Positions 1-42,461 of a DNA stretch of 42,461 nt are shown one piece after another. The translations under genes and the position numbers were made by a program. Numbering within the stretch: the first letter of the stretch is position 1; every line of letters starts with the position of its first letter. The DNA is from Chloroflexota bacterium (GTDB taxonomy: Bacteria; Chloroflexota; Dehalococcoidia; Lucifugimonadales; GCA-2719675): the NCBI GenBank assembly GCA_002719675.1, contig PBID01000018.1, positions 1-42,461 of the forward strand, written 5' to 3'. Below the pieces are notes generated by a model. It saw only the letters and a program-made list of their open reading frames with translations. It did no database searches and was not told the origin of the DNA.

Positions 1-100
1 CCATGACATGAACATATGAATCGATATTATCGTCCATGGTATATCTGCCCCAATTACCAGCATGTGAATGGAAGTCAATTACATGATTATTTTTTTGCAT
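1..100 (-). CDS. Amidohydrolase-family protein, N-terminus only (runs off the window)
   Basis: The first 33 codons of a leftward gene are visible, starting at an ATG at 98-100 with an AGGA ribosome site just upstream. The peptide opens MQKNNHVIDFHSHAGNWGRY: a hydrophobic strand followed by D9-x-H11-x-H13, which is the first metal-binding motif of amidohydrolase-2/TIM-barrel metal-dependent hydrolases. The rest lies outside the window, so substrate and completeness cannot be judged. It lies downstream of the sugar-isomerase-like gene on the same strand but has its own promoter-like sequence. Confidence 0.6.
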   Translation of the reverse strand, partial: MQKNNHVIDFHSHAGNWGRYTMDDNIDSYVHVM

Positions 101-157
101 TTTTTAATCCTAAAAGTTCATTTTTGTTTCTTGATACCATACAAATTTATATCCAAA

Positions 158-185
158 ATTATACATAGTCTTTTGTAAAAATCAA
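158..185 (-). promoter_or_regulatory. Candidate promoter for the leftward amidohydrolase gene
   Basis: On the minus strand a TTGATT (-35, 180-185) lies 16 bases before a perfect TATAAT (-10, 158-163), which is directly preceded by TG. The -10 is about 58 bases upstream of the ATG of the amidohydrolase gene. The rest of the 157-base gap holds nothing else recognisable. Confidence 0.5.
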
Positions 186-257
186 CATTGCCTTATAGCT
201 TATAATTTGCTGTTTTGTTACCGACATATCAGTCTATTTATTTTAAATTTAAAAACT

Positions 258-1118
258 TTATATCAACATTTTTGTCTCGATACATCCAGCTTGATTCATA
301 ATATCTCTCAGGGCTTTTGTTGCATTTAACATCCCACCAGGACCACTAAATCCACCTTGCTGTCCAGCCAATTTCAAATGTGGTTCCAATGCTAGAAATC
401 CGTGATAACCATGATCACGTAAAAATTGGAGCAATTTCAAAATCTGTCCATCTCCTTCGCCAGCAACTGTGATTTTTCGATCAGATAAACGAGCATCTTT
501 GATTTGAACACACTCCACATAATCACTCAATATTGGCCATCCTATATCAACGGAATTTTCAACGCCTGAATGAGGGAAATTTCCTGTGTCCCAAACAAAT
601 CTAAGATTATTACTTCCAACATTATCCAGTATCTTTCTACATCTTTCAGGAGTATCGCCTATTAATCCGTTTTCGTTCTCCATTATTAAAATGACTCCAT
701 AAGTTTCAGCTAATTCTGCCATAGACTTAAGTCGCCGCACAGATTGTTCAATATATTTATCTTGATGTTGATTCTGTGGAGGATAAAAAGAAAATATTCT
801 CACCTTATCAGTCTCAAGTAGAACGGCAATATCTAAAATCCTTTTGAGTGTAGCTTTAGTTTCATCCAAATTATCTGTGATCAGTGATTTGCCAACTGGA
901 CTTCCAATACAACTAATTTTTATTGAATATTTTCGACAAGCTAATTTCAGATCTTGTATTTGACGATCATCCAAATCAGCAACATTGATGCCCCAAGCTT
1001 TTCTTAGATCTAAATAGCAAATATCTAATTCATTAAGTACTTGAAATTGTTTTTCTATATCGTCATCAATCTCATCTCCAAATGCACTCAATACAAAAGT
1101 TGATTTTTTTTCTGCCAT
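258..1118 (-). CDS. Sugar phosphate isomerase/epimerase-like TIM-barrel protein
   Basis: A 286-residue protein of the xylose-isomerase-like/AP-endonuclease-2 TIM barrel superfamily. The metal-site pattern of that fold can be followed along the chain: E147/E149 in MENEN, D177 in VWDTGN, K207-D208 in QIKDA, and a C-terminal E245 in ALEPH. Length is normal for the family. Members isomerise or epimerise sugars, keto-sugars or inositol intermediates and are usually cytoplasmic; the substrate cannot be assigned. The ATG is preceded by AGGAG at a good distance. It shares a promoter-like element with the DUF4389 gene at 3707-4015, and is separated from the next leftward gene by 157 bases. Confidence 0.8.
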   Translation of the reverse strand: MAEKKSTFVLSAFGDEIDDDIEKQFQVLNELDICYLDLRKAWGINVADLDDRQIQDLKLACRKYSIKISCIGSPVGKSLITDNLDETKATLKRILDIAVLLETDKVRIFSFYPPQNQHQDKYIEQSVRRLKSMAELAETYGVILIMENENGLIGDTPERCRKILDNVGSNNLRFVWDTGNFPHSGVENSVDIGWPILSDYVECVQIKDARLSDRKITVAGEGDGQILKLLQFLRDHGYHGFLALEPHLKLAGQQGGFSGPGGMLNATKALRDIMNQAGCIETKMLI

Positions 1119-1162
1119 AATAAACTCCTATTCAGATGTCTTAGTCAATCTCATGGTCGCAA

Positions 1163-1190
1163 ATTATACACCACATTACGATCTAAGAAG
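1163..1190 (-). promoter_or_regulatory. Conserved upstream element with TATAAT box (copy 1)
   Basis: Reading leftward, GATCGTAATGTGGTG runs into TATAAT (1163-1168), 45 bases before the ATG of the TIM-barrel gene. Almost the same string precedes the DUF4389 gene (4063-4090), where TATACT lies 48 bases before the start. In the 20 bases beside the box (CCACATT to GAAG on the plus strand) only three positions differ. The shared sequence and spacing suggest a common promoter or activator site. Confidence 0.45.
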
Positions 1191-1244
1191 ATAGCATTTG
1201 CGATATTGCGATTTGACTATCGTTAATCTTTCAGATACAAATTA

Positions 1245-1273
1245 TTGACATATATTACAATTGTAATTATATT
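1245..1273 (+). promoter_or_regulatory. Strong sigma-70-type promoter candidate upstream of the lipoprotein gene
   Basis: A perfect TTGACA (1245-1250), a 17-base spacer, then TATATT (1268-1273). The predicted transcript starts near 1280 and would carry a leader of about 165 bases before the ATG at 1448. That leader contains inverted repeats and an intrinsic terminator. Confidence 0.6.
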
Positions 1274-1385
1274 TAATACTATGTTAATCAGATTTAAAGA
1301 CGATTTATTTCACTTGTGTAGTAGCCCTTTATAGGGCAGTAATTCAACATGTGTAATTAAAATCTGAATTATTAAACATGTTATG

Positions 1386-1412
1386 CCCGTTCAAATTCGA
1401 ACGGGTTTTTTT
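1386..1412 (+). terminator. Intrinsic terminator inside the leader of the lipoprotein gene
   Basis: CCCGTTC (1386-1392) pairs perfectly with GAACGGG (1399-1405) around a six-base loop and is followed at once by seven T. It lies 36 bases before the start codon and downstream of the promoter at 1245. It therefore either ends a small RNA of roughly 130 bases or acts as an attenuator of the lipoprotein gene. Confidence 0.65.
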
Positions 1413-1447
1413 ATTTCCGAAAATCAAAATGCTAAAGGAGTATTGAA

Positions 1448-2800
1448 ATGTATTTTAAATCTTTATCATCGGGATTTGTATTAATCCTACTGATGGTCTT
1501 TGCTACAGTAGTAGCGTGTGCAAAAGACCAAGAACCAGCGAAGCCTGCAGCAGCTGAAGAGTCTTCATTTGAGGTCTGGGCGGTTGACCAGTCGAGCACT
1601 GGTAGCTACGGAACTGGTGGACTCATATACATATGGGACGGGGCTGACATCTCTGCAAATGCTAGCGAAGCAACTCCAGAGATTATCGATCTAGCTAAGG
1701 CAGCTGTCGAAGCAGGTTGCGAAGCTCCCAAAAAGCCACACATGGTACTTTCTAACCATACCACTCCCAAGGCTAGCCACGTGGTCCTAGCCAATGTAGG
1801 TTCTGGTGACACCTTTTTTATAAACATTGAGAGCCGTACTATCGTTGGCTGTGTCAACACAATCGGTGGTTTCAATGGAGAGGGTGGAACAGCAAATGCA
1901 CACGCCTCCGTTGCATCTCCTGACAACAGTATAGCTATAGTCGCGAATATTGGCGCAAAAGGTGAGTCCGGATTCCTGCATAAAATTCATACTGATTACA
2001 CCAATGATGATTACAAATTGGTAGAGACGTTGTCATTGGACCAATTCTCCAGTGAATTAGGAACTTCAGTAACACGACCTATCTGCCACGAGTTCACTGA
2101 AGACAGTAAATTCGCATACGTAACTCTAGCTGGTGGTGGTCTGCTAGTGGTAGATGTGGGTTCTTCAGACGGAACAACACCTATGACTGTCGTGAAAGTA
2201 TATGACAAAGATACCGTTCCAGGTATCGGCTGCGGCGTGTCTCGTCTCCCAGAGGGCAAGATAATGACCAATGGCGAGAGTGGAGCTAAAGGAGGAGATG
2301 ATTTCCTATATACCTTTGATGCTAGTAAAGCTGCCGACGGAGTATTCCCAGATCCAGTGCAAATTGAACTCCCAGGTGAAGATACACATGGTGCGGTTAC
2401 CTGTACTGATAAAAACGGCAACTTATTTGCAATAACAAGTATGCGAGTCAGTAATGACGTCAACTTCGTAGACCTCCAAACCAATACGGTTGTAGGGACT
2501 CAGTCGATGTCCGCATCCTTCAGCGAGGATCCAAAGCCCGACGTGGCAGATATAGTGGGCAACAAGATGTTCATTGCTTTGAGAGGTGCTAAACCACTAA
2601 CAGCTATCGGTGCACTTGAGTTCGCTGGTAGAACTCCAGGTGTAGCTGTTTTAACCATCAATGATGATTGTAATGGTTTCAGTTGGGAATCGAAGGATCT
2701 TGCTTCAATGAAAGACCCTGTCAGGCTGGTTGATGGAATTTTCCCTGGACAGAAAATAACGGCCGCCGACCCACACGGTCTTGAAGTGATAATAAAATAA
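1448..2800 (+). CDS. Secreted lipoprotein with beta-propeller-like repeats
   Basis: A 450-residue protein with a lipoprotein signal peptide: basic/hydrophobic start, then VVAC with C24 as the lipidated cysteine, followed by an A/E/P-rich linker. The mature part is rich in beta-strand repeats of the kind in YVTN/WD-like propellers, such as YVTLAGGGLLVVDV near residue 225. It has several cysteines (C90, in GCVNTIG, PICHEF, GIGCGV, VTCTD and DDCNGF) that could form disulfides or bind metal. I cannot name a function. The start has AAAGGAG at 1434-1440. Codon use is clearly richer in G and C than in the flanking genes, which suggests high expression or transfer. Confidence 0.75.
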   Translation: MYFKSLSSGFVLILLMVFATVVACAKDQEPAKPAAAEESSFEVWAVDQSSTGSYGTGGLIYIWDGADISANASEATPEIIDLAKAAVEAGCEAPKKPHMVLSNHTTPKASHVVLANVGSGDTFFINIESRTIVGCVNTIGGFNGEGGTANAHASVASPDNSIAIVANIGAKGESGFLHKIHTDYTNDDYKLVETLSLDQFSSELGTSVTRPICHEFTEDSKFAYVTLAGGGLLVVDVGSSDGTTPMTVVKVYDKDTVPGIGCGVSRLPEGKIMTNGESGAKGGDDFLYTFDASKAADGVFPDPVQIELPGEDTHGAVTCTDKNGNLFAITSMRVSNDVNFVDLQTNTVVGTQSMSASFSEDPKPDVADIVGNKMFIALRGAKPLTAIGALEFAGRTPGVAVLTINDDCNGFSWESKDLASMKDPVRLVDGIFPGQKITAADPHGLEVIIK

Positions 2801-2821
2801 GAATTTTTAACGGTCAAATTA

Positions 2822-2856
2822 GCGTCTCGTGGGTCGGACTCCGATCCATGAGACGC
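2822..2856. repeat. Long perfect-stem hairpin downstream of the lipoprotein gene
   Basis: GCGTCTC (2822-2828) pairs with GAGACGC (2850-2856), and the inner sequence continues the pairing (with two G-U pairs) almost to a three-base loop, giving a stem of about 16 bp. There is no T run on either side, so it is not a classical intrinsic terminator. It may protect the 3' end of the lipoprotein mRNA or be a Rho-linked terminator. Confidence 0.55.
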
Positions 2857-2959
2857 CACCAATAAGGAAAGCTTAAGTGATGCTTCTAAGTATGAGAGTT
2901 TTATGCAATTTCGATTCAAAATACATAACAAATTTTTAAAATAAATAGGAATATCAACA

Positions 2960-3445
2960 ATGAATACAATCAATAATGTGTTTAGTTTTCCAAATCCAGT
3001 AAACGAATTCTCAGCTAGGTTTGTTGCAGGAATGGTTGTGATTTTGACAATTGCAACAATTTTAACTCAAAATCAATTCGTCGCAGGATTCTTGTTGTAC
3101 GGATTTCTTGCAAGAGTCGCGACTGGTCCAACTTTGAGTCCCATGGGCTTGCTTGCAACAAAAGTAATTGTGCCTGCATTAGGCAACCCTACTAAATTGG
3201 TAGCAGGACCTCCCAAGCGCTTTGCACAAACTATTGGATTGATTTTTTCAACAACTGCTTTCATCATGCTTATACTTGATTTAATATTAGCATTTCAGAT
3301 CACCTTAGCTATTTTAGTTGTATTTGCAATATTAGAATCCGTAGTAGGATTCTGTGCAGGTTGTTTTGTATTCAACTACCTTATGAAATGGAAAATAATA
3401 CCACAATCAATATGCGAAAGTTGTATTACAGGTGTAGAAGAGTAA
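2960..3445 (+). CDS. DUF4395-family membrane protein
   Basis: A 161-residue integral membrane protein with about four hydrophobic segments. It carries the marks of the DUF4395 family: an N-terminal FPNPVNEFSARFVAG, a central ATGPTLSPMGLL, a GPPKRFAQ loop, and a late GFCAGC motif whose paired cysteines recall thioredoxin-like redox partners. The biochemical role of the family is not established. In other bacteria it often sits with thiosulfate/sulfur or thioredoxin genes; none is next to it here. A ribosome site (AGGAA) precedes the ATG. Its stop is two bases from the stop of the convergent small gene at 3448. Confidence 0.75.
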   Translation: MNTINNVFSFPNPVNEFSARFVAGMVVILTIATILTQNQFVAGFLLYGFLARVATGPTLSPMGLLATKVIVPALGNPTKLVAGPPKRFAQTIGLIFSTTAFIMLILDLILAFQITLAILVVFAILESVVGFCAGCFVFNYLMKWKIIPQSICESCITGVEE

Positions 3446-3447
3446 AA

Positions 3448-3705
3448 CTAGTCATCAAATCCAAAAAAAGTATTCAAGATCCATTCTATCCAACCCACAG
3501 TACCTTCTATTCGAAATCTCTCATCTATTAATGTCAACCATATCAATGGACTATCACAGACACTACCGCCCATTATACACGCAACTAAACTCGCTACATA
3601 AACAAAAACCGTCAAAGCAATAATCAGAAAAATTATTGCTAATAATATTAAAGAAAAACAACCCCATCGCCTAAGTCTTTTTTTACATTCATAATTACAA
3701 AACAC
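3448..3705 (-). CDS. Small membrane protein coupled to the DUF4389 gene
   Basis: 85 residues: a basic N-terminus with two cysteines (FCNYECKKRLRRWGC), one long hydrophobic stretch at about residues 17-45, then a soluble tail. The start is GTG at 3703-3705, one base after the TAA of the upstream DUF4389 gene, an arrangement typical of translational coupling; no in-frame ATG offers a plausible alternative. No family recognised. Because it is tied to the DUF4389 protein, a shared membrane function is likely but unproven. Confidence 0.55.
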   Translation of the reverse strand: MFCNYECKKRLRRWGCFSLILLAIIFLIIALTVFVYVASLVACIMGGSVCDSPLIWLTLIDERFRIEGTVGWIEWILNTFFGFDD

Positions 3706-3706
3706 C

Positions 3707-4015
3707 TTACCTGTTGAAAGTAAAAGGAGGATATTTATCTGTTAGCCCAATAAGCCAACAATTTACACGCAAATTCCAACGTATAACTCCAACTTGTAAG
3801 GCAAATAAACCTCGTGGATATTTGCCAGTAATAATTACTAAAATATATCCCACCAAAGCCATCAACAATGCAATTATATTTAAGAAATAAAGCACAATAT
3901 AATGCGGTAAAAGTGCAACTGGTTTTAGTATAAACAGTATTGCCAGCAAGCGCGAAGAAGATTCTGGATATTCTACTTCACAATTGGCAAAGTAAGTATT
4001 TTTTAATTTAGACAT
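3707..4015 (-). CDS. DUF4389-family membrane protein
   Basis: 102 residues with two transmembrane segments. The C-terminal signature is that of DUF4389 proteins: ITGKYPRGLFALQVGVIRWN followed by TDKYPPF. The family often occurs as longer multi-domain proteins, and this is the single-unit form. Molecular role unknown. AGGAG six bases before the ATG supports the start, and a TATACT box in a conserved context lies 48 bases upstream. It is first in a two-gene leftward unit with the small membrane protein. Confidence 0.7.
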   Translation of the reverse strand: MSKLKNTYFANCEVEYPESSSRLLAILFILKPVALLPHYIVLYFLNIIALLMALVGYILVIITGKYPRGLFALQVGVIRWNLRVNCWLIGLTDKYPPFTFNR

Positions 4016-4062
4016 TAGGAACTCCTTTCAATAGAACATAAAAGATACCAAATACCTCACAG

Positions 4063-4090
4063 AGTATATACCACATTGCGATCTCAGGAG
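4063..4090 (-). promoter_or_regulatory. Conserved upstream element with TATACT box (copy 2)
   Basis: The partner of the element at 1163-1190. Reading leftward, GATCGCAATGTGGTA runs into TATACT (4063-4068), 48 bases before the ATG of the DUF4389 gene. Only these two copies were noticed in the window. Confidence 0.45.
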
Positions 4091-4127
4091 CCTGTCGATC
4101 TTCGATATTTACGATATTACTTGCTCG

Positions 4128-4280
4128 ATGTACAATATGCTTATTATGTATAAGTTAATAACAAGGTTAATAGCATATTCCTTATTAGCCCTAGTGGCTA
4201 TATCACCTTTTGGAGGGATATACTTCAGTTGGTTCTTCGATCGGAAGAAGAAGGCAAAATTAAACCAATCAGCTACTTAA
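4128..4280 (+). CDS. Possible small membrane peptide (44-50 aa)
   Basis: An open frame in an otherwise empty gap. In-frame ATGs lie at 4128, 4137 and 4146; the shortest form has 44 residues (MYKLITRLIAYSLLALVAIS and on), with one hydrophobic segment ending in FSWFFDRKKKAKLN and a TAA at 4278-4280. The layout (short cytoplasmic start, one membrane span, aromatic belt, basic tail) is that of real small membrane proteins. Against it: no ribosome site at a good distance, and AAG/CGG codons rare in the neighbours. The rest of the 4016-4641 gap holds the leftward promoter element, a short tandem repeat and a tRNA gene. Confidence 0.3.
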   Translation: MYNMLIMYKLITRLIAYSLLALVAISPFGGIYFSWFFDRKKKAKLNQSAT

Positions 4281-4312
4281 GCCAGTTTGAGTTATCTGCA
4301 AAAATACCCCAT

Positions 4313-4335
4313 TGAATGTATGACTGAATGTATGA
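4313..4335. repeat. Tandem 12-base direct repeat
   Basis: TGAATGTATGA occurs twice in a row, separated by a single C (4313-4323 and 4325-4335), about 50 bases beyond the 3' end of the tRNA-Lys gene. No function is evident. Confidence 0.5.
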
Positions 4336-4387
4336 AAGAGAAGTCACAGGAGAAAATGTGCCGGTGGGTTAGCTAGGAATCCGTAGC

Positions 4388-4463
4388 TGGTGACCCGCCT
4401 CGGACTTGAACCGAGAACCTATTGATTAAGAGTCAATTGCTCTGCCAATTGAGCTAGCGGGTC
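4388..4463 (-). tRNA. tRNA-Lys (anticodon CTT)
   Basis: On the minus strand a full cloverleaf can be folded: acceptor GACCCGC/GCGGGTC, D arm with GCTAGCTCAATTGGCAGAGC, anticodon stem ATTGA/TCAAT around CTCTTAA (anticodon CTT), and T arm with GGTTCAAGTCC. The discriminator A is followed by an encoded CCA (4388-4390). It stands alone, opposite in direction to the oxidase operon. Confidence 0.95.
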
Positions 4464-4641
4464 TAACAAAAATACTTAAAGAAATTTTACCACTCATAGT
4501 CATTGGTGAATAGATTTTCCAAGTTAATAAAACTAATTAGAATTAATAAACCATATGATATACTAAGTTTATCGACTTTATGTTATTTTTCGAAACTCAA
4601 AAATTATATTCATATCAAATAATTATTGACTTAATTCAAAC

Positions 4642-5580
4642 GTGAACTCAAGTAAGCAAAACCAAAATACAAACTTGCATAAAGCACTTATATTCCTAGC
4701 AGGATCTACGCTGTTTCTTGCAATAATACAAGTAACCCTTGGGGCTATAGTAAGAGTTACTGATTCTGGATTAGCATGTCCTGACTGGCCGCTATGTCAT
4801 GGTAAATTAGTGCCTGAATTTGATTTTAACATCCTTCTAGAATACACTCACCGGCTCTCAGCTTCTTTACTAATGTTAACTATATTTTCAACAACTTTTA
4901 TTACCTATAAAATCTTAAGACACAACAAAATAGCAATATTTGCAATAACTGCGGCATCGATAACTGTAATTTGTGCTGCAATATTTGGTGGCATTACAGT
5001 TCTTTCAAAACTAGATTGGTGGTCTGTGCCATCACACTTAGCCCTAGCTGAAATTCTTATATTATTTTTAGCAATTTTAAATACTGCAATCTGGTTTGGT
5101 GATTTCGACGAAAATTCGATTTGGAAAAATTTGCACATCAAACATAGAATTATGTTATCAACTACATTATTTTCCATCTTCATGCTAATAATATATGCAG
5201 CCATAATGGTTGCTAAAGGATACGGATCTTCCTGTGGAACCTGGCCATTATGTAATGGAGAACTAATCCCCACCAGGATGCCAATGATTATCAATGCTTC
5301 ACATAGATTCCTAAGTTTAATTGTTCTAGGACTTCTGTTTCATTCGTTAATTAGAATCCCTTCCGGCAAATCAAAAATGAAAATGTTTTTCATAATTGCT
5401 ATTGCAATATATTTAATTCAAATACTGGTGGGCTGGGAAATAATATCCCGTGATTTTTCTGCTACACTAAAATCCATCCATCTTGTACTTGCCACTGGAA
5501 TTTGGATAAGCTTTTCGTTAGCTATAGGAACTTCTTTAACACAAAAAATAAACATCTCAAATAACATTAATCAAAGCTAA
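4642..5580 (+). CDS. ctaA: Haem A synthase (CtaA/COX15)
   Basis: Converts haem O to haem A in the membrane for the cytochrome oxidase encoded downstream. The 312-residue protein has eight hydrophobic segments in two pseudo-symmetric halves. Haem-ligand histidines are H70 (EYTH), H132, H221 (SHRF) and H280. Both halves carry the paired-cysteine loop of the Cys-containing class: C46-PDWPL-C52 and C198-GTWPL-C204. The start is GTG at 4642; no clear ribosome site is seen, but the N-terminus lines up with the family. It is the first gene of the oxidase operon and ends three bases before ctaB. Confidence 0.93.
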   Translation: MNSSKQNQNTNLHKALIFLAGSTLFLAIIQVTLGAIVRVTDSGLACPDWPLCHGKLVPEFDFNILLEYTHRLSASLLMLTIFSTTFITYKILRHNKIAIFAITAASITVICAAIFGGITVLSKLDWWSVPSHLALAEILILFLAILNTAIWFGDFDENSIWKNLHIKHRIMLSTTLFSIFMLIIYAAIMVAKGYGSSCGTWPLCNGELIPTRMPMIINASHRFLSLIVLGLLFHSLIRIPSGKSKMKMFFIIAIAIYLIQILVGWEIISRDFSATLKSIHLVLATGIWISFSLAIGTSLTQKINISNNINQS

Positions 5581-5583
5581 AAA

Positions 5584-6462
5584 ATGACTTCTAAAATATC
5601 AAATTTCCTGTCTAGTTTAATCAACTTAACTAAACCAAGAGTAATTTCATTATTACTAATTACTGCTATGACAGGTATGTATTTAGCTTCCCCTGGTAAT
5701 CCTCCAGATTTAAAAATAATTTTATTCGTTTTATTAGGAGGAGCACTTGCAGCAGGCGGAGCAAATTCTATCAATAATTATCTTGATAGAGATATAGATT
5801 TATTAATGGAAAGAACAAAAATCAGACCTCTAGCAAAAGGGGCAATTCCTCCTCTAGTAGGTTTATATCTGGGTCTAATATTAAATATCTTAAGTTTTCT
5901 GTTGTTATATTATCAAGTAAACTTGCTTAGTGCTTGTTTAACTCTTAGTGCTACATTATTTTATGTTTTCATATATACGATTTGGCTTAAAAGACGAACT
6001 CCTCAAAATATAGTAATTGGAGGAGCCGCAGGAGCAATACCACCTGTAGTAGGATGGGCAGCTATCACAAACGAAATTGGAATTCCAGCTATTGCATTAT
6101 TTTTGATTATATTCTTTTGGACTCCCCCGCATTTTTGGGCTCTATCCATATTACTCAAAGAAGATTATGCTAAAGCAAATATCCCAATGCTTCCAGTAGT
6201 ATCTTCAATTCAAGAAACATCAAAACAAATCGTAAGATATACCATTTTTCTAGTTTTAATTACTATTGTTTTTGCTTTTCATGACTCGGTCAGCTATATC
6301 TATATGGGTTCTGCAATATTATTAGGAGCTATTTTCATTTACTTTTCAATTCGCTTTAAAACAGAATCTACGCAAAGCCGAGCAAGGACATTATACATTT
6401 TCTCACTACTTTATTTAGCTTTGCTCTTTCTTTCAATAATTCTTGATGGGTTTTTCGCTTGA
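5584..6462 (+). CDS. ctaB: Protoheme IX farnesyltransferase (CtaB/CyoE)
   Basis: Adds a farnesyl chain to haem B to give haem O, the step before CtaA. It is a UbiA-superfamily membrane enzyme of 292 residues with about nine membrane segments. The first prenyl-diphosphate/Mg site is N64-x3-D68-x3-D72 followed by ERTKIRPLAKG, and the second is the loop DYAKANIPMLPVV near residue 200. Length and motifs are complete. It sits directly behind ctaA, so both haem A steps are co-transcribed ahead of the oxidase subunits. Confidence 0.95.
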   Translation: MTSKISNFLSSLINLTKPRVISLLLITAMTGMYLASPGNPPDLKIILFVLLGGALAAGGANSINNYLDRDIDLLMERTKIRPLAKGAIPPLVGLYLGLILNILSFLLLYYQVNLLSACLTLSATLFYVFIYTIWLKRRTPQNIVIGGAAGAIPPVVGWAAITNEIGIPAIALFLIIFFWTPPHFWALSILLKEDYAKANIPMLPVVSSIQETSKQIVRYTIFLVLITIVFAFHDSVSYIYMGSAILLGAIFIYFSIRFKTESTQSRARTLYIFSLLYLALLFLSIILDGFFA

Positions 6463-6532
6463 CGGTTATCTAGAAGCTCTGATAAATTCGTTAGCTGAAG
6501 AATAAAAAACTAGGATCAAAAAAATAAAATCA

Positions 6533-7642
6533 ATGAATTTAAAAAACTCGCTGAAAAAAATGCTCTCAATGCTCTCTACAAGAGTATTTCTTCCACTCAC
6601 ATTATTAACCACAACTCTATTAACTTCTATTAGTTGTATCCCTACAATATCCACAAACCCGCAATCAACATTTGACACTTACGGACCAGTAGCAGAATCT
6701 CAATTAGTCCTGTTCTACTGGATTCTTGGTGCAGCAATATTTGTTTTTGTAGCTATGACTTTCATTTTGCTATACACCGTGTATAAATTCAGACGGAAAT
6801 CTGATGATGAAATACCTGAACAAATTCACGGAAACAAAAAACTTGAGATAGCATGGACAATACTACCTTGTCTTATTTTAGCTGCAATTGCAGTGCCCAC
6901 AGTTTTAACAATTTTTGATAACACAAATAGTCCTGACACATCCAGCAATAGTGTCACTGTAGATGTTTATGCACATCAATGGTTCTGGGAATTCAAATAT
7001 AATCACCCCAGCAATGAAACAGAAAAAATTACAGTAGCCAATGAAATGCATATCCCAGTTGGTAAAGTAATTAATATTAATTTATATTCTGACGATGTTA
7101 TTCATAGTTTTTGGATTCCAAAATTAGCTGGAAAAGTAGATTTAATGCCCGGAAACAATAATACGATGTGGCTTCAAGCTGATAAAGAAGGTGTATATTT
7201 AGGACAATGCGCAGAATTTTGTGGTGTAGCTCATGCTCTAATGAAATTCCGAGTAATAGCTGAAAGTCAAGAAGATTTTGAGAAATGGTTATTGGCTCAA
7301 AGTACAGAAGCAATTGAGACAATAGAACCTCAAGCTTTAGAAGGTAAAGAAATATTTGAGAGTAGGGATGCTGGATGTTGGTCTTGCCATACAATTCGAG
7401 GATCCTCTAGATCAAAAGGGAAAACTGGACCTGATTTAACTCACATTGCTAGTAGAAGCCATATAGCTGCTGGTGTTATCGAAAATAACCAACAAAATAT
7501 GACTAAATGGATTGAAAATCCTAACTCAATTAAACCTGGAACTCTTATGTCTACTAATGGTCAAGTCTATAACGATCCAGATAAAAAATTAACTGGCCCT
7601 GAAATTTCTGCTTTAGTTGCTTACCTAAGGACGCTAAAATGA
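6533..7642 (+). CDS. coxB: Cytochrome c oxidase subunit II fused to cytochrome c
   Basis: Carries the CuA electron-entry centre of the oxidase. Order of parts in 369 residues: signal sequence with a possible lipobox cysteine (C35), two membrane segments (about 52-80 and 105-128), a cupredoxin domain, and a C-terminal class I cytochrome c domain. CuA ligands are H191, C226, E228, C230, H234 and M237 (CAEFCGVAHALM). The cytochrome has CWSCH (C282, C285, H286), with M339 as likely axial ligand. This is a caa3-style subunit II. An ATGA overlap of four bases joins it to coxA. Confidence 0.96.
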   Translation: MNLKNSLKKMLSMLSTRVFLPLTLLTTTLLTSISCIPTISTNPQSTFDTYGPVAESQLVLFYWILGAAIFVFVAMTFILLYTVYKFRRKSDDEIPEQIHGNKKLEIAWTILPCLILAAIAVPTVLTIFDNTNSPDTSSNSVTVDVYAHQWFWEFKYNHPSNETEKITVANEMHIPVGKVININLYSDDVIHSFWIPKLAGKVDLMPGNNNTMWLQADKEGVYLGQCAEFCGVAHALMKFRVIAESQEDFEKWLLAQSTEAIETIEPQALEGKEIFESRDAGCWSCHTIRGSSRSKGKTGPDLTHIASRSHIAAGVIENNQQNMTKWIENPNSIKPGTLMSTNGQVYNDPDKKLTGPEISALVAYLRTLK

Positions 7643-9483
7643 CAACATTTGCTATACCAATACCAAAAAGACCTACTCATCCTACTGGAATTTTAAATTG
7701 GATCACTACTATTGACCACAAAAAAATTGGTGTCCTATATGGTGTTACAGCTTTCATTCTTTTTCTAACTGGTGGGATTGAAGCTTTTTTAATTAGGATG
7801 CAATTAGCTGCTCCGGGAATGGATTTTGTAAGCCCTGAAATATACAACCAATTATTTACTATGCATGGTACTACAATGATCTTTTTAGCAATCATGCCTA
7901 TGGGAGCTGCATTTTTTAATTTTTTAATTCCATTGCAAATTGGTGCTCGAGATGTTGCTTTCCCTAGATTAAATGCTTTTAGCTATTGGACTTTCTTGGC
8001 TGGTGCCATTATGCTCAAATCTAGCTGGTTTCTTGGTGGTGCACCAAATGCTGGTTGGTTTGGTTATGCTCCAATTACAGAAATTGCCTACAACCCAGGA
8101 CATGGAATTGATTTCTGGATTTTAAGTTTACAAGTTCTTGGAATAGCATCTTTAGCTGCCGCATTCAATTTTATAGTAACAATTATTAACCTTAGAGCAC
8201 CTGGAATGACTCTAATGCGTATGCCATTGTTCACTTGGATGACATTTATCACATCAATTTTATTGGTTCTAGCATTCCCTGTTATCACAGTAGCCCTAAT
8301 TGAATTAATGTTTGATAGATTTTATGGAATGAATTTTTTCAATCCTCTTCGAGGAGGCAACCCTGTATTATGGCAACATCTTTTCTGGGTTTTTGGTCAT
8401 CCTGAAGTTTATATATTAATTTTACCTGCAATGGGCCTAGTTTCCGAAATCATTCCTACATTTTCTAAAAAACCTCTTTTTGGATATCCTGTTGTTGTTG
8501 TTTCCGGAATTGTTATAGGATTTATGGGATGGATGGTTTGGAGCCACCATATGTTTACAGTTGGATTAGGTGCAATTGCAAATTCAATATTTGCCATAAC
8601 CACTATGCTAATCGCTGTCCCCACGGGTGTAAAAATTTTCAATTGGATAGCCACAATGTGGAAAGGCTCAATTGATTTCAACAAGACTGCCATGCTCTAT
8701 TCAATAGGTTTCATTTTCTTGTTTATCATCGGAGGATTAAGTGGTGTGATGCACTCATCTGCTGCTTCTGATGCTCAACAACAAGATACTTATTTTATAG
8801 TAGCTCATATTCATTATGTTTTGTTTGGTGGTGCTCTTATGGCATTATTGGCAGGAGTATATTTCTACTTTCCTAAAGTCACAGGAAAACTTATGGATGA
8901 AAATTTAGGAAGAATGAACTTCTGGTTAACTTTCATTGGTATGAATTTAACATTTTTCCCAATGCATTTTAGTGGAATGGATGGAATGCCCAGAAGAATT
9001 TATACATACACCAGTGACATGGGTTGGGATTTATGGAATTTACTTTCCACATTTGGTGTTTTCATCATGGGTGCTGGTATATTGATATTTGTATTAAACG
9101 TAGTTTATTCTTACATTTTTGGTAAACAATCTGGAAATGATCCATGGGATGCAAGAACTATCGAATGGTCAATATCATCACCTCCCCCAGAATATAATTT
9201 TGAAAAAATTCCATTAATTCAATCTTTAGATGCTTTTTGGGAACACAAACGCAACGGAACTCCAATAGAGCCTGCTTCTGGTGGTTCTGAAAATTCTGAA
9301 GAAGAAAAAGATATCCACTTACCTCAACCTTCTTATTGGCCGATGGTGGTATCTATTGGGATTATGTTAGCAGCCTACGGTATGATTTTTGGATTACCTC
9401 TTTCAATTTTAGGCACTATTATTGGATTTATTGGAGTGTATGCTTGGTCGCTTGAACCAGTCAATGAACCAACTGAACATTAA
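7639..9483 (+). CDS. coxA: Cytochrome c oxidase subunit I (aa3 type, A-family)
   Basis: Catalytic subunit that reduces oxygen and pumps protons. 614 residues, twelve core membrane helices plus two more after a hydrophilic stretch at about 500-560. Low-spin haem ligands H76 and H392, high-spin haem ligand H390, CuB ligands H254, H303 and H304, and the cross-linked tyrosine Y258 in GHPEVYILILP are all present. E256 in that motif and K332 in PTGVKIF mark the D and K proton channels of the A1-type family, so this is a complete proton-pumping enzyme. The start overlaps the coxB stop (ATGA). Confidence 0.97.
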   Translation: MTTFAIPIPKRPTHPTGILNWITTIDHKKIGVLYGVTAFILFLTGGIEAFLIRMQLAAPGMDFVSPEIYNQLFTMHGTTMIFLAIMPMGAAFFNFLIPLQIGARDVAFPRLNAFSYWTFLAGAIMLKSSWFLGGAPNAGWFGYAPITEIAYNPGHGIDFWILSLQVLGIASLAAAFNFIVTIINLRAPGMTLMRMPLFTWMTFITSILLVLAFPVITVALIELMFDRFYGMNFFNPLRGGNPVLWQHLFWVFGHPEVYILILPAMGLVSEIIPTFSKKPLFGYPVVVVSGIVIGFMGWMVWSHHMFTVGLGAIANSIFAITTMLIAVPTGVKIFNWIATMWKGSIDFNKTAMLYSIGFIFLFIIGGLSGVMHSSAASDAQQQDTYFIVAHIHYVLFGGALMALLAGVYFYFPKVTGKLMDENLGRMNFWLTFIGMNLTFFPMHFSGMDGMPRRIYTYTSDMGWDLWNLLSTFGVFIMGAGILIFVLNVVYSYIFGKQSGNDPWDARTIEWSISSPPPEYNFEKIPLIQSLDAFWEHKRNGTPIEPASGGSENSEEEKDIHLPQPSYWPMVVSIGIMLAAYGMIFGLPLSILGTIIGFIGVYAWSLEPVNEPTEH

Positions 9484-9500
9484 CATATTTAGGAAAAATT

Positions 9501-10226
9501 TTGGAATCAGAAAATAACAACCACGAAGAAGAACATTCATCAACTGGATTAAACCATAAAAAATTACTTATGTGGACTTTCCTTGGCTCTGACTGCATGT
9601 TTTTTGCTGCTCTTATAGCAACATATCTGGTTAACATGGGCAATAACCCTGCAGGAACTCCATCTCCAGAAGATGTTTTTAGTATTCCAATAACAACGGT
9701 AAGCACGTTCGTTCTACTTATGAGTAGTATGAGTATGGTTTTATCTTATGCAGCACTATCACAAAACAGAATTAAAGCTTTTAGAGTTTGGTTGTTATCA
9801 ACTGTAATTTTAGGAGCAACATTTGTAGGGTTTCAGATATTTGAATTTTATGAATTTGCAAATCATCAAGTTAAAGTCGAATGTAGTGACCTGCTTGATG
9901 ATAGTAAAAGAGAAAGACTTACAGATTTAGAAATTAAAATTGGTAACGAAAAATGTATTGAAGGTGTTAAAAAAGTTTCTGAAAAAGTACCACTGACTCC
10001 ACAAGTAAATTTATTTGGATCTACTTTCTTCACCTTAACTGGATTTCATGGTGGACACGTCACTTTCGGAATTATTTGGCTTCTTTCTTTATTAATATAT
10101 TCTTTTAGAGGGAATGTTAGTCCATTGAATCTAGATCTAGCAGCTTTATATTGGCACTTTGTAGACGTTGTTTGGATAGTTATTTTTACAGTGGTTTACC
10201 TTTTTGGAGTTTTCCCAGGATATTAA
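9501..10226 (+). CDS. coxC: Cytochrome c oxidase subunit III with an extended periplasmic loop
   Basis: 241 residues with five to six membrane helices. Family marks are MWTFLGSDCMFFAAL near the start, STFFTLTGFHGGHVTFG at about 174-190, and YWHFVDVVWIVIFTVVY at the end. Start is TTG at 9501 with AGGA at 9491; no ATG fits. Between residues about 122 and 166 there is a charged stretch longer than usual, with C128 and C152, where most relatives have a short loop. It is a core structural subunit of the oxidase and follows coxA by 17 bases. Confidence 0.93.
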   Translation: MESENNNHEEEHSSTGLNHKKLLMWTFLGSDCMFFAALIATYLVNMGNNPAGTPSPEDVFSIPITTVSTFVLLMSSMSMVLSYAALSQNRIKAFRVWLLSTVILGATFVGFQIFEFYEFANHQVKVECSDLLDDSKRERLTDLEIKIGNEKCIEGVKKVSEKVPLTPQVNLFGSTFFTLTGFHGGHVTFGIIWLLSLLIYSFRGNVSPLNLDLAALYWHFVDVVWIVIFTVVYLFGVFPGY

Positions 10227-10274
10227 TCAAAGATCTATATAAACGTATTCAAAAAAATAAATGAGGTTAATAAT

Positions 10275-10562
10275 ATGACTGCAGAAGAACATAATCATCC
10301 TAATGCATCAAAATACTTCAAAATCGCAATAATTCTTTGTGCTTTAACTGCTTTAGAATTCGTAGTATTCTATTTAGAATTCCTTAGCTATGGCATTATA
10401 CCTGTTTTAACAGTCTTATCAATAGGAAAATTTGCATTAGTAGCAATGTATTATATGCACCTCAAATTTGATTCTAAGTTATTCTCCGTACTATTTTTAA
10501 CTGGATTAATTTTAGCTTCATCTGTGACAATTGCATTAATGGTTCTTTTGGATTGGTTTTAA
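10275..10562 (+). CDS. Cytochrome c oxidase subunit IV (prokaryotic CtaF/COX4 type)
   Basis: 95 residues with three membrane segments and the pattern of bacterial oxidase subunit IV: a hydrophilic histidine-containing start, LTALEFVVFY in the first helix, GKFALVAMYYMHLKFDSK at the end of the second, and a short C-terminal helix. It probably helps assemble or stabilise the oxidase. Position between coxC and ctaG agrees with the usual caa3 operon order. Confidence 0.85.
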   Translation: MTAEEHNHPNASKYFKIAIILCALTALEFVVFYLEFLSYGIIPVLTVLSIGKFALVAMYYMHLKFDSKLFSVLFLTGLILASSVTIALMVLLDWF

Positions 10563-10576
10563 TCTAGGTAGGTTCT

Positions 10577-11368
10577 TTGAATTCAGAAATTTTTGTATGG
10601 CACTGGCATATAGAAATATTGCTTGGACTAACTTTAGTTCAAATGCTTTATTTGCATATAATAGGAGCATTTGTTTCTGAAAACAAAACCAAAAAAATAA
10701 ACCCTAAAGAAGTAATATCTTTTACCTCAGGCATTTTGTTAATCTTGGTATGCACAGTTTCTCCGCTACATCACATAGCTGATAATTATTTGTTCAGTGC
10801 TCACATGCTCCAGCATGTATTCCTAACACTAGTAGCACCACCATTATTGATATTAGGTATCCCAGGTAGGATTATAGACAATTTAATTAAATCTAAAATT
10901 CAAATATTTATTTTCAAAAGATTGCTACATCCCATATCAATATTTTTTATATTTAATCTTGTGTTCTCAATCTGGCATATGCCGATATTATATAATCTTT
11001 CCGTGAATAATCATTCGGTTCATGTTTTTGAACATTTTACATTTATCTCTTCAGCATTTGCTATGTGGTGGCCAATATTTAATAAATCTAAAAATTTGCC
11101 TAGAATTTCATTCCCAGCACAAATGATTTATATTTTTCTTCTATCTGTAGCACAAATAATTGTTTTTGGAATAATTACTTTTTCAAATAGTCCAATATAT
11201 GAATTCTATGCAAATGCTCCTAAATTATGGAATCTTACTCCTTTGATCGATCAACAGATTGGTGGGGTAATTATGAAAGTTGGTAGTGCAATACTATTTA
11301 TGACAATAATTTTAAAAAGATTTTTTGATTGGTATCAAAATGAACAAAGAAATTCACATTTTAAATAA
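10577..11368 (+). CDS. ctaG: CtaG-like cytochrome oxidase assembly protein (Caa3_CtaG family)
   Basis: 263 residues with about seven membrane helices. It begins with the typical WHWHIEILLGL and has conserved SPLHHIADNYLFSAHMLQHV, FNLVFSIWHMP and a late Q-Q-IGG segment. Proteins of this family, named after the Bacillus caa3 locus, are needed for oxidase assembly or copper delivery and are not related to the proteobacterial Cox11-type CtaG. Start is TTG at 10577 with AGGTAGG just upstream. It follows the subunit IV gene by 14 bases. Confidence 0.88.
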   Translation: MNSEIFVWHWHIEILLGLTLVQMLYLHIIGAFVSENKTKKINPKEVISFTSGILLILVCTVSPLHHIADNYLFSAHMLQHVFLTLVAPPLLILGIPGRIIDNLIKSKIQIFIFKRLLHPISIFFIFNLVFSIWHMPILYNLSVNNHSVHVFEHFTFISSAFAMWWPIFNKSKNLPRISFPAQMIYIFLLSVAQIIVFGIITFSNSPIYEFYANAPKLWNLTPLIDQQIGGVIMKVGSAILFMTIILKRFFDWYQNEQRNSHFK

Positions 11369-11415
11369 AAAATGCGATAATAAAACGGAAATTAATTTTT
11401 AAGAGGCAACACGAA

Positions 11416-11625
11416 ATGGAAAAACAAAGATTTAACTTAGCTATATTAGTACCTACAATTGCAGTAATATCAATAGCTACAATTGCAATTTTATTAGGAA
11501 TTACATTTATACAAATATATCACTCAGTTGGTGAAATAGGTGTAATAGTACTCGGTATGTCTATAGTAGTTTTTGTACCAATTTTTGCTTATCTAGCAGA
11601 AAAAAAATTTAATTCTGTAAGCTAA
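11416..11625 (+). CDS. Small two-helix membrane protein at the end of the oxidase operon
   Basis: 69 residues: a short basic start, two hydrophobic helices (about 8-33 and 38-60) and a lysine-bearing tail. AGAGG lies 13 bases before the ATG. No family recognised. Position right behind ctaG suggests an accessory or assembly peptide of the oxidase. Its last 17 bases overlap the 3' end of rplT on the other strand. Confidence 0.6.
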   Translation: MEKQRFNLAILVPTIAVISIATIAILLGITFIQIYHSVGEIGVIVLGMSIVVFVPIFAYLAEKKFNSVS

Positions 11626-11968
11626 GTTTCGCTTTTTCAACTATTCCAGAAAAAGTTTGAGGATCGCTAGCAGCAATTTCAGACAAAATCTTTCTGTCTA
11701 ATTTGATACCTGCAACTTTCAATCCATGAATTAACTTGCTGTAAGAAATACCATTTTCTCGAGCAGCAGCATTTATTCTTATATTCCACAAACGCCTTAA
11801 GTCGCCTTTTTTCTCTTTTCTATGAGCATAAGAATAACTTAATGCGTGTAACATTGATTCATTGGCTTGTTTAAATAACCTATGACGAGAACCTTTATGT
11901 CCAGCAGTTAATTTTAAAACTTTCTTATGTCTATTACGCCTGGTAGTTCCTGTTTTTATTCTAGTCAA
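11609..11968 (-). CDS. rplT: 50S ribosomal protein L20
   Basis: 119 residues, full length and very basic, with family motifs NRHKKVLKLTAGHKGSR, LFKQANE, HRKEKKGDLRRLWNIRINAA and SKLIHGLKVAGI. It binds 23S rRNA and is needed early in 50S assembly; in many bacteria it also represses its own operon. Start is TTG at 11968, with GGGAG seven bases upstream. Last gene of the leftward thrS-infC-rpmI-rplT cluster. Confidence 0.97.
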   Translation of the reverse strand: MTRIKTGTTRRNRHKKVLKLTAGHKGSRHRLFKQANESMLHALSYSYAHRKEKKGDLRRLWNIRINAAARENGISYSKLIHGLKVAGIKLDRKILSEIAASDPQTFSGIVEKAKLSLQN

Positions 11969-11987
11969 AATTTACTCCCTATTACTA

Positions 11988-12182
11988 CTATACAACAAGA
12001 AGACGTTTAATCCGCTTCTCGTCTCCCTTACTTACTACCAAAGAGTCAGAAAATTGTCTTTTAACTCTAGCAGACTTTTTTCTCTTCAAATGGCTACGAT
12101 TACCTTTCATCCTACGAAGCTTGCCAGTACCGGTAACTTTAAATCTTGCAGCAGCCCCTTTATGTGTTTTTATCTTTGGCAA
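11988..12182 (-). CDS. rpmI: 50S ribosomal protein L35
   Basis: 64 residues with the standard L35 sequence: PKIKTHKGAAARFKVTGTGK, then RRMKGNRSHLKRKK. Start is TTG at 12182, inside the end of infC (23-base overlap), with GGGAG about nine bases upstream. The order infC-rpmI-rplT is the widely conserved one. Confidence 0.96.
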   Translation of the reverse strand: MPKIKTHKGAAARFKVTGTGKLRRMKGNRSHLKRKKSARVKRQFSDSLVVSKGDEKRIKRLLVV

Positions 12183-12741
12183 CTTCTTTAACTCCCTTTG
12201 TATTTTTCGATCCCGCAGAACCAGATTTCTGTGGTGCTAACACCATTGACAAAAATCTGCCTTCAAATCCTGGAGGTTTTTCCAACATAGCATCATCTGC
12301 TAAATCTTCTGCTACAGAACGTAATAAATTCATTCCTATCTCTGGATGAGTAATTTCTCTACCTCTAAACATTACGCTAATCTTTACTTTAGCACCTTGT
12401 TTAAGCATGCGACTAACTTGGCGTGCTTTCGATTGACGATCATGTTCCCCAATTCTAGTTTTAAATCTTACTTCCTTAGTGTCAGGAACTGAACTAGCTT
12501 TGTGTTCTTTCTTTGAATTTCTTTCACGGCGTGTAAGCTGATATCTAAACTTTCCATAGTCCATAATTCTACAAACTGGTGGAACAGAATTATCAGAGAC
12601 TTCAACTAAATCCAAACCTTTACTCTCTGCTAATTGAACAGCTTGACCGGAAGGTAAAACTCCTAACTGTTTACCTTTCTCATCAATAACCCTTACCTCA
12701 GGCACACGAATCCTATTATTTATCCTGTATTCTTTCGGGAT
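12160..12741 (-). CDS. infC: Translation initiation factor IF-3, apparent AUC start
   Basis: Binds the 30S subunit and discriminates against wrong start codons. From the usual initiators only a GTG at 12705 is available, but that would cut off residues that are conserved: the frame upstream reads PKEYRINNRIR before VPEVRVID, the well-known IF-3 N-terminus. The best start is ATC at 12739-12741, with AGGAG (12749-12753) exactly seven bases away, giving 193 residues. IF-3 genes are known for AUU-type starts used in autoregulation, so an AUC start fits. N-terminal domain to about residue 85, C-terminal domain with KVKISVMFRGREITHPEIG. Confidence 0.93.
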   Translation of the reverse strand: MPKEYRINNRIRVPEVRVIDEKGKQLGVLPSGQAVQLAESKGLDLVEVSDNSVPPVCRIMDYGKFRYQLTRRERNSKKEHKASSVPDTKEVRFKTRIGEHDRQSKARQVSRMLKQGAKVKISVMFRGREITHPEIGMNLLRSVAEDLADDAMLEKPPGFEGRFLSMVLAPQKSGSAGSKNTKGVKEVAKDKNT

Positions 12742-12835
12742 CTGTATTCTCCTATAAAAATATTATGATTAATTTATTCAATACATAATATTAACACAAT
12801 TGACATACTATCTACTATAAAACCAGTGTTTGTTA

Positions 12836-14563
12836 TTAATTAACTTTAATCAAGTCAAGTAATTCATCATAATTCATTACTTGATTACTGGAGTCATCAC
12901 GTGTCCTAACAGATATAGTATCTGATTCCATTTCCTGGTCCCCAATTATGAACATATAAGGAATTTTAAGTAGTTGAGCTTCCCTAATTTTTAAATTCAT
13001 CCTCTGATTTCTATTATCTGAAAATATTCTTATATTCTTAGACTTTAAATCAGATTCTAAAGTTTTAGCATATTCATGATGTTTATCAGAAATTGGAATA
13101 ATTACCGCCTGAACAGGAGCTAACCAAACTGGAAAAGCTCCACCATAATGTTCAATCAAAACCCCAATGAATCTCTCCATAGAACCTAATAATGTTCTGT
13201 GGACCATATATGGTTTTTTTTCTTCCCCGTCACTCCCAATATATTTCAAAGAAAAACGTTCTGGGAGATTAAAATCAAATTGTATAGTTGAACATTGCCA
13301 TTCTCGTCCAAGAGCATCTTGAATATTCACGTCAATTTTGGGACCATAAAAAGCTCCACCACCATCATCAATCACATAATTTAACCCTCTCGATTCAAGA
13401 GTTTTCCTTAAAGATTCAGTTGCAATCTCCCATTGTTGATCATCACCTACAGCTTTAGATGGCCTAGTTGATAAGCAATAACTATTAGGCTTCAATCCAA
13501 AATGTTCAAGTACATTAGAAGTTAAATCTAAAACAGAGTTCACCTCGGCTTCTATTTGATCTTCTGTACAAAAAATATGAGCATCATCTTGAGTAAGCCC
13601 TCTTACCCTAGTCAAACCATGTAAAACTCCACCTCTTTCATACCTATACACTGTCCCAATTTCACCAATCTTCATTGGCAAATCACGATAACTTCGTAAA
13701 TCCGATTTATAATACATAATATGAAAAGGACAATTCATTGGTTTCAAATAATAATCCTGCTCCTCCATTTCCATTCCTGCAAACATATTTTCTTGAAAAA
13801 ATTCAAGATGTCCGCTTACTTCCCAAAGATTAGACTTTCCAACGTGTGGTGTATAAACCAAATCATACCCAGAATCATAATGTTTTTCTCGCCAATAATC
13901 CTCAATTATTCCTCTTAATCTAGATCCATTAGGATGCCAAATTACCAAACCTGCCCCTACTTCATCATGAATTGAAAATAAATCCAATTGCTTACCTAAA
14001 ACTCTATGATCTCTTTTTTTAGCCTCTTCAATACGATATAAATGCTTATCTAATTCTTCTTTAGACTCAAAAGCTGTCCCATATATTCGTTGAAGCATAT
14101 GATTGTTCTCATCACCTCTCCAATAAGCACCTGCAACACTCAATAATTTAAATGCAGGGATTTTACCTGTAGATTCTACATGTGGTCCAGCACAAAGATC
14201 TTCAAAATGTCCATGTTTATATGTAGTAATTTTTTCATCATCAGGAATCTCAGAAATTATCTCTAGCTTCAGAGGTTCCTCATTGTTCAAGTCTAATGCT
14301 TCATCTCTAGAATATTCGTGCAATTCAAATTTTAAATTTCTTTGAATCACTTTTTTCATAGCCTTTTCAATTTTTTTTAAATGTTGATCTGTAAAAGGAT
14401 CTTCTGTTAAAAAATCATAATAAAACCCATCCTCTGTTGGCGGTCCAATCGCAAGTTTCACATCAGGAAACATTTTTGTCACAACATCAGCCATCACATG
14501 CGCCGTTGAATGTCTGATTTTTTCTCTTAATTTAATCAAATCTTCATTTGGATTTTGAACCAT
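12836..14563 (-). CDS. thrS: Threonine--tRNA ligase lacking the TGS domain
   Basis: Charges tRNA-Thr. 575 residues: an editing (SAD) domain opens the protein with HSTAHVMA and the later GPHVESTGKI, then the class II catalytic core with PMNCPFHIMYY, RYERGGVLHGLTRVRGLTQDD and WLAPVQ, then the anticodon-binding domain. The N-terminal TGS domain of about 60 residues found in the E. coli enzyme is missing; the ATG at 14563 has AAGGATAG upstream, so this is not a mis-called start. First gene of the translation cluster, 94 bases before infC. Confidence 0.95.
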   Translation of the reverse strand: MVQNPNEDLIKLREKIRHSTAHVMADVVTKMFPDVKLAIGPPTEDGFYYDFLTEDPFTDQHLKKIEKAMKKVIQRNLKFELHEYSRDEALDLNNEEPLKLEIISEIPDDEKITTYKHGHFEDLCAGPHVESTGKIPAFKLLSVAGAYWRGDENNHMLQRIYGTAFESKEELDKHLYRIEEAKKRDHRVLGKQLDLFSIHDEVGAGLVIWHPNGSRLRGIIEDYWREKHYDSGYDLVYTPHVGKSNLWEVSGHLEFFQENMFAGMEMEEQDYYLKPMNCPFHIMYYKSDLRSYRDLPMKIGEIGTVYRYERGGVLHGLTRVRGLTQDDAHIFCTEDQIEAEVNSVLDLTSNVLEHFGLKPNSYCLSTRPSKAVGDDQQWEIATESLRKTLESRGLNYVIDDGGGAFYGPKIDVNIQDALGREWQCSTIQFDFNLPERFSLKYIGSDGEEKKPYMVHRTLLGSMERFIGVLIEHYGGAFPVWLAPVQAVIIPISDKHHEYAKTLESDLKSKNIRIFSDNRNQRMNLKIREAQLLKIPYMFIIGDQEMESDTISVRTRDDSSNQVMNYDELLDLIKVN

Positions 14564-14621
14564 TCATCTATCCTTATTCATCATGTTGTCAACTCAAACA
14601 TTTGTAAGTATAACATCATTT

Positions 14622-15236
14622 TTAAAGTGAATTTGCTACTTGCCACATATACCATGAACCGATTGTCCTATAAGGTTTCCATTTTTTTACAATCTCTTGA
14701 ATTTCAGAAATATTTGCAATTTCTCCATCAAAATATATATGCCTAATACCATTTAATAACCCCACATCCTTAGGTGCAAAAATGTCCATACGTTTTAAAC
14801 TGAACATCAAAAACATCTGAGCAGTCCATTCTCCCACACCCTTTAAATTAACCAATTCTTCAATCACTTGATCATCAGTTTTTGAAGTTAAATCATCAAG
14901 AAAATCTGGGGATTCATAACAAACCTCAGAAATAGATTTAATGTATCTACATTTTGCACCAGATAAACCACAGGAACGCATATCATCAAATTTTAAATTT
15001 AAAAAATACTTTGGAGTAAATTGATCAATTTTTCCAAAAGAATATAATCTTGATTTAATCACTCTTGCGACCTTTGTAGACAACTGTTGAGAAATTATCG
15101 AATTAATCAACGAATCAAAAAAATTAGATTTGTCGAAATTGTCTAATATATTTGGTTCACCATAATCGTTAATCAAATTTAACATCTTAGAATCATTAAA
15201 AACTAAATGGTTTTTTATTTCTTCCCAATTCTTCAA
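14622..15236 (-). CDS. DNA-3-methyladenine glycosylase-like HhH-GPD protein
   Basis: 204 residues of the HhH-GPD base-excision repair superfamily. The front matches AlkA-like proteins (SIISQQLSTKVARVI), the helix-hairpin-helix is LKGVGEWTAQMF at 131-142, and D157 in APKDVGLLNG is the expected catalytic aspartate. No cysteine cluster of the EndoIII type, so removal of alkylated bases is more likely than glycol repair. The start appears to be TTG at 15236 with no obvious ribosome site, so the exact N-terminus is less sure. Confidence 0.82.
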   Translation of the reverse strand: MKNWEEIKNHLVFNDSKMLNLINDYGEPNILDNFDKSNFFDSLINSIISQQLSTKVARVIKSRLYSFGKIDQFTPKYFLNLKFDDMRSCGLSGAKCRYIKSISEVCYESPDFLDDLTSKTDDQVIEELVNLKGVGEWTAQMFLMFSLKRMDIFAPKDVGLLNGIRHIYFDGEIANISEIQEIVKKWKPYRTIGSWYMWQVANSL

Positions 15237-15307
15237 TTCAAATCACTAACTTAATAAACATTTTAAATTCAACAAAACTTATTATGCACATAAAGTGATT
15301 ATTAGTC

Positions 15308-15336
15308 ATGACTATAATTATTTAAAATAGTATAAT
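15308..15336 (+). promoter_or_regulatory. Candidate promoter of the GH4 gene
   Basis: ATGACT (15308-15313), a 17-base spacer, and a perfect TATAAT (15331-15336), with the transcript start expected about 25 bases before the ATG at 15366. AGGATAGG precedes that ATG. Confidence 0.5.
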
Positions 15337-15365
15337 TCGAAAAATCGGATTTTTAGGATAGGATT

Positions 15366-16727
15366 ATGATCAAATTAGCTATAATTGGTTCGGGAAGCAT
15401 GGTATTTACTAGACGAATAGTGACTGACCTACTTCTTGATAAAAATCTGTCTGGCATGGAAATTGCTTTGATGGATATAGATCCTGAAAAATTACGAGTT
15501 TCCGAATTGATAGTAAACGCTGTAGCAAATGAAATAGGTGTAAAACCTACCATAAGTACACACATAGATAGAAAAACAGCATTAAAAAACGCAGACTTTG
15601 TTCAAACAACTTTTCAGGTAGGTGGATTCGACCCATCAACAAAAATTGATTTTAATATTCCTAAGAAATATGGGCTTAAACAGACTATTGCTGATACTTT
15701 AGGAATAGGTGGGATTATGCGAGGACTTCGCACAATCCCAATATTACTTGATGTAGCAAAAGATATCATGGAAATCTGCCCTAAAGCGATTTGGTTACAA
15801 TCCGTTAATCCTATGGCAATGAATATTATGGCAATATCTAAAAAATTTCCCGAAATAAATGTAATTGGTCTATGTCATTCTGTCCCACTGACAGCAATGA
15901 TGCTTGCAAATGATCTGGAAGAAAAATTTGAAGACATTGTTTTCGAATGCGCTGGGATAAATCATATGTCTTTCTATTTGTCATTTCAAAAACAATTGCC
16001 TGATGGTTCAACTATAGATTTATATCCAAAATTAAAACAAATTGCAAAAAATATACTTAATGGACAAAAAGTATCATCCAGAACTCAAAAAAAAACTAGT
16101 CATGGAAAATTTTTATCTGAAAAAGTACGATATGACATCCTAATGAGATTGGGTTATTTTGTCACAGAATCAAGTGAACATTTTTCAGAATATGTCCCTT
16201 GGTACATTAAAAACAATCATCCAAACTTGATTGATAAATTCAAAATACCAATTGATGATTACATTTTGAGATGTGAAAATCAAAACAAAATCTGGAAAAA
16301 CCATTCTAAAAATCTTACTCATAATAGCAATCTAGAAATATCATCGTCAAATGAATATGCTAGTGAAATAATTAAATCACTCGCTACTTCAAATAAGATA
16401 CAAGTAAATGGAAATGTCATCAATAACGGTGCCATCAAAAATCTTCCAAATGACTGTTGTGTAGAAATCCCTTGTGATATAGATAAAAAGGGAATTCATC
16501 CTCAAGAAATTGGTAATCTTCCAATTCAATTAGCAGCATTAATTTCAACTAATGTTAATGTGCAACAATTAACTGTTGAAGCAGCGCTAAATCATAGAAG
16601 AGAACATGTATATCATGCTGCAATGGTAGATCCCCATACAGCATCTGAATTATCTCTTAATCAAATTTACCAAATGGTTGATGAACTTATCGAAGCCCAT
16701 GGTGAAATGATACCAAAACTAATTTAA
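15366..16727 (+). CDS. Glycoside hydrolase family 4 enzyme (alpha-galactosidase/glucosidase type)
   Basis: GH4 enzymes use NAD and a divalent metal to cleave alpha- or beta-glycosides by an oxidation-elimination route. In 453 residues the NAD-binding start IGSGSMVFTRRIV, the SVNPMAMN motif (N148-P149), the metal ligands C170-H171 (GLCHSVP) and H200 (GINHM), and the SEHFSEYVPW stretch are all present, so the enzyme looks intact. Whether it acts on galactosides, glucosides or uronides cannot be read from sequence. It is followed 15 bases later by an amidohydrolase-like gene, probably in one transcript. Confidence 0.85.
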   Translation: MIKLAIIGSGSMVFTRRIVTDLLLDKNLSGMEIALMDIDPEKLRVSELIVNAVANEIGVKPTISTHIDRKTALKNADFVQTTFQVGGFDPSTKIDFNIPKKYGLKQTIADTLGIGGIMRGLRTIPILLDVAKDIMEICPKAIWLQSVNPMAMNIMAISKKFPEINVIGLCHSVPLTAMMLANDLEEKFEDIVFECAGINHMSFYLSFQKQLPDGSTIDLYPKLKQIAKNILNGQKVSSRTQKKTSHGKFLSEKVRYDILMRLGYFVTESSEHFSEYVPWYIKNNHPNLIDKFKIPIDDYILRCENQNKIWKNHSKNLTHNSNLEISSSNEYASEIIKSLATSNKIQVNGNVINNGAIKNLPNDCCVEIPCDIDKKGIHPQEIGNLPIQLAALISTNVNVQQLTVEAALNHRREHVYHAAMVDPHTASELSLNQIYQMVDELIEAHGEMIPKLI

Positions 16728-16742
16728 CTAATTAAACTACTC

Positions 16743-17873
16743 ATGATTATTGATTCACATACATATTGTTTTAAATCTGTAAATAATTCAAATGACTATA
16801 GAAATAAATCTGAACATTTAAATTGGATACAGCAAGCTAATGCTCAACATCATCAACCAGCTATAAAAATTTCAGATAGAAGCCCTCAAAAAAACAACGG
16901 ATTATCATCTAAAAAAAACAAATTCTCAGATCTACCTAAAGTAAATTTTAGAATAGACAACAAAACAGGAAGAGTACTTTGGGATTTCAACAATGAAACA
17001 TTTACAAAATATTATTATCCTCCTAATTTACTCAATTTAGAATTTTCTGCTTACAGCCTAATTTCAGAAATGGACTATGCTGGAATTGACATCGCAATTT
17101 TACACACAAATCCAAGTTTAGGTAAAAGTAACGAATTTCAATCCGAATGTATCAAACTATTTCCAGACAGATTATTATCCATGGCTTCTGTAGATGAATG
17201 GCTTATAGAAAATCAAACAGAACAAATCATTGAAAAAACAATTCATTCAATAAAAAACTTAAACCTTAATGCAATTAAATTTAATCCATTATGTTATTTG
17301 GAAAGTAATACTCCCTGGGATTCAGGTAATTTCATTCATTTCTGGGACGAAATTACAAAACTTGGGGTCCCGATATTTTTCACATTAGGTACTGGTCCAA
17401 ATTTCGATTCTCAAAATAAATCAAGTCAAAATTCATTAAAAGGATATTTCAACGAATTAAAAATATTAATTAATTGGATGCACAAATATCCGAATATAAA
17501 ATGTACCATCACCCACGGCTTTCCTTGGAGACTATTAATGAATCAATCTAAAATTGAATTGCCAAAAGAACTTTGGGAACCATTTCAAAATCCACTACTA
17601 AATATGGAAGTTTGTTTCCCTGTTCGCATAGGAGATATTATAGATTATCCTTATAAAGAAATTTGGCCGACATTGACTGAATTAATTAACAAAATTGGTT
17701 CTGAAAGACTCCACTTCGGAACTGACATGCCATTTCAAAATAGATTTTGCACATATTCTCAATCTAAAAAATGGATAGAATATAACTACAAAAATTTCAC
17801 AGGAATGTCAAAATATGACCTGGAAATGATAATGGGTGGAACTGCAAAAAAACTTTTAGACATCAAATCATAG
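16743..17873 (+). CDS. Amidohydrolase-2-like protein with altered metal site
   Basis: 376 residues with the TIM-barrel pattern of amidohydrolase-2 proteins: MIIDSHTYCF at the start, ITHGFPW near 257 and HFGTDMPF near 325. The first metal motif would normally be H-x-H but here it is H6-x-Y8, and the histidine expected on the fifth strand is replaced in FFTLGTG (about 213-218). H258 and D328 remain. A long insertion at about 20-75 is rich in N, K and S. It may bind metal differently or be a non-hydrolytic relative. Probably co-transcribed with the GH4 gene; its end overlaps the convergent SDR gene by 11 bases. Confidence 0.72.
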   Translation: MIIDSHTYCFKSVNNSNDYRNKSEHLNWIQQANAQHHQPAIKISDRSPQKNNGLSSKKNKFSDLPKVNFRIDNKTGRVLWDFNNETFTKYYYPPNLLNLEFSAYSLISEMDYAGIDIAILHTNPSLGKSNEFQSECIKLFPDRLLSMASVDEWLIENQTEQIIEKTIHSIKNLNLNAIKFNPLCYLESNTPWDSGNFIHFWDEITKLGVPIFFTLGTGPNFDSQNKSSQNSLKGYFNELKILINWMHKYPNIKCTITHGFPWRLLMNQSKIELPKELWEPFQNPLLNMEVCFPVRIGDIIDYPYKEIWPTLTELINKIGSERLHFGTDMPFQNRFCTYSQSKKWIEYNYKNFTGMSKYDLEMIMGGTAKKLLDIKS

Positions 17874-18639
17874 AGTGGCTCTGTCCACCATCTATCACAA
17901 TGCAAGATCCTGTAAGAATTCCTAATCTATCAGAAGATAAATATGACACTAAATCTCCTACTGGTTCTGGCCAACCAAACTTACCCATCGGCAAGTTATT
18001 TGATATAAAATCAGCTACCACATCTTTAGAATTTTCGTTTTGAAACCTTTCCCAAGTCCCTCTCTCATGAGCAATCGATCCTGGCGCAATACTATTTACT
18101 AAAACACCGTCTTTTGCTAATGATACAGCTGCATGTTTAGTCATTGAAATCAAGGCAGATTTTGACGCCATATATGAAATATTACCTCCATATTCTCTCC
18201 CCCAAATTGAAGCAATATTAATTATTCTTCCCCATTTTTTATTTTTCATCTCTGGAGTTACAAGCTTCATCATTTCAAATGCTCCAAATAAATTCAAATC
18301 AAAAGTCTGCCTAAAACCCTCCAAAGAAGTACCTGAAAAATCTTCTCTAACTTTAGACCCACCAACATTATTCACTAATATATCTATAGTTCCAAATTGT
18401 TCCAATATAACATTATATGTATCTTCTAATTTTGATAAATCAGAGATATCAACAATAAATCCTTTAGAGTCAACACCCAGACTTTTTATTTCTTGAACTG
18501 TTTGATTTAAGTCTAATTCAGTTCTGCCACATATAGCTACATTGACTCCTTCTTTTGCGAGAGAAATAGCTGCAGCTTTTCCTAATCCTCTACTTCCTCC
18601 AGTAACTAAAGCAAACTTTCCTTTTATACCAAGATCCAT
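17863..18639 (-). CDS. Short-chain dehydrogenase/reductase
   Basis: A classical SDR of 258 residues. NAD(P)-binding TGGSRGLG at 13-20, NNVGG at about 90-94, and the catalytic set S144, Y156, K160 (YMASK) are intact, with the C-terminal IVIDGGQS. The start is the ATG at 18637-18639, with GAGGAG ten bases upstream; a TTG further out (18657) overlaps that ribosome site and is not likely. Substrate unknown; the context is carbohydrate metabolism. The upstream region is one copy of the duplicated intergenic sequence and carries a TTGACA box (18704-18709) and TATAGT (18683-18688) facing this gene. Confidence 0.9.
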   Translation of the reverse strand: MDLGIKGKFALVTGGSRGLGKAAAISLAKEGVNVAICGRTELDLNQTVQEIKSLGVDSKGFIVDISDLSKLEDTYNVILEQFGTIDILVNNVGGSKVREDFSGTSLEGFRQTFDLNLFGAFEMMKLVTPEMKNKKWGRIINIASIWGREYGGNISYMASKSALISMTKHAAVSLAKDGVLVNSIAPGSIAHERGTWERFQNENSKDVVADFISNNLPMGKFGWPEPVGDLVSYLSSDRLGILTGSCIVIDGGQSHSMI

Positions 18640-18648
18640 GTGGTAATA

Positions 18649-18791
18649 ACTCCTCAACTCAAATTTAAGATGTGATTTTGAAACTATATCTTAAAGGGAA
18701 TAATGTCAATGCTATCCAGTTAATTAAAGCAATAAAATCCAACAAACATATATGATAAACTAAAGCCGTTTATAACAAAACCTTAATAATT
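18649..18791. repeat. Direct repeat A: duplicated intergenic region left of the dehydrogenase gene
   Basis: This 143-base stretch is repeated in the same orientation at 20145-20283. The copies differ by five substitutions and one four-base gap, and the last 61 bases are identical. The left edge includes the ribosome site of the leftward SDR gene, and the right edge ends 17 bases before the ATG of the rightward gene at 18809. It seems to be a two-way promoter region. Confidence 0.9.
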
Positions 18792-18808
18792 GATAGGAGG
18801 GGACAAAA

Positions 18809-20074
18809 ATGGGTCTGGATCAACCTATCTCCGTAGCTTTGATCGGTGCTGGAAATCGTTCCCAAAAGGTATACAAGCCTCTTATAAATGAGATTAAGCC
18901 ATGGGTTAACTTGGTAGCTGTGTGCGATCCCATTCGCGAAAACGCTGATAGTTTAGCCGAATCTTTAGGTGTCCCAGCATTTTACGACATAAAAGAACTC
19001 GTTAAATCCCGTCCAATGGAAGCAGCTTTCGTTGTCACTCCAGTTCCATCACATCATTCGATTGCCATATATTTGATGTCAAATGGTATTAACGTAAACG
19101 TAGAAACAAGCATGGCTACATTACTGGTTCAGGCTCAGGAAATGGTGGATACAGCCCGTGATAACGATGTTATCTTAAGAATTGGAGAAAACTTTTTTCG
19201 ACAACCTTTTGACAGGTTAATAAGACTGATCAATCAAGATGGATTTATAGGTCCAATTAAGCGACTTACATGTTGGCACGATCATACTGGATATCACAAC
19301 AACTCACGTTGGCTCTCATTTTTTCAATCCTATCCGATTGCAGCACAGGCTATAACACATACAATGCCAACTGCGGATCATTACCAAATGCCTCACAGAT
19401 TGTTTGATAACGAGACTTATAAAGCACATTTCTACTGGTTTCCAAATAATGAACTGGTAATCGATCATGCGGGTAACATCAAGAGTATGCTAGGTAGATA
19501 TCCCCGTCCGGGATATACAGAACTCGCGGGGGCTCGCGGATCAATCGTCCAACAAGCTGGCAAAAAAAATGCTGCCAAACAACCGTATCAGGGTTGGGAA
19601 GGACTTGGTGAAGTCAGATACTGTAGTGATGAATCCCTACAACAACATGGGAAAAGTGGAGTTGCTGATCAGGTATTTCCGATCGTACACTCAAGTGATA
19701 ACCATGATTGGTTGTCTTCTCATGTAGATTTACCTACCGGTCGCGTAGAATATGTAAATCCACATCGACCTGGAAAATCTGCATACCATCATGGTAATTA
19801 CTATAGCGCAGCAGTCATGGATCACATCATAGACTTTGCTGAGACCATACGTCTTGAAAAAAAATCGGAATACACTGACCAAGACGCACTCATGGCCATG
19901 ATGATGGAAGTTGCAACACGTGATTCTGCTATTAAAAACGGTGAACGTTTAAGTCTGCCACTGAAAGGTGAATCAGAAAGTGATGTCCTTATGAGAACTA
20001 AGCAAAGGCAAGAGTATGGTGTTGATCCTCTCGATGTGGAAGGAATGTTGGCAATTAAATTCCCTCGCCCTTAA
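18809..20074 (+). CDS. Gfo/Idh/MocA-type oxidoreductase lacking the EKP motif
   Basis: 421 residues. The N-terminal Rossmann fold has ALIGAGNRSQ at 10-19 and a downstream TPVP. Where the family has EKP, this protein has E99-T100-S101 (NVNVETSMA), so the lysine that contacts nicotinamide and substrate is gone. The C-terminal half is rich in histidines (HDHTGYH, THTMPTADHY, HHGNYY) and may bind metal. An excellent ribosome site (AGGAGGGG) precedes the ATG. Codon use is richer in G and C than in its neighbours, and the gene lies between two copies of one intergenic region. It looks like an inserted or independently acquired gene; substrate unknown. Confidence 0.8.
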   Translation: MGLDQPISVALIGAGNRSQKVYKPLINEIKPWVNLVAVCDPIRENADSLAESLGVPAFYDIKELVKSRPMEAAFVVTPVPSHHSIAIYLMSNGINVNVETSMATLLVQAQEMVDTARDNDVILRIGENFFRQPFDRLIRLINQDGFIGPIKRLTCWHDHTGYHNNSRWLSFFQSYPIAAQAITHTMPTADHYQMPHRLFDNETYKAHFYWFPNNELVIDHAGNIKSMLGRYPRPGYTELAGARGSIVQQAGKKNAAKQPYQGWEGLGEVRYCSDESLQQHGKSGVADQVFPIVHSSDNHDWLSSHVDLPTGRVEYVNPHRPGKSAYHHGNYYSAAVMDHIIDFAETIRLEKKSEYTDQDALMAMMMEVATRDSAIKNGERLSLPLKGESESDVLMRTKQRQEYGVDPLDVEGMLAIKFPRP

Positions 20075-20144
20075 AATAGTTAATCCCAGATTACCTTCAA
20101 TAACTATACGAAATGAAATGTCAAAGCATGAAATTAAAATCAAT

Positions 20145-20283
20145 ACTCCGCGACTCAAATTTAAGATGTAATTTTGAAACTATTAAAGGGAATAATGTCA
20201 ATGCTATCTAGTTAATTAAAGTAATAAAATCCAACAAACATATATGATAAACTAAAGCCGTTTATAACAAAACCTTAATAATT
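20145..20283. repeat. Direct repeat B: duplicated intergenic region right of the dehydrogenase gene
   Basis: Second copy of the sequence at 18649-18791, 139 bases long. It ends 12 bases before the ATG of the epimerase gene at 20296. It lacks four bases where copy A has the leftward -10-like box, and the SDR ribosome site is altered, so only the rightward function seems kept. No leftward gene remains beside it. Confidence 0.9.
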
Positions 20284-20295
20284 TGGAAATATTAA

Positions 20296-21132
20296 ATGTC
20301 TAAAAAACCAAAAGTATTAGTTACAGGAGCGAGTGGTTTAATCGGAGGTCTCATATGGAAAAATCTAGGACATAAATATGAATTTTCTGGTCTGAATAGA
20401 AGCCCTCTTAAAGAAATCCCAACAACTCAAGCAGATATAACAAATTTAAATGAAATAATGCCTGCTTTCGAAAATATAGACATGGTTGTTCATATGGCAA
20501 ACCATACGAAAGATGCTAATGACTGGGAAAAACATTCATCAGTTGGAATGTTAGGAACAAGAAATGTTTATGAAGCTTCTATGCTAAATGGTGTAAAACG
20601 AATCGTCTTAGGAAGTACAGGAGACACCATGACTGGATATGAAATGGAATATCCATATGGAGAACTCGCAGCAGGTAAATATGACTCAGTTAAAGCTCCT
20701 TGGAAAATGATCACTGAAAAAGATCCTACACGTCCCAAAAGTGTTTACGGAGCATGCAAAATATTTTGTGAAGCTTTAGGTCATTTTTATTCAGATCGCT
20801 ATGATATTTCAATAATATGTATCAGACTAGGTTTAGTACACATTAGTAACAAGCCTTTTTTGAGAAGACAATTACCTGGTTTTTTGGATCAAAATGATTG
20901 TGTGCAAATTATAGATCTATGTTTAAGCGCACCAAAATCAATTAAATTCGATGTTTTTCATGCAAGTTCGAATAACAAATATGCATGGAGAGATTCTCAA
21001 CACGCTAAAGATGTCTTAGATTGGAATCCTACTGGCAGTGCTGAAATGCATGAAATCCAAGATGCTGGCGGATGGCACCAAGTTTTAGAAGACGAACAAA
21101 AATTAAGACGCAAACCTGAACAACAAAATTAA
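20296..21132 (+). CDS. NAD-dependent epimerase/dehydratase (extended SDR)
   Basis: 278 residues with GASGLIGG at 11-18 for NAD binding, HMANH at about 66-70, S107/T108 and Y151-x3-K155 (YGACK) as catalytic residues. The general form resembles uronate dehydrogenases and sugar epimerases of the extended SDR group. The upstream region is repeat B, so it likely has the same rightward promoter as the gene at 18809. Substrate not assignable. Confidence 0.85.
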   Translation: MSKKPKVLVTGASGLIGGLIWKNLGHKYEFSGLNRSPLKEIPTTQADITNLNEIMPAFENIDMVVHMANHTKDANDWEKHSSVGMLGTRNVYEASMLNGVKRIVLGSTGDTMTGYEMEYPYGELAAGKYDSVKAPWKMITEKDPTRPKSVYGACKIFCEALGHFYSDRYDISIICIRLGLVHISNKPFLRRQLPGFLDQNDCVQIIDLCLSAPKSIKFDVFHASSNNKYAWRDSQHAKDVLDWNPTGSAEMHEIQDAGGWHQVLEDEQKLRRKPEQQN

Positions 21133-21172
21133 TAATAAATTTTCTAAATTCCAAGCAGAAAAGTGAATGAAA

Positions 21173-21247
21173 TGGCTCCGCAGGTAGGATTCGAACCTAC
21201 GACCCGTCGGTTAACAGCCGACTGCTCTACCACTGAGCTACTGCGGA
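21173..21247 (-). tRNA. tRNA-Asn (anticodon GTT)
   Basis: On the minus strand: acceptor TCCGCAG/CTGCGGA, D arm GCTCAGTGGTAGAGC, anticodon stem GTCGG/CCGAC around CTGTTAA (anticodon GTT), T arm with GTAGG/CCTAC and TTCGAAT, discriminator G and encoded CCA (21173-21175). The following 200 bases up to clpC hold nothing else I recognise. Confidence 0.96.
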
Positions 21248-21449
21248 ATATATTAACAGTATACATAAAGTTAGTATAACTTAATATAATATCATTTTTA
21301 GAATCAGTTTTTAATAAAATTTTTAGATTTTCAATCACATTTAAAATTGTTTAAATGTTCAAAAAATAGTGAAATAAACTTTTCAATAAAAGCTTATATG
21401 AATAATATTAGAATAAAAAATAAAGGTGCAAAACCAGAGATAGATAGAT

Positions 21450-23858
21450 CTAAGAAACTATTAACCCAGATTTATTAGCATCAATTTTAACATCAGATCC
21501 ACTTCCAATTTCTCCTGATAATATTTTGCTGGATAAAACATTTTCAATATATGTTTGAATTACTCTACGTAATGGTCTAGCTCCATACAGTTTGTCAAAA
21601 CCTTTAGAACATATCCATTTTTTAGCTGAATTTGATAAAGAAATTTTGATTTTATGTTCATCTAATCGATTTTGAACTTGGACAAGCATTAAATCTACTA
21701 TCTGTCTCATTTGTTTAGTATCTAATGGATCAAAAATAATTATTTCATCAATACGGTTTAAAAATTCAGGCCTAAATGTTGACTTAAGGGCATCTTCAAT
21801 ATCTGAATTAATTTTTGAATTATCGTCTGGATCTCTAATAAAGCCAACATTTTCTTTACCTGCTTCCTGTACTCCTAAATTACTAGTCATCAAAATCAAT
21901 GTGTTAGAAAAATCAACTGTACGTCCATGACTATCAGTTAACCTACCATCGTCCATAATTTGCAACAAAACATTTAAAACATCTGGATGAGCTTTTTCGA
22001 TCTCATCAAATAGGATAACCCTAAACGGTCTTTTTCTAATTGCTTCAGTAAGTTGACCACTTTCATCAAACCCAACATAACCTGGAGGGGAACCAATCAA
22101 TCTTGACACAGAATGTTTTTCCATATACTCAGACATATCAATTCTAACCATATTTTGTTCATCATCAAAAAGATATTGTGTCAAAGCTCTAGCTAATTCA
22201 GTTTTACCAACTCCTGTTGGTCCTAAAAATATAAAACTACCAACAGGACGATTAGGATCACCCAAGCCAGCACGAGTCCTTCGAAAAGCCTCCGAAACAG
22301 ACCTGATAGCATCGCTTTGCCCAATCACTCTCTCGTGTAATCGATCTTCCATCTTTAAAAGTTTTTCTTTTTCAGACTCCAATAATCGATCAACAGGGAT
22401 CCCTGTCCACGTCGCAATCAAAGATCCTATATGAAATTGGTTAACTTGCATATCTTCATCCAAGTCTAAATCTAATTCCTTTTTCTTATTGGAAAATTCT
22501 TCCTCTAATCTCAACCTTTTTGATTTTAACTCAGCTGCCTTTTGATAATCTCTAATTTGAACAGCTGCGTCTTCTTCATTTTCCAATTGTTGTAGATCAA
22601 TCTGAGTTTCTTTTAAATCAGATGGTAAACTTTGAGAGTCAATACGAATCTTACTAGCTGCTTCATCAATTAAATCTACAGCTTTGTCAGGCAATAACCT
22701 TTCAGTAACGTATCTTTGGCTTAATCTAACAGCAGCTTCTACTGCTTCATCAGAAATCTGAATCTTATGATGAGATTCATATCTGGGCCTTAATGCTTTA
22801 ATCATTTCAATAGCAGTTGAATAATCAGGCTCCGTTACCAGGACTGACTGAAATCTTCTTTCTAAAGCTGAATCCTTTTCGATATACTTTCTGTATTCAG
22901 ATTCAGTTGTAGCTCCTATACATTGTAATTCCCCTCTTGCTAGAGAAGGCTTCATCATATTACTAGCATCTATAGCACCTTCAGCAGAACCAGCCCCAAC
23001 CATTGTATGTATCTCATCTATAAAAACTATTATCTCTCCTTTAGCTTGCTTAATTTCGTCAATTACAGACTTAAGCCTTTCTTCGAATTCCCCTCTAAAT
23101 TTTGCTCCTGCCAACATCGATGACATATCTAAAGCAATTAATTTACGATCTTTGAGCTCATCAGGTACATCTCCTGAAACGATTCTATTTGCTAAGCCTT
23201 CAACTATTGCTGTTTTACCAACTCCTGCACCACCAACTAAGATCGGGTTATTTTTTGTACGTCGAATTAAAGTTTGAGATACTCTGGCAATTTCAACATC
23301 TCTACCAACCACAGGGTCTAATAATCCATCTGAAGCTAGTTTAGTTAAATCCACACTAAATTTTTCAAGGGATTTATACAAATTCTCTGCATTGGGCTCA
23401 GATACTCTTTTATTTCCTCGCACTTGATGTAAAGCGTGATATATTTTTTCTAAAGTAATACTACTCTGTTTAACAACTTTTGAAACTTCTCCATCATCTG
23501 TTTGTATCACAGAAACTAATAGATGTTCTACTCCAATAAAATCGTCATTCAATCTTTCAGCTTCTATTTTAGACATCTCCAAAACCAATGCTGCCCTTGG
23601 TGCAACATAAATTTGATCAGTTTGAAATGAAACCTTTGGTGATTTTCTTAACATCATATCTAATTTAAATTTTATTGATTCAACATCAATTTCAATCTTT
23701 TTAAAAAGTTCACCAGATATACCATCTCGATCTTCTAATAAAGCCATGAAGATATGCTCAACATCCCATTGAGAATGTCGATACTCTCTAAAAATTTGAT
23801 GAGATCTAGCCAAAATTTCTCTTGCTTGATCAGTAAAATCGTCCTGCCTAATAACCAT
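21450..23858 (-). CDS. clpC: ClpC-type AAA+ unfoldase
   Basis: ATP-driven unfoldase that feeds ClpP or rescues proteins. 802 residues: two N-terminal Clp repeats (to about 145), AAA-1 with Walker A GGAGVGKT (209-216) and Walker B IIVFIDE (276-282), a short middle domain at about 408-470 with a UVR-like QIRDYQKAAELKSKRL, and AAA-2 with GPTGVGKT (546-553) and VILFDEIE (614-621). The short middle domain and total length separate it from ClpB, which has a much longer coiled coil. A possible ClpP-docking VGF lies at 671-673. No clpP or mcsB gene is in the window. A good promoter lies 66 bases upstream. Confidence 0.9.
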   Translation of the reverse strand: MVIRQDDFTDQAREILARSHQIFREYRHSQWDVEHIFMALLEDRDGISGELFKKIEIDVESIKFKLDMMLRKSPKVSFQTDQIYVAPRAALVLEMSKIEAERLNDDFIGVEHLLVSVIQTDDGEVSKVVKQSSITLEKIYHALHQVRGNKRVSEPNAENLYKSLEKFSVDLTKLASDGLLDPVVGRDVEIARVSQTLIRRTKNNPILVGGAGVGKTAIVEGLANRIVSGDVPDELKDRKLIALDMSSMLAGAKFRGEFEERLKSVIDEIKQAKGEIIVFIDEIHTMVGAGSAEGAIDASNMMKPSLARGELQCIGATTESEYRKYIEKDSALERRFQSVLVTEPDYSTAIEMIKALRPRYESHHKIQISDEAVEAAVRLSQRYVTERLLPDKAVDLIDEAASKIRIDSQSLPSDLKETQIDLQQLENEEDAAVQIRDYQKAAELKSKRLRLEEEFSNKKKELDLDLDEDMQVNQFHIGSLIATWTGIPVDRLLESEKEKLLKMEDRLHERVIGQSDAIRSVSEAFRRTRAGLGDPNRPVGSFIFLGPTGVGKTELARALTQYLFDDEQNMVRIDMSEYMEKHSVSRLIGSPPGYVGFDESGQLTEAIRKRPFRVILFDEIEKAHPDVLNVLLQIMDDGRLTDSHGRTVDFSNTLILMTSNLGVQEAGKENVGFIRDPDDNSKINSDIEDALKSTFRPEFLNRIDEIIIFDPLDTKQMRQIVDLMLVQVQNRLDEHKIKISLSNSAKKWICSKGFDKLYGARPLRRVIQTYIENVLSSKILSGEIGSGSDVKIDANKSGLIVS

Positions 23859-23923
23859 CAGAATACCTCTATGAGAAATGCCTTAGTTGAATCATTCTAT
23901 ATATAATACATACACACAATTCA

Positions 23924-23952
23924 ACTATATAAGATTGCAATTATTTAGTCAA
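23924..23952 (-). promoter_or_regulatory. Promoter of clpC with overlapping palindromes
   Basis: Leftward: TTGACT (-35, 23947-23952), a 17-base spacer, TATAGT (-10, 23924-23929). The -35 overlaps a palindrome TCAAG-CATT-CTTGA (23949-23962), and a second TTGACT follows at 23962-23967. A nine-base inverted repeat (TAGTTGAAT at 23884-23892 and ATTCAACTA at 23919-23927) touches the -10. These could be repressor sites; none matches CIRCE or the CtsR consensus. Confidence 0.5.
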
Positions 23953-23990
23953 GCATTCTTGAGTCAAGTCGTATCAATCCATGTATTAAA

Positions 23991-24965
23991 TCATATCAAT
24001 TCGAAAATTTCAGAAATTAATCTGTCTGTTAACAAACGTTGATTTAAATTAGAAGATTTAACTAATATTTCAATTTCTAAAATCTTGCTTTGAATCTTAT
24101 CAAGTTGACTTTCTGAAAATAATAATTCTTGCTTCATGGTCTTTTCTAAAGCATACCCATGCAAACCTAATCTATTAGAATATTGTGAATTAGAAATGTT
24201 TTTTTTCTTTAAATATTTCGTCAAAGTAATCAATCTTATTTGTCTAGCTAACATAAAAAGAATCAATCCAATATCAGCTCCTTGATCTAAAATCATATGG
24301 GATTTAGATATTGCTAAATTTAGATTTCGTTCAAGTATTGAATCAATAATTTGAAAAATATTACTCTCTTTAGAACTCGGGACAAGTAGCTCAACATCAA
24401 ATTTTGTAATTTTTTGATCTCTACAATAGATATTTAGCTTATGTAATTCATTCACTAACAATCTGGTATTTAATCCTATAGAATCTCCTAACAATTTAAT
24501 TGCTGAAGGTTCAATAAGAATTTTATAACTATTTGCACGATCTTGAATCCATTGAAATAAGCTTGAGTAATTAGGTCCATTGCATTTAAACACTTCAAAT
24601 TTTTCATTCACTAATGTGGACAAATTTGATCGACGTAGTAATTCATTTTCAACAAAAACTAAATCTGTAGATTCTGGCATATTTTCTAAAAAATCTACCA
24701 GTTTTTGCAATTCCAAATTTTTAACTTTTGCAGAACCTACATGTCTTTGAAATTGCCCTAGCCAATAACGAACAATTACTACACGCCGATTCGAAAGAAA
24801 TGGTACCGCAGTTGCATTAGCGATTAATAAATCCAAACTGATTTCTTTTCCTTCTAAATCAGATAAATTAGAATCTAACAATTCGCTTGGTTCAATTTGA
24901 CGTTTGATTGAATTTATTTTTTCTTTAACTAAAAATTCATCATCACCATAGATGAAATATTTCAA
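23991..24965 (-). CDS. holA: DNA polymerase III delta subunit (HolA), TTG start
   Basis: Clamp-loader subunit that opens the sliding clamp. Sequence marks are the start MKYFIYGDDEFLVKEKINSI, then PFLSNRRVVIVRYW near residue 70-85, the helical middle with LVNELHKL, and LARQIRL near the C-terminal domain. The frame is open to an ATG at 24995, but a TTG at 24963-24965 has AGAGGGA at the right distance and gives the usual N-terminus, so a start there (324 residues) is preferred. It is 132 bases upstream of clpC and divergent from the YkvA-type gene. Confidence 0.88.
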   Translation of the reverse strand: MKYFIYGDDEFLVKEKINSIKRQIEPSELLDSNLSDLEGKEISLDLLIANATAVPFLSNRRVVIVRYWLGQFQRHVGSAKVKNLELQKLVDFLENMPESTDLVFVENELLRRSNLSTLVNEKFEVFKCNGPNYSSLFQWIQDRANSYKILIEPSAIKLLGDSIGLNTRLLVNELHKLNIYCRDQKITKFDVELLVPSSKESNIFQIIDSILERNLNLAISKSHMILDQGADIGLILFMLARQIRLITLTKYLKKKNISNSQYSNRLGLHGYALEKTMKQELLFSESQLDKIQSKILEIEILVKSSNLNQRLLTDRLISEIFELI

Positions 24966-25025
24966 TTTCCAATTCCCTCTAAAGATATTTAGCATGTATA
25001 ATTACTATAAATAAGGTAGTAAAAT

Positions 25026-25355
25026 ATGCCAATTTTGAAATTATTACAATTATTATCCTTGTATCAACTCCCAAAAATTTTATTTAGGGGGTTAATGAGT
25101 CATAAAGTATCAATTTGGTTAAAACTACCAATAATATTAGCAATAGTCTATCTGATTAGCCCTTTGGATATCATACCAGACTTCTTAAGACCTGGAATTG
25201 GTCACCTAGATGATCTCATTGCATTAATTTTTGCAATTTCAATTTTCATAAACTTTATCCCGAAAAAAATACTACTAGAACTCATTAAAAAAACTCCAAA
25301 AAGAAGTCATGAAAAACATAAAGTTGTAGATGGCAAATACAAAATCATCGAATAG
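25026..25355 (+). CDS. YkvA-type DUF1232 membrane protein
   Basis: 109 residues with the DUF1232 signature ISPLDIIPDFLRPGIGHLDD at about 41-60, flanked by two hydrophobic segments, and a lysine-rich tail. The family is widespread and its role is not established. Divergent from holA; 12 bases before the ABC transporter gene that follows, so it may be the first gene of that transcript. Confidence 0.8.
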   Translation: MPILKLLQLLSLYQLPKILFRGLMSHKVSIWLKLPIILAIVYLISPLDIIPDFLRPGIGHLDDLIALIFAISIFINFIPKKILLELIKKTPKRSHEKHKVVDGKYKIIE

Positions 25356-25367
25356 AATAGTAACACA

Positions 25368-26351
25368 ATGTCAAAACTACTAGAAATAAATAATCTTTCA
25401 ACAAATTTTTCTACTCCAAGGGGAATTCTTAAAGCTGTAAATAATATTTCTTATAATGTCAATTCAGGAGAAATTGTTGGAATTGTTGGCGAGAGTGGAA
25501 GCGGTAAAAGTGTTAGTGCTTTATCTATCATGAGACTAGTCCCAGATCCTCCAGGTAAAATTGTAAATGGCGAAATAATCTTCAATGGTCAAGATATATT
25601 GAAACTAAATAATTCTGAAATGAGAAAATTAAGGTCTAAAGATATCTCAATGATTTTCCAGGAACCTATGACTTGTTTAAATCCTGTTTTAACTATTAAC
25701 AGACAACTAACTGAGACATTAGAGTTACATCTAAATTTAACTCCAAAACAGTCCTATGAGAGAAGTAAAGATCTCTTATCAATGGTCGGGATTCCTGATG
25801 CAGAAAGAATTTTAAAAACATTTCCGCATACACTTAGTGGAGGAATGAGACAAAGAATCATGATTGCAATAGCAATCAGCTGCAATCCAAAACTTATAAT
25901 CGCTGACGAGCCTACGACAGCTTTAGACGTTACCATTCAGGCCCAAATTTTAGACCTACTTAAAACAATTACTTCAGATATTGGTAGCGCCATGATTATC
26001 ATCACGCACAATTTAGGAATTGTTGCAAAATATGCTGATCGAGTCTTAGTGATGTACGGAGGAAAAATAATTGAAAACTCTCCAGCAAGTGACATTTATT
26101 ATTCACCCAAACATCCATATACATTAGGTTTACTTCGTGCAGTACCTAGACTCGATGCCCCAATAAAAAACAAATTAGCAACAATAGATGGAACAACCCC
26201 TGATCTTACAGAATCAATTATAGGATGTAATTTTTCAAATAGATGTGAATTTTCAATCGACAAATGTAATCAAGAACAACCTCCTTTCTCAATTGTAGGA
26301 AAAGAACACTACTCAGCTTGCTGGGAAGCAAATAAAATACCAAAACCATAG
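25368..26351 (+). CDS. Opp/Dpp-family ABC transporter ATPase (OppD type)
   Basis: 327 residues. Walker A GESGSGKS at 41-48, Q-loop in MIFQEPMTCLNP, signature LSGGMRQRIMIA, Walker B LIIADEPTTALD and switch histidine in IITHN. The C-terminal oligopeptide-transporter tail with CNFSNRCEFSIDKC cysteines is present, which marks the peptide/nickel family. One of a pair of ATPases energising an importer; the permeases and binding protein are not adjacent. Similar permeases lie at 39737-41716, facing the other way. Substrate not known, and such systems can also import sugars. Confidence 0.92.
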   Translation: MSKLLEINNLSTNFSTPRGILKAVNNISYNVNSGEIVGIVGESGSGKSVSALSIMRLVPDPPGKIVNGEIIFNGQDILKLNNSEMRKLRSKDISMIFQEPMTCLNPVLTINRQLTETLELHLNLTPKQSYERSKDLLSMVGIPDAERILKTFPHTLSGGMRQRIMIAIAISCNPKLIIADEPTTALDVTIQAQILDLLKTITSDIGSAMIIITHNLGIVAKYADRVLVMYGGKIIENSPASDIYYSPKHPYTLGLLRAVPRLDAPIKNKLATIDGTTPDLTESIIGCNFSNRCEFSIDKCNQEQPPFSIVGKEHYSACWEANKIPKP

Positions 26352-26361
26352 GAACTAAAAT

Positions 26362-27366
26362 TTGACTCTAAATTTATCAAATAGACCAATACTTGAAGTA
26401 CAAAATTTAAAAATGTATTTCCCTGTATCAACTGGTAACATCTTCAAGCGTCAAACTGGTGAAATAAAAGCTGTAGATGATGTGAGTTTTTTTATTAGAG
26501 AAGGAGAAACTCTTGGATTAGTTGGTGAAAGTGGCAGTGGCAAAACAACTATAGGAAAATGTATCCTTCAATTGAACCAATCTACAGCAGGTGAAATCAT
26601 GTTTGAAGGACAAAGACTTGTTGGAATGAAACAAAATGAACTAAAACAAATAAGAAAAAAACTTCAAGTAATTTTTCAAGATCCTTATGGTTCTCTTAAC
26701 CCAAGAATGACTTGTGGAGATACAATTGGAGAACCATTAAAAGTCCATAAAATAACTAAAACAAAAAAAGAATATCAAGAAAAAATTGCTTCTTTACTAG
26801 ATATAGTTGGATTAAGTCCATATATGGCTAATAGATATCCTCATGAATTTAGTGGTGGTCAAAGGCAACGAATAGGTATTGCAAGAGCACTTGCTGTATC
26901 GCCCAGTTTAGTAATTTGTGATGAACCAGTATCTGCTTTAGATGTTTCGATTCAAGCACAAATAATCAACTTACTGGAAAGTCTTCAAAAAACCCTAAAA
27001 CTAACCTATTTGTTTATAGGACATGATTTATCTGTTATTAGACATATTAGCGATAGAATAGCTGTAATGTATCTTGGACATATAGTAGAAATAGCAGATA
27101 AAGGAGAACTATATACAAACCCACTACACCCATACACTAAAGCTTTATTATCAGCTGTTCCAATACCAGATCCCCTGAAAGAAAAAGAAAGAAGTAGAAT
27201 AATTATTGAAGGAGAATTACCAAGTCCCCTAAACCCTCCTTCAGGATGTGTTTTCCATACAAGATGCCCCATAGCTGAATCAGCTTGCTCAACACATATA
27301 CCCCAATTACAAGAAGTCAGCCCTAATCACTGGGTTTCATGTTTCTTAACACCTGGTTATAAATAA
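26362..27366 (+). CDS. Opp/Dpp-family ABC transporter ATPase (OppF type)
   Basis: 334 residues. Walker A GESGSGKT at 55-62, Q-loop VIFQDPYGSLNPRMT, signature FSGGQRQRIGIARAL, Walker B VICDEPVSALD, and a C-terminal extension with CVFHTRCPIAESAC. The VIFQDPYGSLNPRMT region is typical of the OppF partner. Start is TTG at 26362 with AGGA upstream; it follows the OppD-type gene by 10 bases, so the two are co-translated in a pair. Confidence 0.93.
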   Translation: MTLNLSNRPILEVQNLKMYFPVSTGNIFKRQTGEIKAVDDVSFFIREGETLGLVGESGSGKTTIGKCILQLNQSTAGEIMFEGQRLVGMKQNELKQIRKKLQVIFQDPYGSLNPRMTCGDTIGEPLKVHKITKTKKEYQEKIASLLDIVGLSPYMANRYPHEFSGGQRQRIGIARALAVSPSLVICDEPVSALDVSIQAQIINLLESLQKTLKLTYLFIGHDLSVIRHISDRIAVMYLGHIVEIADKGELYTNPLHPYTKALLSAVPIPDPLKEKERSRIIIEGELPSPLNPPSGCVFHTRCPIAESACSTHIPQLQEVSPNHWVSCFLTPGYK

Positions 27367-27398
27367 CAAATACTATTAAATAAAAAAGAGATTCTTTA

Positions 27399-28583
27399 AT
27401 GACTAAAAACGAAAAACCAAAAATTCGCATAGCCTTAATAGGAAGTGGATTTTCTGCAACTTTCCACATTGAAAACTACAAAAGAGTACATGGAATTGAA
27501 GTCGAATTTGCTGGTGTTTTCAGTAGAGACAATCAAAAAGCAAAAGATTTTGCACAAAATCATCAAATTAACAAAGTTTATAATACACTCGAAGATCTTT
27601 TGCAAGACGAAACAATAGACATGGTCGATATTTGTACTCCCAATGCTTTACACGAAAAATTTGTTGTTAAAGTCCTTCAATCTAATAAACATGTTGCTGT
27701 AGAAAAACCATTCACCGGAGTATTTTCAAAACCCAAAAATATTGATGAATGGAATCAATGTTTAAAAAAAGCTTTAACTAGTGCTGATAATATGATCAAA
27801 GCTGAAACTGATTCAAAAAAAAATATTTTATATGCTGAAAATTGGGTTTATGCACCTGGTATATCAAAAGCTATTAGTTTATTAAATTCATCCAAATCAA
27901 GAATCTTAAGAATTGTTGCAGAAGAATCTCATAGTGGTACTCACTCTAAATATGCCATGAACTGGGCAACAAGTGGGGGCGGTAGTTTATTAAACAAAGG
28001 ATGCCATCCATTAGGTGGTTCTATTTATCTTAAACATTTGGAAGGATCAAGAACGTCCATAAATCCAATTAAACCTGATTGGGTTCAAGCTAGCACAGAA
28101 AATTTAACAAAAAGTGCCGCTTTTATTCAGGATTCAAACAATTTAATTAGAACAGGATGGGTGGATTGTGAGGATTGGGGACATATGATAGTAGGATTTT
28201 CTGATGGAAGTTTAGCTCAAATTGGTGCTAATGACACTAGCCTAGGTGGAATAAATAATTTTATGACAATTTATTCTACGCAAAGTGTAATAAAAATAAA
28301 TATGAATCCAAACGATGCAGTAATGTCTTATTCAGCTAATGAAAAAGCTTTTGAAAATGAATATATTAGGGAAAAAGTTGAAACCAAAGCAGGATGGCAA
28401 TATACAAACCCTGATGAAGATTGGATGAATGGTTTTCCTCAGGAAATGCAAGATTTTTGTGAATCTATTGCTTACAATCGCCCGCCTTTATCAAATAGCA
28501 AACTTGGCAGATCGGTTGTAGAGACATGCTATTCAGCATATTTGTCTGCAAACTCGGGCACACGTATTAAAATCTCTGGTTGA
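27399..28583 (+). CDS. Gfo/Idh/MocA-family oxidoreductase with canonical EKP
   Basis: 394 residues. Rossmann start IALIGSGFSATFH, EKP at 102-104 (VAVEKPF), then a middle stretch of about 30 charged residues and GGGSLLNKGCHPLGG at about 189-203, a motif seen in one subgroup of the family with a conserved histidine. It probably oxidises a sugar or polyol with NAD(P). It is 33 bases behind the OppF gene and overlaps the next gene by four bases, so uptake and oxidation may be linked. Confidence 0.87.
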   Translation: MTKNEKPKIRIALIGSGFSATFHIENYKRVHGIEVEFAGVFSRDNQKAKDFAQNHQINKVYNTLEDLLQDETIDMVDICTPNALHEKFVVKVLQSNKHVAVEKPFTGVFSKPKNIDEWNQCLKKALTSADNMIKAETDSKKNILYAENWVYAPGISKAISLLNSSKSRILRIVAEESHSGTHSKYAMNWATSGGGSLLNKGCHPLGGSIYLKHLEGSRTSINPIKPDWVQASTENLTKSAAFIQDSNNLIRTGWVDCEDWGHMIVGFSDGSLAQIGANDTSLGGINNFMTIYSTQSVIKINMNPNDAVMSYSANEKAFENEYIREKVETKAGWQYTNPDEDWMNGFPQEMQDFCESIAYNRPPLSNSKLGRSVVETCYSAYLSANSGTRIKISG

Positions 28584-29557
28584 CGATTAAAATGTCTAAA
28601 ATTGTTAATAAAAATTTATGTTCAAATTATTCTCTAAACATCAATGAGTCTCCTATCGGATCTGCATCTAATTTTGATAAATATTTACTAATAGGCGTTC
28701 CTACTCCTTGGAAATCAGAAATTACAGAAAGTGAAAAATTTCCAAAAAAAATTAAAGCATTACTTCAGGAAAATCCCAATCTATTAAAATCAACTAAAAT
28801 TCTAGGTTTCAATACTGAAACCAAATATGATGATGTAAATAAAATTCATATAATTCTATTTGCAAAACCAAAGGGGAATTTTGAAAATTTTTCTAAATTT
28901 GAATTTGTTTCAAATCAAAAAAATCTTGAAGAATTAATTCTGCATTTATTAAATTCTAATTATAAAAATCATCCTTCTGAAATTAACCAAAATAATAACT
29001 CAAGAGACTTATTGATTTGTATTCACGGAGCTCGAGATACTTGCTGTGCGTCAATAGGTTATCCTATATATGAAAAAATTTTAACTTCAAAACAACCTTT
29101 TAAAGTTAATGCCATTCAAGTAAGCCATATTGGAGGACATCGATTCGCACCAAATATTATTGACATGCCTGATGGTAGAAACTGGGTGAAATTATCAAAA
29201 GATTCAATTGATTCGTTTATTTCCCAAAAAAAACCGTTTAATTCTTTCACAGAAAATTATAGAGGTTGGACTATTTTGAAAAATGGTTTTGAACAAGTAG
29301 CTGAAAGAGAAGCATTCTCTATTGAAGGATGGGATTGGATTCATAAAAAAATTCTTTCCATTCAAACATTAGAAACAAAAAATTTACTCAATTCCAAATT
29401 AATTGAAATAAAATATTGCAATAGCGATGGAACAAAAAATAAAAAAATCCATGTTGAAGTAAAAAAAGCAGAAAAACTACCTGTATTAAAATGCACTAAA
29501 AATGAAATTACAGAATACTCTCAACAATATGAGGTAATAAAAGTAACTAGAAATTAA
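28580..29557 (+). CDS. Sucrase/ferredoxin-like (Apd1-type) iron-sulfur protein
   Basis: 325 residues. The core has LICIHGARDTCCASIGYPIY with C148, C155 and C156, then SHIGGHRFAPN with H183 and H187. This is the family of yeast Apd1, a thioredoxin-like ferredoxin whose [2Fe-2S] cluster is held by two cysteines and two histidines. The residues needed for that cluster are present. It is likely a cytoplasmic redox partner. Start is uncertain: TTG at 28580 forms a TTGA overlap with the preceding stop, while an ATG at 28592 would give four residues less. Probably the redox partner or companion of the dehydrogenase before it. Confidence 0.8.
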   Translation: MTIKMSKIVNKNLCSNYSLNINESPIGSASNFDKYLLIGVPTPWKSEITESEKFPKKIKALLQENPNLLKSTKILGFNTETKYDDVNKIHIILFAKPKGNFENFSKFEFVSNQKNLEELILHLLNSNYKNHPSEINQNNNSRDLLICIHGARDTCCASIGYPIYEKILTSKQPFKVNAIQVSHIGGHRFAPNIIDMPDGRNWVKLSKDSIDSFISQKKPFNSFTENYRGWTILKNGFEQVAEREAFSIEGWDWIHKKILSIQTLETKNLLNSKLIEIKYCNSDGTKNKKIHVEVKKAEKLPVLKCTKNEITEYSQQYEVIKVTRN

Positions 29558-29574
29558 TTTCAATCCACTTAAAT

Positions 29575-32046
29575 TTACCGAACAACAATATTAATTAATT
29601 TACCCTTGATATAAATAGTTTTAAGTATCTTCTTACCGTCGGTATGTTTTTTTATTTTTGTCGAATTCAAAACTAGTTGATTAATTTCTGATTCATCAGT
29701 TTCTAAAGAAATTTCCATAGTATCTCTAACACGTCCGTTGACTTGAATCACTAAAGTAATTAGATCTTCTTTTAACAAATCTTCATCCCAGCTAGGAAAT
29801 TTTTGACCATGAATGCTGAAGTTATTTCCAAGTTTTTGCCACATTTCTTCAGTGATATGTGGAGCCAAAGGAGATAACATTAAAATCAACGACTCAATCG
29901 CTTTTACCCAAGTTTCTCTCTTTATATTTTTCATTTCCCAAATAGCATTTAAATCATTGGTAAATTGCATCAATATAGCTAAAGAAGTGTTAAATTTAAA
30001 TTTTTTCAAATCTTCATATACAGACTTGATTGTTTGGTTAGTCAGCCTTACTAATTTCATGTCAGATTCATCAGACAAATTTATATTATCTAATTTTGAA
30101 AAATCTCTACTAGTTATATTCCAAACTCTGTTCATCCAACGCCACATTCCTTTTATACCATCATCACTCCATTCACCTCCCTGTGACCAAGGACCAATAA
30201 ACATCAAATAACAACGTACCGTATCAGCACCATATTTTTCAACAAATTCATCAGGAGCTACAACATTACCTCTAGATTTACTCATTTTATGAGCTCCTGA
30301 AATAATATGCCCTTGATTAAACAATCTAATAAAAGGTTCATCAAAATTTAATATTCCGATATCCCTCAAAGCTTTAGTAAAAAATCTAGCATACAAAAGA
30401 TGCATGACTGCATGTTCTGCTCCACCAGTATACTGATCTACAGGTCCCCATATATCTAATAAATTCTTATCAAAAGGAGCGTCAGAAAAATTGGGACTAA
30501 TAAATCTAAATTGATACCAAGAAGAATCTACAAATGTATCCATAGTATCAGTTTCCCTGCTAGCAGATTTTCCACAATTAGGACAATCAACATTGACGAA
30601 ACTTTCCTTAAGTTTCAAAGGAGATTCTCCTGTTGGCCTAAATTCAGCATCGTCAGGCAATAGAACTGGAAGATCTTTTTCTGGAACCGGAACTGTTCCA
30701 CATATATTACAATGAATAATTGGTATCGGAGTTCCCCAATATCTTTGCCTAGAAATTAACCAATCCCTAATTCGATATTGGGTAGCTTTATTACCCAAAC
30801 CTTCGTCCTCAACAAAATTTGCAATCTGTTCCATAGCATCGACATTTTTCATTCCATCAAATTTTCCTGAATTAACTTGTTTACCATTTTCAACAAATGC
30901 TTCAGTAAAATCTTGACCTTCCCAATCATCAGGTGCTATAACAACCCGAACATTTAAATCATATTTTTTAGCAAATTCAAAATCTCTTTGATCATGAGCT
31001 GGCACACCCATTACTACACCAGTACCATATGAAGCTAAAACATAATCTCCTATAAAAATAGGAACTCTTTCTCCTGTGAGACTGTTGATACAATAAGAGC
31101 CTGTAAAGACTCCTGTCTTTTCTTTCTCAGTAGAAAGTCTTTCTAATTCAGATTGATTACTGGAATGTTCAATATAACGTTCAACTTCTTCAATTTTTTC
31201 TTGAATAGTTAATGATTTAACAAGATGGTGTTCTGGAGCCATGACTATGAAAGTGACTCCAAAAACTGTGTCGATTCTAGTAGTAAATGTAGTTAAAGTT
31301 TCCTGTGGTAAATTATGTTCTGAAATATCAAAGTTAAACTCTACACCTGTACTACGCCCAATCCAATTAGATTGCATAATATTAATTTTTTCTGGCCATT
31401 GAAGTTTTGAAAAATCTAATAATTCCTCAGCGTATTTGGTAATTCTAAATAACCACTGATTTACATTTTTTCTTGCAACTATTGTTTCGCACCGTTCACA
31501 TCTATTTTCATCCAAAACTTGCTCATTTGCTAAACTTGTATTACATGAAGGACACCAATTGACAGGAGCAAAATCACGATATGCTAGCCCAGCTTCATAC
31601 AGTTGAAGAAAAAGCCATTGATTCCATTTATAATATTCTGGAGAACAAGTTACTATCTCTCTGTCCCAATCGTACATATTCCCCATACTTTTCAATTGTC
31701 GTCTCATATTATGCATGTTAGATTCTGTATAAGATTTTGGATGTTTCCCGCCTTTAATCGCTGCATTCTCTGCAGGTAATCCAAATGCATCAAATCCCAT
31801 TGGATGTAAAACATTAAAACCAATCATATTCATAAACCTAGCATGTGCATCTGAAGGAGCCATGGCATACCAATGACCTATATGAATATCACCAGAGGTA
31901 TACGGGAACATTGTTAATTCATACCATTTTTTACGATCAGAATTCTCGTCAACTTTATATACTAGATCCTTGGACCATTTTTTTTGCCATTTACTCTCTA
32001 TATTCCCAGGAGTATACTTTTGATCAAATGAGCTTAAACTCGTCAT
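29575..32046 (-). CDS. leuS: Leucine--tRNA ligase
   Basis: Charges tRNA-Leu. 823 residues, class I: HIGH at 55-58, zinc-type cysteine pairs C165-x2-C168 and C183-x2-C186, CP1 editing domain with GTGVVMGVPAHDQRD at 341-355, KMSKS at 587-591, and a C-terminal domain ending in a short IKGKLINIVV strand. Complete and normal length for a bacterial enzyme. ATG start with AAGG upstream. It stands alone, convergent with the iron-sulfur gene 17 bases away. Confidence 0.97.
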   Translation of the reverse strand: MTSLSSFDQKYTPGNIESKWQKKWSKDLVYKVDENSDRKKWYELTMFPYTSGDIHIGHWYAMAPSDAHARFMNMIGFNVLHPMGFDAFGLPAENAAIKGGKHPKSYTESNMHNMRRQLKSMGNMYDWDREIVTCSPEYYKWNQWLFLQLYEAGLAYRDFAPVNWCPSCNTSLANEQVLDENRCERCETIVARKNVNQWLFRITKYAEELLDFSKLQWPEKINIMQSNWIGRSTGVEFNFDISEHNLPQETLTTFTTRIDTVFGVTFIVMAPEHHLVKSLTIQEKIEEVERYIEHSSNQSELERLSTEKEKTGVFTGSYCINSLTGERVPIFIGDYVLASYGTGVVMGVPAHDQRDFEFAKKYDLNVRVVIAPDDWEGQDFTEAFVENGKQVNSGKFDGMKNVDAMEQIANFVEDEGLGNKATQYRIRDWLISRQRYWGTPIPIIHCNICGTVPVPEKDLPVLLPDDAEFRPTGESPLKLKESFVNVDCPNCGKSASRETDTMDTFVDSSWYQFRFISPNFSDAPFDKNLLDIWGPVDQYTGGAEHAVMHLLYARFFTKALRDIGILNFDEPFIRLFNQGHIISGAHKMSKSRGNVVAPDEFVEKYGADTVRCYLMFIGPWSQGGEWSDDGIKGMWRWMNRVWNITSRDFSKLDNINLSDESDMKLVRLTNQTIKSVYEDLKKFKFNTSLAILMQFTNDLNAIWEMKNIKRETWVKAIESLILMLSPLAPHITEEMWQKLGNNFSIHGQKFPSWDEDLLKEDLITLVIQVNGRVRDTMEISLETDESEINQLVLNSTKIKKHTDGKKILKTIYIKGKLINIVVR

Positions 32047-32202
32047 ATAAAAACCTTGTGAAAATCTACAATAGTTAAATAAATTATAACCATAGTACTG
32101 ATATTAAAACATTTATTTCAATCAGAATACAGTTTAAAACAAAATTATACGTGTTGTAAAAATTTTAATTTTCGCACAAAATAATTCTCATAAAATTATT
32201 TA

Positions 32203-32229
32203 TTCACACTTTGTAATATAAAATATAAT
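32203..32229 (+). promoter_or_regulatory. Weak candidate promoter of the 32266 gene pair
   Basis: TTCACA (32203-32208) and TATAAT (32224-32229) with a spacer of 15, shorter than ideal. It lies 37 bases before the ATG at 32266 in the 219-base divergent gap shared with leuS. Confidence 0.3.
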
Positions 32230-32265
32230 CTTATTAATATCAATTAGTTATATAGAAAGTTCAAA

Positions 32266-33354
32266 ATGAAAAAATATTCAGTCGGAATTATAGGTCTTGG
32301 AAGAATGGGCAGTACAATTGATGACGAAGGCCATCCAAGCGTAATATTACCCTATTCTATAGCTGCAGCTTGCAAAGCTAGTAATAATTTAGAACTAATT
32401 GCTGGTGCTGACTTATCTAATGAAAAACGTGAGCAATTCAAAAATAAATGGGATATCAATTCTGTTTATGAAAATTATGAAACTATGATCAAAGAAGAAA
32501 AACCAGATATTGTGGCAATTTGCACCAAAGCTGATGTTCATTCTGAAATTGGTATCAAAGTTTCAAATTTAAACGTTCCAATGATATATCTAGAGAAAGC
32601 TATAGCCTGTTCTCTTAAAGAATCAGATCTTCTTAAATCTACATGTTTAAAAAATAAAACTATATTTAATACTGGAGTAATGAGACGTTTCGACAGTGTT
32701 TATAATACTGTTCATAAATTGATTAATTCAGGAGCAATAGGAACTTTAGAATCCATAATTCAATATGCACATACAACATTGCTACATGGCCATATCCACT
32801 CTATAGATACTATTTCATTCCTTAATAACGATACAAAAATAAAAGGAATCCGTGGTCACCTCTCTACTTCTCCTGCACCATGGGAACCTTTAACAATTTC
32901 AAATGATATTTCTTTTACAAACAACAAACTTGAATCTGATCCATCTTCAACATTTGAATTAGTTTTCGAAAATGATGTCAAAGCTTGGTCAATCCCAACA
33001 GGAAAATGGGGCTTTGAAATTATTGGAACTGAAGGTTCAATCAGGACTTATGAAAATGAAAGAGAAATAATTTTACGACAAGCTGATAAAACTTTGCAAA
33101 AAAAAGTTAAAGGAAAAATTTACTCTCCTTATAAATCAAAAAATATTCCTGAGGAAAATCCAAAAAGTGCAACTCAAGTAGCTTTAGAAGATCTGGCGAA
33201 TGCATTTGAAAATAATCAAACAACTAAAAGTAATATTAAACATTCTTGTGAAATATTTGAAACATGTATGGCGATTTCAGAAAGCCATAAAAATAATAAT
33301 TCTTGGATTACCTTACCTCTCAAAATAAGAGATACTTACATATTTCACATCTAA
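32266..33354 (+). CDS. Gfo/Idh/MocA-family oxidoreductase (EKA variant)
   Basis: 362 residues. Start VGIIGLGRMGSTIDDEG gives the NAD(P)-binding glycine motif; the EKP position reads E110-K111-A112 (YLEKAIA), so the lysine is kept and the proline is not. A C-terminal domain with HSIDTISF and PTGKWGFEIIGTEGSI follows. Its stop is one base before the next start, so the two are tightly coupled. Substrate unknown. Confidence 0.85.
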   Translation: MKKYSVGIIGLGRMGSTIDDEGHPSVILPYSIAAACKASNNLELIAGADLSNEKREQFKNKWDINSVYENYETMIKEEKPDIVAICTKADVHSEIGIKVSNLNVPMIYLEKAIACSLKESDLLKSTCLKNKTIFNTGVMRRFDSVYNTVHKLINSGAIGTLESIIQYAHTTLLHGHIHSIDTISFLNNDTKIKGIRGHLSTSPAPWEPLTISNDISFTNNKLESDPSSTFELVFENDVKAWSIPTGKWGFEIIGTEGSIRTYENEREIILRQADKTLQKKVKGKIYSPYKSKNIPEENPKSATQVALEDLANAFENNQTTKSNIKHSCEIFETCMAISESHKNNNSWITLPLKIRDTYIFHI

Positions 33355-33355
33355 A

Positions 33356-34060
33356 ATGAAGAAAAATTCCTCTCAGATAGTTGAATTCAATAATATTAAT
33401 TCCATGGCCAATTCAATCAAGTCTGGTATTCCTTGGCCTAACGCTCTACTAACTACAATTTCAAATTGGAGAACTCCTGAGGAAATATTTCAAGACAGAA
33501 AATTTCAATATTTCATTTCTGAAGAAGCATTCGACTTATTTCTATTGGCAGAAAGAATTTGCACATGTACAAAAATAAAAAAATTGATACCTTCAAATGA
33601 AATTGTAAATTTAATTGTGCAAAATAAGTTTCCATCATATTTTGATTATAATCAAATCAAAGCAATTTTAGGTTTTGAAAAATATAGAGCCCATATGAAT
33701 TTTTTTTATGGAATCACTGTAGAAGAATCACTTCAATTAGCAACAGAATTAGAAATCTATAAAAATAAAACTAGTGTAGGAATTTCTAATTCCATCGTGA
33801 CATTAGAAGAAATATTCAATAAAATTTATGGCGATTCAGATTTGAATTTGATAAAACAATTTTTTAAAAGCAAAAACAAAAGATCTAAAAAAAAATTTAC
33901 ACTAACAGAATATAAAGAACTTACTTATTGGCTATTTAAATACAGACTACGGAACTCTGATAAAGCTAAACTTGCAAGTGACACAAAAAAAGCTATCAAA
34001 CAACTAAACTTTATGGAACCCAGCATTAAATTAAGTCAATTAACTAAAACACAGGCATAA
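33356..34060 (+). CDS. Conserved-looking hypothetical helical protein
   Basis: 234 residues, no signal peptide or membrane segment. Segments that look constrained are GIPWPNALLTTISNWRTPEE near the start, ISEEAFDLFLLAERIC at about 59-74, and FEKYRAHMNFFYGITVEESL near 110-130. The tail is lysine-rich. No family is recognised; the form suggests a mostly alpha-helical cytoplasmic protein. It starts one base after the dehydrogenase stop, and its end overlaps the convergent Nudix gene by 17 bases. Confidence 0.6.
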   Translation: MKKNSSQIVEFNNINSMANSIKSGIPWPNALLTTISNWRTPEEIFQDRKFQYFISEEAFDLFLLAERICTCTKIKKLIPSNEIVNLIVQNKFPSYFDYNQIKAILGFEKYRAHMNFFYGITVEESLQLATELEIYKNKTSVGISNSIVTLEEIFNKIYGDSDLNLIKQFFKSKNKRSKKKFTLTEYKELTYWLFKYRLRNSDKAKLASDTKKAIKQLNFMEPSIKLSQLTKTQA

Positions 34061-34802
34061 ATGCTTCTTGTTGCTCAGGAGTTCTATATCCATCAATGAT
34101 TTCTATAGATAAACCTTTACTCTTAACAGAATCTTCTACAATTCTCTTATTAAAAAGACTTACCCTGTCATCAGCAAGATATTGTTTAATAGGCATCCAA
34201 ATTGATTCTTCAATTTCTTCAGTTTGAATAACTATTTCAGAATTTTTTGGAGTCAATAAACAAACAAAATAAATGTCTGATTTATCAAATCTATAACCAT
34301 GAAGATTCCTGAAACAAATTATTGATTCAAATTCTGTATCTATCCCTGTTTCTTCCAAAACTTCCCTAACAACACCTTCGCTAATATGTTCACCTTCTTT
34401 GATTGTACCCCCTGGTAGCTTATAAGAAGGTTGTGAACTTGGAACATTTCCTCTATTTTCTACCACAACCAATAATTCATCTTTTTGATTAATTACAACA
34501 CCTCCAGCACCTATATAATGCGAAGCATAAGGAGGTATAAACGAGTCTTTAACAATTGAATAAGTTAACATTAAATACTCTGATGTACAATGATGATATT
34601 TAAACCCCAAATTTACAGCAATTGGAACTAAAGCAGATCTGTTCAAATCTAATTCTAACCAAACTACCTTGAAATTTTCTTTTTCCCACTCTTGAATTGA
34701 AAATTTAATTGTATCCAAAAAATCATCTGAACTTAACGGAATATCATTTGAAGAAAGTATCACCCCACCAAATGGATTTGAACTATATGGTAAAATCTTC
34801 AT
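34044..34802 (-). CDS. Nudix hydrolase with N-terminal pre-Nudix domain (NUDT6-like)
   Basis: 252 residues in two parts. Residues 1 to about 95 match the pre-Nudix domain of plant NUDX and animal NUDT6 proteins: VVWLELDLNRSALVPIAVNL, then GFKYHHCTSEYLMLTY. The catalytic domain follows with a perfect Nudix box from G132 to I154 (E138, R146-E147, E150-E151, G153). It should hydrolyse a nucleoside diphosphate linked to another group; the substrate cannot be told. ATG at 34802. Stand-alone leftward gene. Confidence 0.85.
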   Translation of the reverse strand: MKILPYSSNPFGGVILSSNDIPLSSDDFLDTIKFSIQEWEKENFKVVWLELDLNRSALVPIAVNLGFKYHHCTSEYLMLTYSIVKDSFIPPYASHYIGAGGVVINQKDELLVVVENRGNVPSSQPSYKLPGGTIKEGEHISEGVVREVLEETGIDTEFESIICFRNLHGYRFDKSDIYFVCLLTPKNSEIVIQTEEIEESIWMPIKQYLADDRVSLFNKRIVEDSVKSKGLSIEIIDGYRTPEQQEAFMPVF

Positions 34803-34886
34803 AAAAAAGCCTCAAACTAATTATTATAAATTAACAATCTACCTAAACTATGATAAAAATACTCGTACAGGACACTATAAAATAGT

Positions 34887-34961
34887 GCGGGAGTAACTCA
34901 GTGGCAGAGTGATTGCTTCCCAAGCAATATGTCGGGGGTTCGAATCCCCTCTCCCGCTCCA
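34887..34961 (+). tRNA. tRNA-Gly (anticodon CCC)
   Basis: Acceptor GCGGGAG/CTCCCGC, D arm ACTCAGTGGCAGAGT, anticodon stem ATTGC/GCAAT around TTCCCAA (anticodon CCC), T arm GGGGG/CCCCT with TTCGAAT, discriminator T, encoded CCA at 34959-34961. A TATAAA box lies a few bases upstream (34876-34881). Confidence 0.95.
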
Positions 34962-34997
34962 AATATTTTTATCAAAACAAAATAAATACTTTAATCT

Positions 34998-35480
34998 TTA
35001 TTCTTCATCATAATCAACAGATGATCTAAATGTCCAACCTTCTTCACCAGTAGAAATTACTCGAATTTTTAATAATCCAACTGGTGCTACAACAGGAGGA
35101 TTACCTGGTCGTTGCAAACGAAAATACATACATTCAGATTCTTGTAAAACTTCGACTTTTGTTCCAACCTTGATAGGAACTCCATCTCCTTGTAACAAAC
35201 ATGCTGGAACTTTTTTAGTAAGTCCAGAGGTAATCGCCGCCTGCCAAGGGATCATCCTATCTTGTTGTACAGGTTCAGGCCACATAGAAGCAGGTAGTTC
35301 CTTAACAATATCAGCTTTTTTGTTTGCAGCATCTCCTTTACTGCTAGTTTTATTTATCGTTACCGTTGGTTGCTTAAATGTTAAACCAACTTCAGAAGAA
35401 TCACCAATGGCTCCACATGCATTTAATAGAAAAAACATCCCCATATTGACAATTGCAAAATACAAAAGATTCTTATACAT
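34998..35480 (-). CDS. Small lipoprotein of unknown function
   Basis: 160 residues with a signal peptide ending LLNAC, so C22 would be lipidated. A low-complexity T/K/S linker is followed by a compact domain of about 80 residues with LLQGDGVPIKVGTKVEVL and EEGWTFRSSVDYDEE, which looks like a small beta-barrel (SH3-like) fold. Two cysteines there, in ACLLQG and ESECMY, may form a disulfide. No named family recognised. ATG start; divergent from the MOSC gene. Confidence 0.65.
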   Translation of the reverse strand: MYKNLLYFAIVNMGMFFLLNACGAIGDSSEVGLTFKQPTVTINKTSSKGDAANKKADIVKELPASMWPEPVQQDRMIPWQAAITSGLTKKVPACLLQGDGVPIKVGTKVEVLQESECMYFRLQRPGNPPVVAPVGLLKIRVISTGEEGWTFRSSVDYDEE

Positions 35481-35685
35481 AACAAAGCCTATCTATAAAT
35501 ATTGTTTATTACATGTGGTATATATTTAATTAAGAGTTTTGTCAAAGCAAATAAACAAATTTAACTGCAAATTTTAAAAATTTTATCCCTCGAATTAGAG
35601 ACAAACAAAATTCATCTATATACTATAGATTTTAATTGATAAAATTTGTTTTTAATTAAAATTAAATAAAAATTTGGAGGACAAA

Positions 35686-36132
35686 ATGTCAACTCAAGTT
35701 CAAGGGAAAATATTATCATTACAAATTCATAGAAACAAAAGACAACCTATGGAAAAATCAACTTCCTTAAACCTTATTAAAAATTTTGGAATAGAGGGAG
35801 ACATATATGGAACAAATAAATCATCTCGTGAAAACAATCAAATACTTCTAATGGATAAAGAAACATTAGATCATTTAAATTTAAGCCCTGGAATAATTAA
35901 AGAAAATATAACAACAAAAAATATTGAAATTAATTCTTTAAAAATTGGTCAAAAGTTATCTATCGGACAAGATGTGATTTTACAAATCACAAAACCCTGT
36001 GTACCTTGTAGTTTAATGGACGAAATTCGCCCTGGATTACATCAACTATTAGAAAATCAAAGAGGTATGCTTGCAAAAGTAGAACAAGGTGGGATAATCA
36101 ATGAAAATGATTCAATTGAATTAATAAATTAG
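35686..36132 (+). CDS. MOSC-domain protein
   Basis: 148 residues from the ATG at 35686, which has GGAGG six bases before it; a TTG at 35674 is in frame but overlaps that ribosome site. Typical MOSC features: FGIEGDIYG, NNQILLMDKETLDHLNLSPG, ENITTKNIEINSLKIGQKLSIG, and the sulfur-carrier cysteine region KPCVPC (C105, C108), then RGMLAKVEQGG. MOSC domains are thought to bind sulfur or molybdenum cofactor. It is 17 bases before the FAH-family gene. Confidence 0.87.
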   Translation: MSTQVQGKILSLQIHRNKRQPMEKSTSLNLIKNFGIEGDIYGTNKSSRENNQILLMDKETLDHLNLSPGIIKENITTKNIEINSLKIGQKLSIGQDVILQITKPCVPCSLMDEIRPGLHQLLENQRGMLAKVEQGGIINENDSIELIN

Positions 36133-36149
36133 CGTTAACGGAAATCAAT

Positions 36150-36920
36150 ATGACAAAATTTGCTAGATTCTCAATAAATAAATCAATTAAATATGGAATT
36201 GTAAAAGAAGATGTTATTCAAGAAATAAATAATCCACCTTATCAAGATTATCATATTACTAAAAACACTTATGATTTATCAAATGTTTCTTTACTAGCAC
36301 CTGTGGAGCCTTCAAAAATAATTGCAATTGGCCTGAATTATAAAAGCCATCTAGGGAATAAAAAAATGCCCACAGTTCCTGAGCCATTTTTTAAAACTCC
36401 AAGCTCTTTAATAGGACCAGAAGATCAAATAATTATCCCTAAAGAAGCTTTAGATGAAAAAGTAACAGTACAACCAGAAGCAGAAATGGTTGTTGTAATC
36501 GGCAAAACTTGTAAAAATGCATCCGCTGAAGAAGCTCTTAATTATGTCCTTGGATTTACTTGTGGTAACGATGTCAGTGCACGTGATTGGCAAAAAAATG
36601 ATTTGCAATGGTGGAGAGCAAAATCATGCGATACTTTCACTTCTATTGGTCCTATAATTGAAACTAGTCTCAACCATGATTCAATGAATCTTAAAGGATA
36701 TGTTAATGGTAAAGTCACGCAAGAACAAACTACATCAGATCTGATTCATAACGTTCCTAAAATCATAGAGTTTGTGAGTAAATTCATGACTTTATTACCT
36801 GGAGATGTGATTATGACCGGTACTCCCGGAGACCCTCCAGACATACATCCTGGAGATACTACAGTAGTAGAGATAGAAAATTTGGGAACTTTAACAAATT
36901 TTGTTAAAGGTGAAAATTAA
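36150..36920 (+). CDS. Fumarylacetoacetate hydrolase-family protein
   Basis: 256 residues with the FAH fold: IAIGLNYKSHLGN near 58-70, metal ligands E110 and E112 (PEAEM) and D141 in GNDVSARDWQ, and GDVIMTGTPGDPP near the end. Family members cleave or hydrate acylpyruvates and related oxo-acids, for example in the last steps of aromatic or sugar-acid breakdown. Possibly co-transcribed with the MOSC gene. Convergent with the dehydrogenase that ends three bases away. Confidence 0.88.
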   Translation: MTKFARFSINKSIKYGIVKEDVIQEINNPPYQDYHITKNTYDLSNVSLLAPVEPSKIIAIGLNYKSHLGNKKMPTVPEPFFKTPSSLIGPEDQIIIPKEALDEKVTVQPEAEMVVVIGKTCKNASAEEALNYVLGFTCGNDVSARDWQKNDLQWWRAKSCDTFTSIGPIIETSLNHDSMNLKGYVNGKVTQEQTTSDLIHNVPKIIEFVSKFMTLLPGDVIMTGTPGDPPDIHPGDTTVVEIENLGTLTNFVKGEN

Positions 36921-36922
36921 AA

Positions 36923-37960
36923 CTACTCATTTCCCCATGGTAAAGAATTTACTTGAATATCTCTATCCTTTGTTGGCATAGGGACTATTATTCCCCCTTG
37001 TTGATTTGAAGCATATACAGCAAATCCAACCTCTGTTGCACGACGAGTTTCTTCAAGACCACAAGAAGTTTTAGAGCCAAATCGAATTGATTGAACCAAA
37101 TCTGAAATTGCTAAAGGACCAGCTAACCAATCATTTTTTTCATCTTGAAAATCTATTGTAATTGGATCATCTAAAGCATCATGTTTCCAATAATCTATTC
37201 TTTGAAAGTCATTTAAAGTAACTAAATAACCTTCTGAACCTATCACTGAAAATTGCAGCCCAAAGCCATCTGGTAAAATGTGAATAAAACACCCATTGGT
37301 TAATTTGATAGTTACTCTTCCTGGAGGATCTAAAGATTGTAAACTTGTATCTTGATCGTCTAATCCTTGAATATAACCATTTACCCAAATAGGTTCAACA
37401 TCTCCAGCTAATGCAAAAGCCATGTCATACCAATGACAACCATGGTTAATTAAATTTGGAGAACCATATCCCACTATAGTTTTTACTTCTCCAATAATCC
37501 CTTCTTTAATTAATTCACAAACTTTACTATGAGGTTTCATCCAGCGTCTATCCATTAAAAAAACAAATGAAACATTTTTATCTTTACAGGTTAAAATTAT
37601 TCTATCTGCTTCTTCAAGACTAGTTGCAAATGGCTTCTCACAAGCAATTCCTCTAACTCCTAAATTAACAGCTGAAATAATTTGTTCCTCGTGAAGTGTT
37701 TGTCTTGTAGCGATACAAACTATATCGGGGCGTGTCTCAATTAACATTTTGTCATAATTTTCGTACATTAAAATATTAGGCCATTTTGAATTCCAAACTG
37801 ATTGAAATTGATTTCTAGTTTGAATATCTTTATCAAAAACAGCAACTACTTCAGTTTCTGGCACACGTGCGAATGCGTTTGCCCAATTGTGTCCACGACT
37901 CGCTTGATCCAACATACGATGACATCCAGCAATTGCTACTCGTAAATTTCCTTCATTCAC
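36923..37960 (-). CDS. Gfo/Idh/MocA-family oxidoreductase with degenerate glycine motif
   Basis: 345 residues. EKP is intact at 108-110 (IACEKPFA), but the dinucleotide motif reads AIAGCHRMLDQ instead of G-x-G-x-x-G, which is unusual. GTG start at 37960 with AGGATGAG upstream. It lies 23 bases behind the aldo-keto reductase gene on the same strand, so the two look like an operon. Substrate unknown; coupling to an aldose dehydrogenase-like enzyme suggests sugar oxidation. Confidence 0.84.
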   Translation of the reverse strand: MNEGNLRVAIAGCHRMLDQASRGHNWANAFARVPETEVVAVFDKDIQTRNQFQSVWNSKWPNILMYENYDKMLIETRPDIVCIATRQTLHEEQIISAVNLGVRGIACEKPFATSLEEADRIILTCKDKNVSFVFLMDRRWMKPHSKVCELIKEGIIGEVKTIVGYGSPNLINHGCHWYDMAFALAGDVEPIWVNGYIQGLDDQDTSLQSLDPPGRVTIKLTNGCFIHILPDGFGLQFSVIGSEGYLVTLNDFQRIDYWKHDALDDPITIDFQDEKNDWLAGPLAISDLVQSIRFGSKTSCGLEETRRATEVGFAVYASNQQGGIIVPMPTKDRDIQVNSLPWGNE

Positions 37961-37983
37961 AATTTTCTCATCCTGTGTTTAAT

Positions 37984-38937
37984 TCAAATTAATCCTTCAA
38001 ATCGTAATTCATCCCAAAATTGTGGGTCGATATCTATTGATAACATCTCAAAATTCTCAATGACTTCACTAACACTTCTAACCCCTGGAATTACAGAAGT
38101 CACAGCGGAGTTCATTAAACCAAATTGAAGTGCTGCAGCCTTCAAAGGAACGTTCTGTCTATTACATATATCATTTATTGAACGAGCTTTTTTCAATATA
38201 CCTTTTGGAGCTTTTTGATAAAAATATGTTGAATTAGAATTAAATTTAGGATCAGCTAATATACCACTATTATAGGGACCTCCTAAAATCAAACTGATAT
38301 TTTTTTCCAAACAAATAGGAAATAATTCTTGTGCAGCTGATTGATCTAATAAAGTATATCTTCCGGCAACTAAAAAACAATCTAAATCAACTCTATTGGC
38401 AAAATCAATCAAAGGCTCGCAATAATTCATCCCAGCACCAACAGATCTAACAACACCTTGAGATTTTAAATCAAGTAAAGCTGGGAAACTTTCTTCTAGA
38501 GCCAGTTGCATATGTTCATCAGGATCATGTACCAAAGCAATATCTAGATAATCAAGTTTCAATCTGTTTAAACTTTCTTCAACAGATCTAAAAATACCAT
38601 CTTTAGAATAATTTTTTTTGCTATTAAGTGAACCTAATTTATCATCATGATAAATTAGGTTGCCAACTTTTGAAGAAATTACAAATTTAGAACGATTAAA
38701 ATTAGGTAAGCAATTTCCATAATATCTTTCACTTTGACCGTATCCATAACCTGGGGCAGTATCAAAATAATTTAAGCCATATTTTATGGCCTCAGAAATA
38801 GTTTTTGAAACCGTATCAGCAGAAACTTCAGAGCCTTGAGACCATTTATAATTATGCCCAAATGGGGCGCCTCCAACACCTAAAGAAGATACAAATATAC
38901 GTGTGTCAGATATTTGGTTTAATTTCAAAGGATCCAT
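37984..38937 (-). CDS. Aldo-keto reductase (aldose/fucose dehydrogenase-like)
   Basis: 317 residues with the AKR tetrad: D59, Y64 (DTAPGYGYGQSE), K90 (ISSKVG) and H137 (LVHDPDE). The region DPDEHMQLALEESFPAL and the later FLVAGRYTLLDQSA are typical of the D-threo-aldose 1-dehydrogenase/L-fucose dehydrogenase branch, so oxidation of a free sugar is likely. It precedes the Gfo/Idh/MocA gene in a leftward pair. Confidence 0.88.
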   Translation of the reverse strand: MDPLKLNQISDTRIFVSSLGVGGAPFGHNYKWSQGSEVSADTVSKTISEAIKYGLNYFDTAPGYGYGQSERYYGNCLPNFNRSKFVISSKVGNLIYHDDKLGSLNSKKNYSKDGIFRSVEESLNRLKLDYLDIALVHDPDEHMQLALEESFPALLDLKSQGVVRSVGAGMNYCEPLIDFANRVDLDCFLVAGRYTLLDQSAAQELFPICLEKNISLILGGPYNSGILADPKFNSNSTYFYQKAPKGILKKARSINDICNRQNVPLKAAALQFGLMNSAVTSVIPGVRSVSEVIENFEMLSIDIDPQFWDELRFEGLI

Positions 38938-38994
38938 ATGATTACCTAAAAAACATAAATCTAAAAATAATTAATACTTCAATACCCTAGAAAT

Positions 38995-39050
38995 ATTCAT
39001 CTGTTTTCTAAGATGATTGAAAATATTATAAAAATAATTAACAGATGAAT
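38995..39050. promoter_or_regulatory. Perfect 11-base inverted repeat before the fluoride channel gene
   Basis: ATTCATCTGTT (38995-39005) and its exact complement AACAGATGAAT (39040-39050) enclose 34 bases that include an AT-rich box. The second arm ends five bases before the ATG, where a ribosome site would normally be; none is visible. It could be an operator or an mRNA hairpin controlling translation. The bases do not fit the fluoride riboswitch consensus as I know it. Confidence 0.5.
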
Positions 39051-39055
39051 TAACT

Positions 39056-39436
39056 ATGAATATTATAATTATAGCGGTAGGTGGTGCAATAGGAACAATT
39101 TCTCGATTTGGATTAAATCAACTATTTTTAGACCAAAATGGAGGAAACACTATATCTACATTTATAGCAAATTCTACAGGATCATTTATATTAGGTTTCC
39201 TGATAGCGTATATATCTCTGAAACCTGAATGGCCTCCCGAGATAAAATTATTTTTATCTATAGGGATATTAGCTTCTTATACTACTTTTTCAACATTAAC
39301 CGTTTCAACAATTTATATGATTGAAAACGGAGAAATAATTAAAGCACTTATTAATGTATCGGGCAGTATACTAGTAGGTCTAATAGCAGCTTATTTAGGA
39401 ATAATATTAGGAAGATCAGTGGGGAATATCAGTTAA
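39056..39436 (+). CDS. crcB: Fluoride channel CrcB/Fluc
   Basis: Exports fluoride. 126 residues with four membrane segments, a normal monomer for a dimeric channel. Motifs: VGGAIGTISRFGLN near the start, STFIANSTGSFILGF (conserved N43 region), and SYTTFSTLTV in helix 3, which carries the threonine/phenylalanine residues lining the pore. Only one copy is seen, so a homodimer is expected. Confidence 0.88.
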   Translation: MNIIIIAVGGAIGTISRFGLNQLFLDQNGGNTISTFIANSTGSFILGFLIAYISLKPEWPPEIKLFLSIGILASYTTFSTLTVSTIYMIENGEIIKALINVSGSILVGLIAAYLGIILGRSVGNIS

Positions 39437-39449
39437 GATATTCCATAAA

Positions 39450-39710
39450 CTAACTTCTGTTACCACCCTCACGAGGCCTAGACTGATTTACTACCAACTT
39501 TCTACCTTGAAACTCTTCCCCATTTAAGGCTTCTATAGCCTTTTGAGCATCTTCATCAGATGGCATTTCCACAAATCCGAATCCCCTCGAACGTCTAGTT
39601 TCTCTATCAGTAATAATTTTAGCAGACACTACTTCACCGTACTCGGCAAAAGCATCTTTAAGTTGATCATCAGTACAAGTATAAGCTAAATTGGCACAAT
39701 ATATATTCAC
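39450..39710 (-). CDS. RRM-domain RNA-binding protein
   Basis: 86 residues made of one RNA recognition motif: RNP2 IYCANL at 3-8 and RNP1 RGFGFVEM at 42-49, with a basic tail. Similar short single-RRM proteins in cyanobacteria and other bacteria bind RNA, often in cold stress. Start is GTG at 39708-39710. It is downstream of the permeases on the same strand but separated by 26 bases from the next gene. Confidence 0.92.
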   Translation of the reverse strand: MNIYCANLAYTCTDDQLKDAFAEYGEVVSAKIITDRETRRSRGFGFVEMPSDEDAQKAIEALNGEEFQGRKLVVNQSRPREGGNRS

Positions 39711-39736
39711 TATCTAATATTCTCTTTTCCTTAAAT

Positions 39737-40732
39737 TTATCGTTTGATCTGTCTTGGGTTGATAGCATCATTGATACCATCACCTAAGAAATTGAAACCA
39801 AATACTGCAACAGCTAACACAACACCTGGAATAGCAACCAATAATGGGTAAGCACGCCATTTATCCATGTTAGAACTGACCATATTTCCCCAACTAGCTC
39901 CAGGAGGTTGAATACCTAAACCTAAGAAACTAAGTGAAGATTCCAATAACATAACACCACCAAACCCAGCAGAAATACTGACAATAACTGGTGCTATAGA
40001 ATTAGGAATTAAATGCTTTCTTATAATACGCCAACCAGTGGCTCCTAAGGCAACTTCTGCACGAATAAAATCTTGTTCTCTTAAAGACAAAACCTGACCA
40101 CGAATTAACCTAGCTACTCCAGCCCAAGAAACAATCGCTAAAGCTCCAAAAACCATCGTGTAGTCGATGAAAACAGTATTTTCGAGTACTTCCCAACCTG
40201 TAGCTTCTCTAACTTTATCAGCAAAATCAATAACTGGTCTTCTAGCACTTGAGCTAATAAAAGCAGCCAGCAGCAAATCAGGGAAAGCAAAAGTGATATC
40301 AGCAACCCTCATGATAATATCGTCAACAATCTTACCAAAATAAGCAGCCATAGCACCAAGAACAACACCCAGTACATTACTTATAAATGAAACCAAAACG
40401 GCAACAAAAACAGCAGTTCTGGCACCCATTAACATTCGACTTAGAACATCTCTGCCAAGCAAATCAGTCCCCAACCAATGATCTCCGTTAGGGTTTTGAG
40501 CTATGTTAAACAAATTAATTTCAAGATCATCATAAGGCTTGATATATGGCCCAAAAAGAGCAGCTATCATAATTATTCCAGAAATGAATAGCCCCAACAT
40601 TGCAGCTTTATTTCGAGCTAATCTTTCGTACGCATCAGCCCACAAGCTTCTTTGAGCTACAGCTTGGAATTCATCGGCAACAGTAACCTGATCTTCAGTA
40701 ATTTCATTATTGTCGTTTTTTTCAGTTGTCAT
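39737..40732 (-). CDS. Opp/Dpp-family ABC permease (OppC type)
   Basis: About 331 residues. N-terminal charged stretch of about 40 residues, then six membrane helices. Family marks are NPNGDHWLGTDLLGRDVLSR near 80-100, the EAA-type loop EVALGATGWRIIRKHLIPN at about 230-248, and SLSFLGLGIQPPGASWGNM near 270-290. The start is the ATG at 40730-40732 or a TTG one codon earlier; GGGAG suits either. Partner of the OppB-type permease upstream. Confidence 0.93.
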   Translation of the reverse strand: MTTEKNDNNEITEDQVTVADEFQAVAQRSLWADAYERLARNKAAMLGLFISGIIMIAALFGPYIKPYDDLEINLFNIAQNPNGDHWLGTDLLGRDVLSRMLMGARTAVFVAVLVSFISNVLGVVLGAMAAYFGKIVDDIIMRVADITFAFPDLLLAAFISSSARRPVIDFADKVREATGWEVLENTVFIDYTMVFGALAIVSWAGVARLIRGQVLSLREQDFIRAEVALGATGWRIIRKHLIPNSIAPVIVSISAGFGGVMLLESSLSFLGLGIQPPGASWGNMVSSNMDKWRAYPLLVAIPGVVLAVAVFGFNFLGDGINDAINPRQIKR

Positions 40733-40771
40733 CAAAAAAGCTCCCAGGCTTAATATTAAAAATTAATAAAT

Positions 40772-41716
40772 CTACTCGTATCTAACTCTAGGATCTAACA
40801 ATCCGTACCCAAGATCAACAAGCAAGTTAGCTACAATAATAAGGAAAGACCCCATCGCAGTAGTAGCTAATATAACTGGATAATCTCTACGCTTAAATGC
40901 CCAAATGCCTAAGCCAGCTACACCAGGAATACCAAATATCAATTCTACGAATAAAGCACCTGTTATCAAACCACTCATGGTTAAACCTAAAGTAGTCATA
41001 ACAGGAGTCATAGAATTCTTTACAATGTGTTTGCTAATAACCATGCGTTCTCCCATACCTTTAGCCCTAGCAGTTCTTACATAGTTTTGGCCTATAACTT
41101 CCAAAACTCCAGAACGAGCCATACGTACTATACCTAACATTGGACCAGCTGCCATAAGCAAAACAGGTATGATAACTTTCTGACTGAATATTCCCTCCCA
41201 TCCAATAGGAGTCTTCTTTAAAACACCAAGTTTAAGTACTAAAATTATCAATAGAAGAGGGGCCAATACAAAAACAGGAATAGATCTTAGAGAAATAGAA
41301 AATGAAATAATCCAATAATCAACCCAAGTATTCTGTTTAACTGCGCATAAAACTCCTAATGGAATTCCAGTAAATACAAGGACTATGGTAGCAGCTAAAC
41401 CAAGCTGTGCCGAAATAGGCGCACCAGCTTTAATCATATCTAAAACAGGCCTTTTCTCAATAATAGAGTTGCCCAAATCACCTTTAAAATACCCTGTTAT
41501 GTAATCACCAAATTGTACCCAGAAAGGTCTATCTAAACCATGTAATCTACGTAGTCTATTAATTAATTCAGGGTCATCAGCCATGAAAGCGTCATCACCA
41601 AAAAAAGTAGTTAATGGATCACCAGGTCCGTAGAAACCAAGAGTGAAAGTTATCAAAAGAACAAAGAACAATATGGGCAGTAACATGATTAATCGTCTGG
41701 TTGAATACTGTAACAT
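40772..41716 (-). CDS. Opp/Dpp-family ABC permease (OppB type)
   Basis: 314 residues, six membrane helices, with the usual OppB start, GLDRPFWVQFGDYITGYFKG at about 75-94, and the EAA loop TARAKGMGERMVISKHIVKN. Start ATG at 41716 with AGGAT upstream. With the OppC-type gene it forms the pore of an importer. The following ATPases are not here; they are at 25368-27366 on the other strand. Confidence 0.93.
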   Translation of the reverse strand: MLQYSTRRLIMLLPILFFVLLITFTLGFYGPGDPLTTFFGDDAFMADDPELINRLRRLHGLDRPFWVQFGDYITGYFKGDLGNSIIEKRPVLDMIKAGAPISAQLGLAATIVLVFTGIPLGVLCAVKQNTWVDYWIISFSISLRSIPVFVLAPLLLIILVLKLGVLKKTPIGWEGIFSQKVIIPVLLMAAGPMLGIVRMARSGVLEVIGQNYVRTARAKGMGERMVISKHIVKNSMTPVMTTLGLTMSGLITGALFVELIFGIPGVAGLGIWAFKRRDYPVILATTAMGSFLIIVANLLVDLGYGLLDPRVRYE

Positions 41717-41872
41717 TTATTTATCCTTTTAATCCTAGTAATTAAACAATATATAACAAAAACAAATTCCTCAACATCATACACAAATCATAGACCGTAA
41801 TAAATACCTAAAATGGCTTTTTATTTATTAATTCTATTCTAAATAAGTACTTTGCCTAGTACTTTATTGCGT

Positions 41873-41901
41873 ATGTGGGTGCTGTTAAACAGCACCCACA
41901 T
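41873..41901. terminator. Strong hairpin between binding protein and permease genes
   Basis: ATGTGGGTGCTG (41873-41884) and CAGCACCCACAT (41890-41901) form a perfect 12-bp stem with a five-base loop. It is in the 223-base gap after the binding protein's stop. There is no T run on the leftward side, so it may be a partial terminator or 3'-end stabiliser that keeps binding protein mRNA above permease mRNA. Confidence 0.55.
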
Positions 41902-41939
41902 ATATTTCTTTTAAGTTTTAATAACCTCTTTATAAAAGA

Positions 41940-42461
41940 TTATTTACGACGTCTTTCAGGTAGATCGAAGAATACTCTTTCAGAAAGTGTAATCACGTCT
42001 AAGCTGAAGTCGTTGTTAACACTCATGTCAAAGTTGTTAACCCAAGGAGCTGCCAAATATGGATAGTTCACCTGGATTGTTGGCAATAAGTGGTAACCTT
42101 CTAAGAATCTCTTCTCAGCAGCCTGCCAAGCATCACAACGAGCTGGATCATTAAGACCTAAGCTTTCACCGTACTCAATCAACTTGTCCAATTCAGGGTC
42201 GACGAATTTACTTCGACTCTGGTTAGTTGGGGAAGCTGAGTGACCTTGCAACCAAATTGGATATGCTGGGTCAGCAGTTGTAATACCCATGCTTCGGCGA
42301 CTAAAGTTAGAGTCTGGAGGAGTTTGACCTCTCTCATAAACCTGTATCTTTAAGTCAAGACCGAGATTCTCTTTAAGCTGTGCTTGCATAGCTTCTGTAT
42401 ACCTTACCCAGTTGTCATCATAACCAGCTGGCAATGAAATCAACATTGGAGGAATAGTTCC
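41940..42461 (-). CDS. Opp/Dpp-family substrate-binding protein, C-terminal part
   Basis: The last 173 codons of a family 5 extracellular solute-binding protein; the frame runs off the right edge, reading GTIPPMLISLPAGYDD before the first in-window methionine, so that methionine is not the start. Marks are VDPELDKLIEYGE, then CDAWQAAEKRFLEGYHLLPT, and an ending typical of these proteins. It is the first visible gene of a leftward operon with the OppB and OppC permeases. Codon use is slightly richer in G/C, usual for a highly made protein. Confidence 0.88.
   Translation of the reverse strand, partial: GTIPPMLISLPAGYDDNWVRYTEAMQAQLKENLGLDLKIQVYERGQTPPDSNFSRRSMGITTADPAYPIWLQGHSASPTNQSRSKFVDPELDKLIEYGESLGLNDPARCDAWQAAEKRFLEGYHLLPTIQVNYPYLAAPWVNNFDMSVNNDFSLDVITLSERVFFDLPERRRK

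What the first reader, a model, noticed from the sequence alone, without database searches (positions are those of the whole stretch)
18649..20283. Dehydrogenase gene bracketed by two copies of one intergenic promoter region
The 143 bases at 18649-18791 recur at 20145-20283 with five substitutions and one four-base gap; the last 61 bases are identical. The copied piece runs from the ribosome site of the leftward SDR gene to just before the start of the rightward gene. Between the copies is one gene (18809-20074) whose base composition differs from both neighbours. Copy A keeps a TTGACA/TATAGT pair facing the SDR gene; copy B has lost four bases there and no longer has a leftward gene. This suggests that a gene entered together with a duplicated bidirectional promoter, giving each rightward gene its own copy. 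It is not the pattern of a known transposon, since no inverted ends or transposase are present.
Basis: partly seen in the sequence, partly recalled or inferred. Interest (0 to 1): 0.72.

Follow-up and report, generated by a model that had tools for sequence, protein, structure and literature searches.

The report
Foreign gene inserted with copied promoter
In a marine SAR202-type bacterium a foreign enzyme gene was inserted between two resident genes together with a second copy of the promoter region that lay there, so all three genes kept or gained a promoter; the same arrangement occurs at two other sites in this genome and a sister species, which suggests a repeatable way for compact genomes to take in single foreign genes.

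Summary
In detail: 18649-18791 and 20145-20283 are direct copies (93.7 %) around one Gfo/Idh/MocA gene with GC 0.42 (neighbours 0.35). The sister species (SAR202 OSU_TB36) has the same SDR-epimerase pair with ONE copy of the spacer, and a genome from another family has the pair with one short spacer, so the gene was inserted here together with a duplication of the promoter region. The finding is also wider than reported. Among all local noncoding repeats in this genome and 1.03 Mb of the sister there are 7 direct and 0 inverted pairs, and the three strongest have one architecture: promoter copy - higher-GC gene - promoter copy - resident gene, with an empty site in the other species (143, 136 and 71 bp duplicated). 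In the second case the insert matches a 754-bp segment of a genome from another family (86.7 % DNA identity), essentially exactly between the copies, and both junctions show 4-5 bp of microhomology. Best explanation: illegitimate, probably microhomology-guided insertion of short foreign fragments. Insertions that duplicate the spacer survive because they leave both neighbours' promoters intact and give the newcomer one. No transposase or terminal inverted repeats were found. Expression is untested.

The parts
18649..18791 (.). Copy A of the duplicated intergenic region: keeps the leftward SDR promoter (TTGACA 18709-18704, TATAGT 18688-18683, minus strand) and supplies the region upstream of the inserted gene
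   Evidence: single copy in sister G001
18792..20144 (+). Inserted unique segment (1353 bp), essentially one gene with short flanks
   Evidence: absent at this place in G001; G001 homology of the gene unit ends near 20100
18809..20074 (+). Inserted Gfo/Idh/MocA-type oxidoreductase gene, 421 aa, GC 0.42
   Evidence: PF01408 E 1.7e-19; only NCBIfam matches far below cut-off; ortholog only in G001 among 250 genomes of the order; 62-67 % identical homologues in other Chloroflexi and Trueperaceae MAGs
20145..20283 (.). Copy B of the duplicated intergenic region, upstream of the epimerase gene; its leftward promoter spacer is cut from 15 to 11 nt by a 4-base deletion
18749..18765 (+). TATATGATAAACTAAAG in copy A; the 17-mer occurs in the two genomes only in A, in B and upstream of the G001 copy of the inserted gene
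20241..20257 (+). The same 17-mer in copy B
17863..18642 (-). Resident SDR gene (leftward partner), 259 aa
   Evidence: PF00106/PF13561; 94 % identical and syntenic in G001
20296..21132 (+). Resident NAD-dependent epimerase-type gene (rightward partner), 278 aa
   Evidence: PF01370; orthologs in G001 (88 %) and, with a divergent SDR, in G027 (74 %)
4031..4309 (.). Site next to tRNA-Lys where G001, but not the window, carries the orthologous dehydrogenase gene beside a UxuA-like gene and an unknown gene

Best explanation
A short foreign DNA fragment carrying essentially one gene was joined into the promoter region between two divergent resident genes by illegitimate recombination. One end was joined at the right edge of the region, just before the epimerase start. 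The other end was joined back at the left edge, just before the SDR start, so the whole 143-bp region was duplicated. Template switching at short microhomologies, or joining between sister chromosomes, would do this in one event. The result is SDR <- [A] -> dehydrogenase - [B] -> epimerase: the SDR keeps its promoter in A, the epimerase keeps its promoter in B, and the newcomer sits behind A. In compact genomes with ~150-bp spacers, insertions that duplicate the spacer are the ones that harm neither neighbour and express the newcomer, so selection retains them. SHOWN: duplication; single copy in the sister and in an outgroup; foreign composition and sparse distribution; two further cases of the same architecture; a near-exact donor segment and short microhomologies in one of them. 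INFERRED: the one-step joining mechanism, that A drives the new gene, and selection as the filter.
For: Empty site with one spacer in G001 and one spacer in G027. Gene GC 0.42 against a genome mean of 0.33; only about 4 % of genes of 150 aa or more reach 0.39. Ortholog in 2 of 250 genomes of the order; dS to the G001 copy 0.33 against a median of 0.90 for 703 orthologs (9th percentile). Same architecture at G000 C9:26426-26561/27303-27438 around gene X2 (GC 0.39) with an empty site in G001 C18, and at G001 C8:69007-69076/69780-69850 around gene X3 (GC 0.43) with an empty site in G000 C3. Local noncoding repeats: 7 direct, 0 inverted. X2 occurs, among 59 related genomes, only here and in G003 of another family; the 754-bp G003 match covers C9:26561-27313, i.e. 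the insert, and the junctions share TCCTG and ACTTT with the native spacer.
Against: Microhomology is readable only in the X2 case; in the GFO and X3 cases the true donor is not at hand and the junctions have drifted. The upstream region of the G001 copy of the gene resembles copy A more than shuffles do, which a simple one-way insertion into this lineage does not predict. The A/B differences could reflect a divergent donor rather than decay. No expression data.
Confidence: 0.66

Rival explanations
1. The insertion is older than the split of the two species. G001 lost the gene from this site by recombination between the two spacer copies, which restores a single spacer exactly; the excised spacer-gene unit, or a relative of it, then came to sit by tRNA-Lys.
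For: The region upstream of the G001 gene scores 45 against copy A, with 0 of 2000 shuffles reaching it, and holds the 17-mer found otherwise only in A and B. B's left flank reads CATGAAATTA, as the G001 SDR start region does.
Against: A and B differ by about 6 %, against about 18 % between A and the G001 spacer, so the duplication looks younger than the species split unless gene conversion kept the copies alike. dS of the gene between the species is below typical.
Confidence: 0.2
2. Additive (Campbell-type) integration: a donor strain already had spacer-gene fused, and a circular or looped piece of it integrated by homologous recombination in the spacer, so the two copies differ because one is the donor's.
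For: Gives exactly spacer-gene-spacer; copies differ by 6-10 % in each of the three cases.
Against: Needs a donor in which the foreign gene already lay behind this spacer. For X2 the relative found (G003) has the gene in another context, and homology ends at the insert. Three separate spacers would each need such a donor.
Confidence: 0.13
3. Insertion first, then promoter capture by tandem duplication: the gene landed without a promoter, and a later tandem duplication plus a deletion placed a promoter copy before it.
For: Tandem duplication by illegitimate recombination is a documented way to activate transferred genes (PMC11111574).
Against: Needs two or three events, and an intermediate in which a resident gene has lost its promoter; no remnant of a second gene copy is seen at any of the three sites.
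Confidence: 0.08
4. Assembly artefact joining two strains or a repeat.
For: The genome is a fragmented draft (19 contigs); no reads could be checked.
Against: The exact shared run is 61 bp, while exact overlaps between contig ends reach 116-119 bp. The copies are distinguishable, and the same architecture appears in a second genome.
Confidence: 0.03

Closest known systems
Promoter capture of transferred genes by tandem duplication (Li and Bock 2019, cited in PMC11111574; Anderson and Roth 1978)
   Same: A silent or foreign gene becomes placed behind a resident promoter through duplication by illegitimate recombination.
   Different: Here the duplicated piece is only the spacer and it brackets the inserted gene; the resident genes on both sides keep their own promoters; found as natural insertions rather than under drug selection.
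Microhomology-mediated template switching (MMBIR/FoSTeS) and short-patch double illegitimate recombination (from memory; the latter term was not found in the library)
   Same: Foreign sequence joined at both ends by a few bases of microhomology; no transposase needed.
   Different: Microhomology shown in one case only.
Homology-facilitated illegitimate recombination (PMC3240628)
   Same: Small linear DNA integrated with at least one illegitimate junction.
   Different: No long homology between donor and target was found on either side for X2. No ComEC hit in G000 or G001, so natural competence is not indicated.
Transposon or IS insertion with target-site duplication
   Same: Direct repeats flank the insert.
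   Different: Duplications of 71-143 bp that differ in length and sequence at each site, no terminal inverted repeats, no transposase.

Membership tests
DNA transposon / insertion sequence | Terminal inverted repeats at the ends of the insert | tested here: not met
   no inverted pair at 18792/20144; the pairs listed lie within the spacer copies or inside genes
DNA transposon / insertion sequence | Transposase encoded in the insert | tested here: not met
   the only gene is a Gfo/Idh/MocA oxidoreductase; the X2 and X3 inserts hold one gene each with no Pfam match
DNA transposon / insertion sequence | Target duplication of constant short length | tested here: not met
   143, 136 and 71 bp in three cases
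Site-specific integrative element | Integrase in the insert and one common attachment sequence at all sites | tested here: not met
   single non-integrase genes; the three spacers are unrelated, each recurring only at its own site
Retro-insertion | Reverse transcriptase in the genome | tested here: not met
   no RVT_1 match in G000 or G001
Microhomology-mediated insertion (template switching) | A few identical bases shared by donor and target at each junction | tested here: inconclusive
   met in the X2 case (TCCTG and ACTTT); not readable for GFO and X3
Promoter capture by duplication | Inserted gene lies directly behind a copy of a resident promoter region in the same orientation | tested here: met
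   GFO, X2 and X3: start codons 17, 18 and 6 nt beyond the end of the spacer copy
Promoter capture by duplication | The copied promoter drives the captured gene | not testable with these tools
   needs RNA 5'-end mapping

The most novel reading that the evidence does not exclude
This lineage has a dedicated or strongly favoured process that installs single foreign genes behind freshly duplicated resident promoters (for example a nick-and-fill machinery acting at promoter regions), so that promoter duplication is part of gene uptake itself and not a by-product sorted out by selection.
Probability: 0.12. Interest if true: 0.82.

Novelty: new variant of a known kind. Interest (0 to 1): 0.52.

Why it matters
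How foreign genes that arrive without a working promoter become expressed, and how streamlined genomes with short spacers accept new genes without breaking their neighbours, are open questions. Here three natural insertions, in two sister genomes, show the same solution, and it leaves a readable signature: direct copies of one spacer around one gene of odd composition, with an empty site in a relative. That signature can be searched for in any pair of related genomes, which makes the question countable.

Tried and rejected
Idea that the tRNA-Lys site of the window keeps a remnant of the G001 UXU/dehydrogenase spacer: weak (24 of 2000 shuffles reach it), not used. Idea that X3 in G000 carries the G001 spacer upstream: not seen (829 of 1000 shuffles reach the score). 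G001 C12:149073-150033 gave an overlap of 42 bp but no repeat on inspection; dropped. Smaller direct-repeat pairs (C11 2795/3442, C2 1329/1929, C2 1090/2352, G001 C18 29247/30240) were not counted as confirmed cases because no clean empty site was available. 522 kb of other loci gave one direct and one inverted local noncoding pair, too few to judge how general the pattern is. Scans of metagenome contigs were not available. The literature term 'short-patch double illegitimate recombination' is not in the library.

Full report
WHAT WAS CHECKED. The repeat is real. Copies A (18649-18791) and B (20145-20283) align with five substitutions and one four-base gap, and the last 61 bases are identical. 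There are exactly two copies in the 1.40-Mb genome. The gene between them (18809-20074) is a 421-aa Gfo/Idh/MocA-type oxidoreductase with GC 0.42, against 0.35 for the SDR and epimerase genes on either side. No terminal inverted repeats and no transposase are present.

EMPTY SITE AND POLARITY. The only other held genome of the genus, G001 (same coordinates and contig length as VFGW01000004.1, SAR202 cluster bacterium OSU_TB36), is syntenic over the window. It has SDR - one spacer (C4:21756-21886) - epimerase with nothing between. G027, another family of the order, has the same divergent pair (epimerase 74 %, SDR 41 % identical) with one spacer of about 145 bp. The single-spacer pair is therefore ancestral and the insertion derived. 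Read against G001, B carries three of the five substitutions and the gap, A carries one, and one is undecided. The SDR promoter TTGACA-N15-TATAG(T/C) can be read in A, in the G001 spacer and in G027; in B the deletion cuts the spacer to 11 nt. This is what relaxed selection on B's leftward half predicts, since B has no leftward gene.

WHERE THE GENE CAME FROM. Among 250 genomes of the order an ortholog exists only in G000 and G001; homologues at 62-67 % identity occur in other Chloroflexi and Trueperaceae MAGs. In G001 the gene lies 14.5 kb away, between a UxuA-like gene and tRNA-Lys; the corresponding place in the window (4031-4309) has none of these genes, and the UxuA-like gene is on another contig in G000 (C12:50847-51824). 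Synonymous divergence between the two copies is 0.33, against a median of 0.90 for 703 orthologs (9th percentile). Separate acquisition, or exchange after the species split, is more likely than simple vertical descent plus relocation, but this is not proven.

THE PATTERN RECURS. The whole G000 sequence and 1.03 Mb of G001 were searched for repeats 0.3-5 kb apart with both copies mostly noncoding: 7 direct pairs and no inverted pair. The three strongest share one architecture. (1) The finding. (2) G000 C9: 26426-26561 and 27303-27438 (136 bp, 90 %) bracket gene X2 (26604-27284, GC 0.39) between a SIMPL-domain gene and a signal peptidase gene; in G001 C18 the two genes share one spacer and the flanking alignments overlap by 111 bp. 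(3) G001 C8: 69007-69076 and 69780-69850 (71 bp, 90 %) bracket gene X3 (69183-69773, GC 0.43); G000 C3 has the empty site with a 78-bp overlap, and the G000 ortholog of X3 sits elsewhere (C14:16104-16697). In all three the newcomer starts 6-18 nt beyond a complete copy of the resident promoter region and in its orientation. Only about 4 % (G000) and 3 % (G001) of genes of 150 aa or more reach GC 0.39, so three such genes in the three strongest repeats is unlikely to be chance. Among other species-specific inserts of 0.4 kb or more, most have ordinary GC and no long target duplication, and many may be deletions in the sister.

MECHANISM. Case 2 is the most informative. X2 is absent from G001 and from 56 other relatives, but G003, a different family, has it at 89 % protein identity. 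The DNA match is 754 bp at 86.7 % and covers C9:26561-27313, i.e. the insert with a few bases of overlap into one copy. At the 5' junction donor and native spacer share TCCTG, at the 3' junction ACTTT (read by eye). A single event with two microhomology joins, the second one jumping back to the far edge of the spacer, explains insert and duplication together. Template switching, or joining between sister chromosomes, can do this; I cannot tell them apart. No reverse transcriptase and no ComEC was found in either genome, so retro-insertion and classical competence are not indicated. The duplicated pieces coincide with nearly whole spacers because, in my inference, only such insertions leave both neighbours with promoters and give the new gene one.

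WHAT DOES NOT FIT YET. Upstream of the G001 copy of the dehydrogenase there is a stretch that resembles copy A (score 45, 0 of 2000 shuffles), including a 17-mer found in the two genomes only there and in A and B. Either the gene once sat behind this promoter region before it reached its G001 place, or the region's similarity to the gene's own leader helped the insertion. B's left flank (CATGAAATTA) also matches the G001 SDR start region, which hints that the duplicated piece may reach the SDR start codon and be older than it looks. Gene conversion between A and B could hide age.

COMPARISON WITH THE KNOWN. Promoter capture by tandem duplication under selection is documented in laboratory evolution (PMC11111574), and illegitimate integration of linear DNA is known (PMC3240628). 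I found no report of natural, repeated single-gene insertions bracketed by a duplicated promoter region, but only a handful of literature searches were made, and only open-licence papers are held. I therefore call it a new variant of a known kind. The literature on SAR202 attributes most paralog diversity to duplication inside the group and notes some transfer (PMC6946804).

VERDICT. Observation confirmed, interpretation supported and extended. Interest 0.52: a clear, testable signature for how compact genomes take up single foreign genes, with a mechanism that is plausible but directly supported at only one of three sites.

Noticed in passing
window 1239-1423: About 185 bp upstream of a GC-0.46 gene of unknown family (1448-2800) recurs upstream of other genes at G000 C9:54111-54297 (89 %), C2:871-1059 (84 %) and C14:14350-14509 (74 %), and in G001. 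It holds the palindrome ATTACAATTGTAAT; it looks like a copied, regulated promoter region.
   Followed up: partly
window 1448-4015: These three genes are unusually close to the sister species (dS 0.04-0.28 against a genome median of 0.90), which suggests a recent exchange between the species up to the tRNA-Lys site.
   Followed up: no
window 4031-4309: The stretch before tRNA-Lys is unrelated between the two species: G001 has a UxuA-like gene, an unknown gene and the dehydrogenase there.
   Followed up: partly
L087:2861-3402 (G000 C11): A 155-aa gene on C11 is 96 % identical to G001 C5:4336-4803, while G000's own syntenic copy on C9 is only 87 % identical to it; 41-bp direct repeats (2795-2835, 3442-3482) flank it: possibly a between-species transfer by the same route.
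   Followed up: partly
G000 genome-wide (e.g. C9, C11, C2, C3): About 40 tblastn matches to a family of ~150-aa proteins that begin like lipoproteins in a 1.4-Mb genome; several are species-specific single-gene inserts.
   Followed up: no
G000 C1:1-8320 and C12:1-8320 (L077, L088): The ends of two contigs are 99.7 % identical over 8.3 kb in opposite orientation: a large inverted duplication or an assembly fork.
   Followed up: no
G000 C12:50847-51824 (L074): The UxuA-like gene (GC 0.47) that neighbours the dehydrogenase in G001 is a single-gene insert at another place in G000, without a long target duplication.
   Followed up: partly
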